Source: Kappaphycus alvarezii (lineage: Eukaryota; Rhodophyta; Florideophyceae; Gigartinales; Solieriaceae). Taken from it: a stretch of DNA of 64,000 nt. The stretch's first letter is position 1, and each line of letters opens with the position of its first letter. The notes under the pieces were generated by a model, which saw nothing but the letters and a program-made list of their open reading frames with translations, made no database searches and was not told where the DNA came from. The stretch covers positions 1,240,001 through 1,304,000 of the forward strand of contig NADL03000459.1 of NCBI GenBank assembly GCA_002205965.3. Reading direction: 5' to 3'. Positions 1-64,000 of this stretch are shown here, piece after piece. The translations under genes were made by a program, and so were the position numbers.

Positions 1-1990
1 TTTGAAAAAATTTGAAATAGTTGAAGCAGTTGCTGAAATCTAATTTAAAAACTAATTTCGCACAAAGCATACTTCCCTTCAATTGAATCTTCTCACTTCA
101 GATGCTAGTTTTCGATGAATGCCTTACAATTTCAAAAATACTGATGTTGGGGATTCGGGAAGTTCAAAAGAATCAATTTAGTTCTCCTACTTGTATAAAC
201 TCCTTTTATCTCTTCAAGTTTTGGAACACCTTGGAATATACATATAAATTATAGTAATTTTCTGGAACACAAAGGATGTTAGTTTTAGGTATTTTTGTGT
301 TCGAAAGGGAGCTTTAATTAAAACTATTCCTTTTCTGTCAATGCTTAGGAAACAATTCCCGGTTATTGAAATTAATGTTCCAAAATGTCTAAACTGTTCT
401 TAACCTCTAGAATCTAGTTCAATTGAAGACTGCTATGTCTGAGATGCACATTTCTTCCGTTCGAAATTACGGTAATGGTGTAATTCAGTACTTTCCCTCT
501 CTTATTATCTTTAATTCAAACATACTTCAGTAATAAAGTTCACAAATTTCTACTAACAGGATGTTATAATGCTCCTAATTCAATGCTTAGGATGAAAATA
601 TTTTTATTGTAGTTTTTTAGTCGAATGAATTATTTTGTCATCATTTCTATCGAATAAAAATTAGCAGGAATGAAATATCTATGCATCTGTTGCAATTTCT
701 TATCGATCTCTTTCCAATGAAATGATTTTGATTCTCACAGTTAAAATTTTTTGAAGCATTACACCAGACGAGGATGTAGTTCATGATGTTTAATTTCATC
801 CTAGACTAATTTGATTATTGGATAACTCATTACATTCTATTAAACTTTTGAACGCCTCGGATCAATTAAGATTGGAAAGAAAAATAAGGTATGTTAAATT
901 AAATTTAACATTAAATTTCATCAAGTCTATTGTCTCCGAATTCACTTTTTTGCCTGAAACTGTTGATTGCAAAAAGTTTTAATACCCTTTTGTTTCAGAA
1001 TGAATAAATCAATTATGGATTCAGTTAAGTTCGAAGAAAGAGATATGTATGTCAGGGAATCAGAAAACATGAAGAGTTCCTACGTTTTTATATTCTAAAT
1101 TTAATCCCCTTACTATTATATTCTATAGGTAACTTTACTAATTTCTCGGAGCAGTCATTAATCGATCACATTTCAAGTGATAGTTGCTATTATTTGGCTT
1201 CAGCTTATGGTTTTAATTAATTCGCATTTTTTATCTTGTCAAATTTTGAAACTCCGGCAAAGAACCTATGTAACTTTCAATAACTCTTTTATTAAACGTA
1301 TTTCTTGGCAGTTGCAGATATAAAATTATTTTAAACTTAATAAGCTTATAAATATTCTCCATTCAAATTCGATTCATTCCAAGCTAGCTAGAAAGTCATG
1401 CTGCTTTGAGTTGAGAACTCAATTTGGTCATTTTAAGGAGGCAATGAGTCGAAAAAATCAATACGGGTATATTTCAATAGACATATGGCATTTATACTGA
1501 TAGTTACGGAAACTTTGCTTCATTAATTACGATTTTCAGCCACCTGATTTCCGTTAATCATCAATCATTTTCCAGTTGCACTCCACAAGCTAACCGGAAA
1601 CAATTTTCAATTTATCTGTCCCTCAAAGCTGTGTAAGGTTTACTTTATTCATATAATGAGCATAATCAAGATGTTTATGTGGAACGGTAAGTTAATTTTT
1701 CATGTATAATCAGTTGTTTCTTAGTTATTTTTAATTGAAATATTTAATTTTTTAGAAAAACATATTAACCCCGTGTACGATTTTTATAAGTCCCACTCTG
1801 GTATTGAGAACATCTGAAAAACTTTTCTACCTCGTCGAAAAATAGTTGGAACTCGGTTGTATTGTCTTTAACACTGGTGTAATTCACTCCGTATTTCTTA
1901 TAGTTCCGCGATCGGTACCAAAAGGACAAATAAATCAAAATAAATATGCAGATAATATGATTGAGCATGATTTATAGTTGTATATAGTTT
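1..1990. other. AT-rich DNA without a recognisable gene
   Basis: Stop codons are dense in all frames and the only open stretch, about 67 codons on the minus strand ending at 1765, matches nothing I recognise. No terminal repeats or RNA gene seen. Confidence 0.5.
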
Positions 1991-2088
1991 TATGAATACT
2001 TAGAACATATGGGAGAAAACCGTACTGAGACTAATTGGAGATGATTGATATGGGCCATATTTCTAGATTTTAAAGAATTATTGAAAGA

Positions 2089-3146
2089 TTAATAATGTAC
2101 TGCTGCTTGGTTTGCACGCATATGTTCTTGATTAGTTTTGACAGCCATTGCTAGACGGGGATTGTGGTTCTCATTTTCCTTCTGTTTTCTATTGAGCTTA
2201 AAATTTCTTCCATCTGTATTGTCCCAGCGAAGATCTGAAGTACGTCTATGCTTTTTGCAATGACTACAATTAGGTTTCTGTTTTGGATTATTTTCTTTGC
2301 CTAAAGCTGCCTTTATCTTTAGGCTTACCCCTTGACCATCTTCAATTAACTTCTTTTCTTTGTACTCTTTTATCAAGTTGTCGGTAAAAGCTTCCCAGGT
2401 TGCCTTTGATTCGTCCATGGTAAGAACTGCCGCAACAACTGCTTCGTACTCCTTATTTTCTTTAATAGATGAACGAAGCATTGCAACCTGCATCAGTTTA
2501 TTGAGGGGCTAACCGGCGTCATCAAATTGTGCGAATACACTCTCAAGGTTAGCGATATGATCTGACATTGATTCTATGTATGTCCTGCAAGTAAATGCCT
2601 CAGTGCATAAACTGAGCTTGTTGCTCGTAGTTTTGATGACATATCTTGAACATTTCTTTCCTACATGTCCTTCAGAGAATTGGTATGTTTTTGGACAGCC
2701 TTCAAAGGTTTGTCTCCTAGTGCTGTGACAAGAATTGCCGTAGCCTTTCTGCTTCGCTTATCGAAGTCAACTATTTTGACAATATTCTCACCATCTCCTT
2801 CTTCTGGTCGAGACTCATTTCTATAGATTATTTCAATACAATCCTGACTTTCAATAATTGCTTCCCTGCGAAGTTTCCAGACCCTAAAGCTCTCGGAGGG
2901 CTTATCACTGAATTTCGGGACTCGGTCTTCTCTAAGAGATTCCAATTCCCGCGACGCTACCACTGAAAAGTCAGCGCTTATCTCAAAACAAGAATTGTTA
3001 GGAAAGAAACAATACAAACAAAAACACTTTTTTAGTGGGTACGAATGAACTGAATTGTTTTTCTTTCTGTGTGACGTTAGGTTTTGAAAATTAGCACGTA
3101 TATTGTACCCTAAACAGTGCGAACTCGTGCATAACTTCGCAACCAC
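2089..3146 (-). pseudogene. Ty1/copia-type gag relic
   Basis: Two minus-strand blocks (3146 to 2661, then 2493 to 2089) read as the capsid part of a copia Gag. The first block carries a segment RKATAILVTALGDKPLKAVQ, close to the IIRGLGDKPLR segment of the copia Gag near 57.6 kb, so the two belong to related elements. The second block has a run resembling the Gag helix region (YEAVVAAVLTMDESKATWEAF), then lysine-rich sequence with a broken zinc knuckle, C-X2-C-X2-H, that lacks the final cysteine. About 170 bases between the blocks are out of frame or contain stops. No protease, integrase or reverse transcriptase follows downstream, so only the 5' part of the element survives. The family assignment is by resemblance and is fairly secure; exact limits are not. 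Confidence 0.6.
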
Positions 3147-3149
3147 CTC

Positions 3150-5180
3150 TTGAAGTAGACAGCGAACTAAAATTCATATATTCGATTGAAATCATACTGA
3201 CTTAGGTGATATATCTACCAATGGTCGGTAATTACAAATTATGTTAAATTAACGGACATATTTGAATCTCATTAGTACGAGTGAGTATGGCGTAACGCGG
3301 ACATGTTTCCTGGCATATAGGGCGTCACATTTGAATCTTACTGAGTCAGACCGTTCAGAGATCGTCCATTCTCAACAAAAATTGTTATTTAGAAGAGGGA
3401 GTGATTTGGTTCTTTAATTTTTGAAAAGTGCGGTTCAGAAGAGTGCATCCGCGGTTGAGTCAGATAATCACTTTCGTCCAATTCGGTCACTCAATCCTCA
3501 AAGTCCAAATCCACTGCGAACATACCTCAAAATGAGTGTAGTCCGAGAAGCCCAAGACGACACTTGATTTTTGACACTTGTAATTTTTTGCTCAATCGCT
3601 TCTTCATTTCTGAGGAGCGGAGGTAACTCAGGGCCCAACTTGTGGGCGCCAACCAGAAAGGTCCGTAGTATATTTATTTACCCTATCCTATTTAAAAATA
3701 CCTATAATAGTTTGGCATAAGAAAGATTTGAGGGTGACTATAACTGCCGAGCGGGCTAGGTTGGGAGTTAAAAAAAATTCCCCATATTTTCAGTCGACTC
3801 CTCATGACAAATTCAATTTTCACCTCCACCAACTTTTTTTCGGACAAGTCCAAACGTCCCAGATTCTTTGTTTCACTACAGCGAGACGACATTCAGCTCA
3901 ACAAGTTCGCTGAACAATACTTTCTCAGTACAGTGATAGATATTTCCGGGTTCAAGAACAAAATTTTTAGGTTGTAAATCTCTCCACATGTGCTTTTTAT
4001 TAGGTACCGTTAAGCGCTCAAATGGCTTTGGTGAAGAACCAAAATAAAAGCTGCAGTAGCTGTCATGTCCAATGCAGCCCTTCTTGATGGCTGGCCTGAA
4101 AGTAGCCTTTTAAGAAGCGTAGTTCCTTCCCCATTACTATGTCTGCACACCTTCTTGAATCGATTGTGGTTGTCTGGAAAAGTATGGGATAGATCGAGTA
4201 TATAGTCCAAAAGTAAAACACCCAAACATTTCCCAAAAATAAATAAACAGGGTTATTTGAAATATTGAAGAAGAGCACTTCAGAGAATTTTTCCAAGTTA
4301 AAAGACAGTTGAGGTGCCAAGAAGGGTTCTCTGATTTGCGTTTACTCGCAGGATATGGGGGCCAATTGGGGTGTACGTAATCCAAATTCTTCAGTGGTCA
4401 TGAGCTGAGTAGAACTCACACCTCGCGGTTTCTAGGCGGTGAGAAAGCTCCTGTTATAGAATTTAATGCGGTTTGAACCGCATTCAAGAAGAAGAAGAGA
4501 TTGGGACTGTATGATTCATTCGTTTCCTTGGGGAGATTTCTGCTTAACGAGAATATATAAACATTTTCAGAAGAACTGTTGGAATGTAGAGACAGAAGTT
4601 TGATTGAATGCAAGGGATATATGAGTTGTGATCAAATTAAAGCTTCCGGCGAGGTATCTCACTGCGGCTACGAAAGAACTAGGGACAACTTTATTGTACT
4701 TTATAGCACAGACATAACGAAAGAGCTAGTAGCTTTTTCAACGGACAGGCACTGTTTCAGGTGACTATCACGATGAAGTGTCGTTTATGAATGAATTTCC
4801 TCACCAGGGAACGAACTGCACAACGGCCCAGTGACAAATCTTGCCTTCTCTGACGAGGACTGCTTTTGGGCACCCAACGATAGTTACTTTTTAATACAGA
4901 AGATGGTCCTCCCCTCGTGTAGTCTAGCAACTTACAACGATCCCGCCCTGACTTCGCTCACCATCCTTTCCAAATTTGCCTACCATCCTCCTTAGATATT
5001 GTAATACTGTATCCTCTCCTCCAAATCAGCGTTTTACGTGTTTTTTTCTACCTTCTTCATCAAATTCACTCTTTATGTAGAAATTTCGCGCAAATGCGCT
5101 ACTGCAATTTCGATTTTAGCTTTTAAGTACCGACTCCAGTCTGCCTCTAAGGTTTACTTAAACACATTTTACCCACTTTT
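3150..5180. other. Intergenic DNA, no gene recognised
   Basis: Several short open frames overlap on both strands without recognisable domains. A small GAA run with an inverted AATGCGGTT/AACCGCATT pair lies near 4465-4497. From about 4900 the plus strand becomes pyrimidine-rich, leading into the gene at 5274. Confidence 0.45.
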
Positions 5181-5273
5181 TTGAGATCCATCCACCAACC
5201 CCTACACACACTACCCTCCCCTTCATTCCCTCTATCCTCCGTCCACAATCGCTCCACTCCATTTACAACCAAA

Positions 5274-5828
5274 ATGAACAAACTTTGCACCTCCGCTCCC
5301 ATCACCAAAAACCGCCCCTCTCGCCCTTTGAACGGTCTTGTGCTCGCTTCATATGGTCCGACGGACGCAAATGACTACCTGCGACGCCGGACTAAGAAGA
5401 AAATAATCGAGTTCGTCCGGAAACTCTTCGTCGACGATGAAGCCGAGGAGGTACCTGAAGGGCAGGAGTGGGAAGTCGAGAGGGGAGCTGGGGAGACCTT
5501 CGAGGAGTGGGCAGCCTCGGAATTGGTCTACGAGGTTAACGACGAGGAGGACGAGGAGGACCATGAGGAGGATGACAGGGATGAGGATGAGGACGAGTAT
5601 GAGGACGAAGATGAGGGACAGGGAAGCACTGGAATTGTTGTAATGGTGGAATGCATGAAACAAGTGGTACCGACGATGGAACCGGATGGGGATATCTTTA
5701 GTAGTTTAGATATCTCCCAGGAGGAAATAGATAGTTATGAGCCGTTCGCAGATATTTGTGGGGACTGCTTGGGCAGCATGTATATCTTAGAGGAGTTGTT
5801 TGGATCTTATTTAGAGAATAGGAAGTAA
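5274..5828 (+). CDS. Small acidic protein of unknown function
   Basis: An uninterrupted frame of 184 codons starts at ATG 5274, preceded by AAA and about 90 bases of pyrimidine-rich DNA typical of a 5' leader. The frame is open upstream to 5181, but the ATG at 5274 has the better context. The protein has a basic N-terminus of about 60 residues with a lysine/arginine patch (RRRTKKK, about residues 37-43), a middle acidic tract of Asp/Glu with few other residues (roughly residues 87-120), and a C-terminal part with scattered acids, several cysteines and short hydrophobic segments. No signal peptide or membrane segment is evident. Acidic tracts of this kind are common in nuclear histone-binding or nucleolar proteins, but I see no diagnostic domain, so no role is assigned. 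It is one of the few undamaged frames in the window and is not part of a transposon I can identify. Confidence 0.65.
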   Translation: MNKLCTSAPITKNRPSRPLNGLVLASYGPTDANDYLRRRTKKKIIEFVRKLFVDDEAEEVPEGQEWEVERGAGETFEEWAASELVYEVNDEEDEEDHEEDDRDEDEDEYEDEDEGQGSTGIVVMVECMKQVVPTMEPDGDIFSSLDISQEEIDSYEPFADICGDCLGSMYILEELFGSYLENRK

Positions 5829-6588
5829 GAGGACCATATTGATTGTTATTTTTTTAAGTATCTTTTGTTTAGAGTATATTGTCCACACAAAGTGTTTCTA
5901 TGCATTTCCTGGTATCTTCTGTAGTTTTGTTCGGACTTTGGGGGTAGCCGAAAGTCTATATAAGCTGAGTAAACTACTTCCTCATGGAGAGGTCAAGCAA
6001 GTCGGCAGACAATTTCAAGTCAAGCCCCAAGTAGTAGGGAGTTGAGAGTCAACTTCAGAACCAAGAAAAAAATTTCCTACGCTGGTCGCAGATCATCAGT
6101 AGTAGACCCTGCTCCTTCCATACTTGCATGCAGCCTTCTCAATTCTCTTCCATATACACCCCTCTTTGTTCGTTCAACTATACAACGGTAGCACTTTTGT
6201 CGCTTGCAACCCCTCCTTCTTGGGGTAGTTGGTTCTGAGTATATCTTCTCCCGACGATTTACCCCTATCCACTTGTTTAAGGAAAACAACAGTCAATAAG
6301 AAACAAATTTGCAACATTTCTTTCGCATGCGTGAAGGTACGCACAGATGAAATATATTCAGCGGTAAAGGCTTGTGTCTCTTTCAAAACAATGTTTAGTA
6401 CATTTTCCCTTTCAAGCGAATTCACTTCTAGGGAAACACGCGGGGGTTCATTTTCTGTAACAAATATGCTGGTCGAAATAAAGTTAACTTGTATGCTATG
6501 TGTATGAACGTGAAATGTGCCCCAGCCCCAGATGGTACTCCATTCTACCAGCAACTAGAGCGGAAGCCTGCTAGCAAACAAGCCGCAT
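5829..6588. other. Spacer downstream of the acidic-protein gene
   Basis: The first 100 bases are T-rich and probably include the 3' untranslated region. The rest holds overlapping short frames on both strands with no recognisable domain. Confidence 0.4.
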
Positions 6589-6599
6589 TTGAGGTTTCT

Positions 6600-6790
6600 G
6601 CCAATAAGGAGTGTGGCTACAAAAAATTACCTTGTACCTTTGAAACTGGTTCATTGCACAACCGGTGATAGTTCTCACGAGCTCCTTGACAACGGTGAAC
6701 GTCACCAGACGCACTTCTTCCTGCATGCAAAGGGGAAACTGTTTGGTGGTTTGAAAAGAATGGTCGGTTTCTTACTTGATAGGTGCTAAC
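6600..6790 (-). pseudogene. LINE relic, family 3
   Basis: The minus strand encodes a short segment, VVKELVRTITGCAMNQF, that aligns with VVKELVTTVATHAMGRV on the plus strand near 51.13 kb. The DNA around GAGCTCCTT is visibly similar in the two places. The 51-kb copy continues into a restriction-like endonuclease domain of a non-LTR retroelement, so this piece is taken as a decayed fragment of the same family. It is too short to define ends, and the reading frame is broken on both sides. Confidence 0.4.
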
Positions 6791-7175
6791 AAAATATTTA
6801 CCCAACATGGGAGCCTTCTATTGTACCCTACGAATCCCAAAAAGCTGCGGTAACAGTGTATCCCTTCTGGCAGTAATATTAGAAACACCCCGCGTTGATG
6901 GTCTCTTCCAACGCCGCGTGCTTGTTAACAGGGCTATCAGCTACTGTTTAATTGGAAACGCTCAGTTATATTTACTGTGGGTAGACCATTCAAAATGGTT
7001 TACTGCATGTTCGTGGGACTCTCAAAGATCGCATCATTCGCAGTAAACCGAATCTATTCAAACCCCTTTATGCAAGCAATTCAATTCAATATTGTTGCCT
7101 CTGAATGTGACCACTGGCTGCTGCATGGGTGGTAAAGAGTCTCAACTAAATTTGAGAGAAATCTTTACTCATTAC

Positions 7176-8330
7176 TTACCTTGAGTGTACACCGAATGAC
7201 CGACTATTCAGTAAAGAACTAACTGGATGGACCACATCGGTCACGTGCAGTGGGGCCCGCGATATGATGGCCATAGCCACCGACGACCACAAAGTGCAAC
7301 TAATAAGCTGGTAGATGCGTGTGCGAATCGTAGCGTCCGAGGTGTGGCAATTCCTGGCTACACGTGGTACGAACTCTTCGATGACTAGTGCGGTTTCCGG
7401 AGAAGGGACACCGAGGGAGTCGAAAGCCAGAGGCTGGAATCGGAAACCTGGTTCGCGGGAGGGCAGGGAGGGGGGGACCAGGCGCCTTGACAACTTGTGC
7501 TGTAGGTCCTGGACCTTGCGTTGGTGAGTGAGGGCGGCCGCTCCACCGGCGACTTGCGTCGCTTTGGTGATTGAGGTCTGCTTGAAGGGGACGTAACGGC
7601 GACGTCGCATGCGATGGGTCGGCCTGGTAAGCCAGCTTCAGTGTTACGGGGGGATTGCACGAGGAGAATGTCAGCGGGGCTCTAGTCCGTACTGGGGAGG
7701 AGATTCTCAACTTCAAACTCGTAATCAAGGCCGGTGGGGCGGAAGACGTTACACGCGAACACGTTGCGGATGGAGTTGTGGCGGTGAATGCGTCCAAATT
7801 CTGAGACGCAGCGGTCTGCGGCATGATCACCATGGACATCCATGTCCTGCTAGCAGTGGTGGCATTTCAATGGCACCGAGTTTGTGTAGACTGGGAGACC
7901 GAGGTGCCTGCGCAGCATGATGCTTCAGTGCTCTGATGACACCTTCGTCGCAGTGGTGGGATGGGCATATAGGAACGCCGCAGCACCGTTGTGACGGAAG
8001 GCCAAGCATAGAATCCGGCGACGTGTGGACATCTCGGAGTGGCAGCTGGGACGAGGCACCCTCTTCCAGAGGTCGTCCTCCCAAAACTCCGTTGCCCTGG
8101 ACTCTTGCTGTGTCCGATTTAGATGAGATTGCAGGTTGACGGGCATGGCAGCAAGAGAGGCGGGGTCAAAGACGCCTAGGTTGGTGGCAAACGGATCCCC
8201 TTGGATCTGGCGGACGAAACTGCGAATAGGGTGCTGCTGATGCTTTGATGGAGTGGACTGATGCGTGCTCGTCGACACGACATGGCCCTCCCTACCAGGG
8301 TTCTTGGCATCATCGGTGGCACTTTTTGTT
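7176..8330 (-). pseudogene. Non-LTR retrotransposon 3' part, family 1
   Basis: Minus-strand pieces in three frames follow, in order, the same protein as the better copy at 41.9-43.5 kb. About 8250-7925 gives the region after the reverse-transcriptase thumb (RRRILCLAFRHNGAAAFLYAHP); about 7900-7800 gives a degraded zinc-binding segment followed by GDHAADRC; about 7750-7600 gives the HRHNSIRN segment and the nuclease core PADILL ... RPIACDVAVTSP; 7610-7176 gives the conserved tail LAFDSLGVPSPETALVIEEFVPR ending near a VVHPVS motif. In the family, PAD and CDV are acidic positions of a PD-(D/E)XK nuclease fold used for target cleavage. At least two frameshifts and a stop make it non-functional. 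The 5' end stops near 8330, as expected for incomplete reverse transcription. Confidence 0.65.
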
Positions 8331-8491
8331 TCATTACAGTGTAAGTATTGACACCTGGTAAGCAGTTTGCAAATTAAGAGATGGTCGTGAAGAGCATGTG
8401 GAATCTGGTAATACTGGCTTACCTGTGGCACTTGTGAGCGAAGAGGAGTCTCTGAAGAAAAAGGTGGCACAAGCACCTGCAAGATTACCCA

Positions 8492-8552
8492 GACAACATA
8501 GCCTACTAGGCGGCTTTTTATCCAGGAGTTTAAATAAATGTTCACCACACCA
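8492..8552 (+). repeat. Dispersed repeat shared with 61,736-61,798
   Basis: This 61-bp stretch, with core GCCTACTAGGCGGCTTTT and end AAATGTTCACCACACCA, recurs in the same orientation at 61,736-61,798 with a few differences. At 61.7 kb it lies just downstream of a family-2 LINE coding relic, so it is probably that family's 3' tail, left here as an extremely 5'-truncated insertion. Confidence 0.6.
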
Positions 8553-11500
8553 AAGTCCTAACAGATTGATCCGTCGAAAGGCAGTCGGCGAAGCAATCGT
8601 CTAGTTGCCGTTACAGACGATAGTCAGATGAAACCCGACTGGCGCATTATGCAGGTTTAAAGAATTCGGCAAACTCGTACATCCGTGAATACTGAAGTAT
8701 TTAATTTAAAACAGAATGTTTATCTAATTATTGCTCGCAAGAGATACATACTGGTATTGATACTCGGGATTATTTCAGCCGGGTAAAGGATCCTTTCATC
8801 CCGTTTGATCACCACAGGGCACTCGGTCCTTTCGCCACTTGCCGACAGTAATAAAATTCTGTTGTTAAATGGAATTGAACAAAAGAGCGGCGATGGACTC
8901 CCTCATTGCAACGAGGGACTAATTTTTGCATCAACCGTTTTGTAACTAGGCACAGTTTGCAGGTCGGCTGTATTATAAAACAAGTGTTAGTCAATGGTTA
9001 CATGATCAAAGATGCATGGGATTTTATTCAAATAGCGAGAATGTAAAAAATGAGAGGCAGAATGTGGTCCATGGTTGTTGTTTATAGTGATAGAGTTGAT
9101 ACTGCGTGACGGAGGTTACATGCTGCCGGAATATTGAGTGACAAAGAAGATTATCTCTCCATGTCGGGATTATAGCATCAGATTTGGGGTGAACATGAAA
9201 AAGCTGCTAAGGCATGAGATATGGGCATTTTAAAAAACAATTGCCAGACGCGGCTCTCCTTTTATTACTGGTCCCTCACAGATGATAATGTCCAGGGTTG
9301 CAAATTTTGTAAAATATGCCACTTTTTCTACCGCAAAAATGCGCAACTATTGTTGCCTGTTGTTTATGTTTTTAAAGTTAGTAATGGGCAACAAAACTTG
9401 CCTGCATGTTCCAAATGATACGATATCTACGCTCCGGTACAAATTTACTGGGTACCAACCCACATATCTACCACAAATGAACCCCCCATTTACAAGTGTT
9501 CCAAATCAGGTCGTGTGCTTGCATGAGGTTCCATATTTTCTAGAAAGACAGGCAAACTAGTATTGTATGTATCTATCGGTACAACACCGTATCAGGACAT
9601 ACAGCGGTTGATACTTTGCGGTAGGATGGTAAATTCTGTCGTCTCCTCACAAGGCCCGGCATCAATCTGAAAACAGTTTTAATTCATATCACTTTTTTCT
9701 TTTGAATTACATAATTTACCAGTCTCCGCACAGACGGTATGTAGTCTTCATAGATGAGGATAATATCCGAAATACAAGAATGCGGCATGGATGGTGCAAA
9801 GGCGAACAAATTCGGTCGTAATCAATTTTAGAGAGCCTGGCTGTGCAGGGAGCCGAAATGCAAATGAAGAGCAAAGATCTGACCGTCCAGCACTTCAAAT
9901 GTAAGTAGTCCTCAGATTCGATTGCAACGGCTGATCACAAGAATTGAACAGTCCACGAAACCTTTCTGGAGCAACATATCTCCGGTCATCTTTCAAAAGA
10001 AAAGTCAACTTGGTAGCATTCATTAGGGATCAGTTCGCTTCATCATTGACTTGGGATCTGATAAATGTTTAAGTTCCACGCTACGGTATGTGCTCTGCAT
10101 GCCAAAGTGTTATGCTCTTGTGGCCCGAATTTGGTCGAGTAACCATGAAATAAGGAAGGATGATATTATTCAATTCCTCTTTACTCTGCAGAGCCATTAT
10201 ATACGAGTCTGCTGTAGTGTTAATGAAGCGTAAGTGGAAGTTTCAAAAAAGGCAACCCAAAAACGTTCAACTGAGGCTTCCGACGAAGCAATGAGGAAAT
10301 TGGTCAATTAAAGTGCGGTAGGTACGAAAAGAAAATAATGCTGAGCAGGGTTTTGTAATTTTATTACCGAGTGTCTCATTAATGGAGTTTCTACTTTGCA
10401 TTTTAGACTGCTAGGTCCTTTCATGTCACTTTTCGAGGCATGCCGTGGGTTATGAAGCATCACGGATAGTTTTGAGTTTGTTGCTTGCACTTTGAAAGGC
10501 ATCAAAGTACGGTACTGTTTCCGTTTCTCTGTACAGTATACTCACTAATGAGGACCGCAGTAAAATTCTCAAGGCTTTTAAGCCATTTAAGGATATAGTG
10601 GAAGAATTAATACATAGTCTCTTGGAATGTGTATGTTACACTTGTCTCAGTCTATGCTGCAATTGGAAGATTCCGAAGATTGTCAACCACTTTGACCAAT
10701 GTCGCATGAAAACCGTGAGTAGAAAAAAAGATTAATCGTTACATTCTACTGTACATATTTTGATCTTTGTCACTCGGCAGATTCTGAACGTGAGGTTTTG
10801 ACTTGCACTTGGTAGTCCACTGTGCAGTTTTTATGGTTCAAAGGTTTTGTCGAGAGAGTGAGCTTGCCATGTGGACCAATTGATTCTCGAATGAGTTTCT
10901 TCATTCTTATTAAGATAATTTATCATTCAAAGGAAAGTCCCTTGAGAATTTCTGAAATAAAATGCCAAGAGCAATATTCAAAATACTGACAAACTGGTCA
11001 CAGGTAATGTCATATCACGGGAACAGAGGGCCACTTTTTCTGGCTCATCAACATTAGTGATTCAACGTGTGTACGAGTGCAATTCTTTGAAAAAATATGA
11101 TACCTATTCCACATTTTGGACGACATTTACCATGTTGTTCTTTGAGAATCAATGAAAGTTATTATTACTCCCGATGGCTTTGAAAAATAACACTGTCTTC
11201 TTCCATTTACCAAAAGCCTCTGTCGCGGATATCGACTCGCAAAAAATTCGTTGCCAACTTGAAAATTCGAAATGCTTGATATCCTTGCTCATCCACGCGA
11301 GAAAGCAGTACCAGCTGAAAAATTTTTGGCAGAAGATTTTTTGATATAACAATGACGACTGGACGGTAACAATTCATGCCGCCGTCTTGTGTCTTGCAGC
11401 CCGCAACTGATACAGTATATAACGCAGTGTTGCTGCAATAAGCCCCATATGGTCCGTTGAACAGAACAACTAAACGCTAGTACTGGCCATCCAGCAAACT

Positions 11501-11880
11501 CGCATACTCCCATCCGACTTTCGTGGTAACCAGCCTGATCATCAAACAGCGGTTCGCAACACATTCTCACCTGCAAGTTACAACCGAAACATGATCCCCC
11601 CCTCACGTGCGCTCTACCCGACAACAGCAGCAACATGAAAGCGCCACATACTCGCCTCAACAAATTGACCTTGCATGATATTATCCCGACGAGACGCGCA
11701 ACAACACGAGTATGCGACCTTTGCCCCTCTCACGCTGTAGAAATGTCGGCAATATGACTCGCATCAGTTCTGGTCACAGCAGACAAAGCCCATCCCATAG
11801 TTGGGCTCACATACAGTGGAGACAACCAACACGAATCAAGTGAGGATTCGCGACGCTCCGCTGGAGTGGACAAAGTGATC
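8553..11880. other. Spacer, no gene recognised
   Basis: No frame here shows a domain I know. Open frames are under 130 codons, overlap on both strands and are low in recognisable motifs. No terminal inverted repeats seen. Confidence 0.45.
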
Positions 11881-13450
11881 ACAGGGTGCGGTAAGTAGGG
11901 GTTGTGACGTAGAGAGTAGTGTAGGTATGGCTATGCACTAAATGAAATGTACGTGAGATGATTTGAAGGGTGCAACAGGGTGAAAAGGCTGGGCTCTGTG
12001 GTGCGGGAGTCATGGCGTGTGTGAGTGTTGGCCAGAATGGGAGAAGAGTGGTAGATGGGGCGCTTGGGTAGCGATTTTGAAGAATGCCAGGATCGGAATC
12101 GACATCGAGATGGACAGAATGGTACAAAATGTGTCGTAGTGTACTGTAGTGTACTGTACAGTTGGGTACAAACTGTGGTGTGTTTACTGAAACAGTACCG
12201 TACAGTACGCAAGATGTTTATTTATTAACAAATCCAAAGTCAAGTACTGCACTGTAATGTACCTTGCTGTGTCGTATTTGTCCTCAATTTCTCTATACTG
12301 TACAGCATGTACAGTAGACTATACTGTACAGCATGTACAGTAGAGTAGTGTTATGCAGTGAATTGCAAGTTGGACAGATGTTGATGGGGAGAGGGAGGGG
12401 TGGAGATTCGAGAAAGTTGGCATGAGATTGAGTGTCGGAGAAGGAACGGCAGGGGCGGGCCTGCCTGTGATTGTGATTGCACAAGCGAGGGTGTAGGCAG
12501 GTTTCCGATTCCACAGCCCTTACAGCGATGAAGCACGTTGTTCAAGGGATCAGTGACCGTCATTTGAGAAGGGATTACAGTAAAGTTAATCTCGCCGTTG
12601 CGAAAGTCGCCAAATATTTCTCGCCGACTCGTGGTTTGGGGTGAGAAGAGTAGAAAGACGTGTGACGAAAACAGCGGTTGTACAGTAAGAGGGGTATGTT
12701 TATTTGCGGGTAGGTTGGGTGAATGGTCGGGCTGCAACGGGAGAGATGAGGGTCTCTGGATGGAATTGGATTACGGCAGCGTAACATGGTGAAGGCTCTG
12801 TAAAGTCGGGTTATGTTGGTTGAGGGAGAATTGGAATTCGAGATGTGTATGGCCCGAGAGGCGGAGGAAAGGGAGGGGAGGAAAGGGGGAGAGGAACTTT
12901 GTGTGTCTCTGTATCTGGAGGTGACGGTAACTTCGTGTGGAAAATGTGCGCAATGTGAGGTTGAAGCAGAAGTAGTTGTATCGAAACAAAGCGAAGAATA
13001 AAATGAGTTGTTTGAGGAGGGTGGGCACATGTTAATTCAAAAGGGGAGGCCGTGACGTTGGGAGGAGGCATGATACAACGGTGACTTGTTCGAATTACTA
13101 CGGAACTGGCGAGTCGGGGGAGTGGTGCACAATAGTGTATAAGATAGGTTGAGGGAGAGACAGTGGGATTCGTGGGTGGGGCAGGGCATGTGAAAGGAGA
13201 GGCGGTATTCTTATTGAGAGGACAATATCTTGAGAGTCAAACTGTACTGTACTGTACAGGACGAAAAAGTACTAAACTGTACGGCCCTTGAAGAGAGGGA
13301 AGGTGGAGTAGTACAGTGTGTACTGTACAGTCCAGTAATAGGAAACGTGGTGGGGCAGGAATGCGCAGAGCCGTGGTGGAAAAGATACCGTTCAGTATGC
13401 ACGAGGGTGGTTGGAATCAAGGGCTGCTGGTAACCGTTACCTGTGGAACG
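11881..13450. other. Purine-rich spacer with TACTGTACAGTA motifs
   Basis: The plus strand is strongly G-rich and C-poor, which creates long serine/proline-rich open frames on the minus strand that I regard as spurious. Many copies of the palindromic core ACTGTACAGT and half-sites lie here, for example near 12130-12160, 12190-12205, 12294-12345, 13240-13258 and 13318-13335. Confidence 0.5.
12294..12345. repeat. Tandem 26-bp repeat, two units
   Basis: Two adjacent 26-bp units (12294-12319 and 12320-12345) are identical except at the last base. Each contains TACTGTACAG and CATGTACAGTAG, so each unit is itself a pair of half-palindromes. Confidence 0.8.
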
Positions 13451-15480
13451 AGGCCGATGAGGGCATAGGCTGGAGCGGCAACGGTTATATTCGCAACACA
13501 TTTGGGGTAAGGCGACGACGGCCGTTCCAACGTGCCATCCTCATCTTGGCCCTAGTTGGAATAGCGGAGGGCAGATATCAAGTAAATGACGGGTTTCTGC
13601 CAGATTTGTGGATATGGATGATGCTGAATCAGTGATGGTTTGATATCGAGAGCAATCCGCCGCAGCCAACTAGTTTAACCGAGTGGAGAGCTACTATAGT
13701 ACCGTAGTGCAGACCAACACAATACTGTACTACTGTAGTGTACAGTACAGTAGGGCCACTGCAAAGACAGCTAACGTCCGAAAACTTTTTGCAATTTACC
13801 ACTGCAGTGATCACTACACCTTACTCTTCCCGTCAGGGAAATTTGGCACGGCGTGAGTACCGTACAGTACACTGAAAGTACATAGCTTCTACGGTACAGA
13901 TCATCTTGTTGGATACCATGTGCGCCAAGTCTTGTCTCGCACGGAATTTCAGTGAAACTAGACGCTCTCCCCTTGCCATAGGGGGTGAGCAAAGCATAGC
14001 TTACCAATAGCAATTTTGTTTTTGAGTGTTAAATTACAACAATCCCGAGTCGAGTGCCTCGCTTTACAAAAGTGGATTAGTAAAAAATAGTATATTTACT
14101 CGGGCCAAAACGGGAAGAGGGACACCAAAAAAAACTGTCGCTCTTTCTTTACAATTTTAGACAAGTTTTGTAATTATGTATGTAATTAAGTACTGTACTA
14201 TTAAAATAAGAAAGGGGAACTGCGCGGCATGCACAAAGCACAAATTGTACAGTACCAAAGCCAAGGACAGATATGACAAAGTAATCTGCAGCTTCCGTTT
14301 ATAGTATCAACGTAAGCGCCAGATTATCATTTTTTGTTCACTTGAATAGCCATTCCATCACTGTGGTAGAGATATCTACAGCGTATCATCCATACAGATG
14401 CGCCGGTCTAACAGCAACAAAATCACTATTTTTCTCTTTACATGGCCAACTGGATTAAGGTGATTTTTTAGTTTCTGCAGGAAGAGTGACACCAATATGA
14501 TAACGTCGCAATGGTCAACTGACTGCCAACACTTGCACAGTGTTGAAATACCATCTCTTCTTTTCAGTTGATGTCAACATGATGCACTCCCGAGCGACAA
14601 GAGTGCCTCAACCTTGAAAGCTGTCCAACAATCCAAAGGATATTCAGTCGAGGCGTTGAGGAGAATACATCTAAGCTGCCTAGCTACCCAATTATTTTGG
14701 CTTTACAAGCGAGCCAAAACCAGACAAAATGAGAACAATATCTTGGTGATTGCTTTCTCCTCAAGAGGACTGCACCAAGCTGGTTGCAGGTGGTGATCCA
14801 AAGTGTTTGGTTTAGAACAAGTTGGGTTCATTTAGTTTGTCCCTAACATATTAAAACCATCAACATAATTGGGATGGAAAAGGTCACAATATTAATGGAA
14901 TATGTTAATTGCGCTTTAACGAGTTGAACCGCTTAATCAATTGGGTCACATGCTGATTGACTTGGGTTTTTTTTGCGGCAGATTATGAGATTTTGATGCG
15001 TGGACTATGGGTTTAAATGTTAATTTGTCAGGCTCTGTGGACTCTGCAAAAGACCATTTTCAAGCAATAGTTTGTGGTTTGAACATGACCAAGTATCATC
15101 AGATGCGTGACATAACGTTAGGATCATAAGTATCGCGGCTCCGAGGGGTAAAATTTGGAAAAGTTTAGGCCAATATTTCCAGAAGATGCCTTTATCCAGT
15201 TGAATAAAGAAACATCAAAAAGTGAAGGTGGATGGAAGAGATGGAACCTTTTTCGCGTGTTACATAAACTCGTATAAACTGGGCGGGGAGATAGCCTACA
15301 GGAGAGGTATTGTACACTCGGGTGGTAAAAAAAAAGAAGAAAGATGGAAGCAGTGACATACACGCATCGCTCGTTTAGTATTTTGCTTTCAAAATAGTAT
15401 CAAATACTATTGTTTATATGGTTTTACTGATCAACAATTCATCCCGAGCAAACCATACTGTTCTGTAGGTACTGTTCAAT
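13451..15480. other. Spacer, no gene recognised
   Basis: More GTACTGTAC/ACAGTAC sites occur near 13725-13752, 13857-13872, 14188-14198 and 14246-14256. Open frames are short and without domains. Confidence 0.45.
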
Positions 15481-15899
15481 GCTTCAATAATTCCCCGTTC
15501 CATCCCCCATTTGCAGCTCTCTCGGACGCCCCCCTGCCCACCCAACCAACGAACCGAAACGAAAAACAAATACAAAAAAAAATACAATCCTCATCCTAAT
15601 GCCAATTGGAATCTTCAGATTCGACCTTCTCAAAACTTGTTTTCAACAATTGCAAAACCAACCACCACTTCCCTTTAAGCCCAACAAGCCACTCGCTCGT
15701 CCCAAACCTTTTTCCCCCACTGCACTCCTTCAACATCCTCATCCTCTCCCATAGCACTCTCCACAACCTACCCCTTATATAACACTGATCCTCTTCCCTT
15801 TTAAACCTCATCTAATTCTCAAATCCTCATCCTCCCCTTCACCTTCTCACCCATCACATCCTCGCCATCCCGCCCCCCCCCCCTACCGCCAAACAAAAA

Positions 15900-17257
15900 A
15901 TGCGCCTTTCCGCTGTGGTTGATCAACCTTACTTGCCCGCAGGCCTAGAGCCTCTCGCTGTCGCTCCTCCCCCGACCTTGGACCCCACCTTTCACCCGCA
16001 ACTTCCCCAGTAACATCCCTCAGTTCCGCTGCCAACCACCATCTTCCCAAGCTTCAACCCCTCCCCCTCAACATCTCTCAACAAGAGCCCCTGTCTCACT
16101 CTCTCCGCATTTCCCCTACTCTTGTCTCTGCTCAACCTTCCACCAACCACACTTCCCTAACTCATCTTGCCACGCATCGTCCCACCTCCCTCTCCTATCC
16201 TTTCGACATCCCTAATTACCAACACCCGCCTCCCACCCCTCCACCGTAACCCAACCCCCTCTCTTCCGTTCTACCCCGCTCCGGAACATCACACCGACAC
16301 CTATCGTCCATTTCAGGACTCCAGTCCCCCACCCGTCAAGACCCGCTCCCTTCCCCGTATCAAGACTTCACCCGCACTCGCTTCCCCTTCCTACCTCTAG
16401 TGCCACCGTCTCGCCGTATCTTCCGCCCAACCGTTCGACTCTGCCGTTTGCGTCTCGCCGCTTTCCGTATCCAACCATCCTACCCCACCGACAATACCAC
16501 CCTTGCCTCGTCGCTTACGCTGCCCGAACCCCCGACCCGCAGTATCGATGATTCCTTGCTGGCCCGTTTGCGCGGCTCCTTTTTGAATTCATCAGTGATG
16601 TCGAATCGGGAGCCGCAGATTCGGATACTACGAGAATTTGGCAGTCGGCTTGACAGAGGCGGGTGGGGAGAATCGCGTTGCTGGACAGCCTCCGCAACCC
16701 GTAGGTTCTGTACTTGTGGATAGGCCCCATGTTTGCAAGAAATGTAACACGACGTTCCGGAGACGGGATAACCTTATGGCACATATACGTGCGCAACACA
16801 AAGGGGAACGGCCGTTCAAGTGTGAAGTGTGTGGGTTTCGGTTTATTAAGAAGGATCACGCGATGAAACACTGGAAGGTGGTTCATTTAAAGGAGAGGCC
16901 GTTTCAGTGTAATCGGTGTGGGAGTAAGTTTGGGCAACGATCGGATTTGAATAAGCATGTCAAGAGCGTGCATTTGAAAATCAAGCCGTTTGAATGTGAG
17001 CATTGTGGGTTGAGGTTTTCGCACCGGGTAACCAAATTCGGCATCAGGCTGTGGTGCATGAGAAGAGGAAGCCTTATCGGTGCACGGAATGTGACTCGAG
17101 TTTTGCCGAAAAGTCAAACTTGTTGAAGCACCGTCAGGCAGTGCACAAGGCAGGGCTGGTGGTGAGGGGAGGGTTTAGATGGTGGCGGCATAGTAGGTGG
17201 AGAAGATGGAGTTTGGGTACAAACGGGGTGGGAAGCGGTACTTGTATAGTACTGTAG
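15900..17257 (+). pseudogene. C2H2 zinc-finger protein gene, disrupted
   Basis: The plus strand from about 16,720 encodes five C2H2 fingers in tandem: C-X2-C-X12-H-X4-H units starting HVCKKC, FKCEVC, FQCNRC, FECEHC and YRCTEC, joined by linkers such as ERPF and EKRKPY. Such arrays usually bind DNA in the nucleus. Fingers 1-3 and the start of finger 4 are in one frame; the rest of finger 4 and finger 5 continue in the next frame after a one-base loss at about 17,028-17,034. Upstream the finger frame is open to about 16,600 with no ATG. A plausible start (ATG 15,900) lies in the same frame, but the proline/serine-rich N-terminal part contains several stops and appears to switch frames around 16,400-16,600. 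Pyrimidine-rich DNA precedes 15,900. Either the gene is decaying or the sequence has errors; an unrecognised intron could explain the N-terminal part but not the finger-4 shift. Confidence 0.7.
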
Positions 17258-20200
17258 GTTAAGTTTGTACAGATGAATTGGGTCACGGACCCGCTAATCG
17301 TGTACAGTGATGGAGAATGCGTTTACTTTTTTTCCCCTTTATGCATAAATAATGTATTTTGACTATGGAATTTCTGGTGGTGTTGTCTATCGGTTGAGAC
17401 TCGGGATAGTAGGTGACGTGCGAGGTGAAATTGTTTGAGTTGTGTGTGTGTGTGTGTGTGTTTTTGGGGGATGTACTGTCGAGCATCGATGGGCTGGGGA
17501 GAGGGAGGGGAATGACCAACGAAATGACGTTTTGAGAAAATGTTAACATGGTGCAGTTTTAAGGTAACAGTGGAAAGGAGGATTCTGTGGTATGTCAAGG
17601 TCAAGGCCACGTCGTACGTATACCATCGTATGTGGGTCAAAGGAACAAATCAGTTGTGACGAGTCATGTTGAATATGGGGCAATCCATATGAATAAGGCA
17701 GTTTGAGTACAGGAGCCAGTTGCGCAACGTGACGGTGGTGATGCTGGAAAACAGAGGCGCAGGGCAAGGCAAAAGTGTGCTCGAGACAAGCAGATAGCGG
17801 ATGGTCGGGCATGAGAGCGGCTTTATGCAGTCAGGGTTGCAAAGTGTGTGCGGGGAAAGTGAAAAGGACCCCGCTGACTTTGTTGCTGCACGATGTACTG
17901 GTACTGTACTGTGCAATACAGTAATTCATTAAATTGCGAGAATTATGGATTCACTTGAAATGGTAACATGAGGGTCGGGGATTGAGCGAGAGGAAATAGA
18001 GCAAGGTTATCATCAGCAGGCACATGGTGTGAGCGGTAGGTGCTGAGCCGCAGCTGTATTGCGGCTCACGACGCCTGGAAGATCTGGACAGTGGGTGGTC
18101 TAACCTACTTTCTTTTGTTGGTATTGCAGTTTGGTTCGGTGAGTCGAGTTGACCAAGTGCTCGTGGGGGTGAGCGTGCGAGTGCAAGTGTGCAGGAGGGG
18201 AGGAGGTACCCTTATGGCATGTGACGTCTTTTCACAAAATACATGGCGTCGTAGGTCCAAATGGTGGCCTTTTGGGACGTGTGTTTTTATTGAAAATGAT
18301 TGATTGGTGCAGAGAACGGCGTTGATAAATGTTGTGGGTTGGACGGCGGGGGGCAAATTGTGGTTTTGGTGGTTTGGTGCGAGAGCAACTGCGGTGCGGT
18401 CACGCAGCTCCTGTGGAAACGAGCAAGGGCAAAGGACAAGTCCTGTGCAATTGGGTCGACTGATTTATCCCCTCCGCTTGGCTCTTCTTTGCGTCAGATA
18501 AATCCCGAGTGGCACCACCCCTATGGTCGCTTCCCCTTTCAACCACCCTACACCTTTCCCCAGCCGCTCGCGAGCTACTTTCTGTAGTACTAAATTGAAA
18601 CTTAACCTTTTAATTCCCACGTTCTACGACAAGTCCAATCCACAAATCCTTCCTCAATGCCATTCCATCATACTGTACAGTACAGTACTTTAAAAAAATC
18701 ATACATACACATTTCTTTACACTGCAACATTTCAGAATTTTCCAGCAAATCACGCAACCCACCGTCACATATTCTCCAAAATATTATTATTGTATTATTA
18801 ATTTAAATCCATTTGAATTTTTGAATTCCTTTCATCATTTTAAATTACAAATCCTCAACAAACGGCCCTCCACAGCATCAACTTTTCCTTTTAATCCGAT
18901 TCTTATCTTCTCACCTGGCCACCCGCATCACCTCCCGCCTCTGATTCAGGCGTCTCACAACTCACAATGCTCATGCCAAGGTTCACCGTACACGCCAGCA
19001 CGGCCAAGCTGCGGAGCACTCACCCGGGAGTCTTCGTCGCGCCAACCGACTCGAGACTGCAAAGATTACTGCAAACCATAGTGGTGCACAGCATCGCTTG
19101 ACCTGCTTGTCTTTGGCATGATCGTCGGGGTTGCAACAAGCATTCCCCGTCCCTAATCCCCTATCGTTTGCGCTGGCAACGACGGAACAGGAATGCGCGT
19201 GTCTTTTCGACGGTCTTCCACTGCGCTATAAACATTTTGAAAGAAGATATGCACCAATGTCCACGCTTTTGTCGTGCGATGTTGCACAGTGCGTACGTCG
19301 CTGCTCGTGCTGCAGGTCCGGTGCCTGGCGTTAAAAGGTCGCAACCTTGGCGCATTGTGAGCTGTGCAGCTCGTCTCCGAGGATTCTTTGACGGGCGGTC
19401 AGTACAAGAGTGGAGGGGTCGTGCCTTATGTCCCTCGTATGCCATCCCTATTCGGCGTATGACACTCGTCGTCACAGTTGCGTTTCACACTTGTGTGGAG
19501 CCGCCACTTGAGATCAGGCACCGTATGCTCGCTGCCCGAAAGGAAGCAAGCGTAGCATTAAAGGTCCGTCCTTGACTGGCACCTGATCTCGCACAGTGGC
19601 TCGATTGACGACGTGTGCGACCCAGCTCCTCTCTCTGATTGCCGTGGGGGCGTCATTCCTCGTTTTTTTCTTCCCCCTTTTTTTTCGTCGGCTTGAATCT
19701 TTGCACCATGGTGCCTCGGTTCACGGAGTGGGTGAAAAAGACCACGGCCGTCATCATTTTCTGCGTCATGCTTACCGTGGAAAGTCATGTCGTCGGTGTT
19801 TGTCAAGCCACCTTGCGACTGTTCTCCAAGCGAAAAGAAAGTGGATTATAGCTTCTGACACATGTGACATTTTCTTTTTCAAAGCCCCCGCCAGGTATCT
19901 TCATTTCCATTTGCTTGCCTCTGGGCCTCCATAAACCTCTCCCAACAGCGCCAAAGTCGTAAGTGCCAGTTATCAACTAAAACTCACCGACTCTCTCGAT
20001 CCTGTTTCTCTCGAAACGCATCTGCGGATTTTGCTTCCGTTCCACACGACGGGACTGAGCCCCACCCACGGCCACCATGCAACAATTTTTTTCCCCCTTC
20101 GACAGATGCAGTTTGGATGCCTAATTGTCAAATCCATTGGTCGCTGGCTTTCATTGATGCACTATTTCTATTATTTACATAGGTGCTTGACTATTCGCGT

Positions 20201-20770
20201 GCCCGTTGCAGATGGGAACGTGTTATGCAGTTCCTGCCGTACAGTCATACATTTACCTCTACAATGCTTCCGTCTGCAGGTGTTTGTCATCGACTATCTC
20301 GAGTCGAGGGGTATTTGAGGCTCTTACTCGACTCTGGTCAGGATTTCACAAGGCATTACTGCTGGCCATCAACCTCATTCTAGACATCTCTGGGGTCAGG
20401 AATCCGGCTTTCGCGGTTTTAAACAACCACAATTGTTAGCCACTCACCCCATACCCCAAGTCAACAGTTAAGCCAGTTCTCTACATCTACGGACTTCAAT
20501 TCCAAGAGTCGCGGCCTCATTTGTCCTGCTGGGAGTGCAGGTCAGTACTGTCCCAAGCACAAGGCTCGTATGTGTCGCCACACAAGTCTTACATTGAACA
20601 TTCAAAATTGCCTGTGGCTTGTGCCTCCCCGGAAACGTAATAATGCAAGATCAAGTGCGAGCAGTTGCAGCTCTCTGTTTTGTCTCCTCGCAACCTGTCT
20701 GGTAAACACTCGCGGCTCACATGAGCCCAAAAATATCCAAATGGATGTTACCTTTTCCATTTCCTACACC
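17258..20770. other. Spacer between zinc-finger and carrier genes
   Basis: The plus strand is G-rich to about 18.4 kb and then becomes C-rich. ACTGTACAG-type sites occur near 17,235, 17,300, 17,890-17,915, 18,670-18,685, 20,235 and 20,548. No domain-bearing frame was found. The part just left of 20,771 should be the 3' untranslated region of the carrier gene. Confidence 0.45.
17440..17461. repeat. (TG)n microsatellite
   Basis: About ten uninterrupted TG dinucleotides. Confidence 0.95.
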
Positions 20771-21871
20771 TCATTCGGCCCCAAGTACTTCTCTGAATAC
20801 CTCGTAGGAACCCATCATGATTGCACAAGCCGGAGCAACCTTTGCGACCCTCGGCCCCGCCCCCCGAAACAAACCCCGCACGCCCTCATCCTCTAAAATC
20901 CTTCTCGCCATGACCATAGGTCCCGCTGTATCCGCGCTGCCTATAAGACTCTGCCTTCGGGTCTTGATCACATCCGGCGGCACAGTACACAGTGCGGCCA
21001 GCCCCCCTGCACCTATGCCGGCGCCCAGGTAAACCGCAAATCCACTGCCTCCCTGAAATAATCGTTTCGGTAAGATGGAACGCTGAGGATCCTTCAAGGT
21101 TTCGTATGCACTCCAGTATATAGCGGAAAAGGGTGCATCACGTAACAAAGTTGGCCCGAGGCCGCGCCACCAAGCTCGTATACCTTGCTGTTGTTTGACA
21201 TGCTTTAAAACCGACCACACTGTAGCGTCTACACCGCCATAACCTGCCTGCAAGCGAGTTCGTGCCAATTCGAGAGGGCTTGCCAAAGAGGCAGCTACAG
21301 AACGGGCGGTGGCACCTGCGGCAATAGCAGAAGTTGGGGTGGACATATCGGGGAAGGAATGTGAGAGACGATGGCGAAAGTCTTCGTAAAGGGTGAAATA
21401 GAGGCCGGTGGTGGGTATGGCGAGCAAGAGGGAGACGTTCAGTCCGCGCCACAGTCCGCGGAGTCCGTCGGATTGGACTATTTTTCGGGCAGCATCAAAG
21501 GAGGAGGAGACGTGATGAGTGTCGGAACTCAGGGCTTGGGGAATGGGGTAGACATGGGCTTGGAGTCGGACTTTGACAACGTCAAAGGGGGTGACGACGG
21601 TGGCGACGAGGGAGGCGCCAAGGGTGGATGAAAGAGCGTTTCGGAGAACAGAGGGAGGAGGCGGATGAGAGGGGAGCGGACACGGGGTTTGATGTGAGGA
21701 ATGGGTCGGGTGGAAATCGGACGGAGGGACATGTTGAACAACGTTGATATGGGGATGGGGGTGTCGGGCATGGCGCGGAGACGCGGGAGGGGCGGGGATG
21801 GGGAAGGGAGAGACGGATGAGGTAGGGGTGGGGATGCGGTGGCGTTTGGGTTAGTATTGCAAGTGGGGCAT
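20771..21871 (-). CDS. Mitochondrial carrier family protein (SLC25)
   Basis: Three carrier repeats are present, each with a P-X-[DE]-X2-[KR] signature after its odd-numbered helix: TPFDVVKVRLQ (about 21,575-21,545), SPLELARTRLQ (about 21,265-21,230) and VPPDVIKTRRQ (about 20,985-20,950). The glycine/arginine motifs that end each matrix helix (GLRGLWRGLN, GIRAWWRGLG, GVRGLFRGAG) follow. This is the standard six-helix inner-membrane carrier, and spacing resembles the SLC25A39/40 group, though the substrate is not established. The frame is open from 21,850 to the stop and has no ATG in that span. An in-frame ATG at 21,869-21,871 is followed six codons later by TAA at 21,851-21,853. The real start may be that ATG with a nonsense mutation or sequence error, or may need a 5' intron. 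The carrier domain itself is intact at about 290 residues. Confidence 0.85.
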
Positions 21872-21934
21872 GATGACGGCGACGAAGCGCTGAGGCGAGG
21901 AATTCGAGGAATTTTCGGGAATGAATAAAGCATG

Positions 21935-24900
21935 GTTTTGCCTGCTCATCGACGATTTGGTCAGACTAGGACGATAATTTGGCGGGATTGTTGTTGGTTT
22001 GGCTGAAATGAGGAATGGAGGGCGAAAACGATACCCAATGAGTTGCCAGTATTGCTTGTCAACGGGAACGACTTGGTGCCACTTGGCGTCCTAAATAATT
22101 CGTCCAAAGCTTGTACTACTGTACCTTGATTTGCTGCCTACGGCAACTGCATCATTGCGGATTGATTGGCTTGAATCAAGTGCCCCACAGCACAGCACAG
22201 CACAGCACCCTACAGTACTGTAAGCTATAGTAATAATTTTCAAAAGCACACGTGTTGACTGGTTATAGGGCCTTGAATTAATTCCAACTGTAGGCTACGC
22301 GGCGTACCGGTGCGGTATGAGCTTAGCGACCGGCCCTTAGGCGGAGCCAGTAGCGGCTCGAGCTCGAATTGTCATTATACGATGATAATGATATCAATTT
22401 GTGTTGAATCTGGGTGTAGAGGCTGCTCTCGTGGTCAAGAGATGGCAAAGAATGAAAAACCGAGTTTCTGAATGAGGGGCGAGCGCAGAGTCTGTTGCAA
22501 GGCTTTAATATGAAATTGAGTATCAGGGTACACTCGTAGAAGTCTAAGATTTAGCTGGGAATCGACAGCTTCACTTTGAGTTTTTGATTGGTTCGAAGAC
22601 GAATACTCACATAGAAAGCAACCATTCACTTGTGATTGACGCGTTCACGGGATCGATGTTATATTTTGACGAGGAAAAGTATATTAAGCCAAGGTTGGAC
22701 AGCTTGAGGCCATAGACGTCTGAATGTAGACTATCGCCCGGGACGCATTTTCAAATTGCCGAAGAAATGCAAGTTTTAAGTATCGAGTTCAAGTCACTTC
22801 GTTATGTAGAATCCAGAGATCCTCTCTAACATTCAAATGATAATTATAATCAAATTTCCAGGGCGCTATGACTCATCGGCATTGTCAAGGCACCTTAACG
22901 GTTCTTTGACCATCAGGAGAATGGAATTTTGGATATGGGGTGGCCATCGAAGTCTTCCCAAGTAGCTGCTTTACCCCAAGTAATGCTTTTCCGGAGGTCT
23001 TTGAGCCATTTGTGATCAGGTCGAAAAGTGAATTATTGCTCGAAAACATTTGTACAGGATTTTCAAAATTTGAAATATAGACGAAGTTGGCTACAGAGAT
23101 GTCGAATTTGTCGCTATAGGCGATAATGTCTCCAGATACTACCCATCCCGTAAGTCGAAAAGCTTCATGAAACTTGGAAAATACTGTTAAAGCGTTTCCA
23201 TTATCGTTTCAAAAGAAGAAAATAGGGAAAGTTTCAAAGAATAGTCTGTGATATTTGCAAACGAGGCATCTGAAAATATAAAGATGCGAAGAGAAATGGC
23301 CTTGAAGTTCGGTACGTTAAGCCATAAGCTGTTTAGGCTACATATTTATGGTTTTGTTCAGGCGTTGAACGATTGCTACTTGGTTTGCACAAAATATTTA
23401 TTGGTAACACGCGCAACTTGTAAATTTTCAAGAAAGAGGTCTGGGATCTATTTACCAGGCCAGAAGAGCTTCAAGCACATTCAACGGAAACTGGAAGAAT
23501 TCGAATCATTTGATAGATTCTTTAACTCTGATACGGTTTTAGGTTGACGAGGAATATTTAGTCTTCGCGTACAGTATCGAGGTGTCCTGTGAAGTCAAAA
23601 GACATAGTAGGCTCAGCTTAAATCTCCAATTTTCACTTGATCTTCCGGAAAGGTCTCAACACGGAATTTCCGCATCTAAATGTAATATCTGAGTATCTAC
23701 TACGCAGTATATTTAGGAAAACGTAGGTCAGAAGATAGTAGAGAGCCATTGAGACGCAAACAGGCGTCAAAAACAAGTCCTCAGCATCATTTAGTCAAAT
23801 ATGATGGGATAGAAGTCCTCTGCATCAAATGGGACGTAAAAGGGGGGCATAAACTGTAACCAAACTGATCAGGTCGTATTCCTTACGCTCGTTTTCTGAT
23901 TAAAAGATATTTGGAGAGCAGCTGAGAAGATCGATGATAAGCTTGATGTAATATGTTCAAATCCTGAAGCAAAAGATTGCACTAGTAGCAAGTAGAAGCC
24001 GACCAGACAGTGATTATGCTGTTGCAGACACATTTTCTATCCTAGAATTGATTTTATCTGCGCCCATTGGTTAATTATAGTGCTTTTCATTTGAAATTTA
24101 CATTTTGAGTATAATTGATGGCGAAAACGATGAGTTCAGTTATTATGTTGTTGTCAATTGGAACTTCTTCGTTATGAAATATCATTAAATGTGCCACGTT
24201 GCAATATCGATCTTATTTTATCACCGATGGGCTCCTATTTTACGGTCATCTGGACATGAGATTTTGTGGTTATAATTTTTCAGGAGCGATGTTTACTTAT
24301 TCTTCTAGGCAGACTAAAATGTGCAACTCTCGTTCAAAATTGCAAAGAATAGAATTTGCTACTTCTGCAAAAGAGAAATTTAATATACATACAATACAAC
24401 AAATTGTTTTTATATGTCATTTTTGGTTTTTTCACGAAAAAAGGCGTCTCCCCGTAGAATATTGAGGCACTTGAGAAGGGAAAAAGCCCTTTTCAAACCT
24501 TATCCGAGATTTCCCCTAATATTTAAGGAGAATCTTGTTCCCAGGTTGATACACGCGGCCGTAATCGAGGGCGCAGTTGAGCTTGAGGGATGCAATCTGA
24601 GTTTTTCATTTCTTCAAAAGCGATTGCAGCCAGATGAGCAAGTTTTTTCATAGTAGCATTGGAAATTATTGTTTGAGATGGCATTTAAATCAGAATATTC
24701 TCACCAAAGATAAGGGCGGGAGAGAAATGGCATTCTGAAACGGGTAAGTTGTTCATGGCTTTAATCAAAACTGCTAGAACGAGTTTTAGCAATCCTTTTT
24801 TTTCGGAATATGTTCTAGAAGCTTTTGATAGCGCTCAAAAATCCCTAGAATAGAAAACGTTTCTCCTCCGGAGTAGCTGAGTTCCACAGCTGTGATACGA

Positions 24901-26860
24901 GTGGGTTAGATGACGTTCGGGCCGACATATTAGCCTCGGACTGTCAGTTGTAGATGAGATAAGGCGGTGCACATGGTGGTGCGAATTCATAGAAGTGCAA
25001 TCCAAATGAATTCCGTTTAGACGGACTAAAAGAAGAATGTACCACCAAAACTCGTAACTTCATCGATGGTATGAAAAGAGGGTCCCAATCGAGATATTTT
25101 GTTTAGAAGAAGACTCTTTCATTAAATACTAGGTGATCTGCACCAATAATGACACAGATTTTTCTCGGACTATGTTTGATCCGCTGGTATGAATAGAAGC
25201 GTCCGCAGATTTCTTCCATGAGTGACTTTTGAGAGAAAACGGAAAGTAAATAAGACCATAATAGCATGTTAAATTACTTTGCTATTTTACATGTCGATGG
25301 TTGTGACCGTGCAGCACGTGCTTGGTTTCGGAGTCTTCTTTTCGAATGACGCCAGTTTGTTGTAGATCTTGGCGTGTGTTTCCTGTTGAGTAAGCATGCA
25401 CGTATAGCTGAATGTTGTTTTAAAAGAAGTATTTTAAGGCTTTGATAAGTTGAAAGATGGAATTAGAGTATTTCCATTTCAAAGATATCTTCGGTGAAAT
25501 TTTTGACCTTCAAGGGGTTGAATATAAACACATCCTTCCAAGGGTAATGCTAGAATTCTTTGTTATCCTAAGAATTACATAACCTGCAGCAGCGCCTGGG
25601 TGATTTGGCGTCAGAACTTCCTAGGAGAGAGGATGAACGAGGGGCGGATTCGGGATTGTAGCGGTCGTAAGTTTGACAATTATATGTGCAGATGTCCCCG
25701 GACTGTCAGCGAGCGGTGTAGTCTGAATGGAATAGGTTTATTTGAAATATCCAACAACTAAAAGATAGAAACCGGAATCGCAGTTGAGAATGTGAACAAG
25801 CTAAACGTCCATGAAAATACGCTTCCGGTTCATATTTGTGGAGAAAACGATACTTTGTTTGAGTTGTTACTCCGGATCCTGAATTCGGTCAATTTAGGAG
25901 AGAGTGGCGACTCCTTATAGGGCCTAAAAGTGCACGATCAGTTTGTGGGACACCGAAAAATCCTTCGTGGTAAAAAACCTAAAACGTGTATGGAAATTGC
26001 AAGAAATCACACTAAAGGTACTCTTCACTTACCGAGTCACCGCACTTCAGAATCTTATTTCTCGGCACAGCACCAGGTTTTACACATGAAACTTCGCAGA
26101 ATGCCTCTCCATTGAGTTGTCAATAGGATGCCGGGGCAAAAGAGTTTCAAAATCGAAGAAGTACACCAGAAAAGGCCCGTTAGAAAAGTCTGACTAATTT
26201 CTCGGGAAACGATTAATTCAATTCAGCTCTTCTAAAAAAGTTGCAATGAATGAATATCATTAGCACAAGCCATAATCATTGATCCCCTTTCATCATTGAT
26301 ACTCCCTCGACGTTGATCCTCCTCCATCATTGCTCCCTTTCTCCCTGTTTATCCCTCCACCACTGCAAAATCTACAGGCACTCTACAGGCATCCCATGTA
26401 AGCCATGAATCACATTCTTTTCGCTACAAAGACAATGGCATAAAAGGCATGAAATGGGTTTATAATTGCTATTTTGAGAAGATTCACGCGGGTGAATCAT
26501 ATCGCAAGGTATCGGAAGAGACCTTTGATACTCATTTCAAGTTGTAAAAGTCAATTCTACAGCTCTGGAGGTACATGTTTCCACCGGAAGTGCAAAAAAC
26601 AGGAATAGTTCGTTTTTTATCACCTCGAGGAGAAGAAATGTCGCCAAGGTACTGACGGACGAACAGGAAGAAGAGGCGGTACGACGAGCGATTGAAAGTC
26701 TCAGGAAGCAGGTTTATCTGGACTCCGAAGAATATGCGACATTGCCCGTACATACCGCGATGAGATGGAAACAGCCAGCGCGGCATCTAAACGAATTATT
26801 CAAGCCAAGTTTTCTGATTTCTGGTTTCGAGGGTTTTTGGCTCGCCATGCAGACAAATTA
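21935..26860. other. AT-rich stretch without recognisable genes
   Basis: A few ACTGTAC sites persist to 22,220. Beyond about 22.4 kb the DNA is AT-rich, frames are short and nothing resembles a known protein or transposon end. The last 300 bases may include the 5' part of the Harbinger-like element that follows. Confidence 0.45.
22186..22205. repeat. (CACAG)4 short tandem repeat
   Basis: Four consecutive CACAG units, followed within 20 bases by a CTACAGTACTGTAAG palindrome. Confidence 0.85.
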
Positions 26861-26867
26861 AGGGTTG

Positions 26868-27742
26868 CTTTCAACGTATCTCTCCTTAGGGACTACCTTT
26901 ACAAGGAGGAGTAGAAACTACTGTGATGACGTGGCGTCTTTTTTTGTGGTTCTTAGAAGGATGTCAACACCGATGCGTCTCGTGGATATGGAGGAGGAAT
27001 TTGGGATGTTTAGTTCGCGCTTAAGTGAGGTGTTTTGGGAAACAGTTTAAAGATTTACAGCAAGCTATGGAAATCTGTTAGACTTTCTCCCTGGGTTGAT
27101 GGCGCAACGTGCACCTCTGTATACAAACGCACTTAAAAATGCTGGTTGTCCGTTTGAAAGTTGCGTCGGGCTCATAGATTGCACAAAGATTCGTATGACA
27201 CGACCAGGTTGTCATGGCAGTTTTCAGCGGAGCTGCTACTCAGGCCACAAAAGAATGCAATGTTTGGTGTACCAGACAGTATCAACACCGGATGGGCTGA
27301 GTTTCTCTGCGTACGGACCCGTCGAGGAAAGGAGTCACGACCTTACGTTGCTTCGCCTATCTGGTCTGGAAGACGTACCTGCGGCTTGCAAGAACGTCAA
27401 CGGGCGACAGTTTCACATATATGGAGATCTTGTCTAAATTCTGAGGCCCTACTTGCAGAGGGCATTTCATGAAGCAGGCGCAAAACCTGCACAAAAGGCA
27501 TTTAACTCAGTCATGAGCCCCATCGTGTGGAAGTTGAGTGGAACTATAAAGATTTAAAGCAGCAGTGGTCCCGGAATGAATATGTCCGATGCTTGAAAGT
27601 GCGCCACGCACCCATCGCTCTGATATGCAGGACGTCGGTCTTGCTTCATAACATGAGAACTTGTTTATTACGAGAAGGACAGACGATTTCACATTTCCAC
27701 GTCGATCCACCCTCGCTTCAAGAGTATCTACATTCAGCGTAA
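26868..27742 (+). pseudogene. PIF/Harbinger-like transposase, copy A
   Basis: The plus strand reads as a DDE_Tnp_4-type transposase (HARBI1 class). The core starts CVGLIDCTKIRMTRPG (first catalytic Asp in LID), continues through a YSGHKR segment and VYQTVSTPDG, and has the second acidic site in RSHDLTLL and a YGD motif. The final part, VEVEWNYKDLKQQW, supplies the conserved Glu region. Such enzymes cut and paste their own DNA with the help of a second element-encoded protein. In-frame stops at 27,048 and 27,435 and a frameshift near 27,520 inactivate it. Copies B and C near 31.3 and 33.7 kb share VRPWLQ/VEWNYKD-type blocks. The second ORF of this copy faces it from the right. Confidence 0.7.
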
Positions 27743-27802
27743 AATGCCTTTTTGTTCGCATTGTTACTACTACAAAATTGCAGAATCGGCCTGTAATTCG
27801 CC

Positions 27803-27857
27803 GGAGCAAAGTCCGCTTCGCGGACCCTCGTTACGCTCGGGACGCGGACTTTGCTCC
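27803..27857. repeat. Perfect inverted repeat between convergent ORFs
   Basis: GGAGCAAAGTCCGC at 27,803-27,816 is repeated as its exact complement at 27,844-27,857 around a 27-base GC-rich loop. It lies between the end of transposase copy A and the end of the facing ORF2, whose stop falls inside it. A related GTGCGGACTTTG occurs at 30,869-30,880, also between the two facing ORFs of copy B. Confidence 0.75.
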
Positions 27858-28449
27858 TCGAGACACACCCGCGAGGATTTTACTGAAGCTTGTTGAGCAT
27901 GGCGCCCATGACCTCCAGCATATTCTCCCTCCCTCTCCGGTCTTCTCTCCTCTCCTCTTTTTCCAACTCGAACTTTCTCTCCTCGAGCTTAATGCGTTTC
28001 TCCATAACATCATGGGACTACATAAATCTGACGTCATCCAAGGACGCCCTCTCTTGATCAAAATACAGAAGTGCTTCTGAAAGCTTCAATTTCTTTTCTT
28101 CTATGTACCTCCTCCTCTTCACTGATTCCAGAAGCACTTCGTTAATCTCGGACCCCTCGTCAAACACCCTTGATTTCTTCTTAGATGGCGTCAACTTCAT
28201 CACCAGCTCCTTTTCATCAGATGATTCCCCACTTCCGCTCGATCCTTTGTGACGCTCTAGAGCTACATTCCCGATTTGTTCACCAGCCACAACTAGATTA
28301 TGCCCCGCAGAGTTCCTCTCTTCCCTTGTCCTCTTAGACGCTTCGTCACGCTCGTCCATCTCATGTATAAGATCATCGAGGAGCTGATCCTTCCGCGCTA
28401 TGTCAGCGTAGCCCCCAACACAAGCAAATGCTGTTGCAATTTCAACCAC
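27831..28449 (-). pseudogene. Harbinger-like ORF2, C-terminal part, copy A
   Basis: The minus strand encodes DQLLDDLIHEMDERDEASKR, then a serine/glutamate-rich stretch and a long charged coiled-coil-like region (RRRYIEEKKLKLSEALLYF...), with a frameshift around 28,020-28,060. The LLDDLI segment recurs in copy B (LLDDLIAEIDAWIEAT, 30.3 kb) and weakly in copy C. PIF/Harbinger elements encode a second Myb/SANT-type protein that assists transposition; this is probably the matching ORF by position and repeated association, but I cannot see a clear Myb domain. It runs towards transposase copy A. Confidence 0.5.
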
Positions 28450-28985
28450 CTTCCCTGGCCCGATGACATCCGCAACCCTTTTCGTTTCCTCCCCGATGGA
28501 GATTACCGCACTGCAGGCACCGCCTCCAATACCGGTATTTCCTTCCCTTCCATCCCCTCTGCCATGCCCAACCTGTCATCTTTGCCATCGACCCCCGACT
28601 CTCCTACACAAGCAACCGTGCCGCCCGTTTTGACGCAGCAACCAAGCGCAGATGTAACTGGAGATAACGGCGCAACTGTCATTTCCGATCGTGAGAGTAA
28701 CGATGATGACACCCTCCAAGCCCCTGAGGGTCAACCAAGTAAGTTGCGCCGTTTCAGTTCCCCGTCGAGATTCCCGACATGGTTTTCAAGTACCAATCAA
28801 AATCAAAGAAATGTCAATTACTGATCGATTCAACCTCCTCGTTGAGATGCGCCGGGCAACCAACAAGCAGAACCTCGCCACTTACGGCCTTGCTGAGGAG
28901 GGTTTCGGAAGAGCGCATCCTGAGAATGTTGGTGTCCATCTCAAAGCTGCTGTTGGTAGGGTTACTTGGTCTCGATCGTGACCTC
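28450..28985 (+). pseudogene. Possible ORF2 N-terminal part in opposite orientation
   Basis: On the plus strand a proline/serine/threonine-rich stretch (28,500-28,740) leads into SITDRFNLLVEMRRATNKQ followed by GLAEEGFGRAHPENVGVHLK. This resembles, in order, the proline-rich stretch and HLSDVFLLSYIRAVDAHN of ORF2 copy B at 29.8-30.1 kb. It therefore looks like the N-terminal half of an ORF2, but it points away from the C-terminal half at 27.8-28.4 kb. One frameshift is needed near 28,740-28,780. Similarity is modest and judged by eye. Confidence 0.35.
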
Positions 28986-28989
28986 CTCC

Positions 28990-29774
28990 CGCCAAATCCC
29001 ACGATATTTGTTTCGTAATGTCTCATGATAGCACGAAGTGTTTTTTCTGTTGTGTTCCAATCTCGTAGGAATTTGAAACGTGTTCGATTTGTTCACTCTG
29101 TGGACCAAAATGGTTACGAATTTCGTTCTGCAAAAGTTCTCTAATGAACTAAAGTTTCTTCGTAGATGCACACCTCGATATCTGCATAAACTTACTACGA
29201 CAGAGACGTTGGCTCAACTCGCAAACTACAGTACTACTTTTTGTAAATATTTAAATTTTTTACTGATTCGCGGGCCATTTCCAAAATCCTTGATTTCACG
29301 CTAGAAACAGACTGTCCCACAAACTGCTCGCTGGATGTTAGGCCCAAAATATGGCTACTCGGTTAATTTATGGACAAATATTATTATGCAGGAAACAGAA
29401 GTAACTACGGGTAATTGTATATGTACAATGAGTTAGAGCTTTCGGAGGTCGAAGTAGCGGAGTCAAAAGAGTCTTCATTATGACTAAAATAGTCCAACCT
29501 GGACTTCGAAGTATGAAGCATCGTCTTCTGGAGATAGAATTGAATCGAAGACGTTTTGAACTTCTTCAATATCTTGTCGGACTAATTTTTGAATAAAGAG
29601 TTTACGTCGTATCAAATTGAGTGGAAACGTATTCACGTCTCATAAGTATACGACTTATGCAGAAATTATGGGAGACTCGAATAGGAAACCTCGTGCAATT
29701 GAAAATCTAAACGAATACTTTTTCGTGCCGGCAAGAGCCAAAACTTTTGCACTCAGAACCAAAACACAGCACAA
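28990..29774. other. AT-rich spacer between Harbinger relics
   Basis: Short frames only; nothing recognisable. Confidence 0.4.
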
Positions 29775-30760
29775 TTGACCCCTCCCGTTCCTTTGACCTC
29801 AGCTCACGGTAACGAACTTGTGCTGAACCACCACAACATGGCGACCGTCACGGTGAGCCCCAATGTAATCTCTGCCCATATGGCGGCAACTGAAATTACC
29901 TCCCTCCCAACACATCCAACATACGGTAGCTCTCATCCCTCTGATAGCGTAGGAATCCCTGCACCCAAAGTCGTCGCATATATACCTGGACATCCAGCAC
30001 CTCTCGCTTCCCCACTCGAGTCCAATGACTCACGGCAGCCGCACTTAAGCGATGTATTCTTACTGAGCTACATTCGCGCAGTGGATGCTCACAATCTACG
30101 CTGTGGCGAACCGAATTCATGTACGAAAAGGTTCATCAACTCTTCTTCGAGTTGATACAATCAGTAGTTTTTTAACACATGCATAGGTCATCTCGTGAGA
30201 CTATTAATGAATTTTCTCGTCACTCAGTATTGCGTTGAGGTCATGAAAATCGAAGCGGCATCGTGTATAGTTGAGAAGAGGGAGGAGAAGGGATTTACTC
30301 GATGACCTGATAGCTGAAATAGATGCCTGGATCGAAGCTACTCGTGTCGATAACGACAAGAAGGAGCAATCTGAAAAGCACCAGATAGCAGCAGGAGAGT
30401 TTACTAGCAGAATGGCGCTGAAACGAAGTTCAAAATCTGAGAGAAGTCAGGAAGAAAGAAGCCCATCAATCTCAACAGGATTTGGTGGAAATCAAGCTAG
30501 GATGGTTGATTTGGGTCCAGGTGATGATGTGGCCGCTCAGCTTTTTTCTCAGGCAAAGGATAGGAAGAAGATCGAAAAAGTTTTGCCTTGGAAGAAGAGC
30601 GTATTGTTACTTAGCGTCCTAGCGCAGCACACGAAACGTTTTTAGGGAGATGCAAGAGGAAAAAACGGCCGCCTGGATCTGGAAGAGCAACGTTTCCAGC
30701 TGGAAAAAGAAGAGAAAGTTGTTCATAGAGGAGAAAAAGCTAATGGTGAGTTTTCTAGGA
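29775..30760 (+). pseudogene. Harbinger-like ORF2, copy B
   Basis: A first block (29,775-30,155) is rich in proline, serine and histidine and ends with LSDVFLLSYIRAVDAHN. After about 110 broken bases a second block (from about 30,271) gives DLLDDLIAEIDAWIEATRV, a lysine/glutamine-rich segment, an acidic stretch and then charged coiled-coil-like sequence that changes frame near 30,640. Transposase copy B lies on the opposite strand to the right, so the two ORFs converge as in copies A and C. Function is inferred only from this association. Confidence 0.5.
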
Positions 30761-31129
30761 TCTCTAGTTGCTCTGGTTGCCGCTAGCAACAGCAGTAAAT
30801 ACGATTGAGCCGGGCGCTTCAGAGGAACGGCACGCTCCAAAGCTCGCAAACTGCTCTCAGTCACTCAGTGCGGACTTTGTGCTCGCAGCGCCGCGCGCTG
30901 CTCAATCATTTTTACCGCACTAACTGGTATAACGGACCAGTTAACATTGATACGTACTCTTCAAAGCTAGGTGTGCCACACATAAAATAGTTACTTCTCT
31001 GTCCCCCTTTTGCAATGAAAATCATGAAATTCAGTAAGAGATCCGGCACGACATAGAGCAGACCGATAGTAAAGCGGTGGAATTTTTGAAGACGCCCAAT
31101 ATCATTTTCTGACCCACAACTGTTTGATG

Positions 31130-31540
31130 TCTTTATAGTTCCATTCCACTGAGGTTCGTGCCCGGTTCATTCCAGTATTTTATAGAGCCTGAGAAGGCGC
31201 AGTTAAAGCTCTGTCGAATGCGGTTTGCAGCCAAGGGCGCAGTACATATGTAGTGTCTCTGTACATATATAACTGGCTTCCATTAATAACACATGCATCT
31301 TGTAAGGTATTCTCAGTTTCTGAACGCCGCAGTAATTTCATTTCATGGAGACGACCCACTTCGGGTCCGAAGAGAGAAAATATCAAACCATCTGGGGTGG
31401 TGATGGTTTGCTACACAAGGCAATGAATTATTGTATGCCCAGAATGGATTTCTCGCTGGCTCGAGCCATCCACACCTGACCGAGAAATATTTATCTTTGT
31501 GTAGTCAATAAATCCAAGACAACTGTCGAGCTGTGCCGCT
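31130..31540 (-). pseudogene. PIF/Harbinger-like transposase, copy B
   Basis: Read from 31,540 leftwards, frames give CLGFIDYTKINISRSG, SGHTIIHCLV, TPDGLIFSLFGPEVGR, LHEMKLLRRSE, YMYRDTTYVLRPWLQ and finally VEWNYKDIKQ. The first Asp is kept in FIDYTK, but the usual second Asp (RHD) is Glu here and the third motif YGD is YRD. Stops and frameshifts split it and the N-terminal region is absent. Confidence 0.6.
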
Positions 31541-31544
31541 CGAT

Positions 31545-32860
31545 TCGTGGGATCTATGGAATTGATCAAAAAGATAGAAATTGGATCCAAACGATTCGAA
31601 AAAAGGAGGAAACATGAGCGAAGTAAAGAGTAAAACAGTTAGAACTTGAGTTTGGATTGTTTTAGGAATTATAACTTACGCCATGCGGCGTACTAGTGTT
31701 ATATAGACACTGGAATAATACTCTCCGCAAAAAGGGAGGATATTGAGTGGCGTAGCGAGAACAGGTCGAACAGAAAGGTTAATTTTAAGAAAGGGGTAAG
31801 TTACTGGTGGATGAGCCAACGCATTGAAATGTAGTGGAGTGACGGAAGAGTGGTTTCGATGATGCGATATCTTCCTTGTGATAACTTGTAACTCTTGTCG
31901 GTTGGCATGCATGTCAGGCTACTCTTGTATTAAGTACTACCGTAGTAGTTCCACTTGGAGTGTAAGATTTAATAAAGATGAGACGAGGTTTACAACGATG
32001 TTTACAGTTGCAATGCAGTAAATAGACACTGTCAGACTCCTATTTCTTAGATCTTCGAATCAATTCGTTTGCATAGTCCCCGAACGAGTAATAATACCAG
32101 GAATATATTAATGGAATACAGGAGAAGCTTTACGGATTTTCTAAAAGAACAGGTCATGGTCTGTATAGGCTTGCCAAATTGAATAGTTATGTGAAAGCGT
32201 ATTTCTGTAAAAATGAGATATCTGTGTTTTATGTGAAAAAGAAGACGTAAAGATTAAAATTATGCAAAGATATTATACACAGATAAAAAATGTTGTCGGA
32301 GAAAAACAAAACCCCAATGATCTATTTAGCAGAACGAAATGAGTCATAGAGTACTTTAGAATCTCCATAAACTGTTATCAATCAACGAGAATTGCAGTTT
32401 ATGGGACAAATTACAAAAAGTCTTTTTATAGTGAAGAATTGAAAGCTACAAGTCTTCCAATTGATCCTAAATTTGTACTAGAGGAAGAAATTGCAGAATA
32501 TTATGTGTGCACCAAATTTTGGCGCACCAAATTTTCCATAATGCATTTTTTGACAGTGTCCTTCCAAATTATGAAATGATAGTCTTCTTGCTTTTCAGTA
32601 ATCGTTTGAGAGCTCCATAAATCATATTGTAAAATTTATCAACCAGGCTAGCTGCCTAAAAGGCACCCGTACGAAGGGGTTAACATCATGGCAAAACCGA
32701 ATACTTTCCCACCTAACCCCTTTTAACCCTTTTCCCCTTTGGTATTTATCGCGCTATTCATCATGTACAAGCCACTTTGACTGCTCACCGCTTCCACTTC
32801 GCCACCGCCCGCCGCTTCTGCTATCCCATCGCCACTTCCTGCCGCTCCCATTCTGCAACT
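31545..32860. other. AT-rich spacer
   Basis: No recognisable gene. A doubled 15-mer, GCACCAAATTTTGGC then GCACCAAATTTTCC, sits near 32,509-32,535. Confidence 0.4.
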
Positions 32861-32989
32861 AATCTTCACTCCTAATCATCAACCACCCGCCACTCCTGCT
32901 CTGCCAACTCTTAGGAATTTTGCTCCGCTCCCGCCTGCCGCTGCTGCCCCGCCACCCCCTCCGCTCATTAGCAGAATGGGGACAGTTAG

Positions 32990-33575
32990 AGGGGAAACAT
33001 GCAGAGTCAGTACAAATTTTCCTACGGGCTGCGCCAAAGGAATAGTTCGTCTCGTACCAAAAGCCAACTGCGAAAAGATTAGGAGAAAGGCTCCTTCGCG
33101 TCCTCGCCGAACGGAAAGAACGAGTAAATATTGGCGAGGCCTCATTAGGAAACATGAAAGAATACGGGGAGTGTGAAATACTTCTCGACGGTATACTATT
33201 GAAAATAAAAGAAAAGGAGGAATCGGATCTTTTGCCTAGAAACAAATCGGAAGAGATGGGAAAAGACTACTCGAGGCTGGATAAGAGGAACGCGAAAGAA
33301 CTCTGAATCACCGAACACGTAGAAACACCATGCCGTCGCCTTCTCCAACCCAACAGTTGGAGTCGGATGATGAAAACATCGACATTATCAAGAAATACAT
33401 GGAGAAACAGCGCAACAACGGCACAGCACGACTGGATCTAGAGCAACGAAGAGCGGTTCCGGAGTAAAAGCGCATAGAGCGGGAGGACTGAAAGTTTGTG
33501 GAAACAATGGAGGTGACTAGGTGGAGACTTGTTCTGGACGAGAAAAGGGCGGAAGTCAAGATCTGGCGAACTCGT
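32990..33575 (+). pseudogene. Harbinger-like ORF2, copy C
   Basis: Plus-strand frames give NIGEASLGNMKEYGECEILL then a lysine/glutamate-rich segment, a stop, and further right IIKKYMEKQRNNGTARLDLE, the charged coiled-coil-like end. The order and composition follow ORF2 copies A and B, and transposase copy C converges on it from the right, overlapping by about 20 bases at 33,556-33,575. Several stops are present. Confidence 0.4.
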
Positions 33576-34010
33576 TGATTGTGAAAATCTGTTTCACATC
33601 CTTGTAATTCCACTCTACTGCCACCCGAAGCGCACTGACACGATTGCTGTAGAACCATTCCCCTTCTGTTGCGCTCACACGAGGAAATGTCGTCTGCAGC
33701 CAGGGACGATTAACGTACGCGGCATCGCCATACAGGTAGTATTGAATGCCACCGATAATGATATGTTCTTGTGGAATATCATTCCATTCACTGTGTCGAA
33801 GTAAAGTAGTGTCATGCCGAAGTCCAACTTCCGGACGGAAGAACAACAAAATCAGCCTGTCGTAAGCGTTTGGTACACTAAGCAGTGAAAATAGGTTTGC
33901 CTTGAGTATACTGAACTCTGTAGAATGCTATGTACTCAAGGCAGCGCCATGCAAATCTTGGTGCAGTCCATGACACCGATGCAACGCCCTAATGGTGCGT
34001 TCCTTTCACG
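33556..34010 (-). pseudogene. PIF/Harbinger-like transposase, copy C
   Basis: Reading leftwards from 34,010: IGVMDCTKICMALP, a decayed VYQTLTT segment, PEVGLRHDTTLLRHSE with the second Asp intact, YYLYGDAAYVNRPWLQ with the third motif intact, and VEWNYKDVKQIFTINEFAR with the Glu. The C-terminal catalytic block is the best preserved of the three copies, but the region before 33,850 is broken by stops and frame changes and the N-terminus is missing. Confidence 0.65.
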
Positions 34011-34029
34011 CAGCGCGGTTGCATACGAT

Positions 34030-35600
34030 TCAGCTCTTTGCCGTAGTACACCGGTTCTAAGAACGCTTACTATGTGCCCTTTAGTCATAAAGAAAACTTA
34101 AAGAACATCAAAATAGCTCGCCCAAGGCAGAAGAGTGTATCTCGAAAACTAGTTCTAGGCCTTTCCAGCCACAAGGGTATTACAGGCGCCTAAGGAGGAT
34201 GAAACAAGCTGTCAACGGGACCCATCTGTATCTAGACCTTTCAGTGCTTCCTGTGATCCATTACAGTAATAGTGTTATGGTAAGAATCTCGTTTTGCCGG
34301 AAGCGAAAGTCACGCAGACACTCCTCCTCGCTGTAGATGTTAAGGCTAAAAGTTGTAGAAGATATATGGAGATATCTCGTAATCACCCTTCGCAGATCGT
34401 ATTTGGTACGTTCTTAGTTCTTTAAAGTAGTAAATATTGCAAGGGGAGGCGCTCCATACAAGACTGCAGCGAAAAAGTTAGTTGTTTTCCTTTTCTTCCA
34501 GTTTTATGCGGCACCAAGGTTTTAATATGTTTGTCTCATTGAGAGGTGGGGGTAGATGACGCTGCTTTTGTCGTACTCAAAGTGCATGGACAGTGCTAGT
34601 ATCTCGTTCTCTGCATATTTTCCGAAAAAAGGAGACTGTGTAAACACAACAATTTCTAATTTTTACGATACGTAGCTCCATTTTGTGATTCGCAAGCTGC
34701 GATTTTCCCACCATATTTTGAATTGCTTAATCCCTTGTCTAAGCCAAAATCGCGTTTAAGTGACCATTACCTAGAGAGAAGGACTCATTTGATATGATTG
34801 AATTCGCTTTCCAAAAATGTTTGAACTAATTTTGTTGATGAAGTTTTAATTCTAATTTGCAGAATTTAGCAGCTGTTAACATACCCAATTTTTATTCATA
34901 TAAAATGAAATATTGGTCAATCGGATCAAAATGGCGGAAAATAATTTGATCAGTAGTAGTAAATAGTTTTTTGAGTTTTAAATAATGAAATATTTCTCTG
35001 TTCCAACCAAATTATATTTAATTTGGTCGGCGTGGATGATTTTGCTTATAATTTTCTCAGTACTGGAAGTTGAGATGACCAGATCTTTTGTCTTTTGAGA
35101 TAACATTTTTTGCAGTTGTTTTTATAAAATGTAGGGGAAATTTGTGATTGCAGAAAGATAGGGCCATTCATCAACGGAATAATTACACTGATAATTGATT
35201 GAGTGAAATTTGTTATTGTCCTGTACTGGCCTGTCCGCATTCGCGAGACGAAAACCATTGCAAACATACAAAGGGCTATCGTAGGACGTTTTGGTATAAA
35301 TAATTAATTATAACAGTATAATAGTATTAATCTTTTGTTGTTGTACTATAGCAAGGCTTCAAGTATCACTATATGTCCATTGATAAACTGAGGTAGTTTC
35401 CGACTGAAATTATAGTGCATGTTTGAACCCAAATTTTTTTTGAAGTAATCAGAAAATTATTCCAATATATTAGGCTGTTTTTGGGCATAGGTGGATTCCA
35501 TACAGTAAACAATGCCAAATATGACTCTTACTCACAATAACGCTCATGTTTCGTTGCTCTTATTTTTATTCTGTGAAAAACTAGCTTTAATACAAACAAA
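34030..35600. other. AT-rich spacer
   Basis: No gene, RNA or terminal repeat recognised. Confidence 0.4.
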
Positions 35601-35607
35601 AAGATAT

Positions 35608-36060
35608 TCAACGTCGGATCCCATATTTTGTGATGATTTTATAACTACATCTATGGACCAATATTGTATGAAGGTACTTAACTGCCAATAATTTAGGTTG
35701 GAAACTAAGCGGCAGCTGAATTCCGAAAGTTCGAAAGACAATTAACTCTGGTCCATCATCATCCTTGACAGTTATACACTTGAATCGCGTTTGGTCTGAA
35801 AGTCCGAAAATCATTGGCACGTTCTGTGATACCAAGACACTTTCATACTCAATATAGCTTTGACCTGTGATAGGAATACGAATATTGACACACAAAGTGC
35901 TGGTATAGTGAAATTATTTTGTATGTCACCACCGAAACGTAAGGTTTCCGTGGTCTTCCGAACATGAAGCAATAATTCGGGAACGTGCACTATTTTAAGA
36001 TAAGCGTACTGTTGAGGTAAACTAGTAACTGCTTAAGTTGTCGATTAGTCCATACAGAAA
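35608..36060 (-). pseudogene. Retropepsin-like relic of an LTR retroelement
   Basis: Minus-strand frames give a FRFG-like start (RFGGDIQNN, about 35,945), then CVNIRIPITGQSYIEYESVL and NVPMIFGLSDQTRFK. Before it, LPQQYAYLK recalls the QA-AY motif that precedes the FRFG block. This series is found in aspartic-protease regions of some retroelement polyproteins, in which the dI-P-lL/mlfGLd segment packs against the active site. The catalytic D-T/S-G itself is not visible, and there are stops upstream. No adjoining integrase or reverse transcriptase was seen, so the family remains uncertain. Confidence 0.4.
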
Positions 36061-37667
36061 CCGAAAAATGTTTGAGGTTCGCTACGCATTGATTTGGGAA
36101 TAGATGGTTCTTCAATCACTTGAGGTTATTTAACTTTTTTGTAAACAATGCTCCCTGGAAGCTGGTTACATGGAGTAGTGGTTCACTATTATTATGTCTA
36201 GGGGTATTAGTATGAGGACATAGTGCCAATGAAGTAATGTTTTTAGAATATCGATTGCCTCAAGACGTTCGGTTGCTGGCGCAGGCATGAACGGATCAGA
36301 TGTGGAGCAAAAGGAGCTACATGTGTTCTCTGCTTCCGCTTGAATGTTGTAGCATGGTGCAGTGTAAATAAATGTAACAGAGAGTAACTGACTTTTTCCG
36401 GTAAGATTGGGCTCTGCTTTGGTTTTTATTTCGGTATGGTGAATTTATTATTTGCGCTTGGATCTACTATTGTTCTCCTCGCTGATGCAACATCTCAATA
36501 GTGCGGGTAATACCATTCGCTTTGTTTGCGGATAATGCTTTTATACCAGGCGGGGAGTATTCTCTGCAAATAGCGGTATTAATATCTCTCCACCGTGGAG
36601 AATGGTCTTCTGAAGAATACTTCTTGAATGTAGATGGAATTGGAAGTGCGGAAAATACAAAGGTAAAATGATAATCGTTGTCTCTGGTGTCTATTTGACC
36701 ATTTCCCTCATATGAGGACATAGTTAAGGGCTATATTTTAAGTGAGAAATATTCTTTTGTTTCATTTTTTGCCAACCTATAGTTTTAACAGCAAAGAAGC
36801 TCGATTAAGACAAACTTTTCGGTAATTTTAGCGCTAGACAAGGTACAAGATACTTTATTCTACCTGACAGCCTTTGATTTTAGTGCCATTTTCCACCACC
36901 TATCTTTTAGTTGAATTATTTAGCCAAAATGATGTAGAACTGAAGCTGCTGAGCAACTATTTATTGTAAATCTATGTTTTTAGAGAATATTTCTAGTAAA
37001 TTTTTACGGGCTCCCAATTTTACTGTACATTTTTGTATGATGAAGAGGTTTTTCCTCACAGGAGGACAACGGTTGCATCACAGGAGGGCAGTGCTATCCT
37101 GGATAGAAACTGGAGGTCGGTAAAAAACCGTAACGTGCACAACACAAATTCCATAGTGACACTAAAAACCTGGATCACACAAAAGGTACATCTCAGGATT
37201 ACGGCGGCTATTTGGCGCGTCCTGACTGGCTCTGCTAACCCTAACCAAACAAAGCCAGAATTAAACTTCCATTTGTTGTCATTTCACTTTCCTTACAGCT
37301 TTCTGACAAAATATTCGAACCCATTGCTGAATTTTTCAGTCTTGTGTCCTTTTTACCTGCCTAAAAGACTTTGAGACCAACCGCTATTCAGTTGAACTTA
37401 TAAGTCCTTCGGTCTACTACGTCGGATTACCGACTGAAACACTTTACTGTACATGGTCACATTGGTGACTTGGCCGCAGGTCGAATTCGTGCGGTTTGCT
37501 GCACGAAGTGCGCCTCCTCGCACTTGAGTGAGGCGCCACCCCGCGCTTCCTGAACCGGACAGCGATGGGAGAGCGAGGCGAGAGCGCCCGCATGGGGAGC
37601 GGTTGCTCAAGTCGCCTTTTTCTTTGAGTCTTGAGTCTTGTGGTCCGCCGGAGGCCATGCCAAAATA
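36061..37667. other. Spacer, no gene recognised
   Basis: A minus-strand frame at 36,467-36,721 might be a further retroelement fragment but matches nothing clearly. A GC-rich patch at about 37,480-37,660 stands out from AT-rich surroundings just left of the Tc1 element. Confidence 0.35.
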
Positions 37668-37999
37668 CAGTGGTGGACAAAATTATAGGAAAAACAGAAA
37701 ATTTTAAAGGGTTCCTAGTATACGTCCACAGAAGAGCTCTTGAATACGCTACACAATGTATTCAGAGGCTGCGAATACGATAGCAAAGTTATATTTATAC
37801 TTTCTTTAATATTTGTGGAAATATTTGCTCCTCTCTATAAACAGGTGGACAAAAATATAAATATAAATACCCAAGTAGACGAATTTGGCGCTAAGAAAAG
37901 CAAGCCTTTACAAACTCTGATTTTCATCTTATCCGCAGCATTAAAAAGAACCAGTAGGTCCCTTCCCTGACTATCCCAGTGACCAAAAACGCGAATAAC

Positions 38000-38986
38000 A
38001 TGCCTCGAGGGAGTCACTTATCTGACAGAGAAAAAGACCTAATTTCGGCGTATTCAAATGGCGCAATGTCGCCCGAAGAAATCGCAGCCGCTCTCCACCG
38101 AAGTACCACAGTAGTCCGCAATTTTCGCCGCGTCTGGGAAAATTATGGAAATCTCTTCTCCCCCGGGCGACCCTAGAAACTCACTGATTGGGACAGGCGG
38201 CGGATTATTCGAGAGGCAAAGCAAGAGGGGAAAGGATCTCAATCCATAGTCAAGTCCCTCTAGCTTTCCATCAACCCTCGCACTGTGCCCCGTGTAATCA
38301 ATCAATGCCCGTTCATGACGTTTAAGAAAGTTATGACTACTCCAGCAATAAAGGAAAGGCACAAGCGAGACCGGAAGGAATGGGAGGTTGAAAAAATGGA
38401 CTGTAACGTGTGTGACTGGTCCGATGTGGTGTGTTCTGATGAGAAGAAGTTAAAAATTGATGGCTCAGACGGTTTGGCAGTAAAAAGGCAGGACAATAGA
38501 CAGGAAATTCCGAAAAGACGAAATGGGGGTGAAGGGGTGATGATATGGGCAGCATTTGCAGGGACAAGAAAAACAGATTTGGTTATACTCAACAGTGCGC
38601 AGAAAGACGCTGCGTATCTGCGCACGTTGCAAGATAATTTGCTACAGTTCGCTGAGGACGTGCCATTTTGCTGGACTTTTGTGCATGAAGGAGCCCCATA
38701 TCACCGAGGTAGTATTGTGAAATCGTGGCTAGAGGATGAGATTGTTAGAGTCATGTGCTGGCCTACATAATCCCCCGACATGAACCCTATAGAAAATTTG
38801 TGGGGTATTCTGGCCTGCCGTGTGTACGACAATGGCAGGCAGTTTGATAGCATTGAATCTCTTCTGGAAACGGTACAAGAATGTTGGTCCCAAATTGGCG
38901 ACGAGACACTCTCTGCTCTCGTAAAATCTATGCCTCGTAGATGTAAACTGGTCTACGAGAAGATCGGCGACAAGATTCCGTATTGA
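38000..38986 (+). pseudogene. Tc1-like transposase with three stop codons
   Basis: One frame runs from ATG 38,000 to the stop at 38,984 and is broken only by in-frame stops at 38,174, 38,261 and 38,768; no frameshift is needed. The N-terminus has a helix-turn-helix (LSDREKDLISAYSNG ... IAAALHRSTTVVRNF). The catalytic triad shows SDEKK with the first Asp, HEGAPYH where the family normally has QDNAPCH, so the second Asp is replaced by Glu, and DMNPIENLWG with the final Glu. Length is normal for Tc1 transposases (about 328 codons). It is therefore an inactive copy, cut-and-paste in origin. Confidence 0.85.
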
Positions 38987-39264
38987 AACAGGATTAAAGC
39001 GGGACATTTGCTATGCTTTTCCATTTCTATTTATAATATTGTCCATCAAGAATCGTTGATTTGTTCAAAACTTCCAAAATATTGAAGCAAATCGCATTCT
39101 GGGTTTTAATCTTGTTCAGCAGTGTGTGTGTAATCTTTACGGAAATTGGAAAAAGCATGTGGGAGAACATGCCGAGGGAGATTACAGAGAAACTAACATG
39201 CGAAAGGGGAAGAGAGAGGAACTAATCGGAAATGCATCTGGTAAGAACTTGACGCGCTTGCAAC

Positions 39265-39900
39265 CCATGCTAGCAGAACACAAAGCGCGTGATTAGGAGG
39301 TGCAGCTCCCACTGGGGAGTGGTGCCTCGACGGGCAGCAGCAAACGTAGGAAGGCGCCGGAAGAAAGTCGCACCCTCGGCCCCAAGGGCACCAAACGCAT
39401 CTATACCAACAGGAAGAAGGCGTATATCGTTCGTGTGGCAGACTAGACCGTAGTGCGTGTGTTTAGAACGTTCAGCCATTGAGGCAGCTGCGCCGCCAGA
39501 TAGGGCACACTGGGAAACGCGAGAAGTGACCTGTGGATGGGCCACTGTGACATCCAAAGTGATATCCTTCGGGTCGAGGCCATATGCACCAGGGATAAAA
39601 GGATCTATGCGAAGGGCGGACGAGGGAAAGGACGAAGGGGGAAGGGGAGGAAGCAGATGTTCAAGAGAGGCAGAAATTCCAAGCTCCTTACAGTAACGAT
39701 GGAGAGCGTTACGCAAGACATTGTGGCGACGAGTCTGCCCATCGTCGTACTTACAGGTGAGGGCATGTTTGCCCAGGGGATCGAGCAACGGGGCGATGTC
39801 GTTGGAACGGCGAGCACATACCGGACATCGATCATGACCAGAGAAAATCGCGCGGCCGAAGCGTAGCGAGACAGACACTATCCAGGCTTGCGAGGACAGA
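39265..39900 (-). pseudogene. Non-LTR retrotransposon fragment, family 2
   Basis: An uninterrupted minus-strand frame from 39,878 gives a zinc-binding motif (CPVCARRS ... GKHALTC), an RRHNVLRNAL helix, and the nuclease core RIDPFIPGAYG ... DITLDVTVAHP, followed by helices ending WELHLLITRFVFC. The Cys/His cluster followed by an acidic-core DVTV motif is the arrangement of the C-terminal restriction-like endonuclease of non-LTR elements. The same family appears decayed at 52.2 and 61.1 kb. The reverse transcriptase is missing, so this is a 5'-truncated insertion, lying inside the Tc1 element between its transposase and right terminal repeat. Confidence 0.7.
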
Positions 39901-40030
39901 TAGGTGCCGCGGTGAGGGTTTTCAGCAGTAAAAAATGCGTCAGTACGCGTTAATAAACCCGCTATTGCTTAAAATTTGAAGCAGTTGTTTTATACTTTCT
40001 GTTTTTCTTATAACTTTGTCCACCACTGTA

Positions 40031-41910
40031 AAGAATAGTGTCTTGTGAGATAAAATGGACCAGTGCCCGTTGGACAGCAGTGTAAGGAAGTACGCTACAC
40101 ACTTGTAGACGTTCATGCCGATATCGGCATGAAAGACTTGTATCACTTGTATATATATCAACACCAATTCGTAGAATTGGAACAGCAGAGACCAAGTCAC
40201 ATAATAGAATATGCACCACCAACTTTTGACCGATCGAAGGTTTACCTAGTTTCAAATTAACTTTCATTAATGTCCCTTTCTAATGTATTCAGGGCGTACA
40301 GCCTACGCCCGCCGTAGCTTCCAAAATATCCCTTTACGGTACCGTTGGGATTGTTTTGGTATTATGATTGGAAAATTATGGGTAAATGTATCGAGAGGCT
40401 TCATCGTGTCTGCCTTCCACCACTACAAGCAAGTCACGCGTGACAGGCTGCTTCCTACTCTAGCAGTCTGTCATAAGTACACCAACGCTGAGCCAACGTG
40501 TCTGTCTGGTAAGGTTCTCGTGTTCAAGTACTTGCGCAAGTGCGAAGGCAACCCGTTGAACAGGGCAATATAATCTTCGACTTTGGTCGCCACCGCTGCT
40601 GTCTCTGCTCCCCAAGTCGTCGCTTGTTCTCCTGCCTCCCACCCTCCATTCATCCTTCATGGCCCATTCACAAGCCGTCTTTTGTTCTTGATTTTATGTT
40701 ATGATTGTTTTTGGTTTTATCATGAATATGTTATGAGTCAAGTGTCACGCAAATTCAGCAACCAAGGGAAGTATTGATTTGGTTCTGGTCAGAGGATCAA
40801 CGCGCATATTGGTCACGGGCGTATGACCGCGCTACTCTCTTTACAACTCTTGCGACGCGAACACACCAAATCAAAAGAGTTTACCCAAGCGTACGCATGA
40901 TGGAACGAATGGAACCTGACAAGGATCTCAGCGTCTGGGGAGACACGCCGATCACCTCATCCAATTCCACCATTCCATTACTCCCGGTCATTTATCTCGG
41001 TCCTGGCAACTCGCCTGCCTTTTCGCTGGAACATCCTCTCCCTTTCGTGTCCCTCCCCAGGCTGGCCATTGCTGGCAGCGTATGTCCACTCAAGACAAGT
41101 AAGGTTGGCACCAAACGGAAGCTGTCACACTACACCCCTTTGAGATACCATCCCCGGAAGAAGCGCCCCGCGCCCATAGCCGCTGTACAGCAGCATCCGG
41201 AGATTCGAGTGATCAAGCATTTTTAACCCTGCCTTCACCAGTTCTGTCTCGAGCAAACGTCCAACACAAAAGTTCAAATCAGTCCCAACTACTGGAGCAC
41301 GTAAGCTGCATAAGTTATCCCTGATTGCTGTAATGCGTACTTATCCCTGTTGCTGTTAGGTATTTGCTTTAATAAAGTGTTAGTGTGTTTCTCAAATTAT
41401 TATTCACCGTAAAAAAAATTCACACATGCTTGTATTGGACTACATTCGGCATCAATATTTATTTATCATTCCAAGGTTCTTTATAAACCGGCTCAACGCA
41501 TCCAACATATACCAGAGTTTAAACCCTGGCGGCTACCGTAAGGCGTCATGGCCACCTTTCTGAAGATCATATAAACCTGCCATAGGAAATCTTCTGGTTT
41601 GCCATGACCTGTTGTTTTCCTTGAAATGCGCCAGTGGCCCACCGCACGGTTACGCGTCGCGCTATCGTAGCGGACCCTAGCCCAAAATGCACTGTGTCAA
41701 TGTACGACTGACCCCCAGCCTGCGCTCCCCTTCCCCCCACGCGCCTCACCATTCTTTTGCCACGTTGGATAAACACCGTCACAAAAGCGTTTTACGAAGT
41801 GCAAGCGAGCGTCGCTTCATTCCCGACGCGCACCAATAAAAAATTTGATGCAGCTGTCAAGAAGAAGAAGAAGTTTAATGCGTTCAGGATCTACCGTGGA
41901 CTGCGCACTT
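40031..41910. other. Spacer with one unassigned open frame
   Basis: The only notable frame is at 40,774-41,226 (separate entry). A (GAA)n run at about 41,861-41,872 lies just beyond the family-1 LINE 3' end and may be its terminal simple repeat. Confidence 0.4.
40774..41226 (+). CDS. Hypothetical protein, unassigned
   Basis: An open frame of 150 codons with a basic C-terminal part (GTKRKLSHYTPLRYHPRKKR) that could be a nuclear-localisation signal or simply chance. No domain recognised. ATG at 40,774 follows a stop closely. No partner gene or transposon context was identified, so it may be spurious. Confidence 0.25.
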   Translation: MIWFWSEDQRAYWSRAYDRATLFTTLATRTHQIKRVYPSVRMMERMEPDKDLSVWGDTPITSSNSTIPLLPVIYLGPGNSPAFSLEHPLPFVSLPRLAIAGSVCPLKTSKVGTKRKLSHYTPLRYHPRKKRPAPIAAVQQHPEIRVIKHF

Positions 41911-43462
41911 CCGAACTATACGGTTAAGATCTAACCGGATGTACTTCGTCGTCCGTGCGCATCGGTGCTCGCGACAGGATAGCTTCAGCGATGGAGGACC
42001 AGAGGGTGCAACTCAGTCGCTGGTAGATACGGCGGCGGACAATGCCAACTGTCGAGTGACACTTGGACGCGATCCGCGGAACTAACTCCTCGATAAATGC
42101 AATAGTTCCAGGGGAAGGGGCACCTAGGGAATCAAATGCCAGAGGTCGAAACGTGAAGTTCGGCGTGTAAGGCGCAGAAGATGGGCCAGTCGATGGAGCG
42201 GGGAGGCGTCGGGCGATGTTGCGTTCCAGGGTTGTAACCTTGTCGCGGGCCGCCAGTTCAGCAGCGCCTCCGGCAACCTGGGTCGCCTTGGTGCGAACTG
42301 CTGCCTTGAACGGTGAAACGACGGTGATGTCACAGGCAATGGGGCGCAACGTTGTGCCTTCCAGGGTTGGTGGTGGTTGTTCAAGGATATCGGCGGGGCG
42401 GAGCTCAGTGCCCGGGACGAGGAACGGAACCTCTTGCCGAGTATCCAGACCCGCGGCGCGGGTAACGTGCGTCGCAATCGGATTACATAGCGAGTTGTGG
42501 CGGTGACGACGGCCGAAACCAGGGCAGCAGAGATCGGCGGCGTGATCCCCGAGGGTGTCCAAGGGGTGGTCACAGTGGTGGCAGTTGAGGGCCATGGAGT
42601 CATCATACACTGGCAGTCCGAGGTGACGGCGGAGCATGGTCTGCCAGTGTGTAGTGTGGACCTTCGTAGCTGCCGTGGGGTGAGCGAAGAGAAGCGCCGC
42701 AGCAGGGCTGCGGCGGAACGCTAAGCCACGGATGCGATGTCGAATGTCGGCGTCGCTATGGGCGGTCGGGTTTGGGGCATTCTCCCAGGAGTTGTCGTAC
42801 CAATGTACTCTTGCCCGCGCCTCTTGCTGCACCCGTTTGAGAAGGGTTAGTGTGTTGGTGGGTGAAGCAGCTAGAGTTGGAGGGTCAAGGGTGGAAAGGT
42901 CGACTATTCCGGGGATGGAGAGGGCGAAGCGGCGGAGAGAAGGCCCAGCCTGACGGAGGAGGAAGGACCGGTCGCCGCGGTAGCGGCCAGAAGCAAGTGC
43001 ACAAGCACGCGGCGTGGCGTATGCGGAAGTTCGCTGCCGTGCCGGCGCAGCATCAATGATGCTGGCGGCGGCAGCGCCGTGGAGGCACGAGGCGATGCTT
43101 TCGAAGCCCTGACCTCCGAGGTGCATGGGGAGGCACACTTGGTCCCAGGCTCGGTCCTTGAGAGCTATGCCGTGTAACTTTTCATATGATGACCGTTGTA
43201 GATCATCAAATTCTTCTGCGGCGGACTCTGCTAAGCGCGGATCTGAGAGCTTGAATGCATGCGATAGGAGGCATGCAGAGGCACAGATCCGGTGCATGTG
43301 GAACCGGGCGCGGACGTCGCGGACCAGCAGGAGGCGGTCCAGGGTACGGCGGCACTGAGCAATCTTAGACCGGAGAAAACTCTCCGTGAAAGTTTTGTTC
43401 CCAATGGGGGCCCGTGGTAACTTTATGGCATCAGTAGAACGGGTGTCCGCTGCAGGATCCGA
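41911..43462 (-). pseudogene. Non-LTR retrotransposon, RT thumb and endonuclease, family 1
   Basis: One frame is open from 43,462 to the stop at 41,924 (512 codons). It starts inside the reverse transcriptase: AIKLPRAPIGNKTF is the GxPxG-type block after the catalytic palm, followed by thumb-like helices with LLLVRDVRARFHMHRICASA and the QVCLPMHLGGQGFES block. Then comes a zinc-binding motif (CHHCDHPLDTLGDHAADLC), HRHNSLCNPI, and the PD-(D/E)XK-type core LRPADILEQ ... RPIACDITVVSPF, ending with LAFDSLGAPSPGTIAFIEEL and a VHPVR tail. The restriction-like endonuclease nicks target DNA and the missing upstream RT copies the RNA. 5' truncation at 43,462 is typical of LINEs. The non-coding tail to 41,911 matches tails at 7.2 and 43.5 kb. 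This is the best copy of its family here. Confidence 0.75.
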
Positions 43463-43513
43463 CTATACTGCTAGCTAAGTGCTAACCGGGTGGTCCACGT
43501 CGGCCACGTGCAG
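43459..43513 (-). repeat. LINE family-1 3' tail, extreme 5' truncation
   Basis: Read on the minus strand this runs from CTGCACGTGG through CACCCGGTTAG to ATAGTCGG. The same series closes the family-1 copies at 7,200-7,250 and, more loosely, at 41,911-41,960. It abuts the FG-GAP gene on one side and the next LINE copy on the other, so the FG-GAP frame ends in LINE sequence. Confidence 0.65.
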
Positions 43514-43921
43514 CGACACACTCCATTTCATTTCTCATGAGCCGGTAACTACCGGTAAATTCCCGACGCAATCCGTGACCCACAATGTAATCGACGCGCC
43601 CATCGAGGTCGTAGTCCACGGCCATTACATTCGCCCCTCGAGTGGTGGCGGGTTTGGTGGTCCGGGGATCGACCCTGCGGAAGGTGCCGTCTCCCTGATT
43701 CAACAGCAGCACATCCGGCCCTTCGAATGTCGTAACTAAAACGTCAACGTAGCCGTTGTTATCAAAATCCTCTGCAGCCACACCCATACTGTCCGTGTCA
43801 GTTGGAATCCCCGCCGTTGCCGACACTTCCTCGAAAAACCCGCCCTCATTCCTCAACAACACATCACCATGTTCAGGTACTGCCGGCGGCCCTCGAGGAG
43901 TCACTAAATGCGAACGTGCCC
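43514..43921 (-). pseudogene. FG-GAP repeat protein, 3' portion
   Basis: This minus-strand block continues the frame of the 5' portion (47,306-48,391) after removal of the LTR-flanked element. It encodes two more FG-GAP/VCBS-type calcium-binding loops, EDFDNNGYVDVL and VDYDLDGRVDYI, each followed by the LLLNQGDGTFR-type strand of a beta-propeller blade. The frame then runs into the LINE tail at 43,513, so the natural C-terminus is lost; the reading MRNEMECV is the last host-like sequence. Confidence 0.75.
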
Positions 43922-44180
43922 TGAAACAGGTTTAGTGACCATTGACCTCGTCTAATGCTAGCAGGTTGCAGCCACTGGGTTCGGACGCCCCACATCCAGA
44001 TGATTGTGAATTTATCTGTTTCTAATGTCACTGTCGACAGTACTTGAACGGATGAAGGGGCGTGAGGTGATAGGTCATTGCAGCATTTAAGGCTTGAATG
44101 GATGAAGGAGATGGCATGAATAGAGGATTGGAGGTATCGGTTTTCAGATGGAGTAAAGACCATGTTCCTCTGTTGTTTCA
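43922..44180 (+). repeat. Left LTR-like direct repeat
   Basis: 259 bp, TGAAACA...TGTTTCA. Same orientation and near-identical sequence to 47,040-47,305, lacking seven bases near position 44,155. Confidence 0.85.
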
Positions 44181-44181
44181 C

Positions 44182-44197
44182 TGGTAGCATCGCAACA
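44182..44197 (+). promoter_or_regulatory. Putative tRNA primer-binding site
   Basis: TGGTAGCATCGC starts two bases after the left LTR. The first eight bases fit the complement of the 3' end of animal- or yeast-like initiator methionine tRNA (GCUACCA end); the rest diverges. Confidence 0.5.
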
Positions 44198-44744
44198 AGT
44201 CTCGGCGAATGAGAGGTTGTCGGTAGGAGGAAAAGTCCAGGACCGGTCCATGCTGCGTGGTATGGGACGCGTAGTATGCAAAAAAAAGTTATGGTCTACC
44301 GAAACTGGAGTGCCAGTTTAGGTTGCCCATCAGCGTCTGTGATGGCGTTTGTATTGGGTCTTTTTCTCAGGCTGCTCGGTCGTGGAATAGACGAGGAGGC
44401 TGCGTTGAAAAGCCCAGCGTTGAGCGAAAGGCTCAAGTTTGCAAAGACGTGGGGTTACGTTGAAAAGCACGGCTCCAGGCAAGAGGCTCGGAGAACGTGG
44501 AAGCTACGGTTAAACGCTGTGTGTTTTCTGTCGGGACAATACAGAGTCGCATGAACCCAGCAAGTGATGAACTGCCGATTAGCAGTGGCTGGGCTGCTCA
44601 GAACAATGGCGGAGAACCTTAATTTGGCCGGATGACATTTGAACTTGAATTGGAATGAGCCTGTGACCGGCTTGGAATGGGTCTTCGATAGGCTCTCTAG
44701 AGAGCTTCTCCAGCACTTCTTGATGTTAACAAATCGAGTGCCCG

Positions 44745-46867
44745 TTGGAAGAGGCAAACATTGTGCACTACATAAAAAAAAGAAAAAAAAACCAAGGACT
44801 TGGTGCAAGATATTACAAGAAGGGTATCCATACGCCTTCCGATGTTACGAGGACAGGCCGCGAGGTCGGCCCTCACTGCCGAACTCACCAAAGCGTCACC
44901 ATGTCCCGGGCGATGCCTACCGCCTTCCGTCATTCGTACAACGCTTTTGTTTGCCACTTTCGTCTGTTCACCACCATAAGTGCTCAGCCCGCGTGTTTAT
45001 CAGCTTCTTCAGGCGCGCCTGTTGGTAAATCCTTTCGTTCAAATCTTCTCCGTATTGACAAACGGCCCTTTTCGCGGTTTTGCTTGTTACCAATCAAGCG
45101 CGCGATTACGGTGTCTTGTACCGAACCGCCCCGTGGGAAGCCGGATGCGCGACAGAACGGGCGTCTACCATCTTTCGAAGGCGCCGGCGTCAGGGTTGCT
45201 CGAGAGTTTGTACAAGGCGAGAGGATTGATGATGATGTGCGTTGGAAAAGGGATGAGACACTTGATTCGCTTGCACAAGAGCTCGTAGAACTACATGAAG
45301 AACTTCAAGACGCTTTGGCCTCAAAAAGTGAAGTATACGTCGCTCAAAGGAAAAAAGGCGCTCGTGTAGAACATCTTGGCCATGGTGTTTACGTGCAATA
45401 CGGTGTACAAGCACTTGATACTGATGGCCTAGAAGGTAAGACAGCTACCATCACTCGTGAAGAAAGTCGGAGTTGCGTGCGTCATGCCCTGGACGCATTG
45501 CAGAATCGCTTTAGGGTTGCAGTTACCGGTCAGCCAGGTATTGGCAAGACTCGGGGATCAATGATGTATGCGATCCAGTGTCTTCTTTACCACAAGAGTG
45601 CTGTGTTGTACGCTGGGTACAAGTCGGAGAAAATGCTGCTGTTTTTACCAAAAGAAGACGGTAAGTACCGGGTATGGAGAGGAACGACCGACGATTTCTC
45701 CCGTTCACAGTTCAAGCAGGAGCAACGCGTGGTAGCGATCATTGATCCTCCGGAAGAAGGGTCGTATTCGTCAATGGGTGAGTGCCGAGTTCTCAAGTTT
45801 GTTTCAAACAATGCGGAAAAGCATTTTCGGAACTGGGAAAAAGACGGCACTCTACTAGTGACGTCGATGCCTACGGAAGAAGAGGTCCTAGCTATGACGA
45901 GAGTTCTGTGGGACGATGAGAAGTCTTCGCACCCATGGCAGATCGGTGAACTAAATACGATGGAACAGAAGATGAGCGAAGTCGAGAAAAGAATTGAGCT
46001 CGTTGGAGCTATTCCTCGTCTTGTATTTGACTCGGGACTGTTTTTGATGCAGTCTGTGAGCACGTACAAGGCGCTGCTGAGGCGGGAGAAAAAGTTTCTG
46101 ATTTCGATCTGTACAAGGCATTGCGTGGAAAGTACTCAACATTCCTCGCGAAGCATCCTGCTTCCGCTTCGTCAAGACTTTTACTTTTGAATCCAAAGAC
46201 AGTGAACTACCACACATGGAAAGAACGAAGGATGCAGCGTCCCACATTCCAGCTGACACCCATTGCGACTCTGGTTCTTCGTGACCGTCTGGAGAAAAGC
46301 ATTATTGCAGTGAGGACGGAAAACTTTGAGGACTTTGCTTTTGACTGGCTTTGTGAGACTAAAGGGAGAAAAGCAGAAGTTCAGTACGTTTCAGAGGGTA
46401 ATCATGACACTGCGTACCAAAGAATCGCTTCAATGGACCGGAACGAGCTTCGAGTGTATCGCCCAACTGCGGGCAACTTTCCGTTTATTGATTTTGCCAC
46501 GGGTTGCACAACTTGGTACAACGCTAAGTCCATTGGGAAGGGCGTCAAAACAGTGAAAGTTGACGAAGACGGAGCGAGAAGATTCCTTGATAATCTGGAA
46601 AGGGTATTAGTGGCGAACAATTCTTCTGGTGACATCCAAAGCATTGTAAGGCACAGCAACCCTGTGCTTACCGTCCTAACCAATGGTAACACAGAGCCAA
46701 CGTTACGCGACCCGACAGCCGCGTTAAACCTTTTGGGTGCGCGAGTGATTCTGAGGGTGGTGAACGTCTCTGAGATGTCTGCAATTGGAGAGCTGTTGGA
46801 TCGCATTGATCGAACGCAGGTACTCCTTAGTGAATTGGAGAAACAGGTTGCCGGAGGCCTGCGTTGA
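44745..46867 (+). CDS. Crinkler/RHS-like P-loop NTPase with C-terminal nuclease-like domain, frameshifted
   Basis: The first frame runs 44,745-46,190 and the second from about 46,094 to the stop at 46,867; they join at a run of five A at 46,089-46,093 by one lost (or two gained) bases. Using ATG 44,745 (another ATG at 44,901 is possible), residues 262-269 are a Walker A motif GQPGIGKT. IIDPPEEG at about 332-339 suits Walker B or the following loop. A coiled-coil-like stretch lies near residues 170-195. The second frame contains LRVYRPTAGNFPFIDFATG, resembling the P-x-hD core of the restriction-endonuclease-like domain that follows the NTPase in Crinkler and RHS proteins. Those proteins are known as secreted or nuclear effectors in oomycetes, fungi and trypanosomes and are often tied to retroelements. 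I see no clear Crinkler header domain. Class assignment is by motif order; substrate and activity are unknown. Confidence 0.6.
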
Positions 46868-47039
46868 GCGCTCCCCGGTAGTGTAGTAACGAACAAGGAT
46901 ATGTTAACGACGTTTTGGATTTGTACTCAGTCTCGACAGGATGTGGGAATGTGATGCCCTCGAGTAGAAATGAGACTGTGCCTTTTTTTGGTGTGAGAAT
47001 GAATTGACGCGGACGTCAATTGATGTGAGGTGCCTATGG

Positions 47040-47305
47040 TGAAACAGGTTTAGTGACCATTGACCTCGTCTAATGCTAGCAGGTTGCAGCCACTGGGTTC
47101 GGACGCCCCACATCCAGATGATTGTGAATTTATCTGTTTCTAATGTCACTGTCGACAGTACTTGAACGGATGAAGGGGCGTGAGGTGATAGGTCATTGCA
47201 GCATTTAAGGCTCGAATGGATGAAGGAGATGGCATGAATAGAGGATTGGAGGTATCGGTTTTCAGGTGGAGTAAGGTCTTTAGACCATGTTCCTCTGTTG
47301 TTTCA
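47040..47305 (+). repeat. Right LTR-like direct repeat
   Basis: 266 bp, TGAAACA...TGTTTCA, carrying an extra GGTCTTT-type 7-bp segment relative to the left copy. Confidence 0.85.
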
Positions 47306-48391
47306 TGCACGCGCAATGTACAAATCCATTAACCCGTCATTGTTATAATCTAGCTCCGTTACGGCAGATACTGAGCGTCTGAGGTCGCGAAAATCAAACC
47401 ATACAAACCTGGTGATGTCTACAAATGAAAAGGAATCAATCATCGGGAACACACGGAACACCGACAAGTGAACTACATCCATGACTCCGTCATTGTCAAT
47501 GTCCGTAACAATGGCACGTACCTCGTTCACCTTTGCGAGACCAGGGACTGACCGGAGGCTGTAGTTGCCCCTGATATTTTGGTACGCAAAATGTTCCAAG
47601 TCTGAGTTTCGACCCAAAAAGTTAACCACCAAAAGGTCGGGGCCACCTCCGTTTCTCCTCCTCTCGAGCCGTGTCTGTAGCGAGAGGTGCGCAAATACCG
47701 GGACCCGTCCACGTGAGGCCGCTTGACCAAAGCCGAACTGGTTCGTGATGTCGGAGATGGAACGGTCTAGTTTGGTAAGGAAGATAAAAGGGGGACGGAG
47801 GTTTGCGCCGCGGCCACCGCCGACGGAAACGGCGATAATTTTCTCGTTGGTGCGAGCGGATCGGGCGGCAACTGAGACGCCATGAATGTCAGAGCGAAGG
47901 GAAAAAGAGGAAGGGGTGAACGTGCCATTGGAAGTGCCGAAGAAGAGACGCTGAGGGGAACGGTTATGTTAGGTGAGGAGGAAATCGTAATGGCCGTCAG
48001 AATCAATGTCGGCGATAGTAGCGCCACCGAATTGCTCGCTGGAAGTAGGCTGTGTGATGCCAGATTCGGAAGTGACATCCCTAAAGGAGGTCTCGTCGTC
48101 ATCTTGTGATGGTGATGAGGGAGAGTTGGATGTTTGAGTTGGTGTCGGCGTTAGCGTTAATGAGCGCTCTGTGGTTTGGGTTAGGAGCTCTAATGCGGAA
48201 GTGGATGGAGATGCGCTTGGTGTCGCAGGGGATACAATTGGTAGTGAGCTTTCTATTGGAGTAGTAGAAACTGGTGCGAAAAACGGAAGTTCAGCATCTT
48301 CCTCAGGCGGCTGAGGAGTTGTTGACAGAGTTAATTGGGCTGTCGTAATGGAGACTAGTGTGCAAATGAGCAGGGAGAAGTAGGAAGGCAT
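47306..48391 (-). pseudogene. Secreted FG-GAP repeat protein, 5' portion
   Basis: The minus-strand frame starts at ATG 48,391 with a signal peptide (MPSYFSLLICTLVSITTAQ), then a serine/threonine/proline-rich linker to about residue 95. FG-GAP/VCBS blades follow, with calcium loops ADIDSDGHYDFL, TDIDNDGVMDVV and LDYNNDGLMDLY. Such seven-bladed propellers act in adhesion or extracellular enzyme-like proteins. A single in-frame TAA at 47,969-47,971 falls between FLLT and HNRSPQR; the frame is otherwise open to 47,306, where the LTR-flanked element begins. With the stop, the insertion and the LINE tail at the 3' end, the gene is dead in this copy. Confidence 0.75.
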
Positions 48392-49158
48392 TGTTTCTTC
48401 GTTGTTTGTGAAAAGTTACGTTTTGATAGTTGATCGAACGGGCGATGATAGTTCACGTGCGGGCAGAGTACGGAGATGAATTATCCTAGTATATGTAATG
48501 CCGAAGTTCAACAAGTGAGGGATCGATTAGACTTGAAGTCATCGAGGAACAAAGCATATGTTAATGCTGTGCCTCGGGTCCAGCAAAAGAACGGAAATGA
48601 AGCGGCGTGGCCGAAATAATCTAATCTTGCTGTGTCATTTCCATAGCGCCCTGGTTACACTCATCGCTCTCATTCTCTTCGAATGAGGAAAACCTCCTTT
48701 CTGCGGATCCAAAGGTTTCATGCTCAATTCGTCAATCTTCATTGCTGGCATGCTGCCTTACTGAATACGCATCGACATAAATAACATGTTTACAGTGATA
48801 TCATACGATCCCTCTCCAATGCCAATGTCGTATGATTAAAGGAGAGAACACCGCATGCGGTAACAACGGGACTGTACTGTAGTTGTAGGATAGTCACTCT
48901 GGCAAAAGCATCTTTTTCTACGCGACTACTGTAACTCCATGAACCTTTGCAGTTCGATACGCAACATTTTCTTCGTTCGGTAAAATACAGCGAGCAGTAG
49001 CTGCAAGCATACTGGCAGCTCACATTCAGAGGTTCCATCAGACCGAAAAATGAGTTCACGGATTTCCAACTCAACATGAATAGCCTCAGAAACCAATGTA
49101 GTAACCATTACGGTGCACTTATTGTCGCAAGTGATCTCGGATCCTATTAGCCTACATA
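48392..49158. other. Spacer upstream of the FG-GAP gene
   Basis: Would hold the FG-GAP promoter; no motif singled out. A GACTGTACTGTAG site lies at about 48,871. Confidence 0.4.
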
Positions 49159-49342
49159 CAGTGCGGTGCAAAAGTATAGACTCAAATGAATTGAGAAAAA
49201 TATTAAAATAAGCCAGATATATTGTGTACCACAAAAATCGTCTTTAAAAGCTGAGTAGAACAGCAGCATTTTTTAAAGAAAACAAAAGACAGTACCTGTG
49301 GGAATAAAAAAGTGATTTTACCAGTGCAAAAATATAGACTCA
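49159..49342 (+). repeat. Left terminal inverted repeat
   Basis: 184 bp; outer site at 49,164-49,182 and inner site at 49,324-49,342 share GTGCAAAA.TATAGACTC. Confidence 0.85.
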
Positions 49343-49457
49343 AGAAATGTTTGAGATTGTCAAGTGGCGGGAAATGCAAACAGAATGTACAAATGCATAC
49401 CAAAAGACTCTCCTCGCCTCTCTCCAGGAATCCGTTGCGTTTCAATGCATTGCAATC

Positions 49458-50454
49458 ATGCCGCAGCAAAAGCGACTCACTGCAGAAGAGCAAGCATCAA
49501 TTTTAGCCTTGCGCAATGCCAAACTCACCACAAGGCAGATATCCGATCAGTTGAAGCGCTCTCAAACTGTCGTTGCACGCTTTCTCAAGGATCCAAAGTT
49601 TTATGGATCCAAAAAAAGAAGTGGTCGCCCATCCAAGATACCACCCGCCGCAAGGAGGCAAATCGTTCGAGAAGCAAAATGATCTGGACACAGTTCCAAT
49701 CGCATCAGGCAAGACTTGCAGCTTCACGTTTCGAAGCATAGCGTCTTAAGAGTACTGCAAAGTAGCCCTGAGCTGGCTTACAAAAAAATGAGGACTACTT
49801 TCTATCTTACGGAACATCACAAAAAGGAGACATTGAACTGGTGTATGGAAAAGGGGAGCATGATCATTCTTTTTGGAAGCAAATCATTTTATCTGACGAG
49901 AAGAAGTTCAACGTGGATGGTCCCGATGGTTGCGCATACTACTGGCATCAAGTAGGCACTGAAAAACGTATTTACAGTAAGCGTCAGCAAGGTGGTGGTG
50001 TTCTCATGGTTTGGGGTGTTTTTCTCACTACGGAACTTGTGATCTTATCTTCGTTGAGGGTCGAATGAACTCTACAAGGTATCAAGAGGTTCTCAAGAAT
50101 CATTTGTTGCCATCGGCTGCCAGGACACATGGCGAATCTTGGACATTTCGACAAGACAACTGTCCGATTCATGTTTCTAACTCTACCAAGGCCTGGTTTA
50201 ATGAAATTTCTGTCGATGTTTTGGAATGGCCATCAAGGGCTCCTTACTTGAACCCAATCGAGAACCTATGGGGGATCGTCGCTCGCCGGGTTTACCAGGA
50301 TGGAAAGCAGTTTTCATCCTTGGTAGATTTGAAAGAGGCGATTCTCAAGGAGTGGTCCCTCATTTCTGAAGAGCTCCTCCAGAATCTGGTGAAATCAATG
50401 AAACGTCGCATTTTATCTATTGTTAGCCGTTGTGGGGCAAAATTTTCATATTAA
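49458..50454 (+). pseudogene. Tc1-like transposase, DD34E, frameshifted
   Basis: Starting at ATG 49,458, the protein has an N-terminal helix-turn-helix (LTAEEQASILALRNAKLTTR), a GRPSK hook between the two DNA-binding modules, and the catalytic motifs SDEKKFNVDG, FRQDNCPIH and YLNPIENLWG, giving D, D and E with 34 residues between the last two. All three acidic residues are kept. Damage is a TGA at 49,680, a frame change near 49,845-49,860 and another near 50,010-50,030. The catalytic residues surviving with only three lesions suggests a younger death than the 38-kb copy. Confidence 0.85.
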
Positions 50455-50492
50455 GACCTCTAAAGGCTTATTGTTTGAGAATAAATGTGATC

Positions 50493-50677
50493 GAGTCTAT
50501 ACTTTTGCACCGGTAAAATCACAGTTTTTATTCCCACATGTTCTGTCTTTTGTTTTCTTTAAAAAGAATGCAGCTGTTCTACTCAGCTTTTAAAGACGTT
50601 TTTTGTGGTACACAATATATCTGGCTTATTTAAATGTTTTCTCAATTCATTTGAGTCTATACTTTTGCACCGCATTG
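50493..50677 (-). repeat. Right terminal inverted repeat
   Basis: 185 bp, complement of the left arm with about a dozen differences. Confidence 0.85.
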
Positions 50678-51029
50678 TACATGTACATACAGTTCCACGA
50701 ATGAAAATTACCCTTGGAATTAACGTCGTATAGTACTAATGCTTGTCCTCCTTTTCTAAGACCTCAGCGATTACAGTCACTTCTGCCTCACTTGTTGACC
50801 AGTAAAACACTACAAACTTCCCCCTTTCTGCCAAGGGGGAAAGCTTTGGGTGTTTTACCCTTGGAAGATACATCCGATCTATCCCAAGTCATTGCCCTTT
50901 TGGCAATGACTTGTCTCCTGCGAAACAGTGTGGTCTATTCAATATTTCGCTTTTCCATAGCTTTTGAACAAAAGTCATAGTTTCTTCCAGTGGAATACCA
51001 GTCCCTGCCTCACTGAAATGAAAATTTCA

Positions 51030-51805
51030 CACTTCAAAAAAGTCATCCCTGAATTGCCACGTATAAGCTGGCTAGTTCCTGCGCCTATTTCTGCGCTCAG
51101 AGGCTGGCATTCGGCGGTGTCCGCCGTCGTTAAGGAGCTCGTGACAACTGTCGCCACTCACGCAATGGGACGGGTTTCGAAGATGCAAGATATTCTTTTG
51201 CTGCCCTCCGCAGCGTTTCTCGAAACTACAGTATTCAAGAGTTTCGAGAATACCGTTTTCCGGATCCATCGCTCTCCGACCCTGGCTCTGTTACCTCCCT
51301 CCCTCCCGTTGAGCGCCGCCGACATACTGCCCAATTTCTCAGGCAGGTGTCTGGTGATGCCGAACCCTCCAACACAACACTGCGTCTAGACATGTACATA
51401 GCGGACTCCGAGTTTTCTGCTTCCCCGCATGGATTCGATGTCTCTGTCATCAGCCCGCATTCCTCCTCCTACGCTCATGCTGGCCCTACATCTCACCTGG
51501 TCAAGACGGAAATTGAAAAACAACGTCATTATGCAGGCCTGTGCGCCCACTATGGCATTGAGCTCCACCCCATAGTGGATGATGTTTATGATGGCATTGG
51601 GTCTGGTTTCGAAATGGGTGCCCAGCAGGTAGCCAATTTCAACGCTGCAAAGAATGGTAATTCGCCAGCGTCCGAAAAAGCGAAGCTACTCACCAGCCTT
51701 ATTTGCTTCGTCGTTCACTACACTGCTGAGTCCGTAATTTCCCCTTGCCTTCACCAGGGGCCCTACTGGATAGTGGGCTTTCCTCCATTTTTATCCTCCA
51801 AGTAA
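51030..51805 (+). pseudogene. Non-LTR retrotransposon fragment, family 3
   Basis: A first frame (about 51,030-51,389) contains VVKELVTTVATHAMGRV, also found as a relic at 6.6 kb. A second frame (51,347-51,805) gives LRLDMYIADSE then FDVSVISPHSS, KTEIEKQRHYAGLCAHYGIE and VYDGIGSGFE. This follows the endonuclease-core order of families 1 and 2 (R-x-D ... hDVTVxxP ... EKxxHY ... hhG-hG), but the sequence is distinct. The zinc-binding part is not clear. At least one frameshift separates the two pieces and the reverse transcriptase is absent. Confidence 0.5.
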
Positions 51806-52238
51806 AGTGACGCACCTCTTTGCAGCTACACTCCGCATTGGCAGTAACCTTCAATGCGGCTAGTTTGCTTGCTGCGTCCCCCGTGCTGGAGAATGTATCC
51901 GTTACGCATTTTCCGGCCTGTGTCTTTCGAGTATGCCCGCTTAAATAAAGATCCCATCTTCTCTTTCTCTCTTAAGGCTGTTGAAGGGGTACTAAGACGA
52001 CGTTTTAAAGCAAGGTGTGGCCTTCCCTCTGCTGGCTGGTAGAATGCAGTGCCATCTGCGCATGTCACAACATTTCACGTATATGCTCAATACCATTCAA
52101 GTTGACTTGGTATCAGGCAGCAGATCCGTTACAGTAAATGAATCCCTCGTGTTCCCGCGCATAGATTTTCTCCATGATAATGTATCATTCCAAAAGAGGA
52201 ATTGGAAAGCCCCGTGTACCGTACAATGCCTACAGTAG
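51806..52238. other. Spacer, possibly decayed family-2 sequence
   Basis: No motif recognised before the GKHALTC segment at 52,239. Confidence 0.35.
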
Positions 52239-52416
52239 ATGGGCAAACATGCACTGACCTGCAAGGATGATGACGGGCAAACCAGGCGTGACAATGTGCT
52301 TCGCAATGCCCTGCATGGCTACTGCAAAGAACTCGACATCACTGCTCTCGTTGAACACCCGCTCCCGTCCACCCCCTCCCACCCCATGCCTTTCTTCCGT
52401 ATGGACCTGTACATAC
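52239..52416 (+). pseudogene. Non-LTR retrotransposon fragment, family 2
   Basis: The frame gives GKHALTCKDDDGQTRRDNVL, YCKELDITALVEHPL and FRMDLYIP, nearly identical in order to the 39-kb copy. It is cut at the YIP codons by the left end of the hAT element. Confidence 0.7.
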
Positions 52417-52570
52417 CAGGGTTGGGGAAACGTGTCATTGGGAGGTACATGGAAAGGTACATGTGCAGGTACATTAAGCAGGTACCTGTCCAAAACATTT
52501 GCTAAAATTCTCTGAACCAGTACGTATCATGTACCGCGGTACATGCAGTTCTGAAAAGAGTGTACCGTAA
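52417..52570 (+). repeat. Left subterminal GTACATG/GTACCG motif array
   Basis: GGTACAT, GTACATG, GTACC and GTACCG motifs recur every 10-30 bases in this left end and again in the right end (55,805-56,050). Clustered subterminal motifs are where hAT transposases usually bind. Confidence 0.55.
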
Positions 52571-53469
52571 CTGATAGGTTGAAAATGGCCCCGAAGAAAG
52601 AGGGAGCCACTAACTACCCGAGGTGAGAGTCATTGCGAGCGACTAAAGTGGTACGGTAGACGTTAACGGGCGGTGGGGAAGAGTGGGCGTGAAAGCTGAG
52701 TGACTGCTCTAGTAACCAACTCTAAACGGGATCTAATAGCCAACTCTAAAGGGGTAGGCTCTACCACCTGTGCTCTGAGACTTGAGTAAAGAAGAATTGA
52801 TTTTGGGTCTGGAGTTGACTCTCAACTTCCTGACTATTTGGGAGTGGATCTGAAGTTGTCCGCCAACTTCCTTTATACGCTATTTGTGTGTGACTTAGTC
52901 TGTCGAGCGTCCCACTAGGGCCTGCTGGTCCCGAAGTGCTCCTAAAATTTCACTCGTACCCCCCGTTATATACTGCACAGTTCCTAACCACAGAAATTTG
53001 TAGTTCCTTCGCAGTACCTTTTCCAGCTCCGCACTGCTGCAGTACAATGCAAAGCATCCCTCTAAAAATAATCAAAAATTAAACTTTCATTCCAGTGCCA
53101 GCGCAGCGTGCCAAAACAGTGTTCAGAAAATTTTCATTACAACAGTAACCATATGCCGCCCGAAAGATTGAATACATCTGTAAGTGTCATCTCATGCACC
53201 GCCGATTTTGACAAGTTCATGTACCCATTTCTCGGATGATCACAAGCCCTACCCGAGGTCCAAAACGCTAAAAGAAAAACTTCAAAGAACCCTTTCCTCA
53301 ACAGCCACAAAAATCCTCGAACTCAGAGCTCAATTCACATCAGTCCATGAGATATCAACAATCAAATCAACCACCAGCTGATTCTGAGCCTATCACTGCA
53401 TCTCACCAATGCTCGGCAACCGATGTTCTTAAGCTCTCCCAACAAACTTATTCAGTCAACCAGAAAACT

Positions 53470-55466
53470 GGAGAAAAGGCAAGCCTTTGGGGATTTCACA
53501 AGAAACATGACCAAACCACTTATGCTTGTATTGTCTGTGCACCTGAAATTACGGCAGCATCGCGACCCAACAAAAAAGATCGCGAAAGTCTACTCAAGTT
53601 TCATGGAAGCATGAGCAGAAACGCACTGCGCAGACATCTGAATGAACACCATCAAGAATTTTTCAACCAATTTGAGACCTCTTTATCATCACCTAAGCCT
53701 CCATAAAACCCGAAGCTTCAGACATATCTTGAAACTCATCGGAAGTACAATCCTACTTCCGATACTGCCAAAGAGGCAAACAAGAAACTAGTTTTGTTGA
53801 TTGAAAAGGCAGGTATTCCATTTGCATTTTTTGATCATCCGGACTTCCAAAGATATGTTCACTTTCTCAACCCTCGTGTCTTGATTCCAGATCGAAAATA
53901 ATTTGTCCAGAAGCATATCCCTGCTTTTACGAATCAAGTTTTGGAAAACATAGTTATGCCGCAATTGGCAAAGTTAGAATCAGTTTCTATCTCGGTTGGT
54001 CTGTTGATGAGCCGCGGGTTTGAGGACACTTTCAATTTGATCGCACATGGTGTTGATGAAGACTTCAAGAAGAAAATATTTCACTTAGCACTGATTCAGT
54101 GTGATAGCACAAAAGGTGAATCCTTTCATGATATTACGGCCGGACAGATGGGCAAATTTCGGATTCAGGAGAAGATTTTTCGTGTGTCAAGGATGGAAGA
54201 TCTAACCTGATTGCATGAACCAACATTATTAAGTCGTCAACTGCATTTAGAGGAGCAGACATAGGAAGTTGTTTCAGTGGAGTTTACTTCGCTCATATCA
54301 TATCCGGGTTATGTAATTCAGCATTATCTAACACTAGCACAAACGAAAAACCTCTCATTGACATTTAAAAGGTGTATTCATCTTTGCAAAAGTGCATTAC
54401 TTGAACAAATAAATCTTCTAAAGGCGGTAAGAAATGGCTAGACGCTTGCAGAGATGCTCTCATACAAAGAAGTTGTTCGGAAGTTCTTTGGATCTAAAGA
54501 TGACCGCAATCTTCGAAGCTGCATTCCGAGTCCGGATTCATGGGAATTGTGCAATGAATCGTCGACACACTTGAACAGCTTGTGTTATCAAGTATACTCA
54601 GCCAGAAAAAAACATAGAATGTAAGTGAAGCTGTCGCCCATAGAATCGACGAGTAATTGATGTTTCAGAAGACTTGTCAGACTGTGATGCCAGTGGCTGC
54701 TGATTATTATGATGCGCAACTAGGAATGTTCAAAGCCAGAATGGCTGCCTGCGTGGTTGAGTCGTTCATGGATGGGCTGCACCCGTTCTCTGTATTTCGA
54801 TCAATGGATAGCACATATGTTCATCATTATCTGTCAGTAGGTTTTGATGCTTAGTTTAAGTAATTGAAGTCCACTTTAATTCGATTACACCAGACTGACC
54901 AAGCAACGCAAGATCATTGGCAGGGAAATGAGTTGAAAAAGTATTAATACCATTCTTGATAATTGTCAACGCCGAGAATCATTCCGATTACTCACTGGAC
55001 GTAGGCCTCCGGGGGAACTTTCCTTCAGAGTCTCCTAGAACTGACGAGGTTGGAGATTGTTTTTTGCGAGACGAAGAATCCAGCAAACATGAAGATATTG
55101 CTAAAGCAACGATTTCAGTACTTCGTTTGTACCGATCGGAGCCTTTCATGGAAGGAGATGACAAATACAGCTGGTTATCGAACAAAGGCTCTTTTTCCAA
55201 CAGTAGCAAAGTTGTGCAAGTTCTTTTTGGGTATTCTTGCGACACAGATCGAAAATGACCATATAATCAGCTTAGCGGGTCGTATATTAAGTTCTGTTCA
55301 TAATCGAATCTCAACGGAGAACATTAACCACTTCGTCACAATTGCAAAGAACTTTCATAATGACGGTAATTTCTTTAATCAGGTCAAGTCAATGGAAGAA
55401 TTTAGTGAGTATCCGTTGAGGATAGAATCAAACGACTCTGACGACAAAAATAATGACGAAGATTGA
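53470..55466 (+). pseudogene. hAT transposase, decayed
   Basis: A BED-finger-like block at 53,470-53,705 has YACIVC then RNALRRHLNEHHQEF, giving C-X2-C and H-X4-H ligands. After a stop, 53,730-54,210 gives AGIPFAFFDHPDFQRY and ISVGLLMSRGFEDTF, matching the start of the catalytic region in hAT enzymes. The 3' block (from about 55,190) reads ALFPTVAKLCKFFLGI ... LAGRILSSVHNRIS, the C-terminal dimerisation domain in which FP-L---A---L and RS/R-L motifs are conserved, and ends with an acidic tail. At least four frame changes and several stops are present. About 700 bases in the middle (54,210-54,950) are barely readable. Confidence 0.65.
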
Positions 55467-55804
55467 AAGAAAAGCTTAGCCGAAACAGAACCCCCTTTTA
55501 CATAGTTCTCGGTACTGCCATTTGACCATTTACGACGAGTAACGCTTAATTTCTAATCCTCGCCTTTTGAACCTTGGTTATGAAAGATATTTCCTATTGC
55601 CAGCATGGGAAAGATATGGCTCAAATAAAACCAAGGCGGGTCCTCAGACCAGAATTAAACTCCAAACGACAGTCCCTTGCTTTCTGTGACATGTGACATG
55701 CACATTGGTGCAGTTTTAGCGATGATTCTTTTTGCCATTGAACTCACGTTCTCTTCATTGGTTGGCCATGTTTTTACAATTTGAACACATGGTCTGGGTC
55801 AAGT

Positions 55805-56063
55805 ACTAGTACATGCAGATATTTGGCACATTTATAGCTGTACCTGGTACATGTTATTACATGTACCCATGTACCGTGCTGTTAGATTAATTTTCAAGAG
55901 GTATACCTCTACTTAAACTGTATTATATATTATATGTACCGTGATTTCTCCAAACTAGTCTTATTTATATGTACCGTAATACCGATGTACCGCGGTGCTT
56001 AAAAATACTGTAATGCTCCATGTACTAGGTATATGTTTTTTTCACATGTACTCCCCAACCCTG
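55805..56063 (+). repeat. Right subterminal motif array and terminal repeat
   Basis: GTACATG, GTACC and GTACCG motifs are clustered, then the terminal CCCCAACCCTG. Confidence 0.55.
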
Positions 56064-57941
56064 GTATTCAACTACTTGATCACTGTGGAGCTTGTGAACC
56101 ATGTATGCAAATCGCCGTTAAAACCACGGCAGAGATGGGCTGAAAGTGCTCAACACATCGCTCTTCTTCGCAATTGGGTAGACCGCTGCGTAACCATTGT
56201 ACTCATCTACATACGAGACGATGTACAGAGAACCTCCAAGTGAGGCTGTGGAAATCGGTCTACAGACATCAGAATGTATCACATGAACAACTTGAATAGC
56301 CCTATGGGCTTTGTCATGAATGGAGAGTCTCACATGCTTTCCCTTGATAAAATCTGCGCATATGTGCTCTATCCGCTTGCCGGGAGTGATACTAAGACCT
56401 TTTATCGCACCTACTCGGTTCATCTGCCGAATGCCCTTGATATCAGCATGTCCAAGCCTCTTTTGCAACAGGAACTCATCCTTTTACATGGCTACACTTG
56501 CTCTGGCAGGCTGATAATTATTGCCATGATCACCATCGTTAGAGTCCGAGTCATCGCTGGACTCCGCTGTTACATCATCATTAATCACAAGATGCCAATT
56601 GATATGATAGAAACCTTCCGTATTTTGACCAGTCATACTGGTTGAACCATTCAGTACTGTACTGCATTGCACCTTCCAGATCTCGAGCTAAATCGAACTG
56701 TGAACCCATGCCCACAAAGTCTAGGGACTGATACCAAGTCTGTAACCAAGTCCTCCACATGCAGTGCATCCGAAAACCTATTGAAGCGCCTCCAACTTTG
56801 AGCGCCATGCCTTATGTAGCCGCAGAGCAAGATATCTCCCTTCATGATTGTGGTGAAAGTATCCTATTTCCAAGCACAATCCTGTTTAATGGGATGGATC
56901 TCCAGCTGAACAGAAACCTAGTGTCCTTAACCATGTGGTCAGATGCCCCAGAGTCAAGTATGATGGAAGAATTTTCATCAGATGAAGATCTGATAGACGA
57001 ATTTCCGTCATATCCAGAAGATGACGATTTTCCCCTTGCCATAAACACTTTGGCCTTCCAGGTGTCGCCGTTCTTGGTCTTAGAACCAAACTGTCGATCT
57101 GAGGAGCTGCCTTTTGCCTTCTCCTCACGTTGCTCAAGATCAGAGCAGTCATTGGCAATAATTCCCTTCTCACCACAACGGAAGCACGAACGCTTCTCCA
57201 CGAACTTGTGGCCACCACCCTTTCCATCCCACTTTTTATTGGCAGAAATAGCCTTCCTTTCCTTTTTGCCAGATTTAACACCGAGTAACCAGCTCTTGTC
57301 CTCATATTCTTGCAAGAGCTTCGCCGAGACGGCCTCCCAGCTCAAGTTGTCCTCACTAGTCTGCAGTGCAGTCACAGCGCTGCCATATGAAGACCTGCCC
57401 GTATCACCAAAGGACACCAGCAATGTAGCCACTCGAACTTCTTCTTCTCTGAAACACTGTATTGCCTCGGTTCAGTTTTAAATCTCCTCGAATGCCTCAA
57501 TATATTCCGCCACTGCCTGAGCGCTATACCTTAAACTGTTCAACATAGACAACAGTTGCACTCTCTTGGCAACATTCGACACATTATACCGCTCGGAGAG
57601 CAGCTTCCACATACGTACGGATCTCTCGTCTTCATGATGCAAGTTCTCAAAGGCTTATCACCGAGCCCACGAATGATCACCTCACAGACATCGTCCACCT
57701 TTTGCTCCAGCCCTGCCTCCAACGTCCCAGTGGTGTTCCCAACGATGTCTTCATCCACTACGTTGAACACTGCCCTGGCCCTGAGAGAAGTTTTAGTACG
57801 ATCTTTCTACAAATAAAAGTCCTCGCCTGGCTTTCCATGGAACTTGTGCACTCGCTTATAGTCCTCCATCACAGCACACCACAGCAACCATATTCTTGCC
57901 TCACGACAGTAACACACACGCAACAGCGTCTCACGAAATGA
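56064..57941 (-). pseudogene. Ty1/copia gag-protease-integrase relic
   Basis: Reading leftwards from 57,941: Gag (YKRVHKFHGKPGEDF, then VIIRGLGDKPLR and YVWKLLSERYNVSN), Gag C-terminal part with zinc knuckle CFRCGEKGIIANDC (C-X2-C-X4-H position replaced), protease ILDSGASDHMV with the D-S-G active site at about 56,960, the GAG-pre-integrase part KRLGHADIKGIRQM, and the integrase start VIHSDVCRP ... GSLYIVSYVDEYNGY with the first catalytic Asp. A decayed HSDQVVEY at about 56,070-56,095 corresponds to the second Asp region (rSDnG-Ey) and is cut off by the hAT end at 56,063. Multiple frame changes break it. Its 5' LTR and primer site lie at 57,994-58,546, and the reverse transcriptase is lost. 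Confidence 0.75.
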
Positions 57942-57993
57942 AAAAACGTGGCACTAGGTCTTACGGAAAGTAAAGACTCAAGGTTTCAGCACT

Positions 57994-58006
57994 GGGCTCA
58001 TAACCC
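57994..58006 (-). promoter_or_regulatory. Half-tRNA primer-binding site
   Basis: GGGTTATGAGCCC on the minus strand is complementary to the anticodon stem-loop of initiator methionine tRNA (GGGCUCAUAACCC), the priming mode known for Drosophila copia. Confidence 0.65.
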
Positions 58007-58546
58007 GATAAGATTTTCAGCAGATGATCAAACAAAACGACAGACGCGCCAGCCTTTTCTCGCTCGTTTCTGAGACGAGATGATTTATTCAACAAATTAT
58101 AGTTGCTCTTATGTAGATAAAAGGCCCGATAAACCAATCAGAGACCTAGTAACAGTAGAACTACTGACGACCACAAACGGGTTTTTATTTACAGTCCTGT
58201 AGTGTAGTTTTTTTTGCCCTTTCTAATATTTTTTATCCTACGTACTCTATATTTTCTCTATCCTATTGTACTGTTAGCGATGCCTGATAGGACTTTTATA
58301 GGTAGTAGATGTCGTCAACTATCTCTAGCACATCTACTAACTACTTACTAAATTCCCCAGCGAATATTCCTACGGATGGCCCTAGTGACCCTTACACTAC
58401 AAAAGTCCTAGCAGGAATAGCTAACAGTACGATACAATAGAGAAAATATAGACTGCGTAGGATAAAAATATTAGTAAGGGCTAAAAACTACACTAAAGGA
58501 CTGTAAATAGAACAAAAATAAATTTTGTGTGTCCTGTATTTCAACA
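58007..58546 (-). repeat. Copia LTR, shared by two element parts
   Basis: On the minus strand it begins TGTTGAAATACAGGACAC, typical of copia LTRs, and ends at CTTATC just before the primer site. A 312-bp MITE is inserted, leaving about 228 bp of LTR. A polypurine tract lies directly upstream and Gag sequence follows downstream, so it is at once a 3' and a 5' LTR. Confidence 0.7.
58192..58503. mobile_element. Tc1/mariner-type MITE inside the LTR
   Basis: CAGTCCTGTAGTGTAG at 58,192 is matched by its complement ending at 58,503; the two arms (58,192-58,302 and 58,395-58,503) are complementary over about 110 bp with scattered differences. TA flanks both ends (58,190-58,191 and 58,504-58,505). 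No coding capacity. Confidence 0.8.
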
Positions 58547-58561
58547 ATCCCTCCCTTTGTT
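58547..58561 (-). other. Polypurine tract of a copia element
   Basis: ACAAAGGGAGGGATT on the minus strand directly precedes the LTR start, the position for plus-strand priming. Confidence 0.65.
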
Positions 58562-58584
58562 CTGAGCTATTGCTTTCTGCATCC

Positions 58585-59160
58585 TTAGTTACGAACTACC
58601 CATTGTTGAACAGGTAGATCACAAATACTTGTTGTGATGATGTAATTCAGTGCATCACACTTTGCGATCTTCGTGAAGGCGTCTGCGGGGTTATCCGCAA
58701 TCCGTACAATCAAACATTGGATATTTCCTCTTTTGCATATGCATCCCTTACAGAACTAATATCAAGCATGAGGCGCTTTTCCAAAGTGTAGGAACACTTA
58801 GTGATAAGATCAAATAGACTTTTGGGGTCCGTAAACATTTGGAGTGAGACTTTGATTCCAAACAGGGATTCAAGATCGTGCTTAATCATTTAGCCAATAT
58901 CGAAGGCATCAGCGAAAGCAAAAACTTCGGCACCTAGTACAGATCTAGTTACTCTGCGACTTTTGTGACTAGAAAAACTCAGCACATTACAAGTTTTGTT
59001 CTTGTCAGTGAGCAAAACAATGTACCCAAGTCGCGAATTATGTCCGTCGTTGTTTGCGAATGATGAGTCAGAATATGCTTTCAATCTTACGGATTTTTTG
59101 TCCAACTTGTAATACTTAAGCGACGAACTAGGGGTTTTCTGCAAACGATTTACAACTTTG
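58585..59160 (-). pseudogene. Ty1/copia RNase H relic
   Basis: Minus-strand frames give KAYSDSSFANNDGHNSRLGY with the catalytic Asp in SDSSF, SRRVTRSVLGAEVFAF with the catalytic Glu, then FTDPKSLFDLI and LEKRLMLDISSVRDAY, and finally RIADNPADAFTK and the C-terminus ending at TAA 58,585. This is the complete order of a copia RNase H. One stop near 58,890 and one frame change near 58,690 break it. The reverse transcriptase upstream is missing beyond 59,160. The RNase H ends 24 bases before the polypurine tract. Confidence 0.8.
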
Positions 59161-59164
59161 TTCT

Positions 59165-59490
59165 ACTATTTTATTGCTTCCACAAAAAACCCTAAAAACC
59201 CTAAATCTTCTAAAAAATCACATCCAGCCCTGAACCAATCCACGATCATGCTCTCCGAAAACTTAAAGGACTGGGTGGTGAAAACCACCGAGACTGACAG
59301 CTCCCTGGAAACCTGTTCTACAACAGCCGAACCCGGGGCGGAAAGAACAGAATCATTCATGGCAACCTCCTCGGCGCCAATAACAATAGCGTCGATATTA
59401 TCAACCAGTGGATGACAGTTGGATAAGACCTCATACTTGATCGGAGCTCCAGTACCAGACGAAAGTCATTTTGACATTGCACACCCCCCG
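59165..59490. other. Spacer between copia and gypsy relics
   Basis: A short plus-strand serine/threonine-rich frame, unassigned. Two plant-telomere-like CCCTAAA units at 59,189-59,204 are probably fortuitous. Confidence 0.35.
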
Positions 59491-59499
59491 AGGTTGACT

Positions 59500-60831
59500 A
59501 ACAATGCATAAAACTGGAATCAACATATGATAAAACGGAATAATGCCCCCATACCTCGCATAGACGAAATGCATAAACGTCTAGGAGAATGTAAGATGTT
59601 TTCAAAGATTGACCTCAAAACTGGATTCCACTAAATCCGTAGCCCCTCAAGAACATTGAAAAGACGTATTTAAACACCAATAATGTCCATTTTGGCTTTT
59701 TCGTCATTCTAATGGGCTATACAACGCTCTCGCTACATTACAGACACTTATGAGTTCTATTTCATATGAATCCATTGAAATATTTTTAGTGGGCTATATA
59801 CACGACCTTCTAATATTTAGCAAGACCGTAATAGATCTCTTTGAGCATCTAGACAATGTTTTATCACGTCTCGCAGTGCTTGAACTACACGTTGTCAATA
59901 GCATGGTGTTTCGGACTTTATCGTTTCCGACTGCGATCTTAGGTTAATTTCCAAAACTTTTGGCCCATCTCATGGAATTTCGTGGTGTGCAACTGCGTAT
60001 GTCAACTTGCTCTCAATCCAAAACCGACAGATCTTCACATGCCATAAATTATATGCTTGAAAAATATCTACGCTGTTATTTTGATATAAATGAAAAGAAA
60101 TAGGAAGAGTTGCTCGTTTCGGACGAGTATTCCTATAATTCCTCTACGTTGGGTAAAATTCAATCCATCAATTTTGAGCTGGACTTCGGCTGGCAACCGA
60201 AATCTCTCCTGAACTATCTGGTTGCTAGTCACTCTACAGTAGAAATCTTAAATAAAGTCAGGGGACGACTCAAGGCCTGCTACTAGGATGCGCAATTTTC
60301 CGAACGCTTAGAAAAGACCCGACAAGCCGGCTATAACGCTCAACGGTATACAACTCCCTCCTACAAAGTTGACGATATTCCGTGGCTCGGGCTGAAATAC
60401 TTATCTGAAGCCATCACAGCCACAAAACTATCGAAGAAGTTGTACGTCCGAAGATACGGCCCGTTTCGCGTGCTGTATCTTATCGGGTAAATGCTATTCG
60501 TCTCAAACTTCCAGATAACGTTCGCGTTCATCCTGTCGTATATATTGAGCATATCTCGCGCTACTATACTTAGTTAACCGCAATAAGCAAACCTATTGCG
60601 CTTCAACCAGCGCCAGTTCCCGATGTCGACAACCTCTTTTTAAGGTTCAAGGTATCCTCGAGCACCGCAGGTGGGACAAAGGGTACTAGTTTCTCACTCT
60701 GCTGAAGAGGGAATCTCTGTATGAAACCACGTGGCAGCCGACTAGGGAGTTTTTAGATCCCGACGGAACGAAGACCGAAGCCTTCCTTCGCTACATTCGT
60801 GAGCATGTCCTTTTACACCTTCTACATTAAC
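59500..60831 (+). pseudogene. Ty3/gypsy chromovirus pol relic
   Basis: Plus-strand frames run in order: reverse transcriptase NAPIPRIDEMHKRLGE and KMFSKIDLKTGFH with the first catalytic Asp, then GYIHDLLIFSK where the usual YIDD or YLDD is YIHD, and ELHVVN; integrase C-terminal region YLRCYFDINEK, DEYSYNSSTLGKIQSINF, then WLGLKYLSEAITATKLSKK and RRYGPFRVL with VHPVVYIEH; and a chromodomain-like end GILEHRRWDKGY ... YETTWQPTREFLDPDGTKT, stopping at 60,829. The integrase catalytic core and RNase H are missing or unreadable. The chromodomain places it among chromoviruses, which use it to target chromatin. Confidence 0.75.
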
Positions 60832-60850
60832 CCGAACGTTAATTCTTTCC

Positions 60851-60863
60851 GGGAGGGAGGGAA
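60851..60863 (+). other. Gypsy polypurine tract
   Basis: GGGAGGGAGGGAA lies 20 bases after the stop of the gypsy polyprotein and directly before TGATGAAATAG, the likely LTR start. Confidence 0.6.
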
Positions 60864-61125
60864 TGATGAAATAGTTTTCATCCGTTCGCCGAAATATGCA
60901 ATCTGATTTTATCTGCCCGCCTTTTCTTTCGAATGTTTAGACATTGAATCTGAATTTTATCCTCCACGAACGGTACTGAGAGTCCAAGCACGGAATATAT
61001 ACGCAAGAACGTAGTCTTCCTTTTGGAAGAATGGGTGCTGATCTTCAGGTCCATAGAGTGACTGTTTGGTTGTACAAAGACCTACTCGTTATTTTCTGAA
61101 GGGCTGCCCCGGAAACGTACAAATT
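60864..61125 (+). repeat. Probable gypsy 3' LTR, right end undefined
   Basis: Starts TGATGAAATAG after the polypurine tract. No second copy exists in the window to fix its right end. Confidence 0.35.
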
Positions 61126-61129
61126 CTTT

Positions 61130-61720
61130 GCCTCTACCGTGCTTTTAAAGAGGTTTCACTATTGTTGGCACTCTATGCACATATGGGATCAAGGAAGTTG
61201 GGATCGTCGCCCTCGTCGAACATCCGCTCCTCTACCAAGTTCCCAACTCATCTGGGCATTCGGAGTCCCCCGCGCTACGAATGGACATTTACATACCCGC
61301 TGCGTACGGGCTTCACAGTTCCGATGTCGCCGTCGACGTTACTGTTGCCCACCCCCCGCACGCCGCCACATTTCGCAAAGTATGGTTACAGCAGGCGCTG
61401 CCGCAACACTCGCAGAGCGCGAGAAACATTGTCATTACGGCACTTACTGTAACCAAAACGATATCTTCCTCTCCCCCGTCGGGATTGATATCTATGGCGC
61501 CTTGGGCGACGACGGCTAGGGTTTTTTCCGCCGCCTTGCTTCCTTCGCTGCTTCCCGTCGCGGTTCCTCCCCCAACAGGAGCTCCGCAACTTCGTTACCC
61601 GTTTTGCATTTAGTCTCCAAAAAATGCAGGCGCGACAGGTTTCTACCCGCCGCCCGCATTCGTGGCTAATTTATGAATACCCTCCGCACGCCTCTGTGCG
61701 ACATTGTGCAACCCGTAAAG
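61130..61720 (+). pseudogene. Non-LTR retrotransposon fragment, family 2
   Basis: Frames give a degraded VGIVALVEHPLLYQVPNS segment, then RMDIYIPAAYGLHSSDVAV and DVTVAHPPHAATFRK, GIDIYGALG-like sequence, and NFVTRFAFSLQKMQARQV, following the 39-kb copy in order. Three frame changes were counted. The zinc-binding part is missing or unreadable. The probable 3' tail follows at 61,736. Confidence 0.6.
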
Positions 61721-61735
61721 ATTTACCTCCACCCT

Positions 61736-61798
61736 GACAACGTAGCCTACTAGGCGGCTTTTCTTAGTCAGGAGTTAAAATAAATGTTCACCACACCA
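61736..61798 (+). repeat. Dispersed repeat shared with 8,492-8,552
   Basis: 63 bp with core GCCTACTAGGCGGCTTTT and end AAATGTTCACCACACCA, downstream of the family-2 relic in the same orientation. Confidence 0.6.
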
Positions 61799-62606
61799 CC
61801 AGGTGTGTCAGTGCGGTACTGGACAAAATACAAATTACAAGCTCTTCATCCAAGTTCCCACAGAGCTTACAGATACATTACAGCGCTCTTCCCTCGAATC
61901 TTGCATGCGCCAAGTTATCTATCGTTGTGCAGCCTTCTTTTCCGTCAATGTGGTTTTGAAGTCGCAAATTAGGCGTACATTTGGCCAGCAGGAGGGCCAA
62001 GTGAGAGGGACGAATATTCATCAGAATCGTTTGAAGCATAAGGCGATAATCGATAACTAGGATGCACGGTATAAGAAAAATGGGTATAATGTTCCGTCAC
62101 AAATTCTGATTTATGTTTGCATCCAGGGCAAACCGGCTTCCCACCTTGGCAGAACCAGTGCCCAGAAGGGACATCGAGCCGATAAAACGCCTCGGGCTCG
62201 TATCGACAAGGAACCTTGAGTGTGGTCTATGCGTCTAATACTACCGTATATGTGTACCGTATGTTGCTGGAGGGACATTTTCATTGTAATCATTTCCTTT
62301 TTCTTTTCTCCTCTTCATCCGCCAGTTCAAGCAAAGCGTTCAAAGCAACGCCAGAGTTTAGATGCTCTTTGCTCAAAATATGCACTCAAACAGGGCTACA
62401 TGCTCGTGGTCACAGACTTCTACTTATCACTATAACTGCACTTCATACATTGACCTCACATATGCTAATCCGAAATGCCACAATATTACTCGCCACGGAT
62501 ACCTTCTCCCTGTACAAACCAAATCGAGCACAAAAAGAAGCGAAAGAAACCGACGCCATACAGCCTTCTTTTCTCAAAACAAAAATCCTTCACTTGTTGA
62601 AACGAT
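61799..62606. other. Spacer left of the SGNH hydrolase gene
   Basis: Plus-strand frames at 61,800-62,220 look protein-like in places but match nothing I know. The right part should be the 3' untranslated region of the SGNH gene. Confidence 0.35.
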
Positions 62607-64000
62607 TCAATTACCTTGGAGGCCGGGCCCATTTCCTTTAGCTGCTGCCGCCACTGCAGCTGCCGCCACTGCCGTCGCAGACCCGACATCTTTGGCCGCC
62701 TCTGCTACATCATTAGCCTGCTCCACAGCACTTACCGTAGCCCCACTCGCCTTTTCTTTTGCTGTCGTTACCATAGACGATGCGCTATGCGCTGCTTTAG
62801 CCATACCCTTTCGAAATGCTGCCACCATGTGTTCCGCAATTCTCTCCGCCCAAACTTGGTAGCCCAATTCCGACGGATGCACACGATCCAGCGTACTAAA
62901 ATATTGCACAGGATTCGATCCCCATTCATGCGACGGCGGTTGTCCCACGAAGTACACGCTTCTCATCGTACGACTCAGCTGCACCTTTTGCGAATCCCAG
63001 TAATCATTCAAAAAGATCACAATCGACCTTAATGGCTCGTGAAACCGCGGTGTGTGATGAACTCCTGGAATCGCTGGCAAAAACACCTTGACATCCTCTC
63101 CTACTTGCTCCCTAATCTTGCCAATGAACTCTGCTAAATCCTCGCGAAACTTGCTCGCCGTCCTTACCGGTGACATTCTTTTCCAGTCATTCACACCCGT
63201 CACTACAACAACGGCCGACACATCTCCCAGGGTTCCCTTTTCCTTTTCCCTTGTCAACATCGGCACAATCTTCCTGTTCAACATCCTGACATCGCCTCCA
63301 GTCAGACTCATGGCATTCCACTGTACATCAACATTTAATCCCTCCGACAGACATCTAGCCACTTGGCGCGGCAAGGCCGGCCCATCACTCGGCCCATCCT
63401 CAAAACTAGACGACCCTCCTACTCCACTGACCAATGAGTCTCCAATGATCAGAATCCTTCTCTTCATACTCGCTATTTTGACTCCCGGGTTCTCAACCTT
63501 TCGGTTTAACTCCAAATATCCCAATTCGTCCCTCACTCGCTCCATCGCTTTACTGACGGCATTGCTGACAGCTTGGTCTGTGCTTTTTGTCGCAGCCACA
63601 CTACTGCCTGCATGCACATCGGAAATCGAGACACGAGTAACTTGCCCTTGCGAACTGGACAACATCTGGTTCTTGGGCCTTTCAACTCCTGACCTTGGAC
63701 CTCTTGCATCCGGAGGCGATTCATATGTCGCCTTGAGGAAAATAGCTTGACCTAGCCCGATGGTACTAGCCAGGCCAGCTATCATGCCCATATAACTCTT
63801 GCGAATAGGCTTTGACATTGCCTTTGCAGCTCGTTTCGCTCGTGCCCGTTTGCTTGAACGACAGGAGAGTGCCGAGGTTCGGTCGGTGGCGACAGTGGTA
63901 CTATCGTCGTCGTCGGTGAGACCGGTGTGGGCGGAAGGCTTGGTGGGCTCCGACTCTGCAGTGTGTGCTCTTTGTGGACCCAGATCGTGGTTGACACGGT
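62607..64000 (-). CDS. Membrane-anchored SGNH/GDSL hydrolase, 5' end probably beyond the window
   Basis: An uninterrupted frame ends at 62,607. Counting from ATG 63,818: a basic stretch and a membrane segment (residues 9-28, YMGMIAGLASTIGLGQAIFL), a serine-rich linker, then the SGNH domain with block I IIGDSLVSG (Ser at 128), block II glycine in SLTGGDVR (about 174), block III VTGVNDW (Asn at 220) and block V DRVHPSE (Asp 311, His 314). These form the catalytic Ser-Asp-His set and oxyanion hole of esterases and lipases acting on ester-linked substrates; the exact substrate is unknown. The C-terminus from about 330 is alanine-rich with helix-forming repeats. The same frame stays open without a stop from 63,818 to the window edge (an acidic, then SKRARAKRAAKA segment), so the true start may lie outside and ATG 63,818 be internal. 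The protein would be a type II membrane protein. Confidence 0.8.
   Translation of the reverse strand, partial: RVNHDLGPQRAHTAESEPTKPSAHTGLTDDDDSTTVATDRTSALSCRSSKRARAKRAAKAMSKPIRKSYMGMIAGLASTIGLGQAIFLKATYESPPDARGPRSGVERPKNQMLSSSQGQVTRVSISDVHAGSSVAATKSTDQAVSNAVSKAMERVRDELGYLELNRKVENPGVKIASMKRRILIIGDSLVSGVGGSSSFEDGPSDGPALPRQVARCLSEGLNVDVQWNAMSLTGGDVRMLNRKIVPMLTREKEKGTLGDVSAVVVVTGVNDWKRMSPVRTASKFREDLAEFIGKIREQVGEDVKVFLPAIPGVHHTPRFHEPLRSIVIFLNDYWDSQKVQLSRTMRSVYFVGQPPSHEWGSNPVQYFSTLDRVHPSELGYQVWAERIAEHMVAAFRKGMAKAAHSASSMVTTAKEKASGATVSAVEQANDVAEAAKDVGSATAVAAAAVAAAAKGNGPGLQGN

What the first reader, a model, noticed from the sequence alone, without database searches (positions are those of the whole stretch)
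43922..47305. LTR-flanked element whose cargo is an effector-type NTPase-nuclease instead of gag-pol
Direct repeats with TG...CA ends and short inverted termini, an adjacent initiator-tRNA-like primer site and a near-perfect 5-bp target duplication together describe an LTR retroelement. The interior instead carries a P-loop NTPase with a C-terminal nuclease-like domain of the Crinkler/RHS kind. Crinkler/RHS proteins have been linked to mobile elements in other eukaryotes, but a compact LTR cassette carrying one inside a host gene would be a distinctive way to disperse effectors. It could be a selfish element whose nuclease makes its own insertion breaks, or a captured host gene mobilised in trans.
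Basis: partly seen in the sequence, partly recalled or inferred. Interest (0 to 1): 0.85.

Follow-up and report, generated by a model that had tools for sequence, protein, structure and literature searches.

The report
LTR retroelement carrying only Crinkler/RHS-like gene
A jumping element that lacks the usual copying genes carries, as its only recognised gene, a nuclease-like Crinkler/RHS gene whose sequence selection has conserved, so a kind of protein known mainly from secreted effectors is here the gene of a mobile element.

Summary
The feature is a 3,384-bp LTR retroelement inserted in an FG-GAP-repeat host gene; leaving out the element and one 5-bp target copy rejoins the gene in frame. 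Its primer site matches the host initiator tRNA-Met over 12 of 12 bases; a pattern built from the site found 9 such genes (ARAGORN confirmed the 2 fetched). The genome gives at least 40 LTR matches. Of 9 full-length copies checked, 7 have perfect 5-bp target duplications and 2 have 4 of 5; all 9 hold the CR gene in a 2.5-3.0 kb interior. Pfam's RHSP model, and NCBIfam's below its cut-off, match the P-loop domain; the nuclease part rests on motifs. Three subfamilies with different LTRs share the layout, and six natural ORFs give dN/dS 0.19-0.39, so the gene looks like an old, selected resident. Copies are strongly mosaic and mostly broken. Ty3/gypsy elements with the same primer site are plausible helpers. 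'Effector' and 'makes its own insertion breaks' are unsupported. What the protein does is unknown.

The parts
43917..43921 (.). left target-site duplication TGCCC
   Evidence: 4 of 5 match to the right copy; 7 of 9 full-length copies checked have a perfect 5-bp duplication
43922..44180 (+). 5' LTR, 259 bp, TGAAACA...TGTTTCA
   Evidence: 40 scored matches genome-wide
44182..44193 (+). primer-binding site TGGTAGCATCGC
   Evidence: 12 of 12 complementary to the host initiator tRNA-Met 3' end
44194..44900 (+). leader, no recognised gag
   Evidence: about 97% identical in most A-subfamily copies, 82% in C669; Pfam scans of its ORFs empty
44901..46190 (+). first part of the CR protein: variable N-terminus, P-loop NTPase (Walker A GQPGIGKT, Walker B aspartate, TSMPTEEE, VGAIPR)
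   Evidence: Pfam RHSP 4.4e-6; NCBIfam Trypano_RHS 7.2e-6, below its cut-off
46031..46867 (+). second part of the CR protein in another frame, with a PD-(D/E)xK-like motif FEDFAF...FIDF...WYNAKS; this copy is broken between the two parts
   Evidence: motif residues invariant in 4 aligned natural copies; no family hit
46868..47024 (+). 3' untranslated tail
   Evidence: about 98% identical in A-subfamily copies
47025..47039 (+). polypurine-tract position; weakly purine-rich here (GTGAGGTGCCTATGG), better in subfamily C (GTGGGGAGTCTATAG)
47040..47305 (+). 3' LTR, 266 bp
47306..47310 (.). right target-site duplication TGCAC
47306..48415 (-). upstream part of the interrupted FG-GAP-repeat host gene, with an in-frame stop near 47969
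   Evidence: Pfam FG-GAP_3 1.1e-7 in 47306-47968; empty-site reading
43485..43921 (-). downstream part of the same FG-GAP host gene
   Evidence: Pfam FG-GAP_3 2.8e-18; the joined empty site has a full-length FG-GAP_3 match across the junction

Best explanation
It is a non-autonomous LTR retroelement whose only recognised gene is a Crinkler/RHS-type (CR) P-loop NTPase with a probable PD-(D/E)xK-like nuclease part. SHOWN: LTRs, primer site matched to the host initiator tRNA, 5-bp target duplications, full-length copies and solo LTRs, the CR gene at the same place in the full-length copies checked, three subfamilies, low dN/dS, mosaic copies. INFERRED: its RNA is packaged, reverse-transcribed and integrated in trans by resident Ty3/gypsy elements with the same tRNA primer and similar LTR termini (about 0.7). 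Template switching or recombination shuffles segments and builds LTR-sharing arrays. The CR protein is made from the element and acts on nucleic acid in a way that favours spread or retention of the lineage (about 0.4; the rivals below divide the rest). The confidence given is for the element and its resident CR gene.
For: 40 scored LTR matches of 137 candidates, many about 3.1 kb apart. Of 20 fetched LTR loci, 13 hold CR units with the same layout, 6 an LTR alone and 1 a decayed end. Full-length: 7 of 9 perfect 5-bp duplications, 2 at 4 of 5. Solo LTRs: of 4 assessable, 3 perfect (one with an altered first LTR dinucleotide), 1 at 4 of 5. Primer site 12 of 12 to an initiator tRNA-Met predicted from it; 9 pattern matches, 0 in the reversed control. 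34 of 52 primer sites (27 of 32 exact) have a CR match 0.78-2.18 kb downstream on the same strand, 26 of the 34 at 913-946 bp; chance about 0.0003 per site. RHSP at or above cut-off in A, B and C proteins (best 1.9e-7 over profile 2-193 of 312). dN/dS 0.19-0.39 in 15 pairs of six natural ORFs, dS 0.19-1.53. Gypsy elements with the same primer site.
Against: No autonomous element with these LTRs was found; the one candidate followed (C484) is a gypsy nested in a CR element. Gypsy loci L047-L051 show no blastn similarity to the window element, so sharing is limited to the termini and primer site, and other elements may share these because they use the same host tRNA. The A-subfamily polypurine tract is weak. 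Most copies are broken: of 18 units only 2 are clearly open to the normal end, of 6 loci three are. C619 has identical LTRs (0 of 247) yet an in-frame stop, so the protein may not be needed in cis. Only 34 of 84 CR clusters had a primer site upstream, so LTR-free CR genes are not excluded. Selection could partly predate residence if modules were captured repeatedly. No expression data.
Confidence: 0.85

Rival explanations
1. Passive capture: LTR elements picked up host CR genes, as plant LTR elements capture genes, and carry them as inert cargo; selection acted only on the host donors.
For: LTR elements with captured genes are reported for rice and sorghum (PMC3726574, abstract). Most copies here are broken. 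Segments differ in origin. 50 of 84 CR clusters had no primer site found upstream.
Against: The same gene sits at the same place in three subfamilies with different LTRs, with dN/dS 0.19-0.39 at dS up to 1.53. No LTR-free donor was identified, but this was not tested exhaustively.
Confidence: 0.2
2. Domesticated cargo: the CR protein serves the host (for example defence against other elements or viruses) and the element is the vehicle that spreads and diversifies it.
For: Low dN/dS, variable middle and unrelated N-termini, LTR-sharing arrays.
Against: Many copies with near-identical LTRs are broken; no fixed LTR-free copy was shown; no expression or phenotype data.
Confidence: 0.2
3. Tandem CR gene family: the 'LTRs' are spacers of a gene array and the window copy is a stray unit.
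For: Head-to-tail units sharing repeats on C312, C523, C204, C588 and C467.
Against: Solo repeats with 5-bp duplications, clean insertion into an FG-GAP gene, primer site matched to initiator tRNA.
Confidence: 0.02
4. Nuclease-driven mobility: the CR nuclease makes the insertion breaks.
For: Conserved D...NxK motif.
Against: TG..CA ends, 5-bp duplications and LTR/primer-site anatomy are those of integrase insertion; the nine targets differ in sequence.
Confidence: 0.04

Closest known systems
Large retrotransposon derivatives and other non-autonomous LTR elements with trapped DNA (PMC6431247, passages)
   Same: LTRs with other DNA between them in place of much of the element's coding sequence, moved in trans; under 10 kb
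   Different: The interior is one conserved protein gene with low dN/dS across three subfamilies, not incidental DNA
[quoted passage not shown]
   Same: Cellular-type genes inside LTR elements, some under purifying selection
   Different: There many genes (672 and 1,343) were captured; here one gene family is resident in a diversified LTR lineage
Crinkler/RHS (CR) proteins; trypanosome retrotransposon hot spot proteins (PMC5289972, passages; Zhang et al. 2016 itself not held)
   Same: P-loop NTPase followed by a probable restriction-endonuclease-like part; link to mobile elements
   Different: RHS genes are known (recalled) as targets of retrotransposon insertion and oomycete CRNs have a delivery header; here the CR gene is inside the LTR element and no such header was recognised
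Ty3/gypsy elements of the same genome (L047-L051, L057)
   Same: Same primer site; 5' LTRs end in TGTTTCA; a perfect 5-bp duplication was read in L057 only
   Different: They carry gag-pol; L047-L051 show no blastn similarity to the window element; LTRs start TG(T/C)AACA in four of six, TGTAATA in L050, start not seen in L049

Membership tests
LTR retroelement | direct LTRs with TG..CA inverted ends | tested here: met
LTR retroelement | target-site duplication of fixed length | tested here: met
   5 bp perfect in 7 of 9 full-length copies, 4 of 5 in 2; solos 3 of 4 perfect, 1 at 4 of 5
LTR retroelement | primer-binding site complementary to a host tRNA | tested here: met
   12 of 12 to initiator tRNA-Met; 9 pattern matches (1 lacks a base), 0 control; ARAGORN on 2 of the 9
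LTR retroelement | polypurine tract before the 3' LTR | tested here: inconclusive
   weak in A, GTGGGGAG in C
LTR retroelement | dispersed copies and solo LTRs | tested here: met
Autonomous LTR retrotransposon | gag and pol between the LTRs | tested here: not met
   no gag/pol Pfam hit in the interior ORFs of the window copy; other full-length copies judged by length only, 3.0-3.5 kb
Non-autonomous LTR element (large retrotransposon derivative) | moved in trans by an autonomous partner | tested here: inconclusive
   gypsy elements with the same primer site and similar termini exist; movement in trans not shown
Crinkler/RHS (CR) proteins | CR/RHS P-loop NTPase domain | tested here: met
   Pfam RHSP above cut-off in window, L012, L014, L041, L037 and at cut-off in L018; NCBIfam Trypano_RHS 1.5e-7 to 2e-4, all below its curated cut-off
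Crinkler/RHS (CR) proteins | C-terminal REase-superfamily nuclease | tested here: inconclusive
   E477, D531, N541, K543 invariant in 4 copies, reading as PD-(D/E)xK recalled; no profile hit, models pLDDT 33-35, no PDB relative
Secreted Crinkler effectors | N-terminal delivery header (Ubl / LFLAK) | tested here: inconclusive
   no Pfam hit in the N-terminal 110 residues; LFLAK not seen by eye

The most novel reading that the evidence does not exclude
The CR NTPase-nuclease is an element-serving protein of a distinct kind of selfish LTR element. The element lives on helper gypsy machinery and uses a polymorphic, recombination-shuffled CR protein to bias its own spread, or the fate of its helper, host or rivals. 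CR 'effectors' elsewhere would then descend from such element genes.
Probability: 0.3. Interest if true: 0.88.

Novelty: new variant of a known kind. Interest (0 to 1): 0.7.

Why it matters
CR proteins are proposed to have passed from mobile elements to secreted toxins (PMC5289972, passages). Here a CR gene is the single recognised gene of an LTR element family with dispersed copies, some with near-identical LTRs, and with low dN/dS. That makes the transposon-to-toxin link testable: what a CR NTPase-nuclease does for a retroelement or its host, and how its variable segments are shuffled.

Tried and rejected
Scans of viral contigs, GTDB contigs and plasmids with the P-loop piece or an LTR pattern found nothing (the tool says records near the window's genome may be left out). 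PADLOC none, PHROGs only weak matches. PDB searches: no credible relative. A programmed frameshift between the two ORFs was considered and set aside: by eye no canonical slippery heptamer, and some sister copies are open. C484, an LTR pair 7.2 kb apart that looked like an autonomous partner, is a gypsy element nested in a CR element. L052 gave no LTR pair. L056 gave a leader match only, no CR. Arrays on C312, C523, C860 and C63 end in one common flank and are probably alleles or duplicates of one locus, so they were not counted as independent.

Full report
What is in the window. The direct repeats 43922-44180 and 47040-47305 are the only direct-repeat family of 40 nt or more reported for the 64 kb. 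They differ by 2 substitutions over 259 aligned bases and one 7-base indel, and identity stops at TGAAACA and TGTTTCA. The 5-bp flanks are TGCCC and TGCAC. On the minus strand the element splits an FG-GAP-repeat gene (Pfam FG-GAP_3: 2.8e-18 in 43485-43931 and 1.1e-7 in 47306-47968). Joining the flanks with one 5-bp copy restores an open frame across the junction; 4 or 6 bp do not. The joined protein has a full-length FG-GAP_3 match across the junction (residues 66-141, profile 1-61). That gene also carries an in-frame stop about 660 bases upstream of the insertion, so it may already have been a pseudogene.

The ORF. The interior has two ORFs in different frames, 44745-46190 and 46031-46867; they were searched apart. 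The first matches Pfam RHSP at 6.3e-6 (26.3 bits, cut-off 25), nSTAND3 below its cut-off (0.0024) and NCBIfam Trypano_RHS at 7.2e-6 (24.5 bits, under its cut-off of 89.75), the last covering the stretch from Walker A to the IPR motif. The second has no family match in Pfam at E 5 and only a sub-threshold, unrelated NCBIfam match. No gag or pol match was found in the interior ORFs scanned.

The family in the genome. The genome is 336 Mb in 884 contigs. The LTR gives 40 scored matches of 137 candidates. Loci L009-L028 (20 stretches) were compared with the window element: 13 of 20 hold CR units with leader, CDS and tail in the same order, 6 an LTR alone, 1 (L026) an LTR with a decayed end. In the A copies the end of the CDS and the tail are about 96-99% identical, the leader about 97% (82% in C669) and the first part of the CDS 84-95% in most. 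Nine full-length copies at separate loci give target duplications ACAGA, GATGT, GTGGG, CACCC, TGTGG, CTCGG and CAGTT (perfect, 7 of 9; the last read from the printed flanks) and 4 of 5 at the window and C446. Four solo LTRs could be assessed: TGCTG, GGTAT and GAGAC perfect (the last beside an altered first LTR dinucleotide) and one at 4 of 5. L025 and L027 match only part of the LTR and were not assessed.

Primer. The site TGGTAGCATCGC suggested an initiator tRNA beginning AGCATCG. A pattern built on that prediction matched nine places (one lacking a base) and no control place, and ARAGORN called the two fetched ones tRNA-Met, anticodon CAT. LTR end plus primer site occurs at 52 places with up to two mismatches and at 0 in the control. 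Of these, 34 of 52 have a CR match 780-2183 bp downstream on the same strand, 26 of them at 913-946 bp; 27 of the 32 exact sites do. Chance is about 0.0003 per site. Conversely 34 of 84 CR clusters (32 of 57 long ones) have such a site upstream. The rest include decayed and truncated copies, array units beyond the listed sites, and perhaps LTR-free genes, which I did not separate. The CR list itself is capped (126 scored of 322 candidates).

Subfamilies and selection. The protein search gave 131 matches in 84 clusters on 55 contigs. Of six further CR loci fetched, four (L037, L039, L041, L042) have their own LTR pair and a 5-bp duplication, and two (L038, L040) only a 3' LTR in the stretch held. 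Three subfamilies can be told apart. A is the window type. B has a different first half of the LTR and a C-terminal half at about 73% DNA identity. C has a 271-bp LTR, CDS1 about 77% and CDS2 about 67%. The LTR pairs seen keep TGAAACA...TGTTTCA ends (one decayed 3' end), the primer site (one with a mismatch) and the CR gene in the same place. Six natural ORFs (C ones: one without the usual N-terminus, one partial) give whole-length dN/dS 0.19-0.39 at dS 0.19-1.53 over all 15 pairs (Nei-Gojobori); one of the six (L038) was not shown to have both LTRs. RHSP is at or above cut-off in A, B and C proteins, best 1.9e-7 over profile 2-193 of 312 in C. Walker A GQPGIGKT, the Walker B aspartate, TSMPTEEE, IPR and, in the C-terminal half, FEDFAF, the FxDF aspartate and WYNAKS are invariant in four aligned copies. 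Reading these last as a PD-(D/E)xK site is recalled knowledge, not confirmed by a profile or a fold.

Mosaics and arrays. Against the C474 copy most A copies are close in codons 1-110 and 431-655 (dS 0.01-0.08), while codons 111-330 reach dS 0.3-1.6 in most; C446 is close throughout, and C669 and C860_a differ in codons 1-110 as well. Of 153 pairs of 18 units (A and B), 140 have both a 55-codon block at 99% or more and one at 85% or less (array units are not independent). N-termini are unrelated between A and B, and B begins with a hydrophobic stretch. Units also stand head to tail sharing LTRs on C312, C523, C204, C588 and C467; arrays on C312, C523, C860 and C63 share one flank and may be alleles of one locus.

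Helper. Six loci with the same primer site hold Ty3/gypsy-type LTR elements. In L049 Pfam finds RVT_1 6.2e-31, RT_RNaseH and the integrase zinc-binding domain, in L048 rve under its cut-off. L047, L050 and L051 are read as such from LTR pairs and ORFs; the one L047 ORF scanned had no Pfam hit. The gypsy in L057 was recognised by tblastn and is nested in a CR element with a CCATT duplication. Their 5' LTRs end in TGTTTCA; the 3' LTRs of L047 and L049 have CGTTTC there. A 5' end starting TG(T/C)A is seen in five of six. They are plausible helpers, but no movement in trans is shown and no autonomous element with the CR LTRs was found among the loci fetched.

Against the reading. Most copies are broken (2 of 18 units clearly open to the normal end; 3 of 6 loci). 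C619 has identical LTRs but an in-frame stop. The polypurine tract of A is weak. The function of the protein, its expression and the species are unknown. No paper on a CR gene inside an LTR element was found, which cover open-licence full texts only and whose hits I mostly saw as listings. Passages read: PMC5289972, PMC8647823, PMC3522703, PMC6431247, PMC3538342; abstract: PMC3726574.

Noticed in passing
window 49157-50679: Tc1/mariner-like element: inverted repeats starting TACAGTG and a DDE_3 match (1.9e-9) inside.
   Followed up: no
window 37666-40030: Second pair of inverted repeats (TACAGTGGTGGACAAAATTATAG) enclosing a sub-threshold DDE_3 ORF and an unrelated ORF on the other strand.
   Followed up: no
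window 41927-43462 (-), also 39273-39968, 51134-51802, 61149-61610: ORFs that read by eye like the C-terminus of a non-LTR retrotransposon (no Pfam hit for the first two); the first lies just beyond the downstream end of the FG-GAP host gene and may have truncated it.
   Followed up: no
window 56121-57471 (-) and 2092-3173 (-): Decayed copia-type fragments: sub-threshold gag, zinc-knuckle and Pol_BBD matches and an integrase-like ORF by eye.
   Followed up: no
window 47969-47971 (-): In-frame stop inside an FG-GAP repeat of the host gene, upstream of the insertion.
   Followed up: partly
L014, L015, L043 (C312), L009, L044 (C523), L016 (C204), L017, L046 (C588): Head-to-tail arrays of CR elements sharing single LTRs, mixing A and B units.
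   Followed up: partly
L038, L041 (B subfamily N-terminus): N-terminal region unrelated to that of A, with a hydrophobic signal-like stretch; looks like an exchangeable header.
   Followed up: no
L057 (C484:269100-276800): A gypsy element with the same primer site inserted in the tail of a C-type CR element, 5-bp duplication CCATT.
   Followed up: yes
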